From NCBI RefSeq assembly GCF_001984175.1, contig NZ_MTQP01000069.1, positions 62,001-126,000 on the forward strand: a stretch of DNA of 64,000 nucleotides. The letters are read 5' to 3'. How positions within the stretch are numbered: position 1 is the stretch's first letter; every line of letters begins with the position of its first letter. The position numbers were made by a program, and so were the translations under genes. The notes under the pieces are model-generated. The model made no database searches. It was not told the DNA's origin and was given only the letters and a program-made list of their open reading frames with translations. Positions 1 to 64,000 of this stretch are shown here, piece after piece. The DNA comes from Saccharothrix sp. ALI-22-I. GTDB lineage: Bacteria > Actinomycetota > Actinomycetes > Mycobacteriales > Pseudonocardiaceae.

Positions 1-230
1 CGGCCCGGTCTTCGCCCACTGACCCGCGCCGAGTGAGGCGCGGACATTCCGTGTCGCGCGGCGAGGTCAAGCCGGGCGACATGATCATCTACTACTCCGA
101 CCAGCACCACGTGGCCATGGCCGTCGACAGTGTGCGCGCCGTGCACGCGTCCACCGAGGGCGTGCCGGTGAGGATCGCGGACATCGACTCGATCGGGCCG
201 ATCAGCGTCATCCGGCGCATCGAGGGTTGA
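1..230 (+). CDS. NlpC/P60 family peptidoglycan hydrolase, C-terminal fragment
   Basis: The reading frame is open from the left edge (first full codon at base 3) to a TGA at 228-230, so only the C-terminus is present. The peptide contains SVSRGEVKPGDMIIYYS, then a His-Val pair and VHAS, which match the end of NlpC/P60 domains (R-x-x-x-LxPGDLxxxxS...HVxIYVG...VHAS). The HV corresponds to the usual catalytic histidine region; the catalytic cysteine would lie upstream of the window. The family cleaves stem-peptide bonds in cell-wall peptidoglycan and is usually exported. An internal ATG at 33 is too late to be the real start. Confidence 0.72.
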   Translation, partial: ARSSPTDPRRVRRGHSVSRGEVKPGDMIIYYSDQHHVAMAVDSVRAVHASTEGVPVRIADIDSIGPISVIRRIEG

Positions 231-357
231 GCCCGCTCGGGCGCGACCACCCGTTCGACTGCCGAGCCTCGCCTGCGCCAGTGTCCGAAGTGGACAGCAC
301 ACCGGCCGCGCGTGCGGTGCCCCACCAGTCACCGGGGCACCGCACGGGGGTCGTCGG

Positions 358-1608
358 TCAGGAAATACCGCCGTTGCAACCGGAATCCTGGACGCCGCCC
401 TGAATCCAGGGCAGGTTCACCTTCCGGAAGGCGATCGAGCGGTGTGACGTCGAGCTCGACGACGTGTTCTCGTTCACCTCGATCAACGCGCCGACGTGGA
501 AGTCGGCGGTCTTGGTGATGCTGGAGTAGCCGCCCTCCCGGTAGCTGCCGCCCTCACCCGGCAGCGGCGCGTCCGAGAACGGACGGCTGTAGCTCCAGGT
601 CCGTCCTTCGTCCTCGCTCATCCGGATGCGCATCTTGGTGCGGGTCTCGGTGCTGGCCGAGTTCACGAACGCCAGCCGGGCCGGCGCGTCGGCGTTGTAG
701 CGCATGGTCGAGCCCTCGTTCACCGGGTCGAGCAGGCAACTGGCCGCGGCGAACGGCCGGAAGCCCGATTCGATGGTGCCGCGGGTGACCCAACGCCGTT
801 CCTGGATCGCCGCGGTCGTGGACGTCGGCCGGTCGTTGCGGTACAGCTCGCCGTTCGACAACTCCAGCACGGTGGACTCGCCGGTCTGCTCCATCGCGGC
901 GCCCGTCGTGGTCTCCAGCACCGCCGACTTCCACGTCACGCCGTGGTCGTCGCTGTAGATGTTGCGGTGCTGGGCGGGGATGACCAGGCGGCCCGCGTTC
1001 TTGTAGGTGGTCTGGATGCCGACCCCCGGTCCGATCGCGTCCCAGTTCCAGCTCCGGCCGTTGGCCGACGTCCTGGGCTTCAGGGTCTCGGACATGTTCA
1101 CCGGAGACGCCCAGGTGTTGCCGTTGTCGGTGCTGGAGGTGAGCCACACCTGCCGGTCGTCCCAGGAGTCGACCGGCGAGTGGCCTTCGGGCTGGTAGTT
1201 GAGGAACAGCCAGATCTTGTTGTTGGAGCGGTCCACGACGGCGGTCGGGTTGCCCCACGTGCCCTGCCCGGCGCCGACCACCTCGGACAGCCTCGACCAG
1301 GTGGCGCCGTTGTCGTCGGAGACCTTGTAGACCAGGTTGATGTTGCCGAAGTCGGCGTTGTTCGCGGCACGCCCCTCGGCGAAGGCGATGAGCCGGTTGG
1401 TGTTCGTGCGGATCAACGACGGGATGCGGAAGGAGTGGTACCTGATCCCGTTGAGCAGGTCGTCGCCCCCGCCATCAAAGATGATCTTTTCCGAGTGCGA
1501 CTGCGCCGCCGCCTCGACCTGCCCCGCCGACACCGGTACCGCAGATACCGGTACCGCGGTGGCGGCCAGCAGGGCGACGACCACGCCGCAAATCCGTAAC
1601 AGCGACAT
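358..1608 (-). CDS. secreted sialidase (exo-alpha-sialidase, BNR/Asp-box family, GH33 type)
   Basis: The product is about 416 residues with an N-terminal signal peptide (hydrophobic run LLRICGVVVALLAATAVPVSA). The frame stays open further upstream, but the ATG at 1608 has the signal peptide and a GGGAG ribosome site, so I start there. It shows the sialidase FRIP motif (YHSFRIPSL, about residue 55) and four Asp boxes S/T-x-D-x-G-x-T-W (SDDNGATW, STDNGNTW, SDDHGVTW, SEDEGRTW), the signature of the six-bladed sialidase propeller. Expected reaction: hydrolysis of terminal sialic acids from glycoconjugates outside the cell. It stands alone, with no sialic acid uptake or catabolic genes beside it, so a scavenging or host/fungal glycan role is possible. 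Function is confident, natural substrate is not. Confidence 0.92.
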   Translation of the reverse strand: MSLLRICGVVVALLAATAVPVSAVPVSAGQVEAAAQSHSEKIIFDGGGDDLLNGIRYHSFRIPSLIRTNTNRLIAFAEGRAANNADFGNINLVYKVSDDNGATWSRLSEVVGAGQGTWGNPTAVVDRSNNKIWLFLNYQPEGHSPVDSWDDRQVWLTSSTDNGNTWASPVNMSETLKPRTSANGRSWNWDAIGPGVGIQTTYKNAGRLVIPAQHRNIYSDDHGVTWKSAVLETTTGAAMEQTGESTVLELSNGELYRNDRPTSTTAAIQERRWVTRGTIESGFRPFAAASCLLDPVNEGSTMRYNADAPARLAFVNSASTETRTKMRIRMSEDEGRTWSYSRPFSDAPLPGEGGSYREGGYSSITKTADFHVGALIEVNENTSSSSTSHRSIAFRKVNLPWIQGGVQDSGCNGGIS

Positions 1609-1703
1609 CCGCGCTCTCCCAAGTTGCGCTCGGACGAAACTTGCAACCCAAGATATCCAAGATCTCGAAAATTTGTAACCGCCCGCCGACTCGGGCAGGG
1701 CCC

Positions 1704-2387
1704 TCACTGGGCCGCCACACCACCGGCGGAAGCCACGGCGGGACCGGCGGAGGTGCGGGCTCGCCTGGTCGGCCGCCTGCGGATGATCCATTCCGCGACG
1801 GCGACGTTGATCACCCAGCCCGCGCCCAGGAGCAGTGTCCTGGTCACCCCGTCGGCGTCGCCGACGAGCAGTATCCAGAACAAGGTGACCACCGCCTGAG
1901 TGCCCGCGCCTTGGGCGATCGCGTAACCGCGGATCATCCACGCGCGGTGCCGGGCGACGTTCCGCCGCCGGATCGCGGCGACGCCGAGGACGAACGACAG
2001 GACCATGGCCGAGCCGAACACCAGTCGGAACGCGGCGAGGAGATCGCCGTCGCCCTCCGGGCGGGCGTAGAACAGGGTCATCCACAGACCCGAAAGCCCC
2101 ATGGCGAGCCCACACGGGACCAGGAACCGGCCGAGGGCACGGTGTCTGCCCGGCCGTCGCCGGCGGAACCGGGGGGCGAACTGGAACGCACCCAGGAGGC
2201 AGTACAGGACGGCGCTGAAAATGTGCACCACCACCGGCAGGGGCGCGGCGAAGAACCGCGCGTTCTCCGGGGTGACCTCCCCGCCGGCCAGGTCAGCCAG
2301 GCGGAAGACGCCGCCGGCCATCGGCACGATGGTGAGCATGATCAGCCCGGTGGGTATCAGCCACTCTGCTCTGGTGGAGGAGGTCAC
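1704..2387 (-). CDS. DUF2306-family multi-pass membrane protein
   Basis: A protein of about 227 residues with roughly six or seven hydrophobic segments: WLIPTGLIMLTIVPMAGGVF near the N-terminus, then VVVHIFSAVLYCLLGAFQF, a segment after the RRRPGRHRALGR loop, MVLSFVLGVAAI, VVTLFWILLVG and a final GAGWVINVAVAEWII. The histidine in PVVVHIF and the RH-x-x-LGR loop are typical of DUF2306 proteins, whose function is unknown. The GTG at 2387 has GAAGG nine bases upstream; the frame continues to an ATG at 2495 but that extra N-terminus is polar and unlike the family. It may be co-transcribed with the downstream sialidase, but the 95-base gap leaves this open. Confidence 0.75.
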   Translation of the reverse strand: MTSSTRAEWLIPTGLIMLTIVPMAGGVFRLADLAGGEVTPENARFFAAPLPVVVHIFSAVLYCLLGAFQFAPRFRRRRPGRHRALGRFLVPCGLAMGLSGLWMTLFYARPEGDGDLLAAFRLVFGSAMVLSFVLGVAAIRRRNVARHRAWMIRGYAIAQGAGTQAVVTLFWILLVGDADGVTRTLLLGAGWVINVAVAEWIIRRRPTRRARTSAGPAVASAGGVAAQ

Positions 2388-2539
2388 GGTGAAGGCCCTT
2401 CGTTCTGGTCGTCCCTCGGCGGGCGACCGGTGCCACGTCGTCGGATTCGGCGTCGTCGTGGTCCGATTCTGGCGACCGGGGTGGTCGCAGATCATCGGAA
2501 GAAGGGCCTGAGCCGAGCCGTCCTATAAGCGGGGACGGC

Positions 2540-3205
2540 CTAGTACTTTCGGCTGCGGACGCGGTGGGTCTCGTAGGCCCACATGGCGATCTCGACGCGG
2601 TTTCGGGCGCCGAGCTTGGCCATCAGGCTGGCGATGTGCGTTTTGACGGTGCTCAGGGTGATGTGCAGCTCGTCGGCGATCTCGCTGTTGGTGCGTCCCC
2701 GTGCCACCGTGACCAGGACCTGCTCCTCGCGGTCCGTGAGCGGTTCGATCGGTTGCACCGGTGGTGCGGCGGGACCGGCGGCGGCGAAGGTCCTGAGCAG
2801 TCGTGCGGTGATGCTGGGGGCGATGAGCGCGTCGCCGTTCGCGGCGGCGTGGACGGCTTGGGCGAGCAGGGCAGGGCCCGCGTCCTTGAGCAGGAAGCCC
2901 AGAGCTCCGGCCCGCAGGGCTGCGTAGACGTACTCGTCGAGGTCGAACGTGGTGATGACGACGACGGCGAGGGGGTCCTCGACCGCCGGCCCGGCGAGGA
3001 GACGCGTGGCCTCGATGCCGTCGACGCCGGGCATGCGGATGTCGAACAGGCACACGTCGGGGCGCAGGCGTTGGGCGAGTTCCACGGCGCGCCGACCGTC
3101 GGCGGCCTGGCCGACGACCTCGATGTCCGGTTGGGCGTCGAGGATCATCGTGAGCCCGGTGCGGACGATCTCCTGGTCGTCGGCGACGACCACCCGGATG
3201 CTCAT
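2540..3205 (-). CDS. NarL/LuxR-family response regulator
   Basis: This is a 221-residue two-component response regulator. The N-terminal receiver domain (1-120) has the acidic pair ADD at 8-10, the phospho-acceptor aspartate in CLFDIRMPG (about residue 54), the conserved Thr in VITTFD and Lys in LLKDAG. The C-terminal LuxR-type helix-turn-helix starts near 150 (LTDREEQVLVTVARGRTN) and contains the recognition segment STVKTHIASLMAKLG. The start ATG overlaps the end of the histidine kinase gene by four bases (ATGA), so both are translated together. The genes it controls cannot be told from the sequence; the DUF2306 gene just downstream is one candidate. Confidence 0.93.
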   Translation of the reverse strand: MSIRVVVADDQEIVRTGLTMILDAQPDIEVVGQAADGRRAVELAQRLRPDVCLFDIRMPGVDGIEATRLLAGPAVEDPLAVVVITTFDLDEYVYAALRAGALGFLLKDAGPALLAQAVHAAANGDALIAPSITARLLRTFAAAGPAAPPVQPIEPLTDREEQVLVTVARGRTNSEIADELHITLSTVKTHIASLMAKLGARNRVEIAMWAYETHRVRSRKY

Positions 3206-4341
3206 GCGGGTGACCCGGTCCGGGGCAGTGTGGCGGTCACGATCCAGCCTCGTTCCGGGTCAGGGCCTGCTTCACATGTGCCGCCGAGCAGGTCGACGCG
3301 TTCGAACATGCCGATGAGCCCGTATCCGGGAGCGGCGGTCAGGCGCAGACCGCCGGTGTCACCGTCGTCGCTCACGCGCAGGTGCACCGACCTGTCGTCG
3401 GCGGCGACGTGGACCTCGATGCGGGTCGCGTGCCGGGCGTGCCGTCGCGCGTTGGTGACCGACTCCTGGGCGAGGCGGTAGATCGCGGTGTCGACCGACG
3501 GGTGGAGGTCGTCGATGTCGCCGGAGATGCCCACCTCGACCGACGGGCCGGTGCGGCCTCGGCTCACGAGCTGCTCCAGATCGGCGATGCGCGGGCTGGG
3601 CGCCAGGTCCACGGGCTCGTTCCGGCGCAGGACGCGCACCATGGCGCGCATCTCGACCAGAGCGCGCGAGGCCTCGGCCTCGATCACCCGGAGGGCGTCG
3701 GCGGCGGCGGTCGGCTGCGACACCGCTGTCGCCAGACCCGCCTGGGCGCGGATCGCGATCGCGGAGACGTGATGGGCGACGGTGTCGTGCAGATCCCGGG
3801 CCAGGCGTTCCCGTTCGACCAGCTTGACCTGGTCGAGCTCACGCGTCCGCATCCCGGCCCGGTAGCGCAACGCCGCGCCGAGGGCGATGGCCGAGAACAA
3901 CACGGCGAGCCCGCCGATCACGTCGGCGAGGCCGGTGGGGCGGAGGACCATCGAGAGGCAGGCGCTGCCGAGCACGATCGCCAGACCGATCACGACCTCG
4001 CGCCCGGAACCCCACCTGACCAGCGCGTACACCAGGATCAGGTGGTACACCATGGTGTAAGGCTCGGTGTGGTCCCCGCCCGTCAGCAGCGTGAGCGCAC
4101 CCCCCGTCCCGAAGGCGATGACGACCATCGGCAACGGTCTGGTGCGCCGCCACAGCAACGTGGGCACCAGCCCGATGACGGCGATCAGCGAGAGGTTCAG
4201 CCACGGGAGATCCGGCCGGAGGGCTCCTTCGAGCACCGCCGTCGGCACGAGCAACCCCACGAGCACCCAGTCCCGCCACACCCGCGCCGGCGGGTGGTGG
4301 GGACGGGGCTCATCCCACGTGGAGCGGAGAAGATCCTGCAC
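3202..4341 (-). CDS. NarL-family sensor histidine kinase
   Basis: A 379-residue membrane kinase. About five or six hydrophobic segments occupy residues 25-160 (WVLVGLLVPTAVL, LSLIAVIGLVPTLLW, MVVIAFGTGG, VVIGLAIVLGSACLSMVL, GGLAVLFSAIALGAAL). The HisKA_3 dimerisation box ERERLARDLHDTVAHHVSA carries the phospho-accepting histidine near residue 185. The ATPase domain follows, with the N box in AQESVTNARRHA and the G box around VSDDGDTGG and PGYGLIGMFER. There is no large sensory domain, so the signal is probably sensed in or near the membrane. Translation starts at a GTG, and the gene overlaps the response regulator by four bases. Confidence 0.92.
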   Translation of the reverse strand: MQDLLRSTWDEPRPHHPPARVWRDWVLVGLLVPTAVLEGALRPDLPWLNLSLIAVIGLVPTLLWRRTRPLPMVVIAFGTGGALTLLTGGDHTEPYTMVYHLILVYALVRWGSGREVVIGLAIVLGSACLSMVLRPTGLADVIGGLAVLFSAIALGAALRYRAGMRTRELDQVKLVERERLARDLHDTVAHHVSAIAIRAQAGLATAVSQPTAAADALRVIEAEASRALVEMRAMVRVLRRNEPVDLAPSPRIADLEQLVSRGRTGPSVEVGISGDIDDLHPSVDTAIYRLAQESVTNARRHARHATRIEVHVAADDRSVHLRVSDDGDTGGLRLTAAPGYGLIGMFERVDLLGGTCEAGPDPERGWIVTATLPRTGSPA

Positions 4342-4420
4342 CCGGTGATGGTACGAGAGTCCGCCCCGCTCCAGATCGGCCTGAAGTACGAGGTGACGGC
4401 GCCGGAAGTCCGACGCGCGG

Positions 4421-5797
4421 CTAACGGGTGCAGGTCAGCGTGCCGAACCCCAGTTGGTCGAAACCGCCGCTGTTGGGCCCGTAGTCGCCGCCGCCCCCTT
4501 CCGCCCGGTGTTGGGCCGCCATCGCGCTGATGTTCGGCGCGGAGAGTTCTTTCCGGACGACGTAGTGGTTGTGGATCATCTCCCAGATGGGGCGGACGTT
4601 CCCGCGACCGGCCGGCGAGGCGGCGGTGAACGTCTCCGATCCGGACCAGCTGTTCGGGTTGCCTTTCTTCCAGGTGAACGCGGTGTACGGCACGTCCTGG
4701 CCGAGGTTGTACTTCGCCGCGTATTCGGCACCGGCCAGGAAACGGTTGTCGTCGTACCCGTACATGTCATAACCCTGGTTGTGGGCCATTTCGCAGAATG
4801 CCGCGGTCAGTCCGATGCCCAGGGTGGCGTGGCCTTGGTCGCGCCCCGATTCGACCCATTGACCGAGACCGCCGGGGTGCAGCACCGGGACGGCGTTGCG
4901 GATCGATCCCATGCCCGCGCCGGACTGGAAGTAGTCGATCGCCTGGCCGACCTTCCCGCGGTCGTCGCACAGGACGCCGATGGCCAGCACCGAGGCGTAG
5001 GTGAGCTGGTCCCAGGACGCCCAGTAGTTCGTGATGTACGCGCCGTTGTGTTCGAGCAGGAACCGGTTGTTGAGCGGGTAGAAGACCGACAGCATCATGT
5101 TCTGGAATCGGGCCAGCTCGAATCCCGGGTAATCGCGCATGAGCTCGGCGGCGTTGGCGAACTGGTAACCGTAGACACCGGCGGCGATGTATCTGTCCGC
5201 GGTGCCCTCGACCGCCCGGAGCGTTCCCGACCAGGCGTTGAGGATGTCGCGGGCGGTGTCGCCGTGTCGGGTGTCGCCGGTGATCCGCCAGCGCAGGGCG
5301 TTCTGGTAGGCGGCGTGGATGTCGTTGTACAGCTTCGCGTAGTTCTCGGGGCTACCGGTGCCGCGGTAGACCGTTGCCTGCGCACTGGGCTGCCACGTGT
5401 TCCGGGAGTGCGGGTTGGCCGTGAGCCGGTCCCAGCCGGCCGCCCACGGTTGCGCGCCGGCGGCCACCTTGGCCGCCATCCGGTCCAGGTCCGCCTGCGT
5501 GTGCAGCAGACCGGGGTGCACGAGGCCGGTGGGCCCGGTGGTCGTCGTCCCTGCCGCGGTGGTCGTTGCGGTGGTCGTCGGGGGCGTGCTGGGTGCGGTC
5601 GCCGCGGAGCCGGTCAGCTCGACGCCACTCGTCCGGCCCGCGGTGGTCGTTCCGGTCGACCGGACCCCGGCCGGCGCTCCACCTACCGCCGTCCCGCACC
5701 CCACGCCGACCAGGCCCGCCGCGCCGACGGCGACTGCGGCCTTCAGCAACCGGCGGCGGCCGATCAGAGCGGCGTCCGGTGACACTCCGTGCTCCAT
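4421..5797 (-). CDS. Tat-exported alginate-lyase-family (PL5/PL38-like) protein
   Basis: A 458-residue exported protein. Residues 14-35 form a twin-arginine signal (GRRRLLKAAVAVGAAGLVG) ending near a cysteine, so a Tat lipoprotein is possible, though the lipobox is poor. A Thr/Ala-rich linker spans about 45-90. The rest is an all-helical domain of the alginate lyase superfamily, starting VHPGLLHTQADLDRM and ending GGGGDYGPNSGGFDQLGFGTL. Conserved blocks that look active-site-like are ITNYWASWD, GYQFANAAE and ESGRDQGHATLG. A paralogue at 35234-36451 has the same blocks, without the linker. The superfamily cleaves uronic-acid polysaccharides by beta-elimination; which polymer is unknown. The ATG has an AGAGG ribosome site seven bases upstream. 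Confidence 0.83.
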   Translation of the reverse strand: MEHGVSPDAALIGRRRLLKAAVAVGAAGLVGVGCGTAVGGAPAGVRSTGTTTAGRTSGVELTGSAATAPSTPPTTTATTTAAGTTTTGPTGLVHPGLLHTQADLDRMAAKVAAGAQPWAAGWDRLTANPHSRNTWQPSAQATVYRGTGSPENYAKLYNDIHAAYQNALRWRITGDTRHGDTARDILNAWSGTLRAVEGTADRYIAAGVYGYQFANAAELMRDYPGFELARFQNMMLSVFYPLNNRFLLEHNGAYITNYWASWDQLTYASVLAIGVLCDDRGKVGQAIDYFQSGAGMGSIRNAVPVLHPGGLGQWVESGRDQGHATLGIGLTAAFCEMAHNQGYDMYGYDDNRFLAGAEYAAKYNLGQDVPYTAFTWKKGNPNSWSGSETFTAASPAGRGNVRPIWEMIHNHYVVRKELSAPNISAMAAQHRAEGGGGDYGPNSGGFDQLGFGTLTCTR

Positions 5798-5941
5798 CAG
5801 AGACCTCTCCTCGATCGTCGGCCGCCCCGGGACGGACGTGACTCACGATCAGGAGACGGAGTGGCCGGCCGCGGATAACGGCTTTTCGGCGTTTCCCAGC
5901 AGGTGCTCCAGCGGCGAGAAGCGGTGACCGGGCTCCCGCAC

Positions 5942-5967
5942 GGGTAGTGGTTTCGGGTAGTGGTTTC
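5942..5967. repeat. 13-bp tandem direct repeat
   Basis: GGGTAGTGGTTTC occurs twice in immediate succession in the non-coding stretch upstream of the alginate-lyase-family gene. No function is evident; it could be replication slippage or a doubled protein-binding site. The whole 5798-6453 interval has no intact gene, only this repeat, a gene relic, a terminator-like hairpin and another repeat. Confidence 0.8.
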
Positions 5968-6043
5968 GGCGTCCGCCTCGTACGGTGTCCCGGCACGCGG
6001 CGAGAGAGGAGCGCGACGTGGCGATCGTGTCGCCTGGTTTCCA

Positions 6044-6220
6044 CGCCCGACGGCCGGCAGCCTGGTCCCGTTCCGCTTGGTGTACTCCGTGCGCGACCCC
6101 GACCAGCGCTATTACGCAGGCGAGCTGACCAGCCCCGAACCGGGCGTGGACATCACCTACGTCTACACCCGGGCCACACCGGAGTCGTGGCCGACCGCAC
6201 CACACCGGATGTGGCAGGGT
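6044..6220 (+). pseudogene. relic of a ferredoxin-NADP reductase-type oxidoreductase
   Basis: An isolated stretch of about 55 codons reads VPFRLVYSVRDPDQRYYAGEL and then GVDITYVYTRATPESWP. This resembles the NAD(P)H-binding part of FNR-family oxidoreductases (xRLLYSVRSPxDVIYxxEL...VTxVYTRxxPxxW). The surrounding frame, from 5960 to 6538, is otherwise Arg/Ser-rich and unlike any protein, and both the FAD domain and the C-terminus are missing. I read it as a small leftover of a deleted gene. The resemblance is from memory of the family and would need a database search. Confidence 0.55.
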
Positions 6221-6254
6221 AAAAGCAGGGGGTCCCCTTGGCGAGGACCCCTGC
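6221..6254 (-). terminator. Rho-independent terminator of the SGNH hydrolase/deacetylase operon
   Basis: Read on the minus strand, arms at 6254-6245 and 6235-6225 pair over ten base pairs with one bulged base and a nine-base loop, and are followed directly by four T residues (6224-6221). It lies about 200 bases beyond the stop of the minus-strand SGNH hydrolase gene. Confidence 0.6.
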
Positions 6255-6320
6255 GAAGCACTGGTTCCGACCGGTCAGCGGCGGCACGACGTGAACGCGG
6301 GCGGTGTCGGGCGGGCACTC

Positions 6321-6390
6321 ATCGGGTACGGGCTTCCGGGCGGCTGTCGCTGCACGCATCGCGTACGGGCTTCCGGAGCGACTCTCGCTG
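6321..6390. repeat. two imperfect direct repeats, about 32 bp, period 37
   Basis: Copies at 6321-6352 and 6358-6390 share the core GTACGGGCTTCCGG followed by a similar CGGCTGTCGCTG/GCGACTCTCGCTG segment. They lie in the spacer downstream of the SGNH hydrolase gene. No role is apparent. Confidence 0.65.
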
Positions 6391-6453
6391 GGGCAGAACG
6401 GTCCCCGGTGGGGTGCGGGGCCGCCAGGTGCGGTGGGCGGCCCCGCACGTGGG

Positions 6454-7704
6454 TCACCGGAACAGGCGCAGGGGCACGGCGGCGGCCATGACGGCCATGC
6501 CGGCGTCGTTCGGGTGGAGGTGGTCGCCGCTGTCGTAGGCGGGCAGCAGGCGGTCGGGCTGGTCGGGGTCTCGGGTGGCGCGGTCGAAGTCGATGACGGC
6601 GTCGTGCTCGCCGCTGGTGCGAATCCAGCGGTTGATCTCTTGGCGTGCGGCTTCGTTCTCGGGGCTGTAGAAGCCGAATGTGTCGTCGCGGAACGGGGTG
6701 ATGGTGCCGCCGTAGATGCGCAGGCCCTGTGCGCGGGCTCGGGCGATCAGCTGCCGGTGGGCGCCGATGATGTCCTGAGCGGTCACCTTCTCCGACTCCG
6801 GCGCACTGGTGCCGGGGTGCCCCAGGTCGTTGACGCCGAGCAACACCACGACGTGGCCGACACCCGGTTGGGCGAGGACGTCGCGGTCGAAGCGGCGCAG
6901 CGCGGCCTGTCCGAAGTACGCCGCGTACCCCTCCGCCGGGTGGCCTGCGGGCGGGTTGGGGTCGTGCAGCAGGCGGTTGCCGGCGATGCCCTCGTTGACC
7001 ACGCCCAGGTGCCGCAGGCGCGGGTCGTCCTGGAAGCGGCGGGCGAGCACATCGGGCCAGCGCCGGTTCGCGCCGCGCGTGGTCTCCGCGCCGTCGGTGA
7101 TGGAGTCGCCGAACGCCACCACGGTCGCCCCGCGCTTGCCGGTGACGCTGACGCCGGTGAGGAAGTGCCACTTGCCCAGCACGGCGGTCGGGGTGATGTC
7201 GGTCTGCCCGGTGACGTTGCCCGCCGCGAGGTACCCGTCCTGGAACGGGAAGGCGTGCACGGTGGTCGCGGGCGTGCGCCGCGGCAGGTGGATGCTGATG
7301 ACGAGGTCGGAGTCGGCGGCCACGGGCAGCGCCACGGGGTCGCTGAGCAGAGGTGTGCCGGGCGGCAGGGTGGCGGACGTGCGCCCGCCGAACGTGAGCC
7401 GCCGGTCGGTGCCGCGTTCGACCGCCGCACCGGTGCCCGCCCGGCGTGCGACGTGGGCCTCCCCCACGACCAGCGGCTGTGTGCCGAACTCGTTGGACAG
7501 CCGCACCCGGACCGTGCTGCCGCCGACGCTCAGGTGCACGATCTGGCGCAGGGTCTGGTTCTCGAACGTCGTGGTGTCCGACGCGGGCACGGTGGTGGGC
7601 GATGTCGCCCACGCCCCGATCCAGGTCACGCGGGGTGACGCGGAGGCCGCGGTCGGGAGCAGGAGCAGCAGGGCGGCTAACACCGCCGTCATCGAGCGCT
7701 TCAC
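6454..7704 (-). CDS. secreted SGNH/GDSL hydrolase
   Basis: A product of about 416 residues with a signal peptide (SMTAVLAALLLLLPTAASAS). A beta-rich N-terminal part (about 30-190) precedes the SGNH domain. The nucleophile serine lies in VVAFGDSITDG (about 205), the oxyanion Gly and Asn in NEGIAGNRLLHD and LGVNDLGHPG, and the Asp-His pair in SGDHLHPNDAG near the C-terminus. The family hydrolyses esters; secreted actinobacterial members act on lipids or acetylated polysaccharides. The start is GTG at 7704, with GAGGAG seven bases upstream. The open frame that continues far upstream is a shadow of the deacetylase gene. Only 11 bases separate it from the upstream polysaccharide deacetylase, so the pair is probably one operon acting on acetylated glycans. 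Confidence 0.9.
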   Translation of the reverse strand: MKRSMTAVLAALLLLLPTAASASPRVTWIGAWATSPTTVPASDTTTFENQTLRQIVHLSVGGSTVRVRLSNEFGTQPLVVGEAHVARRAGTGAAVERGTDRRLTFGGRTSATLPPGTPLLSDPVALPVAADSDLVISIHLPRRTPATTVHAFPFQDGYLAAGNVTGQTDITPTAVLGKWHFLTGVSVTGKRGATVVAFGDSITDGAETTRGANRRWPDVLARRFQDDPRLRHLGVVNEGIAGNRLLHDPNPPAGHPAEGYAAYFGQAALRRFDRDVLAQPGVGHVVVLLGVNDLGHPGTSAPESEKVTAQDIIGAHRQLIARARAQGLRIYGGTITPFRDDTFGFYSPENEAARQEINRWIRTSGEHDAVIDFDRATRDPDQPDRLLPAYDSGDHLHPNDAGMAVMAAAVPLRLFR

Positions 7705-7715
7705 CGAATAACTCC

Positions 7716-8384
7716 TCAGCCGCGTGCGGGAACGTCGAAGCGCCAGCCCTCGGCGCGCAGTTCGGGGATCAGCCGGGCCACCGCGTCCACGGTCTGACCG
7801 CGATCGGCCGGGCCGTCGTGCATCAGGACCACGGCGCCGTCGGTGAGCCCGTCCTTGACCCGCCGCACGAGCTCGTCGACGCCCGGCGGGTCCCAGTCGC
7901 CGATCACCAGCTTCCAGCCGAGCGACTTCATCCCCAGCTCGGCGGCGACCTGCGGGGTCTGCCCCCAACTGCCGTAGGGCGCGCGGAAGTAGCGGATCGG
8001 CGCGCCCGGCGCGGCGCGGCGGATGGCGGCGCTGGTCTGCCTCAGGTCGGCCTCGATCTGCTCGGGCGTCCAGGCGCCCATGTCGTCGTGGTGCATGCTG
8101 TGGTTGCACAGCAGGTGCCCACCGGCCACGATCTTGCGGACCAGCTGCGGGTTGGCCTCGACGTAGTCGCCCCACAGGCAGAACACCGCCTTGACGTGGT
8201 GCCTGCGCAGCACTTCGAGCAGGCGGGGCGTGTCGGCCGGGTTCGGGCCGTCGTCGAAGGTGAACGCGACGGTGCGCCCGCCGTGCCTGGTGGAGTCGAT
8301 GATCGTCGGCTCGGTCGCACCGGCCGGCGCGGCGGCCAGGCCGAGCACCAGACCGGTGGTCATGAGCACCGTTCTCCACCTCAT
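7716..8384 (-). CDS. secreted polysaccharide deacetylase (NodB homology, CE4)
   Basis: A 222-residue protein with an N-terminal signal (MRWRTVLMTTGLVLGLAAAPAGA). All five NodB motifs are visible: TFDDGPNP (catalytic base and metal Asp, near 43), NHSMHHDD (metal His pair), RAPYGSWG, the DWDPPG region and LMHDG near the C-terminus. CE4 enzymes remove N- or O-acetyl groups from chitin, peptidoglycan or xylan using a divalent metal. The ATG has a GGAGG site about ten bases upstream. It is the first gene of a two-gene operon with the SGNH hydrolase, also a potential esterase. Confidence 0.92.
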   Translation of the reverse strand: MRWRTVLMTTGLVLGLAAAPAGATEPTIIDSTRHGGRTVAFTFDDGPNPADTPRLLEVLRRHHVKAVFCLWGDYVEANPQLVRKIVAGGHLLCNHSMHHDDMGAWTPEQIEADLRQTSAAIRRAAPGAPIRYFRAPYGSWGQTPQVAAELGMKSLGWKLVIGDWDPPGVDELVRRVKDGLTDGAVVLMHDGPADRGQTVDAVARLIPELRAEGWRFDVPARG

Positions 8385-8560
8385 CGTGAAACCCCCTCCG
8401 TCGGACGAGCGCTGACCACTATCGGGTCGGGATCGACACGCCTACCAGACGTTTCGAGGATGTTTCGAATCTCAACTGGCCGGTGCCGAGCCCTGCGGTC
8501 CAGGCCGGTCGGGAGACCTGCTCGCGCTACGACCGGGACCGCTGGGGGATGATTCCCGCC

Positions 8561-9751
8561 ATGCCGTTCACCGCGTCGCCCGCCATGGTGCGCCAGACCG
8601 AACGTTGGTTCGTGCGCAACGGCACGCCGACGATGATCGAGGGGTACGGCTTCGTCAAGCACGTCCTGCCCCGGATGCTGCCCGCGCTGGCGTTCGTGAC
8701 GCTCGCCAGCCTGGTCTGGCTGGTGCAGCTCAAAACCGCGGGTGCGGCGCGTTGGGCCCTGCTCGCGGTGGTGGCCGCGGTGACGCTGGCCGCGTGGGTG
8801 ACGGTCTCGCTGTTCGTCCGCCGGTTGCCCCGCTTCTCCCCCACCGCCATCATCTCGATCCTCGCCGCGTACGCCGCGATGCCGGTCGCCGTGCCGCTGA
8901 TGCAGCTCGCGCTGGACGGAGACGTCACGTCCCCCGGAGGCCCCGCGGTCGGGGTCCTGGGGTTCGTCATCTTCTTCGCCGCCGTGTTCGTCAGCACGCT
9001 CCTGGGCACCACGTACGGCCTCGGCACACTGCTTCACCGGGCGATCAAGCACGCCGTCTACGACCTGCGCAACAGCGTGCACCTGATGGGCCGGGCGCTG
9101 CCGACGATGCTGTTCGTCACGCTCTTCCTGTTCTTCACCGGTGAGCTGTGGCAGGCCATGAACAGGCTGACGTGGTGGCGGCTCTCGCTGGTCGTCGCGC
9201 TGTTCGCCGCGATCACCGTGCTGGCCGCGGCCGCCCGGCTGCGCGACGAGATCGGCCGGGTCGAGCAGGAACTCAGCCCGCCGCTGCTGTTGGCCGCGTG
9301 CAAGCGCACGCCCCTGGCCAAAGCGCCGATCGACGAGCTGACGGCCGCCGGCCCCCTCCGCGCGATACCGCTGAACGGGCGTCAGACCGGCAACCTGCTG
9401 CTGGTGCTCGCCACCCGCCAGCTCATGCAGGCGGTGGTGGTCGGCCTCGCGCTGTTCGCGTTCTTCATCATCCTGGGCCTGCTCGTGGTCACGCCCGAGA
9501 CGGCGGAACAGTGGATCGGCGCCCCACCCGTGCCCTCGAAGCTGTTCGACGTCCCCGTCGCGCTGCTGCGCAACGCCACCCTCTTCGCCGCGTTCGGCTC
9601 GATGTACTTCGCGATCACCTCGATGAGCGACGCCGACCACCGGAGGCAGTTCTTCGCGCCCATCATCGACGAGATCGAACGCACGCTCGCCGTGCGCACC
9701 GTCTACCTGACCGTACGTAGCCAGACCACGACGGCCGTGAAGACGGGCTGA
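8561..9751 (+). CDS. multi-pass membrane protein of unknown function
   Basis: A protein of about 396 residues with roughly eight hydrophobic segments, beginning with MLPALAFVTLASLVWLVQL and ALLAVVAAVTLAAWVTVSLF, then paired segments near the centre and two more around 305-375. A soluble stretch (VEQELSPPLLLAACKRTPLAKAP) lies between the halves. I do not recognise a family. The ATG at 8561 is preceded by GGGGG about 12 bases upstream; an ATG at 8549 and the 8483 start are alternatives. It is divergent from the deacetylase operon and has no partner gene. A channel or transport-like role is possible but not supported by any motif. Confidence 0.7.
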   Translation: MPFTASPAMVRQTERWFVRNGTPTMIEGYGFVKHVLPRMLPALAFVTLASLVWLVQLKTAGAARWALLAVVAAVTLAAWVTVSLFVRRLPRFSPTAIISILAAYAAMPVAVPLMQLALDGDVTSPGGPAVGVLGFVIFFAAVFVSTLLGTTYGLGTLLHRAIKHAVYDLRNSVHLMGRALPTMLFVTLFLFFTGELWQAMNRLTWWRLSLVVALFAAITVLAAAARLRDEIGRVEQELSPPLLLAACKRTPLAKAPIDELTAAGPLRAIPLNGRQTGNLLLVLATRQLMQAVVVGLALFAFFIILGLLVVTPETAEQWIGAPPVPSKLFDVPVALLRNATLFAAFGSMYFAITSMSDADHRRQFFAPIIDEIERTLAVRTVYLTVRSQTTTAVKTG

Positions 9752-9944
9752 CAACGTGTGGTGACGGACAGTCCTGCTGTCCCGGCAGCGCCGGATCGCG
9801 TGACCGGCCGTGCGCAAGGCGTGTCCGACCCAGGCGGGTGGTTTACCGACCCGGCAGCGCACACGTCCACTCCGGACACAGTTTGAGCTGGGGGCGTTGG
9901 CGGGTACCTCACAGCCCCATGGCCGAACAGCCATCGGAGGCGCG

Positions 9945-11096
9945 ATGGAGGAGAGTCTGTCGACTCCGCCAGGACCGACGCTGGGTGTCGAGGAAGAGTT
10001 CCTGCTGGTGGACGGCTACACCGGAGAACCGGCGCCACACGGGCCAGAGGTCGTCGAGGCGGCCAGGCGGCGGTTCGGGGTGGAACTCGACCTGGAATTG
10101 GCCACCGAGCAGGTGGAGGCCAAGACCCCCGTGTGCCACAACCTCGACGACGTGCGCAGGCAGCTGCACGGACTGCGCCAGGTGACCGCCGAAACCGCCC
10201 ACAGCCTCGGGTACCGACTGCTCGCCGTCGGCACGCCACCGGTCGGCGGACCGGACACGCAGACCAGCAACGGGAAGCGCTACCACCGGCTCACCGACGA
10301 CTACCGACTGCTGGCCACCGAGCAGTCCATCTGCGGCTGCCACGTGCACGTCGCCGTCCCGGACCTGGAGACGGCGGTGCAGGTGTGCAACCACGTGCGG
10401 CCGTGGCTGCCGGTGTTGGGGACGCTCACCGCCAACTCGCCGTTCACCCGCGGCCGCGACAGCGGCTACGCGAGTTGGCGCACGGTCGTCTGGTCCCGTT
10501 GGCCAGGCGCCGGCCCGCCGCCCTACTTCGAGTCCGCGGCGCACTACGAGTCCACTTGCGACATGCTGCTCACCTCCGGCGCCGCCCGGGACCGGCAGAT
10601 GATCTACTGGGACGTCCGACCCTCGGCGCACCTGCCGACGGTGGAGGTCCGGATCGCCGACGTCGCGTCCACTGTGGACGAGGCGGTGCTGTTGGCGGCC
10701 CTGGTGCGCGCGCTCGTCGCCACGGCGCTGGCCGACCTCGGGCGCGGCCTGCCCGCACCGCGCGTGCCCACCGAGGTGCTGCGTGCCGCCACCTGGCGTG
10801 CGGCGCGGGACGGCGTGGAGGGCCTGTCACTGGACGTGCTGTCCGGAAACCTCGTGCCCGCACGCCTGCTGCTCGACCGGCTCCTGCACCGCGTCCGCGA
10901 CCACATGGACGGCGCGGACCTCGCCGTCGTGCGCCAGGTCCTGTCCACTATGGACCTCAACGGCGGCGGGGCGGCCAGGCAACGACGCGCGTTCGCCCGC
11001 GCGGGCAGGATCTCCGACGTGCTCGACCAACTGGCGAGCGACACCATGTCCGGCTCGGAGACGTGGACCGGTGGACCGTTCCGGCACACCGCGTGA
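9945..11096 (+). CDS. ybdK: carboxylate-amine ligase, glutamate-cysteine ligase 2 family (YbdK type)
   Basis: A protein of about 383 residues. It begins with the family signature TLGVEEEFLLVDGYTGEP and contains ICGCHVHVAVPDLETAV, the NSPF segment, the RTVVWSRWP block and DVRPSAHLPTVEVRIAD, the usual order in GCS2-family ATP-dependent carboxylate-amine ligases. Members join glutamate to cysteine or another amine with weak activity; the cellular substrate is generally not known. Actinobacteria use mycothiol rather than glutathione, so the label glutamate-cysteine ligase should be treated with caution. ATG 9945 has GGAGG five bases upstream; an upstream in-frame start would add an unrelated Arg/Thr-rich tail. 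Confidence 0.88.
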   Translation: MEESLSTPPGPTLGVEEEFLLVDGYTGEPAPHGPEVVEAARRRFGVELDLELATEQVEAKTPVCHNLDDVRRQLHGLRQVTAETAHSLGYRLLAVGTPPVGGPDTQTSNGKRYHRLTDDYRLLATEQSICGCHVHVAVPDLETAVQVCNHVRPWLPVLGTLTANSPFTRGRDSGYASWRTVVWSRWPGAGPPPYFESAAHYESTCDMLLTSGAARDRQMIYWDVRPSAHLPTVEVRIADVASTVDEAVLLAALVRALVATALADLGRGLPAPRVPTEVLRAATWRAARDGVEGLSLDVLSGNLVPARLLLDRLLHRVRDHMDGADLAVVRQVLSTMDLNGGGAARQRRAFARAGRISDVLDQLASDTMSGSETWTGGPFRHTA

Positions 11097-11139
11097 CCGC
11101 CCGGCAACGGCCGGTTCGACTCCTACCGGCTCGACTCTC

Positions 11140-11571
11140 TCAACGACTCGGCTGTGTCGACACGAGCGCCGCGGCGGCGTAGGACTCCAGCCGGCGGTCG
11201 AGGTCCTTGCCCTGCCGCTCCGGCACTCCGTACCTGGACTTGGCACGCCGTTCGCCCCGGTACAGCCCGCGCACCCACCGGGCGACGGCCCGCGGCGAGG
11301 GCAGGATCTGCGCACCGAACCGCGCTTGGACGATCAGGTCCTCGCCGCTGTGCGTCTCCACCGCCGCCGACCACCCGGACTCCTCGTCCCACAGCAGCGC
11401 CACGTCACGGTCCGGGAAGCCGGGCAACGCCCCCTCCACCGCCAGGTACGTGGTAGCCGGCCGTTCACTGCTCACATACCAACAGTCACCGGTGAGATCC
11501 AGTGCCTCGGCGACCAGCCGGACGTAGCCGCGCAGGCCCCACGTCATGGCATCGTCGAATTCCAGTTCCAT
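11140..11571 (-). CDS. DUF6292 family protein
   Basis: A small soluble protein of about 143 residues. The segments LRGYVRLVAEALDLTGDCWYV, TYLAVEGALPGFPDRDVALLWDEESGW and LPSPRAVARWVRGL match the actinobacterial DUF6292 family, which has no known function. The frame is open far upstream on the minus strand, but that part is the shadow of the MarR gene; the ATG at 11571 is where family similarity begins, with a GAAGG about 13 bases upstream. It converges with the carboxylate-amine ligase gene. No catalytic residues or membrane segments are evident. Confidence 0.78.
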   Translation of the reverse strand: MELEFDDAMTWGLRGYVRLVAEALDLTGDCWYVSSERPATTYLAVEGALPGFPDRDVALLWDEESGWSAAVETHSGEDLIVQARFGAQILPSPRAVARWVRGLYRGERRAKSRYGVPERQGKDLDRRLESYAAAALVSTQPSR

Positions 11572-11690
11572 CGCGCATCGCCGCCTTCCACCCACCCTCC
11601 CCGGGCTGCCGATGCGCCGACTTTTTGACGCCCCGGTCAAATACCCCGGACGGAGAGCCGAAAACTGTTGCGCCGACCACACGCGGCACT

Positions 11691-11739
11691 GTTCCGATCC
11701 AGTGCCGTTCCGATCCAGTGCTGTTTCTGATCCAGTGCG
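11691..11739. repeat. three tandem 16-17 bp repeats between divergent genes
   Basis: GTTCCGATCCAGTGCC and GTTCCGATCCAGTGCT are followed by a diverged third copy ending GATCCAGTGC. The first copy also makes an inverted repeat, GCACTG at 11686-11691 against CAGTGC at 11699-11704. They lie between the DUF6292 gene and the MarR gene, about 115-165 bases upstream of the latter. They could be regulator binding sites; nothing in the sequence proves it. Confidence 0.65.
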
Positions 11740-11854
11740 GCCTGGGCAGTTGGCGGACGGGTGACGCCACCGGTCATGATGGCGGGACGGCGCGAGAGTC
11801 GCCGCAGGGGTCGTGCCGGGTAGTCCGAATGCGCACGGAAGAGGGCGGCGGTCG

Positions 11855-12349
11855 GTGGACGAGGACGGGCTGATCTCGACGGCGAAACAGGCCGCGGACC
11901 ACGAACTGGTGCTCGGGTTCGGCCGGTTGCTGGGCGCGGCGGGTCGGCTGGAGTACATCCTGGGCCGCGCGATCGAGGTGGAGTGCGGTATCAGCCACCT
12001 GATGTTCGAGGTGCTGCTCATCCTCGGCCGGGCCGCGAACGACGGGGTGTCGATGAAGGCGATCGGCCAGGAGCAGGTGCTCACCACGGGCGGGGTGACC
12101 CGCCTGGTCGACCGGATGGAAGAGGCCGGCCTGGTGGAGCGCACCGACGACCCCGCCGACCGGCGCGGACGACTGGTGCGGTTGACACCGCTCGGCGAGC
12201 GGAAGGCCGTGCAGGCCGCACGGGTCCACCTGGAGAACATCCGCCGCCACTTCCTCGAACCACTGCCCGAGTCCCACCGGCAGCAGTTCATGGAGGACCT
12301 GCGCATCCTCTCCCACACGGCCCGCGACGCGCTCCCCCGCTTGCGCTGA
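11855..12349 (+). CDS. MarR-family transcriptional regulator
   Basis: A product of about 164 residues. The winged helix-turn-helix is clear: EVLLILGRAANDGVSMKAIG, then the recognition helix TGGVTRLVDRMEEAGLVER and the wing TDDPADRRGRLVRLTPLGERK. MarR dimers usually repress a neighbouring gene set and release DNA on binding a small ligand or on oxidation. I place the start at GTG 11855, nine bases after GAGGG; another GTG at 11813 would add 14 Arg-rich residues. The DsbA-MBL-SnoaL genes follow on the same strand after 124 bases, with an inverted repeat in between, so they are the likely target. Confidence 0.88.
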   Translation: MDEDGLISTAKQAADHELVLGFGRLLGAAGRLEYILGRAIEVECGISHLMFEVLLILGRAANDGVSMKAIGQEQVLTTGGVTRLVDRMEEAGLVERTDDPADRRGRLVRLTPLGERKAVQAARVHLENIRRHFLEPLPESHRQQFMEDLRILSHTARDALPRLR

Positions 12350-12397
12350 CGCCACAGCGCACATGAGCGGTGACCGGTGACACACCCGTATCGGAAT

Positions 12398-12428
12398 ACC
12401 TGATCAGTCAGTTACTGTTGCGTCAGGT
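12398..12428. promoter_or_regulatory. inverted repeat upstream of dsbA-like gene, candidate MarR operator
   Basis: ACCTGA (12398-12403) and TCAGGT (12423-12428) form a perfect inverted repeat around a 19-base centre rich in CAG/CTG half-sites (TGATCA, CAGTTACTG). It ends about 45 bases before the DsbA-family start, where a promoter would be expected. Assignment to the adjacent MarR protein is inference. Confidence 0.45.
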
Positions 12429-12473
12429 GAGAGACGCCCGCGACGGACGGGCGCGCCGATCCGAGGGTCACAC

Positions 12474-13088
12474 ATGAAGCTCGTGTACGTCTTCGACGCC
12501 TATTGCGGCTGGTCGTACGGGTTCACCCCGACCATGCGCCAGATCGCCGCCCGCCATCCGGACCTGCCCGTGGAGGTCGTCTCCGGCGGCCTGTTCACCG
12601 GCGCCCGGCGCAAGCCGATCAGCGCCTTCGGCTACGTCCAGGGCGCGAACGCCAAGATCAGCGAACTGACCGGCGCCGTCTTCGGTGACGGTTACGAGAA
12701 GCTGATCGCCGACGGCGCGTTCGTGATGGACTCCGAAACCGCCGCCCGCGGCATGGCCGCACTGCGCCAAGCCGCACCCGAACGGTCCGTCGACCTGGCC
12801 GCGGCCCTCCAGGACTCGTTCTACCGGGACGGTCTGAGCCTGTCCGACCCGGACACCTACCGGAAGATCGCCCGGGACCACGGGCTGGACGGCAACCGCG
12901 TCGCCGCCGCCTTCACCGCACCCCAGGCGCGGGACGCCGCCGCGGACGACTTCGACCGCGCGGCCCGGCTGGGCGTGAACGCCTACCCCACGCTGCTGGC
13001 CGTCATCGGCGACCGCGTCGTCCCCCTCGCCCGTGGGCACTCCAGCACCGACGAGGTCGAACAGCACCTGGCCGCCCTCAGCGCCTGA
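12474..13088 (+). CDS. DsbA-family oxidoreductase (FrnE-like, CxxS active site)
   Basis: A 204-residue thioredoxin-fold protein without a signal peptide. The active-site motif near the N-terminus is YCGWSYG: C-x-x-S rather than the CxxC of true disulfide oxidases, so it could react with thiols or glutathionylate-like adducts but not cycle alone as a disulfide donor. The helical insertion (FVMDSETAARGMAALRQA) and the cis-Pro region (RLGVNAYPTLLAV) are typical of the DsbA/FrnE branch. The ATG has GAGGGTC upstream. It leads a three-gene set with the MBL-fold and SnoaL-like genes, so they likely share a detoxification or stress role. Confidence 0.85.
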   Translation: MKLVYVFDAYCGWSYGFTPTMRQIAARHPDLPVEVVSGGLFTGARRKPISAFGYVQGANAKISELTGAVFGDGYEKLIADGAFVMDSETAARGMAALRQAAPERSVDLAAALQDSFYRDGLSLSDPDTYRKIARDHGLDGNRVAAAFTAPQARDAAADDFDRAARLGVNAYPTLLAVIGDRVVPLARGHSSTDEVEQHLAALSA

Positions 13089-13126
13089 TCCTGCACGAAC
13101 TCTGATCCCCAAGGAGACCCCCGCTC

Positions 13127-13933
13127 ATGAGCACGCTCGCGTTCCAGGTCTTCGACCTGGACTTCCCGGTCGGCAGCAAGAACAAGACCGCCACCCTGGT
13201 CACCGGCGAGAGCGAGACCCTGCTGGTCGACGCCGGGTTCACCCGCGCCGACGGACACCGCCTCGTCGCCGGCATCCTGGACTCCGGCAAGCGGCTGACG
13301 ACCGTGTTCATCAGTCACGGCGACCCGGACTTCTACTTCGGCGCGGAGGTCGTCGCCGACGCGTTCCCCGACGCGGTGTTCGTCGCCACCCCGCACGTCA
13401 TCAAGCACATCGAGCACTCCTACGAGGGCAAGCTCAAGGCGTGGGCCGCGCTCGGCGTGAACCTGCCGACCCGTCTGGTCGGCCTCGCCCCGCTCACCGA
13501 CGACCTCGTCCTCGAAGGCCACCGCCTCGAACTCAAGGGCGGGCACGCCACCCTGCCCGACCGCCACTACCTGTGGCAGGCCGAGCACCGCGCCATCCTC
13601 GGTGGCGTGCTGCTGTTCCAGCAGGAGCACGTCTGGGTCGCCGACACCGCCGGTGTCGAACAGCGCGAGGCCTGGATCGCCCTGCTGGACGAGATGGCCG
13701 ACCTGGACCCGCAGCTGGTCGTGCCCGGTCACCGCCTGCCGGACACCGCCACCGACGTCAGCGCGATCACCAACACCCGCGCCTACCTGGTCCGCTTCGA
13801 AGAGGAGCTGGCGAAGGCGGCGGACGGCGCCGGCCTGACCGAAGCCCTCGTGGCCGCCTTCCCCGACCACGGCATGGTCATCGCCGCCCAGATCGGCGCC
13901 AAGGTCGCCAAGGGGGAGATGTCGTGGGGCTGA
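13127..13933 (+). CDS. MBL-fold metallo-hydrolase-like protein with a degraded metal motif
   Basis: A 268-residue protein of the metallo-beta-lactamase fold. The place of the usual HxHxDH zinc motif is SHGDPDFYFG: the first His and first Asp survive in shifted context, but the other ligand positions are Asp/Phe. Later elements are kept (WVADTAG, and LVVPGHRLP with its His). Loss of ligands argues for altered metal use or a non-hydrolytic role. AAGGAGA precedes the ATG. It begins 38 bases after the DsbA-like gene and its end overlaps the SnoaL-like gene, indicating translational coupling. Confidence 0.85.
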   Translation: MSTLAFQVFDLDFPVGSKNKTATLVTGESETLLVDAGFTRADGHRLVAGILDSGKRLTTVFISHGDPDFYFGAEVVADAFPDAVFVATPHVIKHIEHSYEGKLKAWAALGVNLPTRLVGLAPLTDDLVLEGHRLELKGGHATLPDRHYLWQAEHRAILGGVLLFQQEHVWVADTAGVEQREAWIALLDEMADLDPQLVVPGHRLPDTATDVSAITNTRAYLVRFEEELAKAADGAGLTEALVAAFPDHGMVIAAQIGAKVAKGEMSWG

Positions 13934-14343
13934 GCACGGACTTCGCCACGTCCAACGCCCCGGCCGACGTGGTGCGCCGCCAGTACCTCGCCTCCGCCGC
14001 CGGCGACCTGGAAGCCCTGCGCGCCACCCTCGCCCCCGACGTGGAGTGGACCGAGATGGCGGGCTTCCCCCTGGCGGGCACCTACCGCACGCCGCAGGGC
14101 GTCACCGCGAACGTGATGGAGAAGCTGGGCGCGGACTGGGAGGGCTGGACCGCCCACGACGACACCTACGTCGTCGACGGCGAGAACGTCGTCGTCCTGG
14201 CCCGCTACACGGCTACGAACAAGGCCACCGGCAAGCCGATCGACGTTCGGGTGGCCCACCACTCCACCGTCCGCGGCGGGCAGATCGTCCGGTTCGAGCA
14301 GTTCGTCGACACCGCGAAGGTGCGCGAGGCCATGCAGCCCTGA
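13924..14343 (+). CDS. SnoaL-like / NTF2-fold protein
   Basis: A product of about 139 residues with the SnoaL-like pattern: VRRQYLASAAGDLEALRATLAPDVEWTE, then GTYRTPQGV, VVVLARYTA and a final RFEQFVDTAKVREAM. The fold is a small cone-shaped ketosteroid isomerase-like barrel that binds small hydrophobic molecules; most stand-alone members have no assigned reaction. The GTG at 13924 lies inside the end of the MBL gene (ten-base overlap) with GGGGAG upstream. It ends the MarR-controlled cassette and converges with the next gene only six bases away. Confidence 0.85.
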   Translation: MGLSTDFATSNAPADVVRRQYLASAAGDLEALRATLAPDVEWTEMAGFPLAGTYRTPQGVTANVMEKLGADWEGWTAHDDTYVVDGENVVVLARYTATNKATGKPIDVRVAHHSTVRGGQIVRFEQFVDTAKVREAMQP

Positions 14344-14349
14344 CCGGGG

Positions 14350-15144
14350 TCAGAAGGTGTAGTTGACCACGAACGCGGGGTGGTCGGTCCGGTACATGGC
14401 GTACTCCCCGGTCGACACGAACGTCAGGGTGCGGGCGATGACGTGCTGCACGTCGCCGTCACCCTTGCGGAACCAGCCCGACGGGACGCAGTTCTGGGCG
14501 TTCGTGGTCGAACCGGGGCTGTACTTCAGGTTCAGGTCGCCCACCACCACGTGCCTGGTCGTCGGGGACGCGGTGGGGTCGTACGACAGGACCTTCGTGG
14601 GCACGAGCTCCTTGCACTGCGCCAACGCCGTCGTGCCGGTCGTGCTCAGGTGTGTGGTGCAGGCGGTGAAACCGCGCACCGCGCTCAGGGCGCAGGCCCA
14701 GGCCCGGATCTCGTTGCCGCCGTCCTGGGCCGCGTAGGTGCCGTGACCGCTGGTCGTGATGCCTTCCTTGACGATGATCCCGCTGCCGTAGGCGCCCCGG
14801 CCGGCCGTGCACTGGTAGTCGGAGTTCGTGGACCTGTTGCGCACGAACGCGAACTGGTACTCGGCGGTCGCCCCCACCGCGGCGGTCAGCCGGGACAGGT
14901 CGGACAGGCACACCTCGTTCACCGAGACGACGTCCGGCAGGCGGCGCTGGATCATCGTCACGGCTTCGTCGACGGCCCGGCCGTCCTGGTAGCAGCCGGC
15001 GATGCCGCTGTTGCACAGGTTCATCTGGAGCACCTTGAAAGCCGTCGCGGCGGCGGCCGGAACCGCCACCAGACCGCAGAACACGACCACGGCCACGACG
15101 AGACCGGCGATTCGGCGCAGAAGGCCCATGCCGACCATGCTCAC
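14350..15144 (-). CDS. secreted endonuclease/exonuclease/phosphatase-fold protein
   Basis: About 264 residues with an N-terminal export signal (LLRRIAGLVVAVVVFCGLVAVPAAAA). The mature part follows the EEP order: FKVLQMNLCNSG at the N-terminus, VVSVNEVC (the metal-binding Glu), THLSTTGT, VVVGDLNLKYSP (Asp-x-Asn) and TDHPAFVV (catalytic Asp-His) at the C-terminus. Several cysteines suggest disulfides. The family includes extracellular nucleases, phosphodiesterases and sphingomyelinase-like enzymes; substrate is not evident. The GTG at 15144 overlaps the stop of the upstream pseudogene by four bases; ATG 15138 is an alternative. Confidence 0.82.
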   Translation of the reverse strand: MSMVGMGLLRRIAGLVVAVVVFCGLVAVPAAAATAFKVLQMNLCNSGIAGCYQDGRAVDEAVTMIQRRLPDVVSVNEVCLSDLSRLTAAVGATAEYQFAFVRNRSTNSDYQCTAGRGAYGSGIIVKEGITTSGHGTYAAQDGGNEIRAWACALSAVRGFTACTTHLSTTGTTALAQCKELVPTKVLSYDPTASPTTRHVVVGDLNLKYSPGSTTNAQNCVPSGWFRKGDGDVQHVIARTLTFVSTGEYAMYRTDHPAFVVNYTF

Positions 15145-16045
15145 ACCCGGTCGGCCGCCCGCCGTACCGCCAAGCGGGCCTCCGGCACATCACCACTTCG
15201 GCCACCACTTCGGGGCAGCACCACCCCGTTGGCGACACCCGACTCCACCACGTCCTGAGGCCGCAGCCGGAGCTGGTCCGCGATCGCGGGCACCTCGTCG
15301 CAATCGCGTTTCAGGATGGCGGCGGCGGCCTCAGGCCCGGTCACCGAGAAGTAGCTGTCCGCAGTGACCCACGTCCGACCGGGCGCCGCGAACGCCGGCG
15401 CACCCCCGGAACCGCCTTCCCCGATCACCAACGTCGTCGGTCCACGTGACCGGTCTCGAACTGGCTCCTTGCCGAGTAGGCGTGGGTGTCGCCGTCCGGG
15501 CGGACCCGGGAGCCGGCGAAACCGACCTGTGCGCCGTCGAGTGCCAAGGTGACGTCCGCCCCGGCACCGAGGGTGGCCCAGCCGCCGCCGGTGGTCGGGT
15601 CGCGCAGTACCGCCACGTGCGGGACGCCGGCGGCCCTCGCTGCGGCGGCGGCCTTGGCCATTCGCTGGAGTTGCGAGAGGGCCCGCATCCCCTCCTGCAT
15701 CCGGCTGCCTCCGGTCGCGATCAGCGATACCACCGGAAGCCGTCGCAGGACCGCCTGTTGGAACGCGGCCTCGACCAGCAGGCCCGTGCGTCCGCCGACG
15801 GACCCGCCCAGGAAGCCGAACTCGAAGGCGATCAGCACCGCCTCGGTCCCGCCAACGCGTCCGGTGCCGCACACCACCGACTCCTGCTCGCCGGTCCGCG
15901 AAGCCGCACGTGCCCTTGCCTCGTCGTAGCCCGTCCACCCGATCGGGCCGTCGGTGTCGGTGCTGTCCGGGAGGTCGAGGTGCAGGTCGGTGAAGTCGGC
16001 GGCCACCGCGTCCAGGTGGTCACGGGCCGACATCCGGTCAGCCAC
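15141..16045 (-). pseudogene. fused acetyl-CoA carboxylase-type carboxyltransferase, frameshifted and internally deleted
   Basis: Two frames carry parts of one protein. Bases 16045 to about 15440 encode the beta-type half (VVCGTGRVGGTEAVLIAFEFGFLGG region, IATGGSRMQEGM, TTGGGWATLGAGAD, ending SQFETGHVD). From about 15455 to 15141 a different frame encodes the end of the alpha-type half (LVIGEGGSGGAPAFAAPG, DSYFSVTGPEAAAAILKRD, then the VVESGVANGVVLP tail). A normal fused beta-alpha protein of this family has roughly 450-500 residues; here the sum is about 300, and the first part of the alpha half is missing at the frame change. Beside matB and matC it was probably a malonyl-CoA decarboxylating carboxyltransferase. 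Its start overlaps the matB stop. Confidence 0.8.
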
Positions 16046-17489
16046 GGAGAGCCCGCTTCAACACCTTGCCCATGTCGTTGCGGGGCAACGCGTCGAGGAA
16101 CCGCACCACCCTCGGCCGCTTGTGCGGTGCGAGCAGTTTCGCCACGTGGTCGGCGAGTTCCTGCTCGGTGGGTCGTTCGCCCTCGGCCACGATCCAGGCC
16201 ACGATCCGTTCGCCGAGGTCCGCATCCGGTTCGCCCGTCACCGCCGCCTCGCGCACGGCCGGGTGCTCGACCAGGGCGTTCTCGATCTCGCCCGCGCCGA
16301 TCTTGTACCCGCCGCTCTTGATCAGATCGGTGGCCTTGCGTCCGACGATCCGGACGTACCCGGCGGCGTCCCGGGTGGCCATGTCACCGGTGCGGAACCA
16401 GTCGCCGTCGAACGCCGCCGCGGTCGCGTCCGGGCGGTTGAGGTACTCGGTGAACAGGTTCGGGCCGCGCACCTGGATCTCACCGACGCTGACACCGTCC
16501 CAGGCCTCGATCGGATTGCCCGCCTCGTCGACCAGGCGGAGATCCACACCCGGCAACGGGACGCCGACCGTCCCCGGCCCGGCCTCGCCGTCAAAGCGCA
16601 CGCTGGTGTTCATCAGGGTCTCGGTCATCCCGTACCGCTCGACCACGTGCCGCCCGGTCGCCGCGGTGATGCGCTGGTGGTCCCGCACCGGCAGCGCGGC
16701 CGATCCGGAGACGAGCAGGCGTGCGCCGGACAGTGCCTTGGCCAGCTTGGGGTTGCCGTCCACCTCTTCGGCGATCCGGTGGTACATGGTCGGCACCCCG
16801 AACACCATCGTGCCGGTACCCGCGAGTTCGTCGGCGAGGGCGTCGGTGGAGAACCGGCCCAGGTGGATCACCGTGCCGCCGCGCCGCAGCGGTCCCAGGA
16901 CGCCGAGGATCAGGCCGTGCACGTGGAACAGCGGCAGGCCGTGCACGAGCACGTCGTCCTCGGTCCACTGCCAGGCGTCTTCCAGGGCGTCCAACGTGTG
17001 GGCGATGGCCCGACGGGGCAGCACCACGCCCTTCGGCGGTCCGGTGGTGCCCGAGGTGTAGACGATGATCGCGGGCGCCTCGGCGTCCGGCTCGGGCGGC
17101 AGCGTGGCGTCACCGGGCGCCAGCTCGACCTCCGCGTGCGGCAACGCCCGGAGCTGCGGTGGCAGGTCGATACCCGGCTCGGACAGCACGAGCGACACGG
17201 CGCTGTCCGACACGATGTGCGCCAGCTCCCGCTCCCCCGCCTTCGGGTTGACCGGCACGACCGGCACCCCGGCGAGCAGGGCGGCGACCACGGCGACACC
17301 GGTCTCGATGCTCGCCGTGGCCCACACCGCGACCCGGACCGGACCGCCGCCCGACGACCGCGACTCGGCCAGCCGACGGGCCAGCGGCGCCGCGATCGCG
17401 GCCAGTTCGGCGTAGTCCAGCGCGCGGTCGCCGAACCGCAGGGCCGTCCGCGCCGGTGTGCTGGACAGGGCGGGGAAGAGTGCGCTCAC
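16038..17489 (-). CDS. matB: malonyl-CoA synthetase (acyl-CoA ligase)
   Basis: A 483-residue AMP-binding enzyme, close in length to actinobacterial MatB (about 485). The P-loop is VYTSGTTGPPKG (about 150), followed by LPLFHVHGL, the VERYGMTETLMN block typical of malonate-type ligases, DWFRTGDMA, and the C-terminal K in PRNDMGKVLKRAL. It converts malonate (and often methylmalonate), ATP and CoA to malonyl-CoA, AMP and pyrophosphate in the cytoplasm. Neighbours agree: a MatC-type carrier upstream (56-base gap), a FadR-type regulator and the carboxyltransferase relic. With the decarboxylating partner broken, the malonyl-CoA made may instead feed fatty acid or polyketide synthesis. Confidence 0.92.
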   Translation of the reverse strand: MSALFPALSSTPARTALRFGDRALDYAELAAIAAPLARRLAESRSSGGGPVRVAVWATASIETGVAVVAALLAGVPVVPVNPKAGERELAHIVSDSAVSLVLSEPGIDLPPQLRALPHAEVELAPGDATLPPEPDAEAPAIIVYTSGTTGPPKGVVLPRRAIAHTLDALEDAWQWTEDDVLVHGLPLFHVHGLILGVLGPLRRGGTVIHLGRFSTDALADELAGTGTMVFGVPTMYHRIAEEVDGNPKLAKALSGARLLVSGSAALPVRDHQRITAATGRHVVERYGMTETLMNTSVRFDGEAGPGTVGVPLPGVDLRLVDEAGNPIEAWDGVSVGEIQVRGPNLFTEYLNRPDATAAAFDGDWFRTGDMATRDAAGYVRIVGRKATDLIKSGGYKIGAGEIENALVEHPAVREAAVTGEPDADLGERIVAWIVAEGERPTEQELADHVAKLLAPHKRPRVVRFLDALPRNDMGKVLKRALRG

Positions 17490-17545
17490 CCGATCTCCTC
17501 GTGTTGGTGTGCTTTGTCCGCCACGGGTTCAGCTCAGCGTCAGCC

Positions 17546-18856
17546 TCAGCCGAACCCGGGCACGATCAGCAGGAGCCAGACCGCAGCCGGTGCCGCCGCG
17601 ACGATCACGCCCCCGTAGACCAGCAGTTGCCGGAAGAACCGGTCGCGGTCGACGTCACGTGCGTTGGCCAGCACCAGCGCGCCGTTGGTGCTGAACGGGC
17701 TCACGTCCACCACGGTAGAGGCCACGGCGAGCGCGGCGATCATGCCGATCGGGCCGATGGAACCCTGGGCCAGGAACGGCACGGCCAGCGGGATGAGCGC
17801 GCCCATGATGCCCACCGACGAGGCGAACGCGGACACGATGGCGCCGATGTAGCAGAGCAGGAGGGCCGCGATCAGCGGGATGCCGACGTTGCCGACCGCG
17901 TTGCCCGCGTAGTCGATGGTGCCCATCTCCTGGAGCACGCCGACGTAGGTCAGCACACCGCAGATCAGCAGGACGGTCGGCCACGTGATCTCGTTGATGG
18001 CCCTCTTGCTGGTGTCCGGCCAGACCACGCTGAGCAGCACGGCCAGGGTGATCGCGGTGAAGCCGACGTCCAGGCCGAACGCCAGCGCTCCGACCACCAG
18101 CGCGGCCAGGCTGACCAGGGTCGCGAGCCGCACGGGTGTCAACCGCGGCGCCTCGTCGGTCTCGTCGGCTCCCTCTTCCTGAGCCGCGGTGAGCGCCTTG
18201 GCCGCACCCGGTCCGCCGCTCGTGGTGGCCAGGGTGGCGGGAACCCGGGTCCGGACCAGCTTCAGGCCGCCGAACACCACGAACACGATCAGCGCGATCA
18301 CCAGGTTCACCAGGAAACTGGCCAGGAACAGCACGACCTCGCTGCCCGCCAGGTTCTCCCGCGCCACGATGCCGTTGACGATCGAGCCGTAGATGCTGAT
18401 CGGGGAGAACCCGCCCGCCTGTGCCCCGTGCACCACCATCGCGCCCATGAGCAGCGGGCTGATGTCGTGCTGGGCGGCGAATCCCAGCGCGATCGGCGCG
18501 ACGATGGCGACCGCCGCCGGGCTGACGGCCCCGATCGCGGTGAGCGCCGCGGTGATCACGAACATCACCCAGGGGATCAGCGCGATCCGCCCGCCGACCA
18601 CGCGGATGGCCGCGTGCACGAGCCAGTCCGTGGTCCCGTTGGCGCGGGCGATGGCGAACAGGAACGTGACGCCGACCAGCACCACGAACAGGTCTCCGGG
18701 GAACCCCTCGAAGATGCCCTTGGCGTCCATGCCCGCGACCAGCGTGCCCACGCCGAACGCCGCGGCGAACGCCAGCACTCCCATGTTGATCGACCTGGTC
18801 GTGGCCACGACGAACACCACGACCAGGACGAGGATCGAGATCAGTTCAGCGGACAT
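17546..18856 (-). CDS. matC: malonate/dicarboxylate carrier, MatC type (SLC13-like permease)
   Basis: About 436 residues with 11-12 hydrophobic segments, starting ELISILVLVVVFVVATTRSINMGVLA, the MatC N-terminal domain. Two re-entrant-like loops with paired small residues (AIGAVSPAAVAIVAPI and VDVSPFSTNGAL) are typical of dicarboxylate carriers of the ion-transporter superfamily. A charged cytoplasmic loop (about 225-255, EEGADETDEAP) splits the halves. ATG 18856 has GGGAGA upstream. It is the first gene of the malonate operon, divergent from the GntR-family regulator, and two palindromes lie between them. Role: import of malonate or a related dicarboxylate. Confidence 0.87.
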   Translation of the reverse strand: MSAELISILVLVVVFVVATTRSINMGVLAFAAAFGVGTLVAGMDAKGIFEGFPGDLFVVLVGVTFLFAIARANGTTDWLVHAAIRVVGGRIALIPWVMFVITAALTAIGAVSPAAVAIVAPIALGFAAQHDISPLLMGAMVVHGAQAGGFSPISIYGSIVNGIVARENLAGSEVVLFLASFLVNLVIALIVFVVFGGLKLVRTRVPATLATTSGGPGAAKALTAAQEEGADETDEAPRLTPVRLATLVSLAALVVGALAFGLDVGFTAITLAVLLSVVWPDTSKRAINEITWPTVLLICGVLTYVGVLQEMGTIDYAGNAVGNVGIPLIAALLLCYIGAIVSAFASSVGIMGALIPLAVPFLAQGSIGPIGMIAALAVASTVVDVSPFSTNGALVLANARDVDRDRFFRQLLVYGGVIVAAAPAAVWLLLIVPGFG

Positions 18857-18910
18857 GCGCTCTCCCGTCGGGGGCCGCTCGCGCACGTCCCCGCGCTAGG
18901 TGAGTGGTCA

Positions 18911-18925
18911 AGTGGCTGAACCACT
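18911..18925. promoter_or_regulatory. palindromic operator 1 of the malonate locus
   Basis: AGTGGCTGAACCACT is a near-perfect 15-bp palindrome, with an extra AGTGGTCA half-site just before it (18903). It lies 55 bases upstream of matC. The TGGyTnArCCA core resembles FadR-subfamily GntR operators (TGGTnnnACCA). Confidence 0.7.
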
Positions 18926-18965
18926 TTGCGGCGTGACGCGGGCCACTGTCAAGACTTCGCGGTGC

Positions 18966-18980
18966 AGTGGCTCAGCCACT
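18966..18980. promoter_or_regulatory. palindromic operator 2 of the malonate locus
   Basis: AGTGGCTCAGCCACT is a perfect 15-bp palindrome matching operator 1 at 13 of 15 positions. It lies 58 bases upstream of the regulator's own start, so it fits autoregulation. Centres of the two sites are 55 bases apart, about five helical turns. Confidence 0.72.
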
Positions 18981-19038
18981 CAGCCTGTCGGTCGGTCCGG
19001 CTGCTAGGCTCGATGGTCGAGCGGAGAAAGGGGCCCCG

Positions 19039-19758
19039 GTGTCCGACGCGCTGCGGCCGATGAGCCGTTCCCGCCTCTACGAACAGGTGCTGGAGCGCCT
19101 GCGGGACCACGTGATCGAGGGCAAGCTCCGCGCCGGGGACAAGCTGCCGCCCGAACGTGAACTCGCGCAGCGGCTGGGCGTCAGCCGGGCGTCGGTGAAA
19201 CAGGCCATCGTGGTGCTCGAAGTGCAGGGTTTCGTCGAGGTCCGCCACGGCGGCGGCACCTACCTGGTGCGCGACAGCCTGGACCTGGAACCCGTCGGAC
19301 GACTGGTCGAACGCCGCCGACGCCTGCCGGACGTGCTGGAGGCCAGGGAGACGCTGGAGACCCGACTGGCCGCGTTGGCCGCCGAACGTCGCAGCGAGGA
19401 CGACATCAAGGCGATGGACGCCGCCCTGCGCCTGATGGCCGAGGAGATCGCGGCCGGCGAACCAGGCGCGGAGGGCGACCGCCTGTTCCACGCATCGGTG
19501 ACCGCGGCGGCGCGCAGTTCGTTGCTGGAGGAGTTCATGCACGTCATCGCCGAGCAGATCACCGAGAGCCGCAACGAGTCACTGCGCCAGCCCGGCCGCC
19601 CCAACCGCTCCCTGGCCCAACACCAGCGAATCCTCGACGCCATCGCCGCCGGTGACCCCAAAGCCGCCGCCGCCGCGATGCGCAAGCACGTCCAGACGGT
19701 GGCGAAGGTGCGCCTGCTGAGCTGGGACCCGGAAGACGCCGGCATCACCGACGACTGA
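19039..19758 (+). CDS. GntR-family transcriptional regulator, FadR subfamily (malonate locus)
   Basis: About 239 residues. The N-terminal winged helix (LYEQVLERLRDHVIEGKLRAGDKLPPERELAQRLGVSRASVKQAI) is a textbook GntR domain, and the C-terminal all-helical FCD domain (about 90-235) shows the family ligand-site acidic and histidine residues (DVLEARETLE, FHASVTAAA, QHQRILDAIAAGD, MRKHV). Start GTG 19039 has GAAAGGGG upstream; the open frame before it lacks family similarity. It is divergent from matC, with two palindromes in between, so I infer it represses matC-matB and itself until malonate or malonyl-CoA binds. Confidence 0.9.
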   Translation: MSDALRPMSRSRLYEQVLERLRDHVIEGKLRAGDKLPPERELAQRLGVSRASVKQAIVVLEVQGFVEVRHGGGTYLVRDSLDLEPVGRLVERRRRLPDVLEARETLETRLAALAAERRSEDDIKAMDAALRLMAEEIAAGEPGAEGDRLFHASVTAAARSSLLEEFMHVIAEQITESRNESLRQPGRPNRSLAQHQRILDAIAAGDPKAAAAAMRKHVQTVAKVRLLSWDPEDAGITDD

Positions 19759-19912
19759 CCGCCGCGTGGATCACGCCTGCTCGGTCTTCCTGCTTCCCCA
19801 ACCGGCCAGGAGCAGGTTGACGGTCAGGACCACGACACGTCCGCGGTGGAGACGTGCAGCGTGGTGGCCAGGTTGGGCAGGATCGGCAACACCAACCCGG
19901 CGTTCACGCTCG

Positions 19913-20080
19913 GCACACAACATCGCCTACGCCGAACGCCTCACCCAAGCCGGAGTCCACTGCACACTCCACGTGGCGCCGGGGGCGTACCACGGATTCG
20001 ACATCGTCCAACCGAAAGCGGCCGTCTCACAAGCGTTCGCCCAAGCCCAGCTCAAAGCGTTGGCAGACGCCCTGAACTGA
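19913..20080 (+). pseudogene. C-terminal relic of an alpha/beta hydrolase (esterase/lipase type)
   Basis: About 55 codons read NIAYAERLTQAGVHCTLHVAPGAYHGFDIV and end LKALADALN, then TGA. This matches the C-terminus of alpha/beta-hydrolase-3 esterases (xxYAxRLxxAGVxxELHVYPGAxHGFD), including the catalytic His. The nucleophile and upstream domain are missing and the frame before it is unlike coding sequence, so it is a fragment left by deletion. The 19759-20149 interval contains only this relic and a terminator. Confidence 0.7.
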
Positions 20081-20099
20081 AGTCTGTGGACAGATACGA

Positions 20100-20139
20100 C
20101 GAAGGCCCGACCGGATTGTGAAACCCGGCCGAGCCTTCG
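20100..20139. terminator. bidirectional terminator hairpin
   Basis: Arms at 20100-20114 and 20125-20139 pair over 15 positions (two G-T pairs or mismatches) with a ten-base loop. It lies between the plus-strand relic and the stop of the minus-strand GH39-like gene at 20150, the end of the module A operon. Confidence 0.65.
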
Positions 20140-20149
20140 GTGTCAGCGG

Positions 20150-22747
20150 TCAGTATCGAGGCTTCACGGTGTTCGCCACGACGAGCGGGGCGAGTTGGAT
20201 CCAGTCCACGTTCGGTCCCCAGGCGGTGGCGTTGCCGAAGGTGAGCGCGCCGCCCGGCGTGAGCAGGTCGATCGGCGACGTCTCCGGCCAGAACCCGTCC
20301 CACGTGTAGTTGTGCCGGTACGGCGCGGCCGTGGCCTGGCCGCCTTCCTCCGTTGCGATGAGCGTCCGGGTGATGGTGTCGGTGTTGTACGGGTGTCCGG
20401 TGTTCTTCTCGGCCTGGGCGTAGGCGATGGTGAGGTTGTACTGCCCAGCCTTCCGGGCCGCCTCAGGACGCTGAACGGTCAGCGTGCCGTTGTTGCCCAC
20501 CCAGCCGACGTACGAGCCACCGGACGCCCACGGGCCGGACGTCGCCGCCGCTCCCCCGGCGAGCTGCCCGGCCTCGGCCTCGACACGGGCCGCGTGCCGG
20601 TCCGCCGGGGCGTCCCGCACCACGGTCAGCGTGCCGACCGCCAGCGGCGTGCGGCCCTCGTTGGACAACACGACCTCGGTGACACCGGCCTTGAGGTGCG
20701 CCGTCACGCTGCCCGACCACACGCCGGCGCGGCCGGCGGTCAGGTCACCGCCCTCGACCCGGCGGCCGGAGAAGGTGAGACCGAGCTTGCTCGCACCGAC
20801 ACCGAGCCAAGTGGTCGACAACGACTGGTAGCCGTCCTCGGTCGTGGACACGTACGTGGTGACCGCGTCACCGGGGTTGAGCACGACCGCACCCGGCGCG
20901 GCGACCTGGAGCGCGCGTGCGCCGCGTTCGACGGTGCCACCGGACCGGCGTGAGTCGGTGAGCTGGTAGACCGTCTTGTCCGGACCGGTGATCTCGGTCA
21001 GGTCGAAGCGGTCCAGCGTCACGTCCGACATGCCGCCGAGGAAGCCACCGGGGCCGCTGGTGCGCATCGAGATGCGGTGCTTGCCGGCGGTGAGCGTGAT
21101 GGGCGTGTCGTGCCTGCCCCGGTAGACCCAGTTCAGGGTCGCCGGGAGGGTCAGGTTCCCGACGTGCACGTCGTCCACGTACAGCGCCTGCTGGCCGACG
21201 AACGCGTTGGTGCCGTAGAACACCCCGAGCCGGTACGTGCCGTCACGCGGCACCTCCACGTCGACGGTGACGCGCGAGTCGGGGTTGTTCATGAACCCGA
21301 TGTCCTTGCGGCCCGACGTGGTGTAGCGCCAGGCCATGTCGTACGAACCCGACCCGTCGTCCTGGACGACGACGCGGGCGTTCTCCACCGTGCCCGACTC
21401 GGCCTCGTAGCTCGCCTGCCACGGCGCGTTCGCGGCGGGCGGCGCGCCGAGACCCGCGCGGGTGATGATCACCTGGTAGGCGGCCAGCCGGTCGCCACCG
21501 GGCACGGCGATCTTCGCCTTGCCGTCCACGACGCGGACCCGGGACGCCGCCACGACCGGCGGGTGCTGGGCGTCGCCTTCGTAGCCCGACCAGGTGGTCT
21601 TGGCGACCCGCACGTCGACCTGGTTGCCGAACACCTTCCGGTCCAGGCCCGTCACCTCGACCTCCACCGCGTTCTCCGTGCCGCCGAGCAGGACGGTGGC
21701 CTTGGCGTCGTCGCGGTCGAAGGCGGCCAGACCCTGCAACGTGTCGCGGGTGCTCGGCTTCGGCGGGGTGACGCGGACCGTGTCACCGGACAGGTCGGCG
21801 TACCACTTGGTCAGCCACCAGCCGCCGTTGGCCCGGCCGGCGCGTGACGTGTGGTCGCTGAGGTTGCCCGCCATCGACCAGTACGCCATCTGACCGTCGA
21901 CCTTGGTCTCCTCCAGCATGGTGATCCACTGGATCATCTGGCCGGGCACGGAGGTGTCGCGTCGGTTGGAGTACTCGTTGATGTTGATCGGTCGCGGCGT
22001 GATGCCCAGCGACCGCTCGATGTTGCGGTAGTCCTCGTAGTGGCCCCGGTAGGTGGTCAGGGAATCCGGGCCCAACTCGTGCCAGGTGACGATGTCGGGC
22101 AGCACGTCGTTGGCCTTCGCGTAGGTGAGCAGGTCACGAAGGTGGTCGGCACGGTACTGGGTCTCACCCGGCCCGGTGATGCGGGCGTTGGGCAGCACGG
22201 ACTTCACCAGCCGGTAGACCGTGGTCCAGTCGGCGAAGAACTTCTCCTTCTTCGTCGCCCAGTCACCGCCGTACCAGATCCAGTCCGGCTCGTTGAAGAT
22301 CGTCCACACGAAACGGTCGCGGTCCGGCCGCTGGGCCACCTTCTCCAACTGGGGCCGCAGCCGCGCGATGTAGTCGTCGATCCCGAGGTTCTGGTACGGC
22401 CAGGCGCTGTAGACGTCCTGCGCGTAGATGTGGACGTCGGTGCCACCGGCGTCGAAGTAGTCGTCGGCCACCACCAGCGCGTCGCCGTTGGGGTGCTGCT
22501 CACCGTCCGGAGCCTTCTGGGAGATCGTGCGCGGCCGCATACCGGCGATCAGGTCGCGCGACGGCACGCCGGGGTCACCCAGGCCGTAGAGGATGCCGGT
22601 GGCACCTCCGTGGAACGCCCCCATCGGGGACGCCAGGTCGACGCGCAGCGTTTCCGGCGCCGCGGGCTGGCCGTGGACGGCCGTCGGGGACAGGGCGGTG
22701 AGCAGGAGCAGGACTGCTGCCGTGCTCGCCAGAGTTCGGTGTCGCAT
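20150..22747 (-). CDS. secreted GH39-like glycoside hydrolase with carbohydrate-binding (CBM35/CBM6-type) modules
   Basis: An 865-residue secreted protein (signal MRHRTLASTAAVLLLLTALSPTAVHG). Residues about 35-330 look like a clan GH-A barrel: LYGLGDPGVPS near the start, the acid/base Glu in TIFNEPDWIWY (about 150) and a nucleophile-like Glu in ININEYSNR (about 255). A beta-sandwich follows, then an ASYEAESG-type module (about 445-590), an intermediate sheet domain and a second ARVEAEAGQL module with VGWVGNNG (about 700-855). It is paralogous to the protein at 28194-30356, sharing barrel and module order. It is last in the module A operon. Probable role: cutting arabinogalactan-type side chains outside the cell; substrate and exact family are inference. 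Confidence 0.78.
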   Translation of the reverse strand: MRHRTLASTAAVLLLLTALSPTAVHGQPAAPETLRVDLASPMGAFHGGATGILYGLGDPGVPSRDLIAGMRPRTISQKAPDGEQHPNGDALVVADDYFDAGGTDVHIYAQDVYSAWPYQNLGIDDYIARLRPQLEKVAQRPDRDRFVWTIFNEPDWIWYGGDWATKKEKFFADWTTVYRLVKSVLPNARITGPGETQYRADHLRDLLTYAKANDVLPDIVTWHELGPDSLTTYRGHYEDYRNIERSLGITPRPININEYSNRRDTSVPGQMIQWITMLEETKVDGQMAYWSMAGNLSDHTSRAGRANGGWWLTKWYADLSGDTVRVTPPKPSTRDTLQGLAAFDRDDAKATVLLGGTENAVEVEVTGLDRKVFGNQVDVRVAKTTWSGYEGDAQHPPVVAASRVRVVDGKAKIAVPGGDRLAAYQVIITRAGLGAPPAANAPWQASYEAESGTVENARVVVQDDGSGSYDMAWRYTTSGRKDIGFMNNPDSRVTVDVEVPRDGTYRLGVFYGTNAFVGQQALYVDDVHVGNLTLPATLNWVYRGRHDTPITLTAGKHRISMRTSGPGGFLGGMSDVTLDRFDLTEITGPDKTVYQLTDSRRSGGTVERGARALQVAAPGAVVLNPGDAVTTYVSTTEDGYQSLSTTWLGVGASKLGLTFSGRRVEGGDLTAGRAGVWSGSVTAHLKAGVTEVVLSNEGRTPLAVGTLTVVRDAPADRHAARVEAEAGQLAGGAAATSGPWASGGSYVGWVGNNGTLTVQRPEAARKAGQYNLTIAYAQAEKNTGHPYNTDTITRTLIATEEGGQATAAPYRHNYTWDGFWPETSPIDLLTPGGALTFGNATAWGPNVDWIQLAPLVVANTVKPRY

Positions 22748-22796
22748 CAGGGCTCCATGTCGGTGAGCGGTTGGCTTGGACAGGGAAGTCGACTTC

Positions 22797-23624
22797 TCAC
22801 TTGACCGCGCCGCTGGTGATACCGGAGATGATCTTCCGCTGGGCGACGGCCAGCACGATCACCAGTGGCAGGCTCATCAGCACCACGTAGGCGAAGATGA
22901 GGTGCCAGTTGTTGAGGTAGAGACCGGCGCTGGCGACGCGGAACAGGTTCAGCGGCAGGGTGTCGATGCGGCCGCCGATGACGAAGAACGCGTAGAAGAC
23001 GTCGTTCCACACGTAGAGGCAGATCAGGATCGTGGCGGTGGCGAGCACCGGCCGCAGCATCGGCAGCACCACCCGCCGGAACACCGTGAACGGGCCGGCG
23101 CCGTCGATCTGGGCGGCCTCTTCCAGCGACGTCGGGATGGTCCGGACGAAACCGGTGACGAAGAAGATCACCGTGGACATGTAGATGCCCATGTACACGC
23201 CGATCATGCCCACGGCACTGCCCGCGAGGCCGAGTTGGCGCAGCAGGAGCACCACCGTGACCACGGCCGGCGGCAGCACGATGCCGCTGATGCCCAGTGC
23301 GTACAGCACGGCGTTGAGCCGGGTCGCGCGGCGGGCCAGAATCCAGGCCGCCATCGACCCGAAGGTGAGCACACCGGCGACGGCGGGCACGACGACGAGC
23401 AGGCTGCCGAAGAACGCGGCCGGCACCTCGCCGTCGACCCAGACCTGGCGCAGGTTCTCCAGCAGCTGCCACCGCGTGGGCAGGGAGAGGTCCGGGTTGA
23501 GCGCTTCGCCCTGGGACTTGGCCGCGGTCACCAGGACCAGCCAGAGCGGGATGCCGATGGTGCCCAGGACGAGCAGGGTGGCGAGGACGGGTTGCAGCCT
23601 GGTCCAGATGCGCGAGTCGCTCAA
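22797..23624 (-). CDS. carbohydrate ABC transporter permease (MalG/CUT1 type)
   Basis: About 275 residues with six membrane segments and the cytoplasmic EAA loop TSLEEAAQIDGAGPFTVFRRVVLPML, which docks the ATPase subunit. I start it at TTG 23624: GGAGGAG lies five bases upstream and the start overlaps the upstream permease stop by four bases (TTGA). The frame stays open upstream as a shadow of that gene. It pairs with the adjacent MalF-type permease and the sugar-binding lipoprotein of the same operon. No ATPase gene is present in the window, so a shared MsiK-type ATPase encoded elsewhere is expected. Confidence 0.9.
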   Translation of the reverse strand: MSDSRIWTRLQPVLATLLVLGTIGIPLWLVLVTAAKSQGEALNPDLSLPTRWQLLENLRQVWVDGEVPAAFFGSLLVVVPAVAGVLTFGSMAAWILARRATRLNAVLYALGISGIVLPPAVVTVVLLLRQLGLAGSAVGMIGVYMGIYMSTVIFFVTGFVRTIPTSLEEAAQIDGAGPFTVFRRVVLPMLRPVLATATILICLYVWNDVFYAFFVIGGRIDTLPLNLFRVASAGLYLNNWHLIFAYVVLMSLPLVIVLAVAQRKIISGITSGAVK

Positions 23625-24577
23625 AGGATCTCCTCCCGCTTGCGCAGCGTGCGGATCACGGGGAAGGCCATGAAGGCGACGAGCAGGAACAGCACCAGGC
23701 TCATCGCGGTGGCTTGGGCGAACAGGCCTTGCCCGAAGGTGCGGTAGATGAAGATGTTGAGGATCTCCGTGGTGCGGGCCGGTCCGCCACCCGTGGTGGC
23801 CTGGACGATGTCGAACCCGTTCATGGAGCCGAGCAGGGCGGTGGCGACGTTGAACGTGACCGCCGGGGCCAGCAGCGGCGACTTGATCACCCAGAACGTG
23901 CGCCAGCGGGACGCGCCGTCGATGCGGGACGCTTCCAGGATGTCCTCGGGGATCGTCTTGAGGCCCGCCAGGTAGATGAGCATGGACAGGCCCATCCACT
24001 TCCACGAGTGGATCAGCGCGACGACCACGATCGACCAGGTCGTGTCACCGAGCCAGGCGTAGTCGAACGTGCGGCCGAGGATGGCGCCGATCAGCCCGTT
24101 GAGGCTGCCCTCGGGTTTGAGCAGGGCCTGGAAGATGTAGCCGACGGCGAGCGCGGACATCAGCACCGGGACCAGGAAGAAGATCCGGGCGACGCGGTTG
24201 AGCGGGTTGTCCCGTTCGAGCAGGACCGCCAGGGCGAAGCCGAAGAGGTTCTGGAACACCGCGACCAGCACCGCGTAGACGAGGGTGATCCGCACCGCCC
24301 GGACCAGCGTGCCGTCCGAGGCGAGTTGGGTGAAGTTGTCGAACCCGGTCGGGTTGATCGAGGCCTTGAACCCGGACCAGTCGGTGAACGCGTAGACGAA
24401 GTTGAACAGCGTGGGGAGGAAGAAGAAGACGAGCAGGATGGCGAATGCCGGCGCGAGGAACCACATCGGGTGCGTCCGCCGGTTGATGGTGCTCCCGGCG
24501 CGGCGCCTGGTGCTCGCCCGTGGAGTCGGCCGGGGTTGGGTCCGCTCCAAGACGGGCGTCCGTTCTGCGATGGGCAT
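23621..24577 (-). CDS. carbohydrate ABC transporter permease (MalF/CUT1 type)
   Basis: About 318 residues. After a basic N-terminus the first membrane segment is MWFLAPAFAILLVFFFLPTLFNF; six segments follow in total. The EAA loop is EDILEASRIDGASRWRTFWVIKSPLL, and TTGGGPARTTEILNIFIYRTF is the usual CUT1 motif. ATG 24577 has GGAGCC upstream; an upstream in-frame ATG at 24667 would place the terminator-like hairpin inside the gene and is rejected. It follows the binding-protein gene after a 118-base gap holding that hairpin, and overlaps the next permease by four bases. Confidence 0.9.
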   Translation of the reverse strand: MPIAERTPVLERTQPRPTPRASTRRRAGSTINRRTHPMWFLAPAFAILLVFFFLPTLFNFVYAFTDWSGFKASINPTGFDNFTQLASDGTLVRAVRITLVYAVLVAVFQNLFGFALAVLLERDNPLNRVARIFFLVPVLMSALAVGYIFQALLKPEGSLNGLIGAILGRTFDYAWLGDTTWSIVVVALIHSWKWMGLSMLIYLAGLKTIPEDILEASRIDGASRWRTFWVIKSPLLAPAVTFNVATALLGSMNGFDIVQATTGGGPARTTEILNIFIYRTFGQGLFAQATAMSLVLFLLVAFMAFPVIRTLRKREEIL

Positions 24578-24617
24578 CTCGTGGGGCTCCTTCGGCGTGC
24601 CGTGCTCTTCGGTGCGG

Positions 24618-24680
24618 GTGCGCGTCGGGTGGGTGCCCCCCAGCGAGGCATTCTCAGTGGGGGGCACACCCGACGCGCAC
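24618..24680 (-). terminator. strong hairpin between binding-protein and permease genes (attenuator / processing stem)
   Basis: Arms at 24618-24642 and 24658-24680 pair over 23 base pairs, interrupted only by a two-base bulge, with a 15-base loop. There is no T run. It lies 16 bases after the binding-protein stop and 40 bases before the permease start. Stems here in CUT1 operons commonly protect the binding-protein mRNA and reduce read-through, giving more binding protein than permease. Confidence 0.8.
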
Positions 24681-24695
24681 CAGTCGGTGCCGGGC

Positions 24696-26003
24696 TCAGA
24701 AGCCAGGCGCTCCGGCGGCCTTGGCCAGTTGGGCGAATTGGTCCTGGGTGGCCTTGGCCACCTCTTCCGGCGTCATGGTCCCGACGATCATGTCCGCGAG
24801 GTTGATGTACAGGTCGGGGTTGGCGACCGCCAGCGCCTGCATGGAGCCGACCGCCGTGCCCAGTGAGGCGTGCACGTCGAGCAGGGCCTTGGGCACGCCG
24901 GCCGGGTTGGCGACGGCCGGCTGGAGCGAGATGGTGTTGCGGTCGGTGACGAAGTCCTGGTAGCCGGGGCCCATCCAGAACGACAGCAGCTGCCGGGCCG
25001 CGGCCTCGCGCTTGGCGTCACCGGTCCGGAAGGCGACCAGGGCGTTGGACTGGTCCGGGATGAACGTGCCGACCTGGCCGGACGGCGCGATCGGGAAGAA
25101 CCCGATCTTCTGGTCCAGGGTGGCGGTGTCGGACTTGGCCTGGAGCTGGCCGAAGAACGAGTTGACCTGCACCACCATGGCGGCGTCACCGGCGAGCAGC
25201 GCGGCGCCCTGGTCCTCGAACTTGGCGGTCTTGATGTCGGCGTTGAACAGGCCTTCGTCGATCAGCGACTTGTACTTCTTGATCGCGTCGAGCACGACGG
25301 GGCTGCTGAACGTCTCCTGCTTGGTGTTGATCTTGTCCCAGAGGCCGTCCTTCGCCGCGTCGGCGAGCTGGACCTGCACCCACCACTGCGTCGCCCACCG
25401 GTCGGCGGCCATCTCGAAGAACGGGGTGACGCCCTTGCCCTTGAGCGAACGGGCCACGGTCACCATGTCGTCGAAGTTCTTCGGCGTCTCGGTGATGCCG
25501 TTGGCGGCGAAGACTTCCTTGTTGTAGTAGACGCCCTCGACGGCCGGGCTGGTGATCAGGGCGGCGTAACGCGTGCCGTCCAGGATGCCGGTGATATCGC
25601 GCAGCTCCGGGTCCAGCTTGGGCAGCCAGGGCGCGTCGGTGAGCGGCTGGAGGTTGGTCTTGGCGTTGATGGCGGTGAGCATCGACGCGGTGGGCTGCCA
25701 GAACGCGAGGTCCGGCTTGTCACCGGTGGCCACCTTGGTCTGGATGCCCTGCTCGTAGGGGTCGGGGATGGTCACCACGTCGACGGAGGCGCCGGTGGCC
25801 TGCTCGAACGCCGCCACCACCTTCTCCGGCACGGTGTTGCTGTTCTGCGCGGCCCAGACGGTCAGCTTGACACCGTCGAGCTTCGCGCTGGGGTCGGCCC
25901 ACGTGACCGCGGCGTCGACGGGAGCGCCCGCGCCCGGGTCGCTGCACGCCGCGAGGCCCACCATGAGCGCCGCGGCGGTGGCGGCGGTGATCAATCGGTT
26001 CAT
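24696..26003 (-). CDS. extracellular sugar-binding lipoprotein of ABC importer A
   Basis: About 435 residues with a lipoprotein signal (NRLITAATAAALMVGLAACSDPG; lipobox LAAC). The mature part is a family-1 extracellular solute-binding protein: KLTVWAAQNSN, a long helical centre, GVYYNKEVFAANGITETPKNFDDM, FFEMAADRWATQWW and the FPIAPSGQVG turn. It captures an oligosaccharide outside the membrane and delivers it to the two permeases downstream. The ATG overlaps the GH36 stop by four bases (ATGA) and has AAGGA upstream. The co-transcribed intracellular alpha-galactosidase suggests an alpha-galactosyl oligosaccharide as ligand; this is inference. Confidence 0.9.
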   Translation of the reverse strand: MNRLITAATAAALMVGLAACSDPGAGAPVDAAVTWADPSAKLDGVKLTVWAAQNSNTVPEKVVAAFEQATGASVDVVTIPDPYEQGIQTKVATGDKPDLAFWQPTASMLTAINAKTNLQPLTDAPWLPKLDPELRDITGILDGTRYAALITSPAVEGVYYNKEVFAANGITETPKNFDDMVTVARSLKGKGVTPFFEMAADRWATQWWVQVQLADAAKDGLWDKINTKQETFSSPVVLDAIKKYKSLIDEGLFNADIKTAKFEDQGAALLAGDAAMVVQVNSFFGQLQAKSDTATLDQKIGFFPIAPSGQVGTFIPDQSNALVAFRTGDAKREAAARQLLSFWMGPGYQDFVTDRNTISLQPAVANPAGVPKALLDVHASLGTAVGSMQALAVANPDLYINLADMIVGTMTPEEVAKATQDQFAQLAKAAGAPGF

Positions 26004-28129
26004 CCTGCTGATCCTTCTGTGGGTTGGGTGACGATCCGGAACAGCCGCGCGGACGCGGTTTCGCGGTGGGTCGGCGTCAAGGTCAATGATCCGGAGTCCG
26101 GGTCCCAGTCGGTGCTCCACGCCGGCAGCTCGCGCGGGTAGAGCACTTCGATGTCGATGTGCCGGCCCCGCAGGTGGGGCAGGGACAACGTCACGCCGGC
26201 GCCGTCACCACCGCGCTGCCACGCCGCCAGGTGGGTGACGTCACCGGACTTGAGCGCCAGGCTCAGCCACGGGTCGCTCCACCCGGGCAGGCCCAGCGGC
26301 CACACGGGCACCGCGGTCGCCAGGTCCGCGCGGACGTCCTGGAACACCTTCACCGCACCGCGCACGGACCGCAGCTGGTCGGGGCTCATCAGGTCCAGGC
26401 GCCCGGACAGGTACAGGCGGCCGAGCATCCCCGTGCACACGCTGTAGGCGAAGTGCTCGTCGGACATGTCGGGCTGCGGGTAGGCCCAGCTCGCCGACTG
26501 CTCGGGCAGGACCGACATCGGGGCCGACACGGCGATCGGCGGGTAGCGCAGGAAGTCCTGCTGGTCGCTGGTTGACTGCAACTGCATCCGGGACAGCATG
26601 GCGTAGTCCATCCGCATGGCGCCCGACGCGCAGTTCTCCAGGATCAGGTCGGGGTGCCGGTCCAGGACCCGGTCCAGCCAGTCCAGGTGGGCCCGGTTGT
26701 GCGCCAGCAGGCCCGATCCGGCGCTGTCGGCGGCCAGGTCGGTGCCGGCGCCGGCGTCGATGTTGTAGTCGAGCTTGAAGTACCCGACCCCGAGTCCGCT
26801 GACCAGTCGGTCGACCACCTCGTCCAGGTGCGCGATCGCACTCGGGTGGCGCAGGTCCAGGTGGTACCGGTCGTGTTCGACCAGCCGCACGCCGGCCCGC
26901 TGGAGGTACGCGGCGTCCGGGAGTCTGGGGACCATCGGGCTGTTGACCCCGATCACCTCCGGCTCCAACCACAGACCGGGCACCATGCCGCGGTCGCGGA
27001 TGTGCTCGATCACCTCCTCCAGCCCGCCCGGGAACCTCGTCTTGGACGGCCGCCACTCGCCGACGCTGTCCCACCAGCTGGTGCCGTTGTCGTACCAGCC
27101 CGCGTCGATGCAGAACACCTCCGCGCCGACGGCGGCAGCCGCGTCGATCAGCGGGAGCAGCTTCGCCGTGGTCGGGTCGCCCATCAGCGTGTTCATGTAG
27201 TCGTTGAACACCACCGGCAGGGCGGTCCGGTCGCGGTGCGGGCGGACGAGTTCGCGCCGGTGCGCGGTCATCGCGGCGATCGCACCGTCCAGACCGGACT
27301 CGGAGACGGCCACCGACACCGGGACGGTGGTGAAGGACTCGCCCGGCAGCAGGCGGTGCTGCCACTGGTGGTCGATGTCGGTCGGTCCGAGCAGCGCGAG
27401 GTACGCGCCGTCGAGCCGCTCGCCGACCTCCCACCGCCAGGCGCCGTTGTGCTCCACCTGCCACAGCCACGCCTGCCCGCTCCGCCGGTCCACGACCCCA
27501 CCGGTCGGCAGGTGCGTCCCGGTGGACCAGGTGCCGGTGCTGACGGCCGCGAACCGACCGCGGCCGTCCTGCCCGTGCAGCCGCAGGTTGAGATCGGGGA
27601 CGGCGTCGTCACGCAGCGGGTGGCGGACCCACCGGCCCTCGCCCAGCCACTCGCTGTCGGCCCGCACCAGGTCCACGTCCTCGATCCGCACACCGGGGAA
27701 CCCGGCGGCGAACGAGGTGACGCCCTGCAACAGCACCGGGGCGTCACCGTGGTTGGTCACCTTGGTGCGGATCTGGCAGGCGCCGACCCCGTCGACCGAG
27801 CGGAACGACGTCCGCGCGACCAGCCCGGTCCGCTCGTCGCGCACGTCGACGTGCAGCTCGCTCCACTTGCCGTCGCTCGTGCGCGCCGACCCGGCGTAGA
27901 CCATGCGGCGGCCGAGGGCGGTCTCCGAGAACCGGTGCGAGACCCGGGCCCGGCCTTCACCGGCGACCAGCAGCTCCACCAGCGGCTGTGCCGCCCGCGA
28001 GTCGTCGGGCCGCGGGCCGCCGGCGGACAAGGTCCGGACACCGACCGGGCCGTCCGGGGACACGTCCACGACGAGTTCCAACGCCGAGTGGCCCCAGACC
28101 ACGCTCGTGGCGGACTCCAACGAGATCAC
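26000..28129 (-). CDS. cytoplasmic GH36-family alpha-galactosidase (module A)
   Basis: About 709 residues with no signal peptide. The beta-sandwich N-domain (1-300) leads to a TIM barrel with GH36 marks: VFNDYMNTLMGDP, CIDAGWYDNG, GLWLEPEVIG, the nucleophile Asp in YFKLDYNID (about 500) and the acid/base Asp in TSDQQDFLRYP (about 570). It hydrolyses terminal alpha-D-galactosyl linkages. Start GTG 28129 has AGGAG six bases upstream. It sits between a secreted GH39-like gene (64-base gap) and the sugar-binding lipoprotein (overlap), so it should act on imported oligosaccharide. A paralogue occupies the same role in module B (38939-41059). Confidence 0.9.
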   Translation of the reverse strand: MISLESATSVVWGHSALELVVDVSPDGPVGVRTLSAGGPRPDDSRAAQPLVELLVAGEGRARVSHRFSETALGRRMVYAGSARTSDGKWSELHVDVRDERTGLVARTSFRSVDGVGACQIRTKVTNHGDAPVLLQGVTSFAAGFPGVRIEDVDLVRADSEWLGEGRWVRHPLRDDAVPDLNLRLHGQDGRGRFAAVSTGTWSTGTHLPTGGVVDRRSGQAWLWQVEHNGAWRWEVGERLDGAYLALLGPTDIDHQWQHRLLPGESFTTVPVSVAVSESGLDGAIAAMTAHRRELVRPHRDRTALPVVFNDYMNTLMGDPTTAKLLPLIDAAAAVGAEVFCIDAGWYDNGTSWWDSVGEWRPSKTRFPGGLEEVIEHIRDRGMVPGLWLEPEVIGVNSPMVPRLPDAAYLQRAGVRLVEHDRYHLDLRHPSAIAHLDEVVDRLVSGLGVGYFKLDYNIDAGAGTDLAADSAGSGLLAHNRAHLDWLDRVLDRHPDLILENCASGAMRMDYAMLSRMQLQSTSDQQDFLRYPPIAVSAPMSVLPEQSASWAYPQPDMSDEHFAYSVCTGMLGRLYLSGRLDLMSPDQLRSVRGAVKVFQDVRADLATAVPVWPLGLPGWSDPWLSLALKSGDVTHLAAWQRGGDGAGVTLSLPHLRGRHIDIEVLYPRELPAWSTDWDPDSGSLTLTPTHRETASARLFRIVTQPTEGSAG

Positions 28130-28193
28130 CGATTGCTCCTGTCGTGCGTTCTGGCGCGGTACCTGCTGTGCTGCGACGAACCTGCTGTTGCCG

Positions 28194-30356
28194 TCAGCCG
28201 ATGGGTGCGGCGATCTGGATGAGGTCGATGTTCGGCGCGTAGCCGCTGGAGCCGTTGGCGAAGGTGATCGCGTTGGCACCCGCCGCCAGGTCGACGTCGA
28301 CCACGGTGGTCCGGTAGTTCGACCAGCCCAGCGTGTTGCGGAAGTAGGACCGCTTGGTCGCGCCGCCGTTCACGCTGATGTCGGAGTACCGGTCGACGAT
28401 GTTGGAGTTGTAGTTGGAGGCGCCCTCGCCCAACTCGCCGTTGGCGTAGGTGACGACCATCCGGTAACGGCCGGCGGTGGGCGCGGTGACGTTGTTGAAC
28501 CGCAGCGTGTTCGCGGCTCCCCCGCCGATCCAGCCGACGTACTTGCCGCCCGAGGCCGCGGTGTCGTTGACGACCACGGCCGCGCCGCCCAGCGTGTTGC
28601 CGGTTTCGGCCTGGTAGGCGGTCACCGTTCCGGTGGTGGCCGTGACGTCCAGGTAGTCCACGTTGATCGCGTCACGGTCGTCGGTGGCGTAGGCGTTGAC
28701 CTCGACGCGGTTGATGCCCGCGGTCAGGAACACCTTGGTGGTGGCGGTGTTCCAGGTGTTCCAGTCGGCCGTGCCGGGCAGCGCCACGTCGGTCAGGTCG
28801 GCGCCGTTGAGCTTGAGCCGGATCGAGCGGTTGGCGGGCGCGCCGCTGTACGGGCCGGCGGAGTACCGCAGGCCGAGGTTGTAGTAGCCGTCGGTCGGCG
28901 CGGTCACCACGAACTTCGTGCTCGCGTTGGTGCTGGCGCCGTAGCCCTCGCTGAAGGAGGTGCCGGAGTAGCCGGTGTTGCTGCCGTAGGTGACCCTGGC
29001 GCTGCCGCCGAGACGGGCGTACTCGGCTTCGTAGCGGGACGCGGAGCCGACCGTCGTCAGGTCCTTGTCCGGCGTGATGACCACGTGGTAGGCCGACGCT
29101 CCCTTGAGGCCGGTCAACGGGATGGTGAGCTGCCCGGAGCTGACCGTGTAGTCGCCTTCCCGCACCAGGTACGGGCCGGTCGACGGGTTGAGGCCGGAGG
29201 TGTCCACGCCCCACACCGACGCGTGCACGCGGCTGCCGAGGTAGGAGGCCGAGGCCAGGCCCTTGACGATGACGTCGGTGTCGTAGGTGCCGGTGACGGG
29301 GTTGTTGCCGCCGAAGACCACCCGCGCCTGCTTCTTCGCCGGGTCGAGCGCCGCGACGCCTTGCAGCGAACCGCTCGCCGACGGCGGCGTGACGGCCACG
29401 GTGTTACCGGTCAACTCGCCGTACCACTTGTAGAGCCACCAGCCGCCGGTCGCCTGGTTGTTGCGGGTGACCAGGTCGTTGAGCCCGCCCGCGGTGGTCC
29501 AGTACGCCAGGCAGCCGTCCACCTTGGACGCCTCGAACTTCGAGACGAACTGGACCAGGTTGCCCGGCACACCCAGATCGCCCGAGAACCGGCCGTACTC
29601 GTTGATCGTGATCGGCCGGGCGGTGATGCCCAGGCTGCGCTCGATGCCCCGGTAGTCGTCGAAGTGGGTCTGCCAGTTGGTGAAGAAGTCGTTGTTCAGC
29701 TCGTGCCAGGCGGTCACGTCGGGCAGCACGCCGTTGTCCCGGGCTGCGGTCATGAACGCGCGCAGGTCGGCCGAACGGTAGGTGGAGAAGCCCGGTCCGG
29801 CGATCCGCGCGCCGGGGTCGATCGAGCGGATCTTCTGGTAGACGGTCTTCCAGTCGGCGATCAGCCGGTTGACGTCGTTCTGGTACCAGATCCCGTCCGG
29901 TTCGTTGAACGGAACGTACACATAGGACGTCCGGTACGGGTCGGCGACGACCTTGCGGGTCATCGTGTCCACCTTGGACAGGTAGTCGGCGATGCCCAGG
30001 TTCTCGTACGGCCACTCTTTGTAGATGTCCTGCATGTAGATCTGGATCTCACGGCCGCCGGCGCGCTTGAACATCGGCGCGATCTTGAGTGCGTCCCCGT
30101 TCGGGTGTTGCAGACCGTCGGGCGCCTTCTGCGCGGTGACCTGGGGGTTGAGCGCCGCCAGCATGTTCTCGTTCGGGACGCCCTCGTCACCGAGCCCGTA
30201 CAGGAACCCGGTGGCGCCGTAGCGCAGGGCGCCGGTGTTCGCCGCCAGGTCGACCATGAGCTGCGACGGGGCCGCACCCGCCGACCCGGACGTCACGCCC
30301 GCCGCCATCGCGGCCACGACCGCACACCAGGCGATCCTCGCCTTCGTCGATCCCAT
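28194..30356 (-). CDS. secreted GH39-like glycoside hydrolase with two CBM35/CBM6-type modules
   Basis: About 720 residues; signal peptide ARIAWCAVVAAMAAGVTSGSAGAA. The barrel (about 35-330) has FLYGLGDEGVP, a likely acid/base Glu in VPFNEPDGIWYQ and a nucleophile-like Glu in ITINEYGRFSG, mirroring the paralogue at 20150-22747. Two binding modules follow: RYEAEYARLGG to INVDYLDV (about 430-560) and AYQAETGNTLGG to APNIDLIQIA (about 570-715). It is the first gene of the module A operon, about 100 bases downstream of paired operators. ATG 30356 is preceded by GAGGAGG; GTG 30359 is an equally placed alternative. Likely releases oligosaccharide for importer A. In Bifidobacterium a GH39 enzyme frees alpha-Gal-1,3-Ara from gum arabic, a plausible parallel only. 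Confidence 0.8.
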   Translation of the reverse strand: MGSTKARIAWCAVVAAMAAGVTSGSAGAAPSQLMVDLAANTGALRYGATGFLYGLGDEGVPNENMLAALNPQVTAQKAPDGLQHPNGDALKIAPMFKRAGGREIQIYMQDIYKEWPYENLGIADYLSKVDTMTRKVVADPYRTSYVYVPFNEPDGIWYQNDVNRLIADWKTVYQKIRSIDPGARIAGPGFSTYRSADLRAFMTAARDNGVLPDVTAWHELNNDFFTNWQTHFDDYRGIERSLGITARPITINEYGRFSGDLGVPGNLVQFVSKFEASKVDGCLAYWTTAGGLNDLVTRNNQATGGWWLYKWYGELTGNTVAVTPPSASGSLQGVAALDPAKKQARVVFGGNNPVTGTYDTDVIVKGLASASYLGSRVHASVWGVDTSGLNPSTGPYLVREGDYTVSSGQLTIPLTGLKGASAYHVVITPDKDLTTVGSASRYEAEYARLGGSARVTYGSNTGYSGTSFSEGYGASTNASTKFVVTAPTDGYYNLGLRYSAGPYSGAPANRSIRLKLNGADLTDVALPGTADWNTWNTATTKVFLTAGINRVEVNAYATDDRDAINVDYLDVTATTGTVTAYQAETGNTLGGAAVVVNDTAASGGKYVGWIGGGAANTLRFNNVTAPTAGRYRMVVTYANGELGEGASNYNSNIVDRYSDISVNGGATKRSYFRNTLGWSNYRTTVVDVDLAAGANAITFANGSSGYAPNIDLIQIAAPIG

Positions 30357-30458
30357 CACCGTCGTTACCTCCTCGTCGAGGGTCGAACTGCTGGGCGCAA
30401 GAGCTGCGGCGGCGCATCCGTGAGGCTTCAGCGGCGGCACGTTCGCGCAGTTCACAAG

Positions 30459-30476
30459 CATGTGACCGGTCACATG
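30459..30476. promoter_or_regulatory. LacI-type operator A1
   Basis: CATGTGACCGGTCACATG is a perfect 18-bp palindrome with the central CCGG typical of LacI-family operators. It lies about 105 bases upstream of the first module A operon gene and about 85 bases beyond the lacI-type gene. Confidence 0.82.
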
Positions 30477-30488
30477 GACTGGCGAGAG

Positions 30489-30502
30489 TGTGACCGGTCA
30501 CA
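30489..30502. promoter_or_regulatory. LacI-type operator A2
   Basis: TGTGACCGGTCACA repeats the 14-bp core of operator A1 exactly. The centres are 28 bases apart, suitable for two dimers binding side by side and blocking the promoter of the module A operon. Confidence 0.82.
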
Positions 30503-30561
30503 TAGGCTGATGAGAAGACCGCGTTACCGTGTTGTTACGAACAATTCGGACGGGTCGGGGG

Positions 30562-31593
30562 TCAACGACCGCGGGGAGGTGCGGTCGACTCGCGGACCAC
30601 GAGCGACGGCGGCGCCAACTCGACCGCCGGCTGCGGCAGCCCGGTCACCTCGGCCACGATCGCCGCCAGGCACGCGTGGCCGAGGGCCACGAAGTCCATC
30701 CGCACGGTGGTGAGCGCGGGCGTCCAGTAGGCCGCGCCGGGGACGTCGTCGAAACCGACGATGCTGACGTCGCCCGGGACGTCCCGGCCGGCCTCGTGCA
30801 GGGCCCGGCGGACCGCCATGGCGGTGTCGTCGTTGCCGCAGAGGATCGCCGTCACGTCCGGGTCCGCCGCCAGCCCGCGTCCGGCCAGGTAGGCCGACCG
30901 CACGTCCCACCCGGCCGGCACGACTTCCGGCACGGGTGCGCCGGCACGTTCGAGCGTGTCCCGCCACCCCGCCTGGCGGGCGCTCGTGCCGGTTTCCGAC
31001 GGTATGGCGACGTGGTGCACCGTGCGGTGCCCCAGGGACAGCAGGTACTTCGTGGCATCGGCGGCGGCCTGCCGTTCGTCCAGGTAGATCATGGACCGCG
31101 GGGTGTCGGTCAGGCCGCCCGCCTCCGTCGCGGCCACCGCCGGCACGTCCGCCGGCAGCGCCCGCAGGACCCCGGCCCCGGCCGCGTCGAAGGCGATCAC
31201 GACGATGCCGCCGGCATTGGGATCGCTCACGTACTCCACCGCGTGCCGGACGTCAACGGGACGGTCCGACTCCACCACCCGGACCCCGACCGCGAGCCCC
31301 TTCAGGCGCGCGGCCTCCTCGATGCCCTGCAGCGTCGAGGCGTAGCCGTACAGGGTGGTGTTCGCGATGACCACCGTCACCGCGCTCGAACGCCCCGAGC
31401 CGAGCGCCCTGGCCGCCCGGTTGGGCCGGTAACCCAACCGCTCGATGACGCCGAGAACCACCCGACGGGTGTCGGGGTTGACGTTGGGCGAGTCGTTCAG
31501 CACCCGGGACACGGTCTGGTACGAGACGCCCGCGGCCGCCGCGACATCGCGGATGCTGGGCGCGGATTCCCGCCCCCGCTTCCGGGCCGGCAT
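30562..31593 (-). CDS. LacI-family transcriptional regulator (module A)
   Basis: About 343 residues. The N-terminal HTH is PSIRDVAAAAGVSYQTVSRVLNDSPNVNPDTRRVV, followed by the hinge (RPNRAARALGSGRSSAVTVVI) and a periplasmic-binding-like sugar domain ending in the GDVSIVGFDDVPGA and TTVRMD motifs. It should bind DNA as a dimer and release on sugar binding. I use ATG 31593; upstream in-frame starts (GTG 31614, 31638) add an acidic tail. It lies immediately upstream of the module A operon, whose promoter region carries two perfect palindromes, so control of that operon and perhaps of the GH43 gene upstream is likely. Confidence 0.9.
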   Translation of the reverse strand: MPARKRGRESAPSIRDVAAAAGVSYQTVSRVLNDSPNVNPDTRRVVLGVIERLGYRPNRAARALGSGRSSAVTVVIANTTLYGYASTLQGIEEAARLKGLAVGVRVVESDRPVDVRHAVEYVSDPNAGGIVVIAFDAAGAGVLRALPADVPAVAATEAGGLTDTPRSMIYLDERQAAADATKYLLSLGHRTVHHVAIPSETGTSARQAGWRDTLERAGAPVPEVVPAGWDVRSAYLAGRGLAADPDVTAILCGNDDTAMAVRRALHEAGRDVPGDVSIVGFDDVPGAAYWTPALTTVRMDFVALGHACLAAIVAEVTGLPQPAVELAPPSLVVRESTAPPRGR

Positions 31594-31738
31594 GCCGGAT
31601 GAACGTCCTGTCACCCCGTCATCGTGATCGGTAACCACCGTGACGTCAAAACCACTTCAGACGCGGGACGCCGGTGCGGTCATCGCGGAAGCAGGGCATC
31701 GGCCCAGGCCCGATGCCCTCCTCCTCGCCGCGAACGGG

Positions 31739-33205
31739 TCAGCCGATGGTCCACTGCTGGGCGTTGTTGCCGTTGCAGGTCCACTGGCGCACTTCGGCGC
31801 CCGGCGCGGTGCCGAAGTTGTAGTTGTCCAGGCACAGGCCGCTGTACCGGTTGACCAGTGTGGAGTAACCACCGGCCACGGAGTTCACCCGCCACTGTTG
31901 CACGGTGTACCGGTTGCACGTCCACTGCTGGACCACCGAGCCGGCCGCCGTCGCCCAGTCCTTGTCGTCCAGGCAGAGACCACTGTGGCCGTTGCGGATC
32001 TCGTAGTAGCCGTTGCCGAGCGCGGTCAGGTACCAGTCCTGGACCGGCGCGTCGTTGCAGGTCCACTGCCGGACCTCGGCGCCGGGTTGGGTGCCGAAGT
32101 TGTAGTCGTCCAGGCAGAGGTTGCTGTGCCGGTTGCGGATCTTGGCGCGGGACGGGCCGTCGGCTTCACCCGAGGGTCCTTGGAGCACCGTGGACGTGGA
32201 GACCGGGACACCGAGGTTCGGGGTGCCGTCGGCGTTCCACGAGATCTTCTGCACGCGGGTCGTCCTGGTCTTGCCGCAGCCCTGGGTCGCGGAGGAGTTG
32301 GCGTGGTAGGCGATCCAGGTCTCGGTGCCGTCGGGCGAGGAGAAGAACGAGTGGTGGCCCGGACCGTAGACGCTCGCGGCGTCGTTGCGCTGGAAGATCG
32401 GGTCGGCGAACTTGGACCAGGACGCCTGCGCCAGCGGGTCACCGCCGGTGTACTCAAGCATGCCGAGCTTGTAGTTCGGGCCTTGGCAGTGGCTGGCGGA
32501 GTAGGTCAGGAACGTGCGGCCGTTGCGCTGCAACGCGAAGGAGCCTTCGTTGACGTCACCGTCCTGCCGTTCCCAGGTCAGGGTGGGCGCGGAGATCCGC
32601 GTGCCGAAGGCGCTCGCCGTCCACGGGTTGGACATCGGCGCGATGAACAGCGACTGGAGGTTGTCGATGGGGGAGAACGCCGAGAACGTCATGTAGAGGG
32701 CGCCGTTGAGCTTGAGCAGACTCGCGTCGATCGCCCACCCGTTGTTGGGCATCAGGTTGATGATCCCGCGGATGGTGTAAGGGCCCATCGGGTCGGTCCC
32801 GGCGCTCTCGGCGACGTGCGTCCGGCGAGCGCCGCCGGACTGCTCGACCGAGTAGTACAGGTACCAGCGGTCGCCGACCATCTCCAGGTGCGGCGCCCAC
32901 ATCGTCGTTCCGCCGGTGCGGACGACGACCTGCTCCGGCGCGGTGTGCAGGCCCGCGATGGTGGACGACCGGCGCATGACCACATCGGCCGACCACGTGG
33001 TGGCGACGTAGTAGTAGTTGCCGTTGTACTGCACCAGGGTCGGGTCCGCGCTGTTCGGCGTGCCGACAGCCGGATTGCTGAAACTCGGACCAGGCGCGGC
33101 CGCGGCCTGGCCGGCGTTGAAGGGAGTCAGGGCCAGCGCGATGACAACAGCGGCGGCGAGCGACAAGGCCCGCCGAGCCGTTCCTCGGCGTTGAGGGAAC
33201 AGCAC
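31739..33205 (-). CDS. secreted GH43 glycoside hydrolase with C-terminal ricin-type lectin module (CBM13)
   Basis: About 488 residues. Signal peptide ARRALSLAAAVVIALALTPFNAGQAAAA. The GH43 five-bladed propeller (about 45-345) begins FSNPAVGTPNSADPTLVQ with the catalytic-base Asp, has WAIDASLLKLNG with the modulating Asp and DVNEGSFALQRNG with the general-acid Glu. A CBM13 beta-trefoil (about 355-488) shows three repeats with SNLCLDDYNFG-type cores and QxW-like motifs (VQDW, VQQW, AQQW). Likely an arabinofuranosidase or beta-galactosidase on arabinan/arabinogalactan. Start: GTG 33205 is six bases after GAGGA; the GTG at 33211 directly abuts it. A GTTAGCGCTAAC palindrome lies upstream. Confidence 0.87.
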   Translation of the reverse strand: MLFPQRRGTARRALSLAAAVVIALALTPFNAGQAAAAPGPSFSNPAVGTPNSADPTLVQYNGNYYYVATTWSADVVMRRSSTIAGLHTAPEQVVVRTGGTTMWAPHLEMVGDRWYLYYSVEQSGGARRTHVAESAGTDPMGPYTIRGIINLMPNNGWAIDASLLKLNGALYMTFSAFSPIDNLQSLFIAPMSNPWTASAFGTRISAPTLTWERQDGDVNEGSFALQRNGRTFLTYSASHCQGPNYKLGMLEYTGGDPLAQASWSKFADPIFQRNDAASVYGPGHHSFFSSPDGTETWIAYHANSSATQGCGKTRTTRVQKISWNADGTPNLGVPVSTSTVLQGPSGEADGPSRAKIRNRHSNLCLDDYNFGTQPGAEVRQWTCNDAPVQDWYLTALGNGYYEIRNGHSGLCLDDKDWATAAGSVVQQWTCNRYTVQQWRVNSVAGGYSTLVNRYSGLCLDNYNFGTAPGAEVRQWTCNGNNAQQWTIG

Positions 33206-33282
33206 AACCACTCCTCACGTGCACGCGGGAACCCGGGCATGGCAGTCGCCCAGGTACTGGACGGCGCCGGGTCGCCGCATGT

Positions 33283-33349
33283 GAACGCTAACAGTATCGA
33301 TGTTGCCCCTCAAGAATCCGATCTCAGGGTCTGGGTGGTTAGCGCTAAC
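33283..33349. promoter_or_regulatory. pair of LacI-type operator sites upstream of the GH43-CBM13 gene
   Basis: GTTAGCGCTAAC at 33338-33349 is a perfect 12-bp palindrome with a central CG. A second, imperfect copy (GAACGCTAAC) is at 33283-33292. They lie 80-145 bases upstream of the GH43 start. The sequence differs from the operators of modules A and B, so another LacI-type regulator may act here. The rest of the 33206-33496 spacer holds nothing recognisable. Confidence 0.6.
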
Positions 33350-33496
33350 TCCGCGTGCCCGCTCCGGTGACCGGCCGGTGCGAGCATGGCGCCCTCGCAC
33401 GAGGCGCCGCAGCCGGCGGCCGGTCCGGTCGGGGACGGCGGGACCCGCCGAGTCGCACTGGACGCCGCGCTCCCCCACGGTCCCCGGACCGCAACC

Positions 33497-34054
33497 TCAG
33501 GTCGTCGGGTCTCCGGCACTGTGGACGGACACCGCGTAGTCGCCGCCGGTGAACGGTTCACGGTCCCAGGTGGCGAACCGCTCGACCAGCCGCAGCCCGG
33601 CCGCGGTGGCGTGCGCGTCGTAGTCGGCGACGGTGTACCCGCGGTTCAGGCTGAAGCCCGCGACCAACAACCGGCCGACGTGCCTGGCGACGCCCGCGAC
33701 CAGAGCAGCCTGCGTGCCGGGCGGGGTGAACAGCGGGACGTTGCCCGCCATCACCACGACGTCGAACACCCGGCCGAGGTCGAGGTCGGCGAGGTCGGAC
33801 TCCACCCAGCCGATGTGCGGGGCCAGCTTGCGCGCGGTCGCGAGCATGGACGCGTCGACGTCCGCGCCGATCACCTCGATCCCGTGCCTGGCCAACTCGA
33901 TCGCGACCCGCCCGGTCCCGCAGCCGGCGTCCAGCACGCTCGCCGGCCGGTACGCCCGGACGAACGTCGCCTCGCCGTGCACATCGGCACCCGTCGCCGC
34001 CAGATCGTCGAACCGGCGCTGGTACTCGTCGCCGTCCCACCGGATGTCCGTCAC
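33497..34054 (-). CDS. class I SAM-dependent methyltransferase
   Basis: About 185 residues. The SAM-binding motif I is VLDAGCGTGRVAIELA (about 40-55), followed by EVIGADVDASMLATAR (motif II acidic) and a VVMAGNVPLF strand near 105. The C-terminus (LVERFATWDREPF) resembles small-molecule methyltransferases of the UbiE/Methyltransf_25 type. Substrate is unknown. There is no good ribosome site before GTG 34054, but CACTGAT about 12 bases upstream could be a -10 element of a leaderless transcript. Neighbours give no functional hint. Confidence 0.85.
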   Translation of the reverse strand: MTDIRWDGDEYQRRFDDLAATGADVHGEATFVRAYRPASVLDAGCGTGRVAIELARHGIEVIGADVDASMLATARKLAPHIGWVESDLADLDLGRVFDVVVMAGNVPLFTPPGTQAALVAGVARHVGRLLVAGFSLNRGYTVADYDAHATAAGLRLVERFATWDREPFTGGDYAVSVHSAGDPTT

Positions 34055-34121
34055 GCCGATCAGTGTCCCACCCGTCCCTTGTGGATCGGCGGCGACGGAC
34101 ACAGTGCCACCCGAGCGGGCA

Positions 34122-35039
34122 TCAGGCCGGGACCAGGAAGATCCACGTCCGGCCGGGCGCCACCGGCAGGTCCGTGCCGTCCGCCGTGGTGAACCGGGTC
34201 GGGTCGGCGGCGGTGGGTCGCGACCAGGTCGCGTCGAACGCGGCACCGTCCCGCAGCACGACGGCCGCGCCGGACCCGACCGTCACGACCACCGGCGACA
34301 CGGTCCCCGAGGCGTCCTCCACGAACCGACCGGTCCGCGTCGACACCTGCTGCACGACCACGCTCGCCGCCGACACGGGTCCGGAATCCGCCGACACCAG
34401 CGGAGCGCCGTCCACCGAGATCGTCCAGCCCGCCGACCACGCCAGGTCGTACGCCGCGCTCTGGAACTTGACCGACCAAGTGGCGGTGGGGCGGCCACCG
34501 GACGGCGCGGGCCCGCTCGGCAACACGAGTGCGGACTGACCGGCCTCCGGTTTCGGCAGCCGCGCCGGGTGCACGTACAGGTTGTGCGGCACGGGCTTGC
34601 TCTCGTCACGCACGTAGGCGTTGCCCACCTCCTGCGGTGATGCCTTCACCAGCCGCGCCTGGTCGATCAACGGGACCAGTTCCGGCGCGGAGCCGGAGTA
34701 GGCGAGCACGGGCGTGCCGTACTGCGCGAGCAGTTCCAGGTCGGTCTCCCGCACGCTGCGCACGGGCCCCACCACCTCGGGCACCTGGCTCCAGTACACC
34801 GCCGCGAGCCTGGTGATACCGCCCTCCACGGGCTCGACGTACACCACGTCGGCCGACCCGATCCCGGTCTGCGGACGTGCGGCGGGCGCGTTGTCGACCT
34901 TGACGACGAGCGCCGCCGGCTGGACCGGACCCGGCGTGGCCGGGGCCGATTCCCCAGCCGGTTCCGCGCTGCCGCACGCGGACACCAGCGCGAGGACCAT
35001 CAAGACCGCGAAGACGATCTGTCGCCGACGAGTACCCAC
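34122..35039 (-). CDS. DUF3048 domain lipoprotein (YerB type)
   Basis: About 305 residues. The N-terminus (RRRQIVFAVLMVLALVSACGS) is a lipoprotein signal with cysteine near residue 22. The mature part matches DUF3048: ALVVKVDNAPAARPQTGIGSADVVYVEPVEGGITRLAAVYW, then VGPVRSVRETDLELL and AYSGSAPELVPLI. A C-terminal domain includes YDLAWSAGWTI and the GRTWIFLVP end. Function of the family is unknown; it is usually surface-anchored. GTG 35039 lies five bases after GAGGTGA and is preferred to GTG 35048. It is not evidently linked to the carbohydrate genes on either side. Confidence 0.87.
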   Translation of the reverse strand: MGTRRRQIVFAVLMVLALVSACGSAEPAGESAPATPGPVQPAALVVKVDNAPAARPQTGIGSADVVYVEPVEGGITRLAAVYWSQVPEVVGPVRSVRETDLELLAQYGTPVLAYSGSAPELVPLIDQARLVKASPQEVGNAYVRDESKPVPHNLYVHPARLPKPEAGQSALVLPSGPAPSGGRPTATWSVKFQSAAYDLAWSAGWTISVDGAPLVSADSGPVSAASVVVQQVSTRTGRFVEDASGTVSPVVVTVGSGAAVVLRDGAAFDATWSRPTAADPTRFTTADGTDLPVAPGRTWIFLVPA

Positions 35040-35065
35040 CGGACTCACCTCACACGGACCTGCAC

Positions 35066-35110
35066 GATCACGGGCTGACCGATCATGGATTGACCGATCA
35101 CGGGCTGACC
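35066..35110. repeat. three tandem 15-bp repeats
   Basis: GATCACGGGCTGACC, GATCATGGATTGACC and GATCACGGGCTGACC follow each other directly, with the outer two identical. They lie upstream of the DUF3048 lipoprotein gene, 27 bases from its start, so they may overlap its promoter; slippage is an alternative. Confidence 0.75.
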
Positions 35111-35176
35111 GCCACTCTCAATCATCCGTCCACGCCCGCCCGAGTACCAGAGCAGATCGGCCTGACACCACGGTTT

Positions 35177-35217
35177 CAGGCCGGTCCGGCCGCCACGTCG
35201 GCGACCGGACCGGCCTG
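35177..35217 (-). terminator. terminator hairpin after the alginate-lyase-family gene
   Basis: Arms at 35177-35189 and 35205-35217 form a perfect 13-bp stem (CAGGCCGGTCCGG) with a 15-base loop. It lies 17 bases beyond the stop of the minus-strand gene at 35234; there is no T run, as is common in GC-rich actinobacteria. Confidence 0.7.
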
Positions 35218-35233
35218 GTTCACCCCCGAACGG

Positions 35234-36451
35234 TCACCGGACGTGGGTCAACGTGCCGAAGCCGAGGTGGTCGAAGCCGCCGCTGTTCGGGCCGTAGTCG
35301 CCGCCACCGCCCTCCGGGTAGACCCGGTCCATGTACGCCGTGGTGTTGGGCGCCGCCAAGCCGCGCCGCTTCACGTAGTGGTTGCGGATCAACGCCCAGA
35401 CCGGCCGGTTCTGCCCCCGGCCCACATCGGAGATCACGGTGTGCTCCCGCTGGGCGCAGTTGGTGCCGGTGCCCCACCGGTAGGTGGTGAACGGCACGGG
35501 GTTGCCCAGGTTGTACCGGGCCACGTACTCGGCCACCTGGAGGATCCGGTTGTTGCTGTACCCGTACAGGTCGGTGCCCTGGTTCCAGGCCATCTCGCAG
35601 AACGAGCCGAGCAGGCCGATGCCCATCATGGTGTGCCCCTGGTCCCGGCCGCTCTCCTGGAACTGGGCGAGGCCGCCGGAGTGCAGGAACGGGATGGCCT
35701 TCAGGATCGAGCCGTTGCCCGCGCCGGTCTTGAAGTAGTCGATCGCCTGGTTGATCTTGGCCTGGTCGTCGCACAGCACGCCGATGGCCAGCACCGAGTT
35801 GATCGTGCACAGGTCCCAGTTGGCCCAGTAGTTGGTGATGCAGGCGCCGTTGTGGTTGCGCAGGAAGTCGTTGTTCACCGGGTAGAAGACGTTCAGCATC
35901 ATGGTCTTGAACCGGTTGAGGTCGAACCCGCTGTAGCCGCGCATGATCTCGGCCGCGTTGGCGAACTGGTAGCCGTAGATCCCGGCGGCCAGGAAGCGGT
36001 CGGCGTTGCCGGTGACCGTCTTCAGCTTGGCCGACCAGGCGTTGAGGATGTTCCGCGCCGCGTCGCCGTGGGCCGTGTCGCCGCTGATCTTCCAGCGCAG
36101 GGCGTTCTGGTAGGCGGCGTGGATGTCGTTGTAGAGGGTCCCGTAGTTCTCGCCCTCCCCGCCCCGGATGACCGTCTCCAGCGGGTTCGCGACCCAGGAA
36201 CTGGCCGAGTGCCGGTTGGCGACGAGCTTGTCCCAGCCCGCTTTCCAGGGGTTGGTGCCGGCGTTGACCCGCGCCTTCATCCGGTCGAAGTCGGCCTGTG
36301 TGTGCAGCAGACCGGGGTGGACGGCGGCGAGCGCGGTGCCGCTGGTGTGCGGCAGGACGGCGGCCCCGACGCCGACGGCGAGCGCCGCCTTGAGGACGTT
36401 GCGGCGGCTGGGCTCGGTTTTGGGCGTGCTGGTAGACGAGTCGTCGGTCAT
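35234..36451 (-). CDS. Tat-exported alginate-lyase-family (PL5/PL38-like) protein, module B
   Basis: About 405 residues. The twin-arginine signal is PSRRNVLKAALAVGVGAAVLP (about 20-42). The helical domain starts VHPGLLHTQADFDRMKAR and ends GGGGDYGPNSGGFDHLGFGTL. Compared with the paralogue at 4421-5797, the blocks ITNYWANWD, GYQFANAAEIM and ESGRDQGHTMMG are conserved, but the Thr-rich linker is absent. Superfamily members eliminate uronic-acid linkages. ATG 36451 has AGGAG five bases upstream. A LacI-type operator of the module B consensus lies 64 bases upstream, so it belongs to that regulon and may remove glucuronic-acid-containing parts of the polymer. Confidence 0.83.
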   Translation of the reverse strand: MTDDSSTSTPKTEPSRRNVLKAALAVGVGAAVLPHTSGTALAAVHPGLLHTQADFDRMKARVNAGTNPWKAGWDKLVANRHSASSWVANPLETVIRGGEGENYGTLYNDIHAAYQNALRWKISGDTAHGDAARNILNAWSAKLKTVTGNADRFLAAGIYGYQFANAAEIMRGYSGFDLNRFKTMMLNVFYPVNNDFLRNHNGACITNYWANWDLCTINSVLAIGVLCDDQAKINQAIDYFKTGAGNGSILKAIPFLHSGGLAQFQESGRDQGHTMMGIGLLGSFCEMAWNQGTDLYGYSNNRILQVAEYVARYNLGNPVPFTTYRWGTGTNCAQREHTVISDVGRGQNRPVWALIRNHYVKRRGLAAPNTTAYMDRVYPEGGGGDYGPNSGGFDHLGFGTLTHVR

Positions 36452-36514
36452 GGCACTCCTTTGTGCACTGGTCACGACGGCCGGCGGAGGGCGGCGAACC
36501 CACCGATACAGGGA

Positions 36515-36530
36515 TAGAAAACGATACCTG
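36515..36530. promoter_or_regulatory. module B operator copy 1 (weak)
   Basis: TAGAAAACGATACCTG matches the left half and core of the consensus TAGAAANCGNTTTCTA but not the right half. It lies 64 bases upstream of the alginate-lyase-family start, divergent from the copy at 36594. Confidence 0.5.
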
Positions 36531-36593
36531 AATTTACGTCACCGAGACAGCCTCATGACACCAGTTGACGGGCATGAAGCTGGGCTTCTACCG

Positions 36594-36609
36594 TAGACAA
36601 CGCTTTCTA
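36594..36609. promoter_or_regulatory. module B operator copy 2
   Basis: TAGACAACGCTTTCTA matches the module B consensus at 13 of the 14 fixed positions. It lies 28 bases upstream of the 2-hydroxyacid dehydrogenase start, overlapping the expected promoter. Confidence 0.75.
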
Positions 36610-36637
36610 GTCCTGTCTGGGGAACGGAGCTGACTCG

Positions 36638-37636
36638 GTGGCGAATCGCCCGACCGCACTCTTCGCGATGAGCCGCGAGCACCTGCCGATGATCTTCCCG
36701 GAGCACGTCATGAGCCAGCTGCGCCGGCTCGTCGACGTCGACGAGACCGCAGTGGTGGAGCGGTTCGACACGCCGGAGGCGGTCGCGGCACTGGCCGACG
36801 TCGAAGTCCTGGTGACCGGCTGGGGCTGCCCTCCGATCGACGCCGCGGTCCTGCGGGCGGCACCTCGCCTGCGCGCCGTCCTGCACACGGGCGGCTCGGT
36901 CAAGGCCCACGTCACGCCCGAGTGCTGGGAACGCGGCGTGGTGGTGTCCTCGGCCGCCGACGCGAACGCCCTGCCGGTCGCCGAACTGACCCTGGCCATG
37001 ATCCTGTTGGTGGGCAAGGACGTGCTCGGACTGCGCGAGCGCTACCGGACCGAACGCCACTTCACCCTCGCCGAGGTCGTGCCCGACATCGGGAACTTCC
37101 GCCGCCGCGTGGGGATCGTGGGCGCGTCCAGGATCGGGCGCCGGGTAGTGGAGCTGCTGGCGCCGTTCGACCTGATCGTGTCGCTGACCGATCCGTACCT
37201 GACCGCTCCCCTGCCCGGCGTGCGGCTGGTGGAGCTGGACGAGCTGTTGCGCGACAGCGACGTGGTGAGCCTGCACGCCCCGGCCACCCCCGAGACGCAC
37301 CACATGCTGGACAAGAGGCGGCTGGCCCTGATCCCCGACGGCGGCGTGCTGATCAACACCGCGCGGGGCAGCCTGGTCGACACCGACGCGCTGATCGACG
37401 AGCTCTCGTCCGGGCGGATCAGCGCGGTCCTCGACGTCACCGAACCCGAGCCGCTGCCGTCCGACTCGCCGCTGTTCGACCTGCCCAACGTGTTCCTCAC
37501 CCCGCACGTCGCGGGCTCGCACGGCAACGAACTCGGCCGGCTCGGTCAGTCGGCGGTCGACGACCTGGAGCGCCTGATCGCGGGCGTCCCGCTGCAAGGC
37601 CAGGTGCTTCCCGCCGACCTGGACCGGGTGGCCTGA
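36638..37636 (+). CDS. D-isomer-specific 2-hydroxyacid dehydrogenase
   Basis: A 332-residue cytoplasmic oxidoreductase. The Rossmann motif is RRVGIVGASRIGRRVVELL (about 155-175; G-x-G-A-x-x-I-G is slightly altered from GxGxxG). The catalytic Arg lies in INTARGSLVDTDAL, Glu in VTEPEPLPSDS and His in LTPHVAGSHGNE. The family reduces 2-keto acids or oxidises D-2-hydroxy acids with NAD(P)H. The substrate is unknown; its place in a sugar regulon suggests a sugar acid such as an aldonate or a product of uronate breakdown. It starts at GTG, is under operator copy 2 and is followed on the same strand by the LacI gene after 133 bases. Confidence 0.87.
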   Translation: MANRPTALFAMSREHLPMIFPEHVMSQLRRLVDVDETAVVERFDTPEAVAALADVEVLVTGWGCPPIDAAVLRAAPRLRAVLHTGGSVKAHVTPECWERGVVVSSAADANALPVAELTLAMILLVGKDVLGLRERYRTERHFTLAEVVPDIGNFRRRVGIVGASRIGRRVVELLAPFDLIVSLTDPYLTAPLPGVRLVELDELLRDSDVVSLHAPATPETHHMLDKRRLALIPDGGVLINTARGSLVDTDALIDELSSGRISAVLDVTEPEPLPSDSPLFDLPNVFLTPHVAGSHGNELGRLGQSAVDDLERLIAGVPLQGQVLPADLDRVA

Positions 37637-37769
37637 GCACCCCTCGGCGGCATGCCGTTCCCCCTGACCGGCAAGGAGATCCGGCGTGCGGCCGGCGCGC
37701 CTCGGTGGTCGGGGAAGGGTGTGCACTATCGTGGTCGTAACCGGTTCCGCCACGAGGAGAAGGACCACA

Positions 37770-38831
37770 TTGGCCAGACGAGCGACCCCCGAGCAGGTGG
37801 GGCAAGCCACGGTGAAGGACGTCGCCGCGCGGGCCGGCGTATCCATTTCGACCGTGTCGAGGGTGCTCGGCGGAACGTACCCGGTGGCCACCGCGACCCG
37901 TGCCAAGGTGGTCCGGGCCATGCGGGAGCTGGACTTCGTGGTGAACGCGCACGCGCGGGCACTGGCCGGAGCGCACACCAAGGTCGTGGCGTTCGTGCTG
38001 GACGACGTCACCGGGCCGTTCCACGCCGCCGTGGCGCGGGGTGTGGAGCACCAGGCCACCACCGAGGGCCGGCTGTGCCTGCTGTGCACCACGCACGGTG
38101 ACCCGCAGCGTGAACTGGCCGTCATCGAGCTGATGCGGGAGCAGCAGGCCGACGCGGTGATCCTGGTCGGCGGCGCGTGGGAGGACTCCGCGCACCAGGA
38201 GCGGATGACGCACTTCGCGCGGGCGCTGGACCGGTCCGGTTCGCGCATGGTGCTGTGCGGACGTCCCGCCCTCGGACCGGACGTGCCCGCCACCGTCGTG
38301 GAGTACGACAACGAGAACGGCGCGTACGCGATCACCAGCCACCTCCTGTCCGCAGGCCACCGCCGGATCGCGTTCCTGGGCGTCGTCGAGAAGCTCACCA
38401 CGACCACCCAGCGCGTGCGCGGCTTCACCGAGGCCCACCGCGCCCACGGCCTGGCGCCCGATCCCGACCTCATCGTCACCGGCGCCTTCACCCGCGGCTC
38501 CGGCTACCAGATGACCAAGCAACTGCTGGCCGACGGCAAACCCTTCACCGCGATCTTCGCCGCCACCGACATCGTCGCCTCCGGCGTCTACCAGGCCCTA
38601 CGCGAAGCCGACCTCCGCATCCCCGAGGACGTCTCCGTAGTCGGCTACGACGACATCCCCCTAGCCCTGGACCTGGTACCCCCTCTGACCACGGTCCACG
38701 TCCCCCACGACGAACTAGGCCGCACCGCCGTCCGCCTGGCCATCAACCGCGCCACCGAGCCCGTCCAACACGTCATGCTCGGCACCCACATCGCAGTCCG
38801 CCAATCCGTAGGCCCACCCCCACCCCGCTAA
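37770..38831 (+). CDS. LacI-family transcriptional regulator (module B)
   Basis: About 353 residues. HTH: TVKDVAARAGVSISTVSRVLGGTYPVATATRAKVV, hinge VNAHARALAGAHTKVVAF, then the sugar-binding domain with HLLSAGHRRIAFLG, FTAIFAATDIVASGVYQAL and EDVSVVGYDDIPLALDLVPPLTTV. I start at TTG 37770, five bases after AAGGA; the frame upstream is basic and unlike the family. The protein is the obvious candidate to bind the five TAGAAANCGNTTTCTA-like sites in module B, though no such site precedes its own start. A CGTGG/CCACG inverted repeat around AACCGGTT (37730-37754) may serve for autoregulation. Confidence 0.9.
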   Translation: MARRATPEQVGQATVKDVAARAGVSISTVSRVLGGTYPVATATRAKVVRAMRELDFVVNAHARALAGAHTKVVAFVLDDVTGPFHAAVARGVEHQATTEGRLCLLCTTHGDPQRELAVIELMREQQADAVILVGGAWEDSAHQERMTHFARALDRSGSRMVLCGRPALGPDVPATVVEYDNENGAYAITSHLLSAGHRRIAFLGVVEKLTTTTQRVRGFTEAHRAHGLAPDPDLIVTGAFTRGSGYQMTKQLLADGKPFTAIFAATDIVASGVYQALREADLRIPEDVSVVGYDDIPLALDLVPPLTTVHVPHDELGRTAVRLAINRATEPVQHVMLGTHIAVRQSVGPPPPR

Positions 38832-38841
38832 CCCCACTCCC

Positions 38842-38865
38842 CGAGAGTCGAACGTACGACTCTCG
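38842..38865 (+). terminator. terminator hairpin after the module B LacI gene
   Basis: CGAGAGTCG (38842-38850) pairs perfectly with CGACTCTCG (38857-38865) across a six-base loop, 11 bases after the TAA stop. It lies between convergent genes and could act in both directions. Confidence 0.75.
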
Positions 38866-38951
38866 CGCGTGTCCAACGTTCAGAACGCGCGTGTCCAACG
38901 TTCAGAACGCGCGTGTCCAACGTTCGGGACGGGTGAGTTCAACGTTCGGGG
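38864..38951. repeat. four tandem 22-bp repeats containing GTCCAACGTTC
   Basis: Units start at 38864, 38886, 38908 and 38930. The first two are identical, the third changes only its end, and the fourth is diverged (GAGTTCAACGTTCGG). Each contains the palindrome AACGTT. The last unit overlaps the stop codon of the GH36 gene. I recall similar AACGTTC tandem blocks between convergent genes in related actinobacteria, but cannot check this here. Confidence 0.88.
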
Positions 38952-41059
38952 CGTAGGCGGAGGAGGCGAGCGCTGGTCTCGTCGGGCAGCGTCAGGTCCA
39001 GGACGCTGTCGCTGACGGTTGCGGTCTCGCCGCCCCACGAGGGGTATAGGACCTCGATGTCGGGGGTGGGGCCTAGCCATTGGAGTAGCGGGATTCGGGT
39101 CACGGGTGCGCCGCCGCGTCGCCATACGGCGAGAAGGAGTTCGGACGGAGTGCGCGTGCCTAGAGCGATCCAGTCGTCACGCCAGCCGGGGAGGCCCAGC
39201 GGCCACACGGGGTCACCGGTGACGATCGACGGCCGCAGGCTGCGGTAGACGGTGAGCGCCGCGCGGACTACGTCGCGCTGGTCCTCGTCCAGGGTGTCGA
39301 TCCGGCCGGCCAGGTGGATGCGCGCCGACATGCCCGAGATCAGCGAGAACGCCAGCTCCTCGTGGCTCATCGTGCCGTCCACCGACGCCCACACACCGGC
39401 CTGCTCCGGGGTGATGGCCAACGGCGCGGCCGCCGCGATGGGCGGCATGCTGCGGAAGTCCTGCTGGTCGGTCAACGACTGGATCGGGAACAACGCCCCG
39501 GTCGCCGCGTCCGTCCGACTCCCCCCTGCCGCACAGCCCTCGATGGTGAGACCCGGGTGCCGGTCCAGCACGTCGCGGACCCACTCCAGGTGCGCGCGGT
39601 TGTGTTCGAGCAGGCCGAGGCCGACGCTGCCGGCCAGATCGGTCCCCGCGCCGATGTCGATGTTGTAGTCGAACTTCAGGTACGCCGGGTCGAAGTCCGC
39701 CACCAGCCGGTCGACCACCCCGTCGAGGTGCTTGCGGGCCGCCGGGTGGCGCAGGTCGAGCTGGTACCGCCCCCACTCGACCACGCGCGACCCCGACCGC
39801 TGGAAGAACGCGTCCTCGGGCAGCGACGACGCCAGCGGACTCCGCAGCCCTACCACCTCCGGCTCCAGCCACAGGCCAGGCCGCAGCCCGACAGAGCGGA
39901 TTCGGTCGATTACGGCCTTCAGCCCACCACCGGGAAAGCGCCGCGACGACGGCAACCACTCACCGACAGAGTCCCACCAGCCGCCGTCCTCGTCGTCGTA
40001 CCAGCCGGCGTCGATGCAGTACCCGTCCACGCCCAACGCGGCGGCCGCCTCGACCAGCGGCAACACCCGATCGGTGGTCGGGTTCGACATCAACGCGTTG
40101 AGGAAGTCGTTGTACACCACCGGCAACTCGACGTTGTCCGGGTGCGGCCGACGAATCCGCCTGCGGTGCGCGGTCAGGGCGGCGCCCACGGCATCCAACC
40201 CGCCACCGACGACGACCGCGACCGACGCCGGCACCGTCCGGAACGACTCCCCCGCACCCAACGGCACCGAGCACTGGTGCTCGGCCGCGGAAGGCCCGGA
40301 CACGGCCAGGTACACCGCGCCCAGCCGGTCGCCGAGTTCCCAGTGCCACGCGCCGCAGTGCTCGACCTGCCAGGCCAGCATCGCACCGGACCGCTCGTCG
40401 GACAGCACGCCCATCGGCAGCATCTCCGACGTCGACCACGCGCCGACGCTGGTGGCCGCGATCCGGTTCTTCGACCCGAGCTGGTCGTAGGCGACCATCC
40501 CGACGTCGTACAGCCCTTCGGCGGCCAACGTCCGGCCGCTCCACCGGAACTCGCCGCTCCACGGGTTGGCCGCCCGCCACAGCACCAGTTCCGATTCCCA
40601 ACGCCGCCCGTGCCCGAGCCCGGCGACCACGAAACTGGACACGTACTCGATCACGACCGGACGACCCGCCACGACCTCCGCCCACGACCGGACGACCGGG
40701 ATGCCGGACGCGATCTCGTAGTGCACCAGAACCCGCACACCGTCATCCGGCTCAGCCAGCTCCAGCACCAGCCGGTGCACACCGTCCACGACCGAGGAGT
40801 CCTTGCCCACCAGCCGAAGCCGCTGTGCCGCCGCACCGTCCACGTGCCGCTTCCCCGCCGTGCCGTGCCGCCCGTCACCGGCCAGCGCCAACTCCACCAC
40901 CGGCAACGCGGACGCGAACAACGCGAACGACTCGGCGGGTGGCCGGTCGGCCGGCGTGACGGCGAGCAGCCGCGGCGGCGTGCCCGGCCCGTGCCCGAAG
41001 TGCAAGCGGACCTCGTCGGTGCCCCATTGCCAGTGCTCCACACCATCCACAGCGGTCAC
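38939..41059 (-). CDS. cytoplasmic GH36-family alpha-galactosidase (module B)
   Basis: About 706 residues without a signal peptide. GH36 marks: VYNDFLNALMSNP, CIDAGWYDDEDGGWW, GLWLEPEVVG, nucleophile Asp in YLKFDYNIDIG (about 490) and the acid/base Asp in LTDQQDFRSMP (about 565). Architecture matches the module A enzyme at 26000-28129, but sequence identity looks moderate, so the two probably accept different oligosaccharides. Start GTG 41059 overlaps the permease stop (GTGA) and follows GGTGAAG; longer open sequence upstream is the shadow of the permease. It is third in a permease-permease-GH36 operon, so its substrate should arrive through importer B. Confidence 0.9.
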   Translation of the reverse strand: MTAVDGVEHWQWGTDEVRLHFGHGPGTPPRLLAVTPADRPPAESFALFASALPVVELALAGDGRHGTAGKRHVDGAAAQRLRLVGKDSSVVDGVHRLVLELAEPDDGVRVLVHYEIASGIPVVRSWAEVVAGRPVVIEYVSSFVVAGLGHGRRWESELVLWRAANPWSGEFRWSGRTLAAEGLYDVGMVAYDQLGSKNRIAATSVGAWSTSEMLPMGVLSDERSGAMLAWQVEHCGAWHWELGDRLGAVYLAVSGPSAAEHQCSVPLGAGESFRTVPASVAVVVGGGLDAVGAALTAHRRRIRRPHPDNVELPVVYNDFLNALMSNPTTDRVLPLVEAAAALGVDGYCIDAGWYDDEDGGWWDSVGEWLPSSRRFPGGGLKAVIDRIRSVGLRPGLWLEPEVVGLRSPLASSLPEDAFFQRSGSRVVEWGRYQLDLRHPAARKHLDGVVDRLVADFDPAYLKFDYNIDIGAGTDLAGSVGLGLLEHNRAHLEWVRDVLDRHPGLTIEGCAAGGSRTDAATGALFPIQSLTDQQDFRSMPPIAAAAPLAITPEQAGVWASVDGTMSHEELAFSLISGMSARIHLAGRIDTLDEDQRDVVRAALTVYRSLRPSIVTGDPVWPLGLPGWRDDWIALGTRTPSELLLAVWRRGGAPVTRIPLLQWLGPTPDIEVLYPSWGGETATVSDSVLDLTLPDETSARLLRLRPER

Positions 41060-42024
41060 GACTTCACCGCGCCCAGCGACACGCCGCTCTTCCAGAACCG
41101 CTGCATCACCAGCATCACCGCGGCCAGCGGGATCACCGACAGCAGCGCGCCGGCGATGACGATCGCGGTGAAGTCGGTCGAGGCCGAGGCGTTCGTCATG
41201 CTCTGCACCAGCCAGTTGTAGATGCCCAGCGTCATGGTCCAGTTCTCCGCACCCTGCAACATCGTCATCGGCAGGAAGAAACCGTTCCACGACGCCACGA
41301 ACGAGAGCAGGAAGATCGTCGCGCCACCGGTGGCCACCATGCGCACCACGATCTGGAGGAAGATCCGAACCTCACCCGCGCCGTCGATGCGCGCGGCCTC
41401 CAGCAGCTCCGGCGGGATCGCGCCCTCGGTGTAGACCTTCGCCAGGTACACGCTGAACGGCGAGATGAACGTCGGGATCAGCACCGCCCACACCGTGTTC
41501 ACCATGCCCAGCTTCGAGAACAGCAGGTACAGCGGCAGGGTCAGCATGGCGTACGGGATCAGGAACGAGCCGATCACCAGGCCGAGGATCAGCTTCTTGC
41601 CGGGGAACGTGAACCGCGCCAGGCCGTAGCCCGCCGCGAGCGCCAGCGCCGTGTTGACCACCGAGCCGACCCCCGCGTACAGCAGCGAGTTCAGCGTCCA
41701 GCGCAGGAAGATGCCGTCCTCGTAGGCGAAGATCTGCCGCAGGTTGTCGAACAGGTTGAACTCGGCGAACCACAACCCGTTGGTGTTGATCAGGTCCGCC
41801 TCGTTCTTGGTGGCGGACACCAGCAGCCACCACACCGGGGCGATCGAGTAGATCAGGAACAGCACCAGCCCGACCAGCACCAGGATGCGCGACGACCGCG
41901 GCACCTGCACCCCGACGGCCGGCTCGTCGCCCTGCCCCCGACGCTGCTTGCGCACGGCACCCGGTCCGGGCTCGGACGCGGCCGGCTGATCGCTGTCTTT
42001 GCCGGTGGCAGCGAGAATGGTCAT
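41056..42024 (-). CDS. carbohydrate ABC transporter permease (MalG/CUT1 type), importer B
   Basis: About 322 residues. A polar 40-residue N-terminus precedes six membrane segments, the first being ILVLVGLVLFLIYSIAPVWWLLV. The EAA loop is PPELLEAARIDGAGEVRIFLQIVV. It ends SGVSLGAVKS, a typical MalG C-terminus. The ATG overlaps the upstream permease stop by four bases (ATGA) and its own stop overlaps the GH36 start, so three genes are translationally coupled. As in module A no ATPase is encoded nearby. Confidence 0.92.
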   Translation of the reverse strand: MTILAATGKDSDQPAASEPGPGAVRKQRRGQGDEPAVGVQVPRSSRILVLVGLVLFLIYSIAPVWWLLVSATKNEADLINTNGLWFAEFNLFDNLRQIFAYEDGIFLRWTLNSLLYAGVGSVVNTALALAAGYGLARFTFPGKKLILGLVIGSFLIPYAMLTLPLYLLFSKLGMVNTVWAVLIPTFISPFSVYLAKVYTEGAIPPELLEAARIDGAGEVRIFLQIVVRMVATGGATIFLLSFVASWNGFFLPMTMLQGAENWTMTLGIYNWLVQSMTNASASTDFTAIVIAGALLSVIPLAAVMLVMQRFWKSGVSLGAVKS

Positions 42025-42995
42025 GACTGCGTCCTGTTCCCGAGGCGGTAGAACAACGCCGACGCCGCTCCGACGACGATCGCGAGGATCACCGACAGTG
42101 CCGCCGCGTAGTTGTAGTTGCCCGCCTTGAAGGCCTGGTTGAAGATCATCATGATCGGGGTGAAGTTCGAGGTGACCGTCTCCGGTGAGGTCACCCGGAA
42201 CACCGTCGGCTCGGCGAAGATCTGCAACATCCCGATGATCGACAGCATCCCGGTCAGCACGAGCGTGCCGCGCACGTAGGGCACCTTGATCGACAGTGCG
42301 ATGCGCAGCTCGGAGGCGCCGTCGATGCGCGCGGCCTCGAACAGCTCCCTCGGCACCGAGCGCAGCGCGCTGTAGAGGATCAGCATGTTGAAGCCGACGT
42401 GACCCCAGGTCAGCAGGTTGCCGATGGAGAACCACAGCAGGTCGACGGAGAAGAAGTCGACCTCCAGGCCGACCTGCCGACCCGCGTCGGTGAGCGGGCC
42501 CAGCCGCGGCGAGTACAGGTACAGCCAGATCAGCGAGCCGACCATCAGCGGGATCATGTACGGGATCAGCAGGCCCAGGCGGAAGTACCGGGTCTTGCGC
42601 CCGGTCACCGCGTCCAGCAGCAAGGCCATCACCAGGGCCAGCAGCAGCATGATCGGGATCTGCACGACCGCGAACACCACGACCCGGAACGTGGCCTGCC
42701 AGAAGACCGGGTCGGTCAGCCCGCGCACGTAGTTCTCGAACCCGACGAACTCCGTGACCGCACGGCCGAAGCCGGAGCCGGACTTCCGCTCGATGAAACC
42801 GCTCTGGTACAGCGCGTAACCGAACGGGACCAGGAAGACCAGTGCGAAGCCGACCAGGAATGGCGCGGTGAACAGCAGGCCCGACAGGCGGGGAGCGCCG
42901 TGCACCCGCCGCGTGCGGTGGCCGGGCGCAGCGCGCGGCGCGGCGCCCGGCCTCACCGCGCGCGGTGGCCGACTCGCCGTGTCAACGTTGACCAT
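42021..42995 (-). CDS. carbohydrate ABC transporter permease (MalF/CUT1 type), importer B
   Basis: About 324 residues. A basic, Pro/Arg-rich N-terminus (about 1-40) precedes six membrane segments starting SGLLFTAPFLVGFALVFLVPFGYALY. The EAA loop is PRELFEAARIDGASELRIALSIKVPYV. ATG 42995 has a full GGAGGT five bases upstream. It is the first gene of the permease-permease-GH36 operon, divergent from the binding-protein gene at 43215; two module B operators lie in the 219-base spacer. Confidence 0.92.
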   Translation of the reverse strand: MVNVDTASRPPRAVRPGAAPRAAPGHRTRRVHGAPRLSGLLFTAPFLVGFALVFLVPFGYALYQSGFIERKSGSGFGRAVTEFVGFENYVRGLTDPVFWQATFRVVVFAVVQIPIMLLLALVMALLLDAVTGRKTRYFRLGLLIPYMIPLMVGSLIWLYLYSPRLGPLTDAGRQVGLEVDFFSVDLLWFSIGNLLTWGHVGFNMLILYSALRSVPRELFEAARIDGASELRIALSIKVPYVRGTLVLTGMLSIIGMLQIFAEPTVFRVTSPETVTSNFTPIMMIFNQAFKAGNYNYAAALSVILAIVVGAASALFYRLGNRTQS

Positions 42996-43029
42996 CCGAC
43001 ACCTCCGGTCGCGGAACGGAACCCACCCT

Positions 43030-43045
43030 TGGAAACCGTTTGCTG
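43030..43045. promoter_or_regulatory. module B operator copy 3
   Basis: TGGAAACCGTTTGCTG matches the consensus TAGAAANCGNTTTCTA at 11 of 14 fixed positions. It lies 34 bases upstream of the permease operon start. Confidence 0.65.
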
Positions 43046-43142
43046 ACGCTACAACTCCAGCTCTGATCCGGTCAACGAGCAGGCGGCAGACTCGCACACC
43101 TGGTGAGAGGACCGTTGACAGTGACCGAAGCTGGCCTCAGGA

Positions 43143-43158
43143 TAGAAAGCGTTTTCTT
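43143..43158. promoter_or_regulatory. module B operator copy 4
   Basis: TAGAAAGCGTTTTCTT matches the consensus at 13 of 14 fixed positions. It lies 56 bases upstream of the binding-protein start, on the other side of the divergent promoter region from copy 3. Confidence 0.78.
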
Positions 43159-43214
43159 CTGCTGCCGGGAGACCCCTTGCTCCTGGCGGTCGTGCGGGTC
43201 GGCAAGGAGCAAAG

Positions 43215-44546
43215 ATGCGAAACGCAAGGACGCGTTGGGCAACGGCGGTGGCCGGGGTGCTCACTCTCTCGCTGGCCGCCTGTGGCGGCGGCGCAACCGG
43301 GGAGACGGAGCAGGCCGCCGCGCCGAGCACCTACTCGGGCGAACCGGTCACCATCGAGTTCTGGGGCAGCAACCAGTACTTGAAGGGCCTCGCCGACGAG
43401 TACAACAAGCGCGGCGGCCCCATCACGGTCACGTTCACCCAGCAGCAGGGCAACCCGGATCTGCACAAGGCGCTGCGCAACGCGCACGCCGCCGGCGGCG
43501 GTCCCTGCGTGTTCGACACGATCACCGAGACGGTCAACTCACTGGCCTCCGACGGTATCGTCGCGGACATCAGCCAGTACATCGAGCCGTACAAGGCCGA
43601 GTACACGCCCATCGCGTGGGAGGCCGCGCGCGCCGGTGACCGCGCGTTCGGGTTGCCCGCGGCGAACATCCCCAACTTCATGCTCTACAACGCGGCGGTG
43701 TTCCAGAAGGCCGGCGTGCAGTACCCCACCACGTGGGAGGAGTTCATCGAGGCGGGCAAGAAGCTCAACGCCCAGGGCGTGAAGATCTTCAACCTGGCCG
43801 GCGAGGACTACACGACCTACGTGTACCTGGCCTGGCAGGCGGGCGCCCGGTGGTGGCAGCTGGAAGGCGACGGCTGGAAGGTCGACGTGGACAGCGCCGA
43901 CACCAAGCAGGCCGCGGACGTGCTCCAGCAGCTCATCGACAACGACCTGGTCGAGAAGATCTCCTACGCCGAGTTCGCGGCGATGATGCAGCAGTACAAC
44001 GCGGGCAACATCGCGGCCCGCCAGCTGTCCACCTGGCAGACCAAGAGCATGCAGAAGAACCTGACCACCGGCCTCGGCCAGTGGGAGCCCGCGCCGAACG
44101 TCAAGTTCGCGGGCGAGGAGCCGGCCAACGTGTCGTTCACCCGGGTGTACTCGGTCAACACCAAGTGCGCGAACCCGGCCGCCGCGGTGGAGTTCGCCCA
44201 CTGGGCGTCCACCGACAAGACCGCGATCAGCCTGATCGCCGACCCGGAGAAGGGCTCGTCCTGGTTCCCGGCGGTGGCCGACCCGGCGCCGTACACCGAC
44301 ATCTCCAAGCCCGTCCAGCTCATCGGCGCGCACGCGGACAAGTGGCAGTCGGTCGTCACCGACGCGGTCAAGACGCAGAAGGGCGACTGGCAGTACGGGC
44401 CGAACTCCCAGCCCGCGTTCGAGCACCTGGCCGACCTGTGGGGCAAGGCGGTCGACAAGCAGATCAAGGTCGCCGACATCGCGCCCGAGATGCAGAAGTG
44501 GATCGTGGACGACCTGCGGCAGAGCGGTATCACCGTAGTCGAGTGA
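43215..44546 (+). CDS. extracellular sugar-binding lipoprotein of ABC importer B
   Basis: About 443 residues. The lipoprotein signal RWATAVAGVLTLSLAACGGG has lipobox LAAC. The mature part is a family-1 solute-binding protein: VTIEFWGSNQYLKGLADEYNK, FMLYNAAVFQKAGVQYPTTWEEFIEAGKKL and aromatic residues (YLAWQAGARWWQLEG) that could stack on sugar rings. AGGAG lies seven bases before the ATG. It is transcribed away from its permeases, unlike module A where all are in one operon; shared operators in the spacer should keep them coordinated. A terminator hairpin follows directly. Confidence 0.9.
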   Translation: MRNARTRWATAVAGVLTLSLAACGGGATGETEQAAAPSTYSGEPVTIEFWGSNQYLKGLADEYNKRGGPITVTFTQQQGNPDLHKALRNAHAAGGGPCVFDTITETVNSLASDGIVADISQYIEPYKAEYTPIAWEAARAGDRAFGLPAANIPNFMLYNAAVFQKAGVQYPTTWEEFIEAGKKLNAQGVKIFNLAGEDYTTYVYLAWQAGARWWQLEGDGWKVDVDSADTKQAADVLQQLIDNDLVEKISYAEFAAMMQQYNAGNIAARQLSTWQTKSMQKNLTTGLGQWEPAPNVKFAGEEPANVSFTRVYSVNTKCANPAAAVEFAHWASTDKTAISLIADPEKGSSWFPAVADPAPYTDISKPVQLIGAHADKWQSVVTDAVKTQKGDWQYGPNSQPAFEHLADLWGKAVDKQIKVADIAPEMQKWIVDDLRQSGITVVE

Positions 44547-44552
44547 CGCCAC

Positions 44553-44595
44553 GGGGACGGTCCCTGGCACCCACGTAGCGCCAGGGGCCGTCCCC
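44553..44595. terminator. bidirectional terminator between convergent genes
   Basis: GGGGACGG-TCCCTGGC (44553-44568) pairs with GCCAGGGGCCGTCCCC (44580-44595) over about 16 positions with one mismatch and an 11-base loop. It starts seven bases after the binding-protein stop and lies 19 bases from the end of the hydrolase gene. Confidence 0.8.
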
Positions 44596-44614
44596 CGGTC
44601 AGGCACAAGATCGT

Positions 44615-45355
44615 TCAGACCGTGGAAAGCCAGTCCACCAACAGGTCGCAGAACTCGACCGGTCGCTGCTGGTGCAGGTAGTGGCTCAGCCCCGGCCAGA
44701 TCACCACGCGTGAACCCGGCGGCAACGGCAGCGACTGCGCCCAGTGGGCGGCGTACCGCGTGGAGTACAGGCTGAGCAGCGGCACCGGCAGCCGGGACAG
44801 GCACTCCGCGGCGGCCGGTCGACCACCGATCGCACCGTCGTCCAGGTACATCGACCGGTACAGCCGGGCCAGCACGGTGCCATCGGTCGCCAGCACCTGG
44901 CGGCGGGCATCACGCCAGAGCGCGGAATCACCACTCCCACCGCCGAACGCGGCGTCCACGAACTCAGCTCCCGCCTCGCTCCCCCGTCGTTCGAGGTCGG
45001 CCAGCCGGTCGGCACACCCGGCCAGCTCGTCGTCGTCGGCCCCGTAGGCGGGATCGATCACGGCCACGGCGCGGACCAGTTCGGGGTGGTCGACGGCGAG
45101 CCGCACCGCGATCTGCCCGCCCATCGAATGGCCGACGACGACCGCGGGCGTTCCGGCCGACGCGGCGATCACGGCGGCCAGACCGTCCACAATGCCCGGA
45201 ATACCGGTGCCCCCAGGACATCCCGGCGTGACGCCGTGACCGGGGAGGTCCGGGACGACCGCGTACCGATCGGCGAGCAACGGCAGGTACGCGTCCCAAG
45301 CGGCAGCGGACGCGCCCCAGCCGTGCACGAGCACAATCGCTTGCTGTACTTCCAT
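44615..45355 (-). CDS. alpha/beta hydrolase
   Basis: A 246-residue soluble alpha/beta hydrolase. It begins AIVLVHGWGASAAAWDAYLPLL (oxyanion HGW), has the nucleophile elbow VVVGHSMGGQIAV (Ser near 93), a VIDPAYGADDDE segment and the catalytic His in WPGLSHYLHQQ near the C-terminus. No signal peptide, so it is cytoplasmic. The family covers esterases, lactonases and C-C hydrolases. A module B operator centred 40 bases upstream places it in the sugar regulon, where a lactonase or acetyl/feruloyl esterase acting on imported fragments would fit; this is inference. Confidence 0.85.
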   Translation of the reverse strand: MEVQQAIVLVHGWGASAAAWDAYLPLLADRYAVVPDLPGHGVTPGCPGGTGIPGIVDGLAAVIAASAGTPAVVVGHSMGGQIAVRLAVDHPELVRAVAVIDPAYGADDDELAGCADRLADLERRGSEAGAEFVDAAFGGGSGDSALWRDARRQVLATDGTVLARLYRSMYLDDGAIGGRPAAAECLSRLPVPLLSLYSTRYAAHWAQSLPLPPGSRVVIWPGLSHYLHQQRPVEFCDLLVDWLSTV

Positions 45356-45387
45356 CTTGCCTGTTCCCTACCTCACCACTAGTTTCA

Positions 45388-45403
45388 TAGAAACCGCTTT
45401 CTA
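45388..45403. promoter_or_regulatory. module B operator copy 5 (perfect)
   Basis: TAGAAACCGCTTTCTA matches the consensus at all fixed positions and is palindromic except for the centre. It sits midway in the 75-base spacer between the divergent hydrolase and 1,521-residue protein genes, so one bound dimer could control both. Confidence 0.85.
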
Positions 45404-45430
45404 CACTGCGCACAGAGGGTGGCACTCGCG

Positions 45431-48400
45431 ATGATGCGATACGTCCGACTCCCGGCATCGGTGACCGCGGTCACCCTCACACTCATAGCCGCGCTCCTGC
45501 CGGCCACGACAACAGCCGCCGCGGCAGCCGCCGGCGGCACCGTCGACACGGTCACGTTCGGCGACGCGGAATCCGAACGCGCGCACGACTTCTCCGGCGA
45601 CTCGACCACCGTGGTCGACGGCGCCAACGGCCTGAAGGCGCGCGTGGCCGAGCCGTTGTCCCCGCCCAGAAGCCACCTCGGTGACCTCAGACTCGCGGTC
45701 AAGGTCGATCCGGCCGCGCAGAACTACCTCAGTCTGAAGTTCTGGGGCGAGGACGTCTCCACCTACAAGACCGTGTTGTTCGTCAACGGCGCGCAGACCA
45801 CCTACCGCCAGCAGGGCGACTACGAGCCGATCAACGTCGGCACCGGCAAGGGTCTGGAAGGCCGGTTCTTCGTCAACACGGCCATGCTGCCGCTCTCCTC
45901 GACGCAAGGACGCGACCGGGTCGAGCTGATCCTGCGCACCTACCACCCGAGCTTGACCTCCACCGCCACCGAGCGGTCCCGCAAGTACTACCAGGCGCTC
46001 GTGCACACCGGCGCCAAGGTCGACCTGACCGACGAGGACGACACCGGCTACCAGCCGTCCACCAAGGCCGCCCCGGCGTTGACCGCCGACGAGGAGAAGA
46101 CCCGGATCGACGGCCTGCGGATCGAACAGGTCGCCCTGTTCAACCGGCTCAGCGCGAAATCGGACGCGAGTCCCGGCGCCACCCTCAACATCAGCCGCTA
46201 CCAGGACGAACTGCGGTTCTACACCGAAGTCCTGCTGACCGACTGGTCGCCCGCCCGGACACCGGCGGACAAGAAGCTGGCGCTGGACCGCGTCTTCAAG
46301 TCGATCGACAACTTCACCAAGCAGTACTACGGCAACGTGCGCAGCCTCGGCGACGGCGGCCACCAGTCCGACTGGGGCGGCTACTACTCGGCGCTCGGAG
46401 AAGCGCTCTACATCGTGGAGAACCTCATCGCCGACGACCAGGTCTACGGCGCGCAGCGGTTCACCGAGTTCCTGGGGCAGCCCTTCGAGACCGGCACCGC
46501 CGACGGACCGAACAGCATGGCCGGGGTCGACTGGAGCGGCGGCGCGCTCACCCGGGGCGAGGCGTGGGAACGCGTCCTCAAGGCCAACTTCGACTTCGCG
46601 CGGTCCCGGTTGTCCTACATCTACAACCAGGTCATGTACACCTACGAGGGCGCGTGGAAGGCCCACGAAGGCCTGCGCGTAATCGGGTCCGGGTTCTTCG
46701 AGGGCAAGCCGCGCAGCCACGCGATCGTGGGCGAGTCGCTGGGCTCGCGCCCGTTCCTGGGTGAGGAGGTGCTCGTCGGCCCGAACGGCGAGGAACTGGA
46801 CCTCTACCACTCGTTGTTCCAGCACGACCGCAACGCGATGTACAGCAACGACTACCTGAACGTCGTCATGCGCGGGGTGGCCAAGAGCAAGCTGGACGCC
46901 GAGGGCAACGTGGTGCGGCGGCTGCCGTACGGCAAGCACTACACCGGCCTCACCCGTGACGGCCAGACCCGCGAGAACACCTACGTCGGCAACTACGGCG
47001 AGTCCACGAACTACGTGACCTCGTGGTTCTTCCGCACCCTCGACCACGCCGGCGACGAAGAGCTCAACAACGAGATCCTCAAGCTGGCGCTGCGCAACGT
47101 CCACGCCCGCGGCCACACCCGCTACCAGAGCACGGACGCCGACGGCAACCGCGTGATGCTCATGCAGCAGGTGATCGACGAGCGCAACTCCGGTTACCCC
47201 GGCCGTGTCGCGTACGCGTCGGACGTCAACTCCGGCCGTGGCCTGATGTTCGCCGCCTTGGAGCAGTTCATGGCCGACAACGCGGACAAGTACGCCGGAC
47301 CGGAGTGGACGCCGTTCTGGGGCTACGCCCGCGAGGCGGTCGGGTTCGCGCAGCAGCAACTGGTCGACAACCAGTACTTCCCGTACTTCAACTACGTGCT
47401 GGCGAACCACAAGTACGACCTGCGGCTGCCGAAGACCTACGAGTACATCACCGGCAAGCGCGCGGAGTACGCCGTGCTCGGCGGCAAGACCGCCGCGGGT
47501 GTCGTGCTGCCGCACACCGACCCGGCCCGGTACACCGACGAGGAGCTGGCCAAGCTCGGCATCGAGCGCGATGCCGCCGAGAAGCCGTTCGCGTGGGTGG
47601 ACATCGACAACATGTACGTCTCCGTCCGTGACGGCGACACCCACCTGTTCGGCAGCCTCTTCGAGCGCAACCGCGGCTATCTCGGCAGCGGCAGACTGCA
47701 CGCCCAGCACGGCGACCACGACCAGCTCGTGCAGCTCCAGACCCAGGGCGTGCTGGCGTACCAGGACTACACGCTGCGCGCGAACGCGGTGGAAGACCCG
47801 ATGCTCTACGACCGGTACTCCGCGCCGGACCGTCCGCTGGCCATGACCGGTGAACTCGCGCCGATCGCGTACCAGCCGGGCGTCGGCACGGTCGTCCGCG
47901 ACAACTGGATGCCCGACACCCCGTACTCCGGCTACCCGGACCTGCTGACCGCCCGTTACGGCAAGTACCTCATGGCCGTGAACGGCACCCGCCTCGAACA
48001 CGGCAACGCCAAGGCTCACCACGTGCGGGTGCCCGCGGGTGGCCCGAGGGACTCGGTCACGGACCTCGTGACCGGCAGGCGTCTCCCGGTCATCGCCGGT
48101 GTGGTGGCGGTGCCGCCGTCAACCGCCGTGGTGTTGGACCTGGGCACCGAGGAGGTCAAGCCGTCCGCGCCGTCGACCGTGGACGTCGTGGTGGCCACGC
48201 CGGGCTCGAACGCGGTGGGTCTGGCCTGGCACCCGGCCGCCGGCGCCACCTCGTACACGATCAGCCGGTCGGCTCGCGAGGCCGGACCGTTCTACCCGGT
48301 CGCGCACGGCGTGAAGACCACGTCGCACATCGACCGGACCCCGTCGGCCGGCACCTTCTTCTACCGGGTCACCGCGGTGAACGGCCAGGGTCTCGGACGT

Positions 48401-49996
48401 CCGTCGAACGCGATCAAGGCGGTCGTCACGCAAGCCCACACCGCAGGTCTGCGCAGCGGGCCGTGGCGGGACGACGTGATCGGCGACGCGACCACCGGGT
48501 CGTCCTCCGTGGACGGTTCCACCATCGCGGTGAACGGCGTGTCCGGCACCGGCTTCGGCGCCGGCGACGACACCGTCATCTACGACCGCTTCCACGCCGA
48601 CTCGCTGGTCACGGTCAGCAGGCTCGCCCAGGGCAGCACGGTCGTCTCAGCGAAGCTGGACGGCGCGGGTGGCGTGATCCTGCGCGACAGCGTCGACGCG
48701 GTCGGCCGGTACGCCTACCTCGGCGTGGACGCCACCGGCGCGCTGTCGTTCAAGTACCGCACGCTCGACACGCGCACCGACATCGGCACGGGCACCGCGG
48801 GCCTGAACGCCACCGGTGGCATCACCCGCAGCCCGTTCGTGGTGGACCTGAAGAGCCACCAGGCGTCCTTCGTCAAGCTGATCCGCCTCGCCGACAGCCA
48901 CCAGATCACCGCGCTGGTGTCCCAGGACGGGCAGCGGTGGGAGCAGGTGGCCACCGCCAACGTCCCGATGGTGGACGTCGTGCACGCCGGTGTGGCCACG
49001 ACGCAGCCGGCCAGGTTCGGTGACGTGGCGGTCACCGCCCTGCCCTCCGGCACGGTGCTGGCGTCCGGCCGGTTCGGCGACCGGACCGGAACCGTGTCCT
49101 GGACCAGGCCGCAGGACGTGATCGCGTTCGACCTCTACCGCACCCGTGACGCGGCGGTGGCCGCCACCGACCCGGGTTCCGGCTGGGAGAAGGTCGTCGA
49201 CAACCGCTGGGCGTTGTCCTACGAGGACACGATCTACGGCGGTGCCATGCACTACAAGGTCGTCGCGCGGCGACTCGACGGGTCCACTACCGTCAGCGAC
49301 GCCGTGACGATCACCGCCGATCCGTTCCCGACCGTGCTGGCGAAGGCCAAGGCGGTGCCCGCCGAGGACTACACCGCGACCAGTTTCACGGCGTTCCGGG
49401 CCGAGGTGGACGGGGCCGAGCAGGCGAGCACGGAACCGGGTGCCGACGAGGCCGCGTTGATCAAGCGCATCTACGACGCGTACCGGCTGCTGGTGGCCGT
49501 CCACCGGCACAGCTTCGAGGCGAACGAGTCCGACGTGTGGCAGGCGGCGGGCACCGGCCCGTACACCAGGGTGATCGCGTCCGACCAGGGCCGCACGGGC
49601 ACCCGGTCGTTGTACTACGCCAGCACGGACACCAGCGGCAACGGCTCGTTCAACATGTCGTTCCACAACCGCAAGCAGGGCACGTCACCCATCTCGGTGA
49701 CGCCGGGCAAGACGTACAAGGTGTCGTACTGGTACCAGCTGACCAACTACGTGCCGGGACGTACCGTCGGTGCGTACCTCTTCGTGTCGTCCCGTGACGG
49801 CGGCGCGCAGATCGGCGTGGAGCAGCGGAACTGGCTGCCCGCCGGCGACACGGCACCGGGTCAGTGGAAGTACTTCGAACGCACCTATCGGGCGGACGCC
49901 AACCCGGTCGTGGACAACGTGTCCCTCGACTTCGGGTTCCGCGGTTCCGCCGGCGGGTTCCGCGTGGACGACGTCCGCGTGGAACCCGTGGACTGA
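45431..49996 (+). CDS. very large secreted multidomain protein, probable polysaccharide-degrading enzyme of unrecognised family
   Basis: About 1,521 residues with a signal peptide (SVTAVTLTLIAALLPATTTAAAA). Domains by eye: a galactose-binding-like sandwich (about 35-195), a long helical region rich in Trp/Tyr/His (about 210-690; WGGYYSALGEALYIVE, YTYEGAWKAHEGLRV, GNYGESTNYVTSWFF), a beta region (690-890), FN3 (about 910-1000; TSYTISRSA), a sheet domain (1010-1205), another FN3-like domain, a FIVAR-like helical segment (1305-1355) and a C-terminal CBM4/9-like sandwich. The helical-then-beta layout recalls (alpha/alpha) toroid lyases and hydrolases, but I do not recognise the family. Start: ATG 45431 is 11 bases after GAGGG; GTG 45419 is possible. 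Operator copy 5 precedes it and a GH43 gene follows 32 bases later. Confidence 0.8.
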   Translation: MMRYVRLPASVTAVTLTLIAALLPATTTAAAAAAGGTVDTVTFGDAESERAHDFSGDSTTVVDGANGLKARVAEPLSPPRSHLGDLRLAVKVDPAAQNYLSLKFWGEDVSTYKTVLFVNGAQTTYRQQGDYEPINVGTGKGLEGRFFVNTAMLPLSSTQGRDRVELILRTYHPSLTSTATERSRKYYQALVHTGAKVDLTDEDDTGYQPSTKAAPALTADEEKTRIDGLRIEQVALFNRLSAKSDASPGATLNISRYQDELRFYTEVLLTDWSPARTPADKKLALDRVFKSIDNFTKQYYGNVRSLGDGGHQSDWGGYYSALGEALYIVENLIADDQVYGAQRFTEFLGQPFETGTADGPNSMAGVDWSGGALTRGEAWERVLKANFDFARSRLSYIYNQVMYTYEGAWKAHEGLRVIGSGFFEGKPRSHAIVGESLGSRPFLGEEVLVGPNGEELDLYHSLFQHDRNAMYSNDYLNVVMRGVAKSKLDAEGNVVRRLPYGKHYTGLTRDGQTRENTYVGNYGESTNYVTSWFFRTLDHAGDEELNNEILKLALRNVHARGHTRYQSTDADGNRVMLMQQVIDERNSGYPGRVAYASDVNSGRGLMFAALEQFMADNADKYAGPEWTPFWGYAREAVGFAQQQLVDNQYFPYFNYVLANHKYDLRLPKTYEYITGKRAEYAVLGGKTAAGVVLPHTDPARYTDEELAKLGIERDAAEKPFAWVDIDNMYVSVRDGDTHLFGSLFERNRGYLGSGRLHAQHGDHDQLVQLQTQGVLAYQDYTLRANAVEDPMLYDRYSAPDRPLAMTGELAPIAYQPGVGTVVRDNWMPDTPYSGYPDLLTARYGKYLMAVNGTRLEHGNAKAHHVRVPAGGPRDSVTDLVTGRRLPVIAGVVAVPPSTAVVLDLGTEEVKPSAPSTVDVVVATPGSNAVGLAWHPAAGATSYTISRSAREAGPFYPVAHGVKTTSHIDRTPSAGTFFYRVTAVNGQGLGRPSNAIKAVVTQAHTAGLRSGPWRDDVIGDATTGSSSVDGSTIAVNGVSGTGFGAGDDTVIYDRFHADSLVTVSRLAQGSTVVSAKLDGAGGVILRDSVDAVGRYAYLGVDATGALSFKYRTLDTRTDIGTGTAGLNATGGITRSPFVVDLKSHQASFVKLIRLADSHQITALVSQDGQRWEQVATANVPMVDVVHAGVATTQPARFGDVAVTALPSGTVLASGRFGDRTGTVSWTRPQDVIAFDLYRTRDAAVAATDPGSGWEKVVDNRWALSYEDTIYGGAMHYKVVARRLDGSTTVSDAVTITADPFPTVLAKAKAVPAEDYTATSFTAFRAEVDGAEQASTEPGADEAALIKRIYDAYRLLVAVHRHSFEANESDVWQAAGTGPYTRVIASDQGRTGTRSLYYASTDTSGNGSFNMSFHNRKQGTSPISVTPGKTYKVSYWYQLTNYVPGRTVGAYLFVSSRDGGAQIGVEQRNWLPAGDTAPGQWKYFERTYRADANPVVDNVSLDFGFRGSAGGFRVDDVRVEPVD

Positions 49997-50028
49997 GCAG
50001 TCTCATCGTGTGTGGAGAGGTGGAGTCG

Positions 50029-51630
50029 GTGTCCGGTCCGTCGGGCGTGGAAGTGCGCAATCCGATCTTGCGGGGTTTCCACCCCGACCCGTCGATCGTG
50101 CGCGTGGGCCCGGATTACTACATCGCCAACAGCACGTTCGAGTGGTTCCCCGGCATCCGGCTCCACCACTCCACCGACCTCGCGCAGTGGCGGCCCGCCG
50201 GGTACGCGCTCGCCGATCCCGGCGCGCTCGACCTGCGCGGCGTGCCGGACTCCGGTGGGATCTGGGCGCCGTCGCTGAGCTACCACGACGGGCGGTTCTG
50301 GCTGGTGTACGCCGTGGTGTGCACCAGGGTGGGCCCGTTCAAGGACCTGGACGTCCTCCTGGTCACGGCGCCGTCGATCGACGGCCCGTGGACGGCGCCG
50401 CTGCACCTCGGGTCCGGCGGGTTCGACCCGTCGATCTTCCACGACGAGGACGGCAGGCACTGGCTGGTCAACATGACCTGGGACCACCGGCCGGACCGGC
50501 CGAGCTTCGCGGGCATCGTGCTCCACGAGATCGACCCCGCCCGCGGGCTCGTCGGTGCGCGCAGGCTGATCCACACCCACGACGAGCTGATCGAAGGGCC
50601 CAACCTGTACCGCCGGGACGGGTGGTACTACCTGATGCTGGCCGAGGGTGGCACGGGCTGGAACCACGGGATCAGCGTGGTGCGGTCCCGGGACATCGCG
50701 GGCCCGTACGAACCCGACCCGCACGGCCCGCTGCTCACCTCGCGGGACCGCGAGGACCTCTCGTTGCAGAAGGCCGGTCACGGTGAGTTGGTCGAGACCG
50801 GGACCGGCGAGTGGTACCTGGTGCACCTGGCGAGCCGTCCGCTGACCGTGGACGGCGAACGCCGGTGCATGCTCGGCCGCGAGACCTGCCTGCAACGGCT
50901 GGAGTGGACCGCCGAGGGCTGGCCACGACTCGCCCACGGCGACCACTGGCCACGGGAGACCGTCGTGGTGCCGGCTTCGTCCGAACCGGCTGTGTCCGGA
51001 CCGTCGTGGTCGCGTCCGTCGCGGGACGAGTTCGACACCGATCGACTGTCCGACGAGTGGAACTCGTTGCGCCAACCGGTGAGCGAGCGCTGGTTGAGCC
51101 TGACCGAACGCCCCGGCTGGTTGCGGTTGCGCGGCCGGTACAGCCTGCACGCCCACTTCGGGCAAAGCCTGATCGCGCAACGCCTCGCCCATGACCGCAC
51201 GGTGGTGACCACCGCCGTGCAGATCCGCCCCGAATACCCGGGTCAGCAAGCCGGGCTGGTGTGCTGGTACGACACCGGCACGCACTTCTTCCTCGGCGTC
51301 ACGACCGGAGACGACGGCCCGTTCGTCGTGCTGGCCGTGTCGGACCTCGGCGTCTACGCCGAACACGACACCCGCATCCGGCCCGCTCTCGGCGCCCTGA
51401 CCCACCTGCGCGCCACCATCGACCGCGATCGGCTCCGCTTCGCCGTGTCCCACAACGGCACGGACTGGACGGACGTCGGTCAGGAGCTGGACGCCAGCGT
51501 CCTGTCCGACGACTACGGCAACTCCCTGCGCTTCACCGGCGCGTTCGTCGGTTTGGCCGCACACGACCCGGTAACCGGAACCCTGCCCGCCGACTTCTCC
51601 TACTTCGACCACCGCGAACTACCCGCCTGA
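50029..51630 (+). CDS. GH43-family glycoside hydrolase with C-terminal beta-sandwich (beta-xylosidase / arabinofuranosidase type)
   Basis: About 533 residues, no signal peptide, so probably cytoplasmic. The propeller (1-310) has the catalytic base in RGFHPDPSIVRVG, the modulating Asp in GGFDPSIFHDEDG and the acid Glu in LIEGPNLYRRDGWYYLMLAEGGT. The C-terminal sandwich (about 330-530; DEFDTDRLSDEWNSLRQP, then LVCWYDTGTHFFLG) is typical of the GH43 subgroup with xylosidase/arabinofuranosidase activity. Start GTG 50029 follows GGAG by five bases; it begins 32 bases after the 1,521-residue protein gene, so the two form one operon under operator copy 5. Substrate is probably a short imported pentose-containing oligosaccharide. 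Confidence 0.9.
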   Translation: MSGPSGVEVRNPILRGFHPDPSIVRVGPDYYIANSTFEWFPGIRLHHSTDLAQWRPAGYALADPGALDLRGVPDSGGIWAPSLSYHDGRFWLVYAVVCTRVGPFKDLDVLLVTAPSIDGPWTAPLHLGSGGFDPSIFHDEDGRHWLVNMTWDHRPDRPSFAGIVLHEIDPARGLVGARRLIHTHDELIEGPNLYRRDGWYYLMLAEGGTGWNHGISVVRSRDIAGPYEPDPHGPLLTSRDREDLSLQKAGHGELVETGTGEWYLVHLASRPLTVDGERRCMLGRETCLQRLEWTAEGWPRLAHGDHWPRETVVVPASSEPAVSGPSWSRPSRDEFDTDRLSDEWNSLRQPVSERWLSLTERPGWLRLRGRYSLHAHFGQSLIAQRLAHDRTVVTTAVQIRPEYPGQQAGLVCWYDTGTHFFLGVTTGDDGPFVVLAVSDLGVYAEHDTRIRPALGALTHLRATIDRDRLRFAVSHNGTDWTDVGQELDASVLSDDYGNSLRFTGAFVGLAAHDPVTGTLPADFSYFDHRELPA

Positions 51631-51680
51631 TCGTTGTCCGGAAAACACCGGCCGGATTTGTTCCGAAAAGTTGCGCAAAA

Positions 51681-51716
51681 CGACGCCGAGGTGCGTGAAA
51701 CCACACCTCGGCGTCG
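51681..51716. terminator. bidirectional terminator hairpin at the end of module B
   Basis: Arms at 51681-51693 and 51704-51716 form a perfect 13-bp stem (CGACGCCGAGGTG) with a ten-base loop. It separates the plus-strand GH43 gene from the minus-strand small secreted protein, whose stop is seven bases away. Confidence 0.82.
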
Positions 51717-51722
51717 CGGACA

Positions 51723-52220
51723 TCAGTTGAACGGGTTGTCGTAAGTCCTGCTCTTGGAGATCGGCTTGGCGGTCGAGCCCTCGAAGTAGAGGCCTTCGTA
51801 GGTGACCTTGATGTTGTAGATGATCCCGCTGTAGGCGAACTCCACGTTGACCGCCCCGGACATGCCGTGGCCGCCGCAGACCTCCGGCCGCCGAATCCCG
51901 TCCGAGCTGGAGAACCACTGGTGGAGGGCACCGTTGACGTCGATCTTGATGGTCGGCTCCACGTAACTCGACTGACGGCACGCGATCGCGTCCAGCCGGT
52001 AGTACGAGTTGCCGTCGTCGAACTGCACCGACCCCACTAATCGACCCACCGGGGTGATGAGGCCGGTTGACGACGTGCCGCGCAGGTTGAGGTCGACGGG
52101 CTGCGGAGGACCGTAAGTCGCGTGCGCGGGAGCGGCCACCAGTGCGGCAGTGAAGAGCATGGCGAGCGTGATGGTGAAGAGTCCGGTCAGGCGTCGGCGC
52201 ACCTTGTTCATCGAAGTCAT
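51723..52220 (-). CDS. small secreted protein of unknown function
   Basis: About 165 residues. A signal peptide (RRRLTGLFTITLAMLFTAALVAAPAHA) is followed by about 130 residues, mostly predicted beta-strands, with two cysteines (AIACRQSS and PEVCGGHG) that could form one disulfide. Sequence features include VDLNLRGTSSTG, SVQFDDGNSYYRLD and VTYEGLYFEGSTA. I do not recognise a family. ATG 52220 has GGGGAG eight bases upstream. It has its own promoter region and ends at a shared terminator with module B; a carbohydrate-binding role would be a guess. Confidence 0.75.
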   Translation of the reverse strand: MTSMNKVRRRLTGLFTITLAMLFTAALVAAPAHATYGPPQPVDLNLRGTSSTGLITPVGRLVGSVQFDDGNSYYRLDAIACRQSSYVEPTIKIDVNGALHQWFSSSDGIRRPEVCGGHGMSGAVNVEFAYSGIIYNIKVTYEGLYFEGSTAKPISKSRTYDNPFN

Positions 52221-52315
52221 ACGGGTACTCCCCTGTCGACGAGAGCCAGTGTCGCGCTTACCTTCGCAGGCACCGCCGGACTTTGGCTGTAAGCCGATTG
52301 GCCGGAAACGCGCGT

Positions 52316-53197
52316 TCACGAATACGACGCAGGATGGATCCAGTCCAGTACGAGCCTGGCGACCTCGTCGGGTCGGTCGAGGTGCATGAAGTGGCCCGCG
52401 CCGGGGAGGATTCGCACCGAGGAGCCGGGGGCGAGGCCGGTTTCGGCGTCGGCGAAGTGCTCCGGAGCGACGCAACCGTCGTCCGCGCCGCCGAGCACGA
52501 GCAGTGGAATCGTCGCGGGCACTTCGCTCCGGGCGGCCACCGGCGCGAGTTCGGGGTCGTGCAGCGTCCGGTCGAAGTTGCCGCGGTAGATCCGCAACAC
52601 GTTGCGCAGCACCGCGGGATCACCGTACAGCTCGTGCACCCGTGCCCGGTGCTCACCGGGGTCGAGGCCGGGCGACCAGGTGTCCCACAGGTAGTCGATC
52701 AGGCTCCGGTCGGTCTCCAGCACGGCCTCCGCCACACCGGGCACCTGGAACAGCCACATGTAGAAGAACCGTTGCTGCTGCGCCGGATCACGAAGCGCCG
52801 CGGGCAACGTCTTCGGCGGCGGCACGGCCATCGTGACCCCGCGACGCAACCGCTCCGGCCACGCCGCCGCCACCCGGCCCACCATGCCCGCGCCGATGTC
52901 GTGCCCGATCATGTCGACGCCGCCGTCCGGGGACAGCGCCTGGGCGACCGCGGCGGCGTCGGCGGCCAGCGTGAGGCCGTCGGCGTAGGGCATCCGGTCC
53001 ACGGTGGCGGGGTGGTGTCCGCGCAGGAACGGCGCCACCACCCGACGACCCGCCGCCACCAGGTGCTCGGCCAGCGGCCCGAACGTGGCCGGGTGGTCGG
53101 GAAACCCGTGCCAGCACACCACGACCGGCCCGTCCCCCACGGCGAGCGCGGGAAAGTCGAGCCGATCGGTCCGGATGACGATCTCCTCGAAGTCCAT
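52316..53197 (-). CDS. alpha/beta hydrolase, epoxide hydrolase / haloalkane dehalogenase type
   Basis: A 293-residue soluble enzyme. Features: VVVCWHGFPDHPATFGPL (oxyanion HGFP), the nucleophile elbow MIGHDIGAGMVG with Asp in the place of Ser (about 97), and the catalytic His in PGAGHFMHLDRPDEVARLV. Asp nucleophiles are characteristic of epoxide hydrolases and haloalkane dehalogenases, whereas Ser gives esterases. A cap domain lies at about 130-210 (QQRFFYMWLFQVPGVAE). Substrate is unknown. It is divergent from the AraC-family regulator gene at 53312, which may control it. Confidence 0.87.
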   Translation of the reverse strand: MDFEEIVIRTDRLDFPALAVGDGPVVVCWHGFPDHPATFGPLAEHLVAAGRRVVAPFLRGHHPATVDRMPYADGLTLAADAAAVAQALSPDGGVDMIGHDIGAGMVGRVAAAWPERLRRGVTMAVPPPKTLPAALRDPAQQQRFFYMWLFQVPGVAEAVLETDRSLIDYLWDTWSPGLDPGEHRARVHELYGDPAVLRNVLRIYRGNFDRTLHDPELAPVAARSEVPATIPLLVLGGADDGCVAPEHFADAETGLAPGSSVRILPGAGHFMHLDRPDEVARLVLDWIHPASYS

Positions 53198-53311
53198 GGA
53201 CCAAACCTACGGCGGGACCGGTCCCGGCTCGACCGGTAAAGGGCGTGTCCAACCGGGTCGAATGGGGCATTTGTCCTGCTCCCCACAACCGTTTGTGGCA
53301 CGATCGCGGAG

Positions 53312-53761
<450 letters not shown>

Positions 53762-53766
53762 TCGCC

Positions 53767-54177
53767 ATGGACATCACCATTCATTCGAGCTTCCTCCCGC
53801 ACACCGACCCGGACGCCGCCCTGGCCTTCTACCGCGACACCCTCGGCTTCGAGGTCCGCAACGACGTCGGCTACAAGGACATGCGCTGGATCACGGTCGG
53901 CCCGGCCGGCCAGCCCGACACGTCCATCGTCCTGCACCCGCCGGGCGCCAACCCCGGTATCACCGACGACGAGCGCCGCACCATCCTGGAACTGATGGCC
54001 AAGGGCAGCTACTTCGGCGTCAACCTGGCCACCGCCGACCTCGACGACACCTTCGCGAAGCTGGTGGCCAACGGCGCCGAGGTCGTCCAGGAGCCGACCG
54101 ACCAGCCGTACGGCGTCCGCGACTGCGCCTTCCGCGACCCCTCGGGCAACCTGATCCGCATCCAGGAACTGGCCTGA
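53767..54177 (+). CDS. VOC-family (glyoxalase/bleomycin resistance fold) protein
   Basis: A 136-residue protein with the paired beta-alpha-beta-beta-beta units of the VOC fold: [35 protein letters not shown], then [28 protein letters not shown] and [15 protein letters not shown]. Members are metal-dependent isomerases, dioxygenases or drug-sequestering proteins; the role here is unknown. TAGCCT seven bases before the ATG looks like a -10 element, so leaderless expression is possible. It follows an AraC gene and precedes a UvrA-like gene, a set I associate with stress or drug tolerance. Confidence 0.9.
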
Positions 54178-54270
54178 GCAGTCCCCGGTCGCAGCCGTAA
54201 CCGCACGGACCGCACCACGACCGATGGGTGCCACCCCGCGCCCGCGCCCCGCGTGACAGATGGAGACACG

Positions 54271-56661
<2,391 letters not shown>

Positions 56662-56750
56662 CCGGAGCCGTCGCGTCGGGGCCCGCTAACGCCCGCCGTC
56701 GGGCTCCTTGCCCTCGCGGCGGCTCTGCGCGTCGAGTGCATCGGCGCGGA

Positions 56751-57761
56751 TCACCGATGAACCCAACGGTGATGAGCATCCAGGTCGACGTTGCTGCCGC
56801 AGATGACGGTGACGACGTGACGGCCGGCGAAACGGTCACGGTCTTCCAGGACGGCGGCGACGCCGAGGGCGGCTGATGGCTCGACGATCAGGCCCGTGTG
56901 CTCCAGGAGCATCCGCATACCCGCGATGATCGACGACTCGTGGACGAGGACGGCGTCGTCGGCCACCGTGAGCAGGTCGTCCAGGACTTCCGGGATGGGG
57001 AACCGGCCTGCGACGCCGTCGGCGATGGTGTCGGTCGACTCGGTGGTGACGACGCGGCGCTCGTGCCAGGAGCGGGTCATCGCCGGTGCACCCGTGGGCT
57101 GCACGCAGATCACTTCGACTCCGGGTGCCAGGGTCTTCAGGACGTGGCCCACGCCGGTGGCCATCGCGCCGCCGCCCAGGGCGATCAGGACGGCGTCGAA
57201 CGTGGACCCCTCGTCCGCCAATTCGAGGCCGATCGTCGCGGCGCCCTCACAGGTCTCGACGTCCAGACTGTCCTCGACCAGCCGGATGCCGCGCTGTCGC
57301 GCGATGCCCGCCGCCCGTTCGCGGGCCATTTCGATGTCGCCGTCCACCAGTTGCAACTCCGCACCCAGCGCACGGATCCGATCCAGCTTGGCGACAGGTG
57401 CCCGCCGCGATGCCACCACCGTCACGTCGAGGCCACGGCGGCGGCCTGACCAAGCCAGCGCCTGGCCGAGGTTGCCCGCGCTGGCGCACACCACGGCGGT
57501 GCGGCCCTGCTCGGTCAGCAGGCTCGCCACGAGCTCGGTACCACGGGCCTTGAAGCTGCGGACCGGGTTCGCCGTTTCCAGTTTGATGCTCACCGTGCAG
57601 CCGAGCCGGCTTCCCAGTGCGTCGCACCGGTACATCGGAGTATTCAGGAACACGGGGTCGATCACGTGGCGGGCCGCGTGGATCCGATCGAGATCAAGCC
57701 GCGTCTTGAGCACTCCGAGACCATATACACCCACCGGTGCTTCCTTGACGGTCAACGCCAT
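56751..57761 (-). CDS. PLP-dependent threonine/serine dehydratase-like enzyme
   Basis: A 336-residue fold-type II PLP enzyme. The lysine that binds PLP is in NPVRSFKARGTELVASLL (about 68), the phosphate-binding Gly-rich loop is LIALGGGAMATGVGHVL and ASAGNLGQALAW is the Asn-containing substrate loop. Members deaminate threonine or serine to 2-oxo acids, or racemise serine. The C-terminus lacks an ACT regulatory domain, which favours a catabolic rather than isoleucine-biosynthetic enzyme. No partner genes are adjacent. The ATG at 57761 lies just upstream of a GTG-free region; an internal start near 57700 cannot be excluded. Confidence 0.87.
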   Translation of the reverse strand: MALTVKEAPVGVYGLGVLKTRLDLDRIHAARHVIDPVFLNTPMYRCDALGSRLGCTVSIKLETANPVRSFKARGTELVASLLTEQGRTAVVCASAGNLGQALAWSGRRRGLDVTVVASRRAPVAKLDRIRALGAELQLVDGDIEMARERAAGIARQRGIRLVEDSLDVETCEGAATIGLELADEGSTFDAVLIALGGGAMATGVGHVLKTLAPGVEVICVQPTGAPAMTRSWHERRVVTTESTDTIADGVAGRFPIPEVLDDLLTVADDAVLVHESSIIAGMRMLLEHTGLIVEPSAALGVAAVLEDRDRFAGRHVVTVICGSNVDLDAHHRWVHR

Positions 57762-57806
57762 GGACCCCTTGGTGGGAAGGGCTACAGGCCGGTGGTGCGC
57801 TTCGGA

Positions 57807-57917
57807 TCAGCCGTTCGCGGCCCTGTTCGCCGGGCAGACGCCGGCGGCCAGCCACTTCTCCTTCAGGTCGGCCGGAATGTTCAGCGTGGTGGACCCGCCC
57901 CCCGAATGCCCACTCAC
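57807..57917 (-). CDS. possible small ORF, 36 residues
   Basis: A GTG-started frame encodes MSGHSGGGSTTLNIPADLK and ends KEKWLAAGVCPANRAANG. Nearly all third positions are G or C, as in real genes here, and no stop or frame break occurs, but it is too short for statistics, lacks a clear ribosome site and matches no family I know. It may be a relic of a longer gene. Apart from it and a terminator, the 57762-58080 spacer holds nothing recognisable. Confidence 0.25.
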   Translation of the reverse strand: MSGHSGGGSTTLNIPADLKEKWLAAGVCPANRAANG

Positions 57918-58023
57918 GTCATCCGAACGGCTCACCGGCCGAGGTCCGGCTGGTCGGCCCAGTAGCACCGGGTATCGCCACCCTCCCCCTCACCTGGTGA
58001 ACACCACACCGACCACATGCCCC

Positions 58024-58065
58024 GTCGAGGCCCTGCCGACACACCTTCGTGGGCAGGGCCTCGAC
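58024..58065 (-). terminator. terminator of the tripartite transporter operon
   Basis: Arms at 58024-58037 and 58052-58065 form a perfect 14-bp stem (GTCGAGGCCCTGCC) with a 14-base loop, 16 bases after the tctA stop on the minus strand. Confidence 0.82.
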
Positions 58066-58080
58066 GTCCGCAATGGACGG

Positions 58081-59580
58081 TCAGACGAGTTCCTTGTGGG
58101 TGCGGCGGCGCCTGATCGCGGCACGAACGGGTGGCACGACGATCACCAGGACGAACGTGGCGAGCAGGACGCCCGATATCGGGCGGGTGAAGAAGCCGGT
58201 CGGGTCGCCGTCGAAGATGAGCAGCGAGCGCCGCAGCGAGTCCTCCAGCAGCGAGCCGAGCACGAAGGCCAGCACCAGCGGGCCGGGGTCGAAGCCGAGC
58301 TTCTTCATCAGGTAGCCGACCGCGCCGAAGACGATCACCAGGACGATGTCGAAGACGTCGTTGTTGACGGTGTAGACGCCGACCAGGGTGATCAGCACGG
58401 TGATGGGCGCGAGGACCGTCGCCCGGACCCGCAGGATCTTCACGAACAGGCCGACCAGCGGGATGCTCATGATCAGCAACAGGATGTTGCCGATGTACAT
58501 GGAGTTGACCACGCCCCAGAACAGTTCCGGTTCCTGGGTGACCAACTGCGGGCCGGGGCTCACGCCCTGGATGAGCAGCGCTCCGAAGATGACGGCCATA
58601 GTCGCGTTGGCCGGGATACCCAAGGTCAGCAAGGGGATGAACGACGAGGTCGCGGCGGCGTTGTTGGCGGTCTCCGGGGCGGCGACGCCCTCGACCGCGC
58701 CCTTGCCGAAGCGTTCGGGGTCCTTGGCGCGGCGCTTCTCCCACGCGTACGCGGCCAGTGAGGACAGCGTGGCGCCGCCGCCGGGGAGGATGCCGAGGAC
58801 GAACCCGAGCACGGACCCGCGTCCGATGGCGCCCGAGGACTGCCGCAGGTCGGCCTTCGAGGGCCAGACGTTGGCGACGGTCACCGGCGTCTGCGTCGCG
58901 CGGTGCCGTTCCTCCAGGTTGTAGAGGATCTCGCCGAGGCCGAACAGCCCCATCGCGATCGGCACGAAGTCCAGGCCGTCGGCCAGCGAGAGGTTGTCGA
59001 ACGTGAAGCGCTCGGCGCCGGTGAACCCGTCACGGCCGACGGTGGCCAGCAGCAGACCGATGCACGCGGCAGCCAGGGCCTTGAGCCGGTGACCGCTGCT
59101 GACGGTGGAGACCAGCAGGATGCCCAGCATCGCCAGGGCCGTGTACTCCGGCGGCCCGAAGTCGAGGGCGAACCCGGCCACCAGCGGCGCGAGCAGCGAC
59201 AGGGCGACGATGGAGACCGTGCCGCCGATGAACGAGCCGATGGCGGCGATGCCGAGGGCCGTGCCGGCCCGACCTTGACGGGCCAGCGCGTGGCCGTCGA
59301 ACACGGTGACGACCGAGGACGCCTCACCGGGCAGCCGCAGGAGGACCGACGTGATGGTGCCGCCGTACTGGGCGCCGTAGAAGATGCCGGCCAGCATGAT
59401 GATCGAGCTCACCGGCTCGATGCCGATCGTGACCGGCAGCAGGATGGCGATGGTGGCCGCCGGGCCGAGCCCCGGCAGCACGCCGATCAGCATGCCGACG
59501 ACGACACCGATCAGGCAGTACAGCAGGTTGGTCGGCTCCAGCACGACACCGAAGCCGTCCAGGACTGGGGACAGGTCCAC
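58081..59580 (-). CDS. tctA: tripartite tricarboxylate transporter, large membrane subunit TctA
   Basis: A 499-residue protein with about 11-12 membrane segments. The two TctA signature loops are visible: VVGMLIGVLPGLGPAATIAILLP near the N-terminus and LGFVLGILPGGGATLSSLAAYAWEK in the middle, an inverted repeat of the transport core. It carries the substrate through the membrane by ion symport, receiving it from the TctC binding protein. It lies eight bases after tctB. Next to 5-dehydro-4-deoxyglucarate and glucarate dehydratase genes, so the likely cargo is glucarate or galactarate rather than citrate. Confidence 0.93.
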   Translation of the reverse strand: MDLSPVLDGFGVVLEPTNLLYCLIGVVVGMLIGVLPGLGPAATIAILLPVTIGIEPVSSIIMLAGIFYGAQYGGTITSVLLRLPGEASSVVTVFDGHALARQGRAGTALGIAAIGSFIGGTVSIVALSLLAPLVAGFALDFGPPEYTALAMLGILLVSTVSSGHRLKALAAACIGLLLATVGRDGFTGAERFTFDNLSLADGLDFVPIAMGLFGLGEILYNLEERHRATQTPVTVANVWPSKADLRQSSGAIGRGSVLGFVLGILPGGGATLSSLAAYAWEKRRAKDPERFGKGAVEGVAAPETANNAAATSSFIPLLTLGIPANATMAVIFGALLIQGVSPGPQLVTQEPELFWGVVNSMYIGNILLLIMSIPLVGLFVKILRVRATVLAPITVLITLVGVYTVNNDVFDIVLVIVFGAVGYLMKKLGFDPGPLVLAFVLGSLLEDSLRRSLLIFDGDPTGFFTRPISGVLLATFVLVIVVPPVRAAIRRRRTHKELV

Positions 59581-59588
59581 GGGCCCTC

Positions 59589-60140
59589 CTAGAACAGGTG
59601 CGGGATGGGAACGGAGAGGGCCCCCACGAAGACGGCGTAGAACACGACCACCACGCCGATGCTGACCACGACGGATACGCGCCAGCTCTCACGTCCCAGG
59701 AAGCGCAGCCACACGAAGGCGAGCAGGGCCGCCGGGATCTCGAAGCCGATGTGCTCGATGACCAGGACGAACACGACCATGGTGGCGAGACCGGCCGCCA
59801 CCAGCCAGCTGGTGCGGGAGAACCGTTCGGCGTCGCTCGTCTTCTTCACCGTCACGAGCAGCGCGACCCCGAGGCCGACGAGCACGACGGCCACCAGCAA
59901 GGGCCACGTGCCCGAATCGGGGACGCGCGCGCTGCCCACACCCAGCGACCACGAGCCGATCAGCGCGGCAATCCCGAGCAGCAGCACGACAACCGCGACG
60001 ACGGCGTTACCCGTAGGCCCTGCGGCCGGGGGTCGGTACTCCTGCACTTCGGCCTCGACTTCGTGCAGCGCGTCGGCGAGGCTCGTCTCCCGGGCGGGTT
60101 CCGTCGAGGGCTCGTCGCCCGAGCCGCCGTGAGCGGTCAC
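59589..60140 (-). CDS. tctB: tripartite tricarboxylate transporter, small membrane subunit TctB
   Basis: About 183 residues. A polar N-terminus (about 1-45, rich in Glu) precedes four membrane segments: AVVAVVVLLLGIAALIGSWSLG, TWPLLVAVVLVGLGVALLVTV, LVAAGLATMVVFVLVIEHIGFEIPAALLAFVWL and VVVSIGVVVVFYAVFVGAL. Placement and topology identify it as TctB, which has low sequence conservation. It starts at GTG 60140, overlapping the tctC stop by four bases. The longer open frame upstream is a shadow of tctC. It partners TctA in the membrane. Confidence 0.9.
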   Translation of the reverse strand: MTAHGGSGDEPSTEPARETSLADALHEVEAEVQEYRPPAAGPTGNAVVAVVVLLLGIAALIGSWSLGVGSARVPDSGTWPLLVAVVLVGLGVALLVTVKKTSDAERFSRTSWLVAAGLATMVVFVLVIEHIGFEIPAALLAFVWLRFLGRESWRVSVVVSIGVVVVFYAVFVGALSVPIPHLF

Positions 60141-61150
60141 TTCTCGCTGCCCAGGTCGATGCCGTACTGCTCGGCCACCTTGCGGTAGGTGGCCAGGTTG
60201 GCGGACCACTGGTCGCGCAGCTGTGCGCCGTCGATCTCGTTCGGGGTGAGTTGGTTGTCCTGGTTGAACTTCTTGTAGGTGTCCGACCCGAAGACCTTCT
60301 GGAACGACGTGCGCAGCCGGTCGAGGACCGGTTGCGGCGTGCCCTTGGGCGCGAAGACCGCCCGCGACTGCTGCACCGCGACGTCGAAGCCGGCCTCCAC
60401 CACGGTGGGGGTGTCCGGCAGGTAGGACGGGCGCTTCTCGGCGAAGGTGACGATCGGCGTGAGCTGACCGGCCTCGATCTGCTCGACGGCCTCGCCGAGC
60501 TGGATGGCGCCGACGTCGACCTGGCCGCCGAGCACGGCGGTCAGCGTCGGCGCACCGCCGTCGAACGGCACGGCCGTGGCCTGGACGCCCGCCTGGCCGA
60601 ACAGCAGGGCCTGCGCCAGCTGGCTGCCGGTGCCCACGCCGGTGGTGCCGTAGGTGATGGGCCGGCCGGCGTTCTTCAGGGCGTCGATGGTGGCCAGGCC
60701 GGACGACGGCGCGGTCACCAGGACGTAGTCGTCCTGGGAGACGCCGGTGATGATCTCGTAGTCGCCGATGTCGACGGCCTCGTCCTCCGGGACGGCCAGT
60801 GGCGTGATGTAGGCGAGGCTGCCGTTGAAGACCATCAGGGTGTGCCCGTTCGGCTTCTCGCCGCCGAGTTCGCGGGCGGCCAGGGTGCCGTTGGCGCCCG
60901 GCTTGTTCTCCACGGTGACCGCGACGCCCAGGTCGTCGGCGGCGCCGTCGGCGAGGGCGCGGGCGATGAGGTCGGTGCTGCCACCGGGGTCCGCGCCGAC
61001 GTAGATCGTGATCGGATCCCCTCCGGGGAAGTCCTCCGCGCCGGCGTCCGAGCCGCTGCCCAGGTTGCCGCCGCACGCGGTGGTCGTGAGGGCCAGGCCC
61101 AGCGCCAGGCCGGTCGCGACCCACCGTTGAACACCGTTGTTCCTGGTCAT
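60137..61150 (-). CDS. tctC: tripartite tricarboxylate transporter substrate-binding lipoprotein TctC
   Basis: A 337-residue protein with a lipoprotein signal (VATGLALGLALTTTACGG; cysteine near 26). TctC features: ITIYVGADPGGSTDLIARAL near the N-terminus, NKPGANGTLAARELGGEKPNGHT, ITYGTTGVGTGSQLAQALL and VPFDGGAPTLTAVLGGQVD, the loops that hold a carboxylate through water molecules. It delivers substrate to TctAB. It is the first gene of the tctCBA operon and is divergent from a LysR-family gene with a 153-base spacer, the usual regulator arrangement. Confidence 0.94.
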   Translation of the reverse strand: MTRNNGVQRWVATGLALGLALTTTACGGNLGSGSDAGAEDFPGGDPITIYVGADPGGSTDLIARALADGAADDLGVAVTVENKPGANGTLAARELGGEKPNGHTLMVFNGSLAYITPLAVPEDEAVDIGDYEIITGVSQDDYVLVTAPSSGLATIDALKNAGRPITYGTTGVGTGSQLAQALLFGQAGVQATAVPFDGGAPTLTAVLGGQVDVGAIQLGEAVEQIEAGQLTPIVTFAEKRPSYLPDTPTVVEAGFDVAVQQSRAVFAPKGTPQPVLDRLRTSFQKVFGSDTYKKFNQDNQLTPNEIDGAQLRDQWSANLATYRKVAEQYGIDLGSEK

Positions 61151-61303
61151 GTCGGTCTCCCCTCAGAAAACGGTCCGAGAAACGGCCGTTCGGCCGCGCC
61201 GGTTGCGGTGAACGAATTCATAGGTCGGCGAACGAGCGGAGCCTAGGAGCCCTTTTCCCGACGGCCCAAATTCCAAAAGGGCATAGATTGATACCTTTTC
61301 AGC

Positions 61304-62197
61304 ATGACGTTTACGCTGGAGCAGCTGCGCGGATTCGTGGCCGTCGCGGAGGAGTTGCACTTCAGCCGTGCCGCCGCCCGGCTGGCGATGACGCAACCGC
61401 CGCTGAGCAGACAGATCCAGAAGCTGGAACGGGCGGTGGACGCGCAACTGCTGGTCCGGGACAACCGACGGGTCACCCTCACGACGGCCGGCGAGGTGTT
61501 CCTGGTCGAGGCCAGACGGCTGTTGTCGCTGGCCGAGACCGCACCCGAGCTGGCACGGCGGGTGTCGTCCGGTTCGACCGGCGTGGTGCGGGTCGGTTTC
61601 ACCGCGGCGGCCACCTACGGGATTCTCGGCCGGGTGCTCGACGAAATCGCCGAGCAACTGCCGGACGTCGACGTGGAGCTGGCCGAGATGGTGACCCGCG
61701 AGCAGGTCGCCGGGCTGGTGAACGAGGAGATCGACCTCGGGTTGGCACGTCCGCCGTTCGACGACGCGACGTTCGGCTCCCGGCTGCTGCACCGGGAACG
61801 GCTGCTCGTCGCCGCGCCGACCGGCCACTCCCTGTTGCGGCCGGGTCGCGCCGTGACGGGTGCCGACGTGGCCCGCGAGCCGGTCATCATGCACTCCCCC
61901 ACCAAGGCGCGGTACTTCTACGACCTGGTCGCGGGGACCGTGCCGATCGCGCACGAGAACATCGTGCACACGGTGAGCCAGGTGCTCACGATGCTGTGGC
62001 TGGTCGCGGCCGGGCGGGGTCTGGCGTTCGTGCCGGAGTCCGCGGCCCGGCTGCGCATCGACGGCGTGGAGTTCGTCCGGCTGGAGACCGCGGTGGCCAA
62101 GCCGGTGGAGCTGCACCTGCTGTGGCTCAACGCGTCGGCGAACCCGGCGTTGTGGCGGACGTTGACCGCGCTGGAGGGCCGCACGCCGTTCGAGTGA
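61304..62197 (+). CDS. LysR-family transcriptional regulator
   Basis: A 297-residue protein. HTH: LEQLRGFVAVAEELHFSRAAARLAMTQPPLSRQIQKLERAV, followed by the linker helix and an effector domain (about 90-290; VVRVGFTAAATYGILGRVL, IDLGLARPPFDD, VSQVLTMLWLVAAGRGLAFVPESAA). It is divergent from tctCBA and is followed on the same strand by kdgD and gudD after 133 bases, so it is placed to control both units in response to glucarate or a breakdown product. There is no ribosome site; GATACC eight bases before the ATG could be a -10 for a leaderless transcript. Confidence 0.92.
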   Translation: MTFTLEQLRGFVAVAEELHFSRAAARLAMTQPPLSRQIQKLERAVDAQLLVRDNRRVTLTTAGEVFLVEARRLLSLAETAPELARRVSSGSTGVVRVGFTAAATYGILGRVLDEIAEQLPDVDVELAEMVTREQVAGLVNEEIDLGLARPPFDDATFGSRLLHRERLLVAAPTGHSLLRPGRAVTGADVAREPVIMHSPTKARYFYDLVAGTVPIAHENIVHTVSQVLTMLWLVAAGRGLAFVPESAARLRIDGVEFVRLETAVAKPVELHLLWLNASANPALWRTLTALEGRTPFE

Positions 62198-62330
62198 TGC
62201 ACTCCGGGTATTGAGCAATGCGAAACAACTCTTGGACAAGCGTCGCTCCTGGTTCATACCGTGACTCCGACCGCCGTCCCGCCGCTACTCCGAACGCGGG
62301 ACGCCACCGCTGGAACGAGGACATCAACCC

Positions 62331-63245
62331 GTGACGCCGATGCCGCCAGACGCTCTAGCCGACCGACTCGGGTCAGGGCTGCTCTCCTTCCCGGTCACCC
62401 ACTTCGACGCCGATCTCCGGTTCGACGAGGCCCGGTACCGGGAGCACCTGGCCTGGCAGGCGGGCTTCGACGTGGCCGGACTGTTCGCCGCGGGCGGCAC
62501 CGGCGAGGGCTTCTCGATGACCCCGGAGGAGGTGGACCGGGTGGTTCGCGCCGCCGTCGACGAGGTGGGCGGCCGTGTCCCGGTCGTCGCTCCGGCCACC
62601 GGCGCCACCGTCGTCTCGGCGGCACAGGCGCGAGCCGCCCAGGACGCCGGCGCCTCGGGCGTCCTGCTGTTCCCGCCCTACCTGACCGAGGCGAGCCAGC
62701 GCGGCCTGGTCGAGCACGTCAGTGCGGTGTGCCGGGCCACCGACCTCGGCGTGATCGTCTACAGCCGGGCCAACGCCGTGCTCACCGACGCGACCGTCGC
62801 CGAGATCGCCGACCGCAACCCCAACCTCATCGGGCTCAAGGACGGCGTCGGCGACATCGAGCAGATGACCCGCACCTACGCCAGGGTCGGCGACCGGCTG
62901 ATCTACATCGGCGGCCTGCCGACCGCGGAGACGTTCGCCCTGCCGCTGCTGCAACTCGGCGTGAACACGTACTCCTCGGCGCTGTTCAACTTCCTGCCCG
63001 AGTTCGCGCTGCGGTTCTACGCCGCCGTGCGCGCCCAGGACCGGCCCGCCGTCTACCGGATGCTGACCGATTTCGTCATCCCCTACCTGGACATCCGCGA
63101 CCGCGTCCGCGGCTACGCGGTGTCGATCGTGAAGGCCGGTCTGACCGCCGTCGGCCGGGACGGCGGCCGGGTGCGGCCACCGTTGAGCGACCTGACCGAG
63201 GACGAGATCGCCGAGCTGGCGGCCCTCGTCCGGAAGATCGCCTGA
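62331..63245 (+). CDS. kdgD: 5-dehydro-4-deoxyglucarate dehydratase
   Basis: A 304-residue protein of the dihydrodipicolinate synthase / N-acetylneuraminate lyase superfamily. The Schiff-base lysine is in [11 protein letters not shown] (about 180), the catalytic Tyr in [10 protein letters not shown] (about 145) and the GxxGE loop is [13 protein letters not shown] (about 57), as in KdgD. It converts 5-dehydro-4-deoxy-D-glucarate to 2-oxoglutarate semialdehyde, CO2 and water, the second step of the bacterial oxidative D-glucarate pathway. Start GTG 62331 lies nine bases after GAGGA. The next gene starts 24 bases later and encodes the first enzyme of the same pathway. Confidence 0.92.
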
Positions 63246-63269
63246 CCTCGCCTACCCGAGAGGACCACG

Positions 63270-64000
63270 ATGACCGGCCCCACAGTGGCGAATGTCGAGG
63301 TGGTGCCCGTCGCCGGGCACGACAGCATGCTGTTGAACCTCAGCGGCGCGCACGCCCCGTTCTTCACCCGCAACATCGCGATCGTCACCGACAGCGAGGG
63401 CCGCGTCGGCGTCGGCGAGGTGCCCGGTGGCGAGGCGATCCGACGGACGATCGAGGAAGCCCACTCACTCCTCGTCGGGCAGCCGGTGGCGCTGTTCGGC
63501 CGGTTGCTGCGCTCGGTCGCGGACACCTTCGCCGACCGGGACGCCGGTGGGCGCGGGTTGCAGACGTTCGACCTGCGCACGACCGTCCACGCGGTGACGG
63601 CCCTGGAGTCGGCGCTGCTGGACCTGCTGGGGCAGCACCTGGGCGTGCCGGTCGCAGAACTGCTCGGGGACGGGCAGCGGCGCGACGCGGTCCCGATGCT
63701 GGGCTACCTGTTCTACATCGGCGATCGCGACGCCACCGACCTGCCTTACGTCGTCGAGCGGCAGCCCGCCGACGAGTGGGAACGGCTGCGCCGTGAAGCC
63801 GCGCTCACCCCCGAGGCGGTGGTGGCGCTGGCGGAGGCGGCGCGGGCCCGGTACGGCTTCGCCGACTTCAAGCTCAAGGGTGGTGTGCTGGCGCCCGAGC
63901 AGGAGATCGCGGCGGTGCGCGCCCTGGCCGAGCGGTTCCCGGACGCCCGCATCACGGTGGACCCCAACGGGGCGTGGCTGCTGGCCGAGGCGGTGGAGCT
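63270..64000 (+). CDS. gudD: glucarate dehydratase, N-terminal part (truncated by window edge)
   Basis: The first 243 residues of an enolase-superfamily protein (full length usually about 430-450). The N-terminus [31 protein letters not shown] and [18 protein letters not shown] are characteristic of D-glucarate dehydratase; later [17 protein letters not shown] carries the catalytic KxK-like lysine region and VDPNGAWLL the first metal-binding Asp. It dehydrates D-glucarate (and often L-idarate) to 5-dehydro-4-deoxy-D-glucarate. GAGAGGA precedes the ATG. Forms an operon with kdgD; the reading frame is open through base 64000. Confidence 0.93.

Follow-up and report, generated by a model that had tools for sequence, protein, structure and literature searches.

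LacI-family regulators of local sugar metabolism follow a common rule, with even CG-centered palindromes, sites near start codons, and autoregulation, as described in the main-text passages of the survey of Ravcheev et al. 2014 (PMC4052901), in which Actinobacteria are under-represented. Two Streptomyces systems offer further comparisons, namely CebR (PMC4898821) and BxlR of a xylo-oligosaccharide cluster (PMC12772271). The locus analyzed here, module B (Table 1), contains five operator-like palindromes and a gene for a predicted LacI-family repressor, LacIB. We infer, with a probability of approximately 0.87, that LacIB binds palindromes of the type TAGNNANCGNTNNCTA over the starts of the module B units, possibly excepting the alpha/beta hydrolase, and that it represses these units until an effector releases it. 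The predicted targets are the AlgL-like gene, the HADH-LacI operon, the permease-permease-GH36 operon, the solute-binding protein (SBP) gene, and the operon of the 1,521-residue protein and GH43; the hydrolase is a possible additional target of site 45388.

Table 1. Predicted genes and operators of the locus (module B starts were set by start-codon inspection and domains by Pfam)
Feature	Position	Strand	Remarks
LacIA, second LacI, module A	30562..31638	-	set aside as regulator of module B sites
AlgL-like protein (PF05426), predicted regulon member	35234..36451	-	likely start ATG 36451 behind AAAGGAG
Weak operator, predicted	36515..36530	-	3 mismatches; TAGAAAACGATACCTG on +; faces AlgL-like gene
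Predicted operator	36594..36609	+	1 mismatch; faces HADH-LacI operon
D-2-hydroxyacid dehydrogenase (HADH), predicted regulon member	36638..37636	+	Pfam
LacI-family repressor LacIB (predicted)	37770..38831	+	Pfam LacI HTH and Peripla_BP_3; downstream of HADH
GH36-like enzyme	38939..41059	-	approximate start; overlaps permease 2 stop
ABC permease 2	41056..42024	-	likely start ATG 42024; overlaps permease 1 stop
ABC permease 1	42021..42995	-	likely start ATG 42995
Weak operator, predicted	43030..43045	-	3 mismatches; TGGAAACCGTTTGCTG on +; faces permease-permease-GH36 operon
Predicted operator	43143..43158	+	1 mismatch; faces SBP gene
SBP of importer	43215..44546	+	Pfam
Alpha/beta hydrolase	44615..45355	-	Pfam
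Perfect predicted operator	45388..45403	+	0 mismatches; faces operon of 1,521-residue protein and GH43
Large secreted protein, 1,521 residues	45431..49996	+	CBM_4_9 at C terminus
GH43 beta-xylosidase-like enzyme	50020..51630	+	start approximate

Operator-like sites in the window and the genome

The pattern TAGAAANCGNTTTCTA, with ≤3 mismatches allowed, had exactly five matches across the window (the whole 64,000-nt stretch of DNA that was analyzed), whereas 100 dinucleotide shuffles averaged 0.12 matches and never had more than 2. These are the same five sites that an earlier note on this DNA had picked out, including the last (45388) as a perfect match. The note had also placed the sites 28–65 bases from the start codons that they face, with which our recount (27–63 bases) agreed, and had seen no site in other spacers of the window, which was correct at ≤3 mismatches. 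All five sites carry CG at positions 8–9, forming even palindromes with a central CG. The site at 45388 is also upstream of the divergent alpha/beta hydrolase gene.

In the 10.3-Mb genome, the pattern occurred at three places with ≤1 mismatch, all of them in module B, as in a local regulon, and at four places with ≤2 mismatches. At ≤3 mismatches there were 38 places, 33 of which were outside module B; the reversed pattern had 22. Sites 36594, 43143, and 45388 (0–1 mismatch) are beyond chance by themselves, whereas sites 36515 and 43030, judged alone, are indistinguishable from the genome background. The earlier statement that all five sites fit the consensus thus held for the first three sites and was overstated for the other two, which have three mismatches each. 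Many equally good matches across the genome, named in the earlier note as a reason to abandon the proposal, were absent for the three strong sites but were present for the two weak ones when these were taken alone.

In this soil actinobacterium, the genes that the sites face appear to serve the use of plant polysaccharide. The best NCBIfam model for the GH36-like enzyme was beta-L-arabinopyranosidase, with a score below the cutoff. The 1,521-residue protein is a candidate uronate-polysaccharide lyase, with a helical toroid-like part and a beta sandwich (weak fold matches); no Pfam catalytic model was found for this lyase-like family.

Conservation and promoter geometry

The region of modules A and B is kept almost whole in Saccharothrix deserti, with 78–97% protein identity; the GH43-ricin gene of module A had no match within the S. 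deserti stretches examined. Operator bases in the three noncoding spacers were identical between the two genomes at 79 of 80 positions, compared with 327 of 376 for the other bases, and random placement of equally many 16-mers matched this operator conservation with P = 0.0015. In the most divergent spacer (36476–36637), the corresponding counts were 31/32 for operator bases and 98/130 for the others. All 16 bases were kept at each of the sites 36594, 43030, 43143, and 45388, and 15 of 16 at site 36515. The counterpart of the latter has four mismatches and was missed by the S. deserti scan at ≤3 mismatches because its single changed base departs further from the consensus. With ≤1 mismatch, S. 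deserti had four places, all beside LacIB or a LacIB-like gene.

At all five sites, a candidate −35/−10 pair ends at or within 3 bases of the operator on the gene-facing side. The pairs are TTGACG-18-TACCGT on the HADH side of site 36594, where the last T is the first base of the operator; TTGACA-17-CAGGAT on the SBP side of site 43143; TTGCCT-17-TAGTTT on the large-protein side of site 45388, ending 3 bases before the operator; and, on the minus strand, TTGACC-18-TAGCGT on the permease 1 side of site 43030 and GTGTCA-19-TAAATT on the AlgL side of site 36515, the −10 or −10-like box in both cases ending 1 base before the operator. The AlgL-side promoter was the weakest of the five (site P = 0.03), and an equal-scoring pair occurred elsewhere in the same stretch. 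The joint P value of the abutment (2e-4) is the floor of 5000 flank shuffles, none of which reached the observed score. On the hydrolase side of site 45388, flank scoring revealed no recognizable promoter (P = 0.55). In the window, the abutment was first noticed by visual inspection, with scoring done afterward; the relatives of LacIB described below are a more independent test. Among 70 de-duplicated upstream regions of these relatives, strong promoters were found at offsets 0 (26 regions) and −4 (11 regions), with 0–2 at the other offsets tested; offset 0 is slightly favored in the scoring because the operator begins with T.

These data bear on whether the two weak sites belong to the set. 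If only the three strong sites were operators, sites 36515 and 43030 would be chance matches or non-binding remnants, as the excess of places outside module B over the reversed pattern and the even weaker form of site 36515 in S. deserti might suggest. From the 33 outside places, however, the three spacers (456 bp in total) would be predicted to hold approximately 0.0015 such sites, and they contain two; moreover, 31 of their 32 bases are conserved in S. deserti, and each abuts a candidate −10 box, that of AlgL being the weakest. Position, conservation, and promoter geometry thus support the weak sites, and we consider their dismissal unlikely.

The operators cover the transcription start, from which we infer steric repression. 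Some LacI-family proteins activate transcription, and LacIB might do the same from the module B sites; however, the sites cover +1 both in the window and in relatives rather than lying upstream of −35, and we give activation next to no credence. Under repression by LacIB, the absence of substrate would leave the protein over +1, where it would occlude RNA polymerase and block initiation at its own operon with HADH, the importer units, the AlgL-like gene, and the unit of GH43 and the large lyase-like protein. An oligosaccharide taken up by the importer would then bind the periplasmic-binding-protein-like domain of LacIB and release it from the DNA. Such an effector would most likely carry xylose and/or uronic acid.

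Association of the motif with LacIB and its relatives

LacIB contains an N-terminal LacI HTH domain (PF00356) and a periplasmic-binding-protein-like domain (PF13377), both above cutoffs. Its gene adjoins the predicted targets and, being downstream of HADH behind operator 36594, is probably autoregulated. When named bacterial genomes were scanned with an alignment of LacIB, 460 relatives were obtained, of which the best 79 loci (61–71% identity; Streptomyces, Glycomyces, Nonomuraea, Kribbella, and other genera) were kept. These loci were chosen by protein only and amounted to 1.49 Mb of searched sequence. Where HADH is present, it is usually located before LacIB, and the order HADH then LacIB is repeated in many of the 79 loci.

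The motif was found with ≤1 mismatch in 42 of the best 79 loci (49 sites) and with ≤2 mismatches in 65 (115 sites). In the same 1.49 Mb, 29 palindromes with permuted half-sites had means of 0.03 (≤1 mismatch; highest, 1) and 0.48 (≤2 mismatches; highest, 6) matches. The relaxed core TAGNNANCGNTNNCTA showed the same trend, with 95 exact matches in 60 of the 79 loci and no more than 3 for each of 11 permuted cores. The central CG was present in all 114 distinct-context sites counted among relatives. These counts should be read with the mutual dependence of the loci in mind, as many share a genus and some genomes contribute a pair. Of the two peptide patterns used for selection, moreover, one falls within the hinge segment near the DNA contacts. 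The earlier note's choice of the LacI protein at 37770–38831 as the probable regulator is well supported.

The remaining 14 of the 79 loci had no site at ≤2 mismatches. Six of them keep a one-mismatch core variant next to HADH or LacIB, one (L181) keeps a more degenerate variant, and seven have no core variant nearby. In 371 kb, chance alone gave three permuted cores 9, 4, and 1 matches at one mismatch; single core variants are therefore weak evidence. Across identity bands, the site was found within 10 kb of 66 of 80 LacIs at 60–90% identity and of 6 of 25 at 54–60% identity, the latter a count biased upward because bands below 60% include loci collected for bearing a site. Thus, the site is often absent near more distant LacIB homologues, and the association is not common to every LacI of similar size.

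Among 117 sites in relatives, the nearest start was that of HADH in 45 cases, SBP in 21, a LacI-type gene in 12, the large protein in 5, permease 1 in 2, the hydrolase in 2, and GH43 in 1; the other 29 were nearest to none of the query genes. Of the de-duplicated HADH-facing sites, 26 of 33 were 21–66 bp before the HADH match, and two loci (L193 and L225) contain several site-bearing units each. A contig from another genus of the same family (G247), picked up by its motif matches, proved to carry a related cluster (SBP, 66% identity; permeases, 68 and 74%; GH43, 64%; LacIB, 56%; HADH, 54%). It has 10 sites at ≤2 mismatches in 52.7 kb, one of which, between the binding protein and permease 1, is perfect.

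This contig also bears on LacIA, the LacI of module A, which might bind the module B sites alone or jointly with LacIB. Like LacIB, LacIA is beside a sugar module (GH36, CBM35, and an importer); it is only 5 kb away and is conserved together with module B in S. deserti. The ten sites of G247, however, occur on a contig where LacIA matches reach only approximately 30% identity. LacIA also has a different palindrome beside it, TGTGACCGGTCACA, at 30461 and 30489, which is exact only there genome-wide and for which the best matches of the pair in the S. deserti stretches keep 16 and 15 of 16 bases. The recognition helix of LacIA is YQTVSR, which we take to be that of E. coli LacI, whereas the helix of LacIB is SISTVSR. 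The ideal operator of E. coli LacI has TGTGA arms, so the shared helix counts against LacIA at the module B sites. We regard control by LacIA as highly improbable.

Another LacI protein of the source genome might act on these sites, given that paralogues are numerous (96 first-look candidates); this could be a LacIB paralogue such as C58 (57% identical) or a global regulator. Against the former, C58 and eight clade mates, which form a sister clade to the LacIB group, had no site at ≤2 mismatches in their 20-kb stretches, except for a lone site in one of them (L050), which is upstream of another LacI gene. Against the latter, strong sites would be expected in large numbers for a global regulator, and the genome has three, all local; a CcpA-like regulator was rejected on the same grounds. 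We find this explanation very unlikely, and LacIB is retained as the regulator. The earlier proposal of one regulon over all module B units is supported by the comparative evidence, with the reservation that the hydrolase side lacks a recognizable promoter and that two of the sites are weak.

Implications and comparison with described systems

An operator–regulator pair is now predicted for an actinobacterial polysaccharide pathway present in many genera. Scanning for the operator provides a route to more genes of this pathway, including those of the large lyase-like family, and a simple induction assay is feasible because the operator lies at a fixed distance from the promoter. More broadly, LacIB may define an undescribed, actinobacteria-wide orthologue group that uses TAGNNANCGNTNNCTA over the start, in many cases with the final T of the −10 box in common, to control a widespread and unnamed pathway for a polysaccharide containing uronate and xylose/arabinose, a pathway whose main depolymerase would belong to a lyase family that has no Pfam catalytic model; for this wider reading, we judge the prospects to be evenly balanced.

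In the literature searched (titles and abstract openings), no description of the LacIB regulon was found, and the literal consensus returned no paper. The main-text passages of Ravcheev et al. 2014 (PMC4052901) likewise contained neither the LacIB motif nor its orthologue group. The features themselves are shared with the LacI sugar regulons in those passages: an even palindrome with a central CG, sites near start codons, autoregulation, and adjacent sugar genes. CebR of Streptomyces, as far as the consulted part of its description goes (PMC4898821), resembles LacIB in being a LacI/GalR-like actinobacterial regulator that governs polysaccharide use through an even CG-centered palindrome, TGGGAGCGCTCCCA. 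Its half-site is TGGGAG, however, compared with TAGAAA/TAGNNA for LacIB, and its target genes differ as well; membership of the CebR regulon was rejected, given that the window sites did not fit TGGGAGCGCTCCCA in a by-eye comparison. BxlR, in the portion of its report considered (PMC12772271), resembles LacIB in gene context, adjoining an ABC importer and a beta-xylosidase; that portion contains no operator sequence for BxlR. The predicted LacIB regulon is therefore a local LacI sugar regulon of known type, whose own branch seems undescribed. This type of regulation is textbook material, and its main value here is as an entry point to a polysaccharide pathway that is apparently undescribed.

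N-terminal part of the large secreted protein

The family to which the first ~900 residues of the 1,521-residue secreted protein of module B belong occurs in Streptomyces, Nonomuraea, Kribbella and Paenibacillus. A Pfam search of the protein returned no catalytic model for this part, and its fold is weakly suggestive of that of uronate-polysaccharide lyases.

Features of the window (window coordinates)
Feature	Position	Strand	Remark
Pair of TGTGACCGGTCACA	30460-30503		At start of module A CBM35 protein gene
LacI-family protein of module A	30562-31638	-	
GH43-ricin gene	31739-33211		
GTTAGCGCTAAC and near copy GTGAACGCTAAC	33281-33349		Palindromes upstream of GH43-ricin gene
Large protein, first ~900 residues	45506-48118		Widespread family member

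Palindromes beside relatives of the module B LacI protein

In the near relative Saccharothrix deserti, a second gene like that of the module B LacI protein was observed, split over two frames (locus L039, 9259-10366); it is adjoined by an importer and by TAGAAAACGTTGTCTA, which deviates from the module B operator consensus at one position. In the LacI clade of L137, L138 and L041 (57-60% identical), no TAG sites were found nearby at ≤2 mismatches; two of the three loci showed TGG-type palindromes (TGGAAACCGATTACCA and TGGCAATCGATTACCA), which may reflect a shift in specificity. In one clade with six LacI loci, five of them (L047 and L146-L149) shared a TAGAAA...TTTCTA palindrome with a centre other than CG; it lies upstream of the LacI gene, at a distance of approximately 3 kb.

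Palindromes beside the GH43-ricin and module A LacI genes

Two matches such as those upstream of the GH43-ricin gene were also obtained in 13 of 100 shuffles; these palindromes may perhaps serve a third LacI-type regulator, encoded elsewhere. The two copies of TGTGACCGGTCACA, spaced 28 bp apart, were the only exact matches in a whole-genome scan, and the pair is probably the operator of the module A LacI protein. This protein shares its YQTVSR helix with E. coli LacI.
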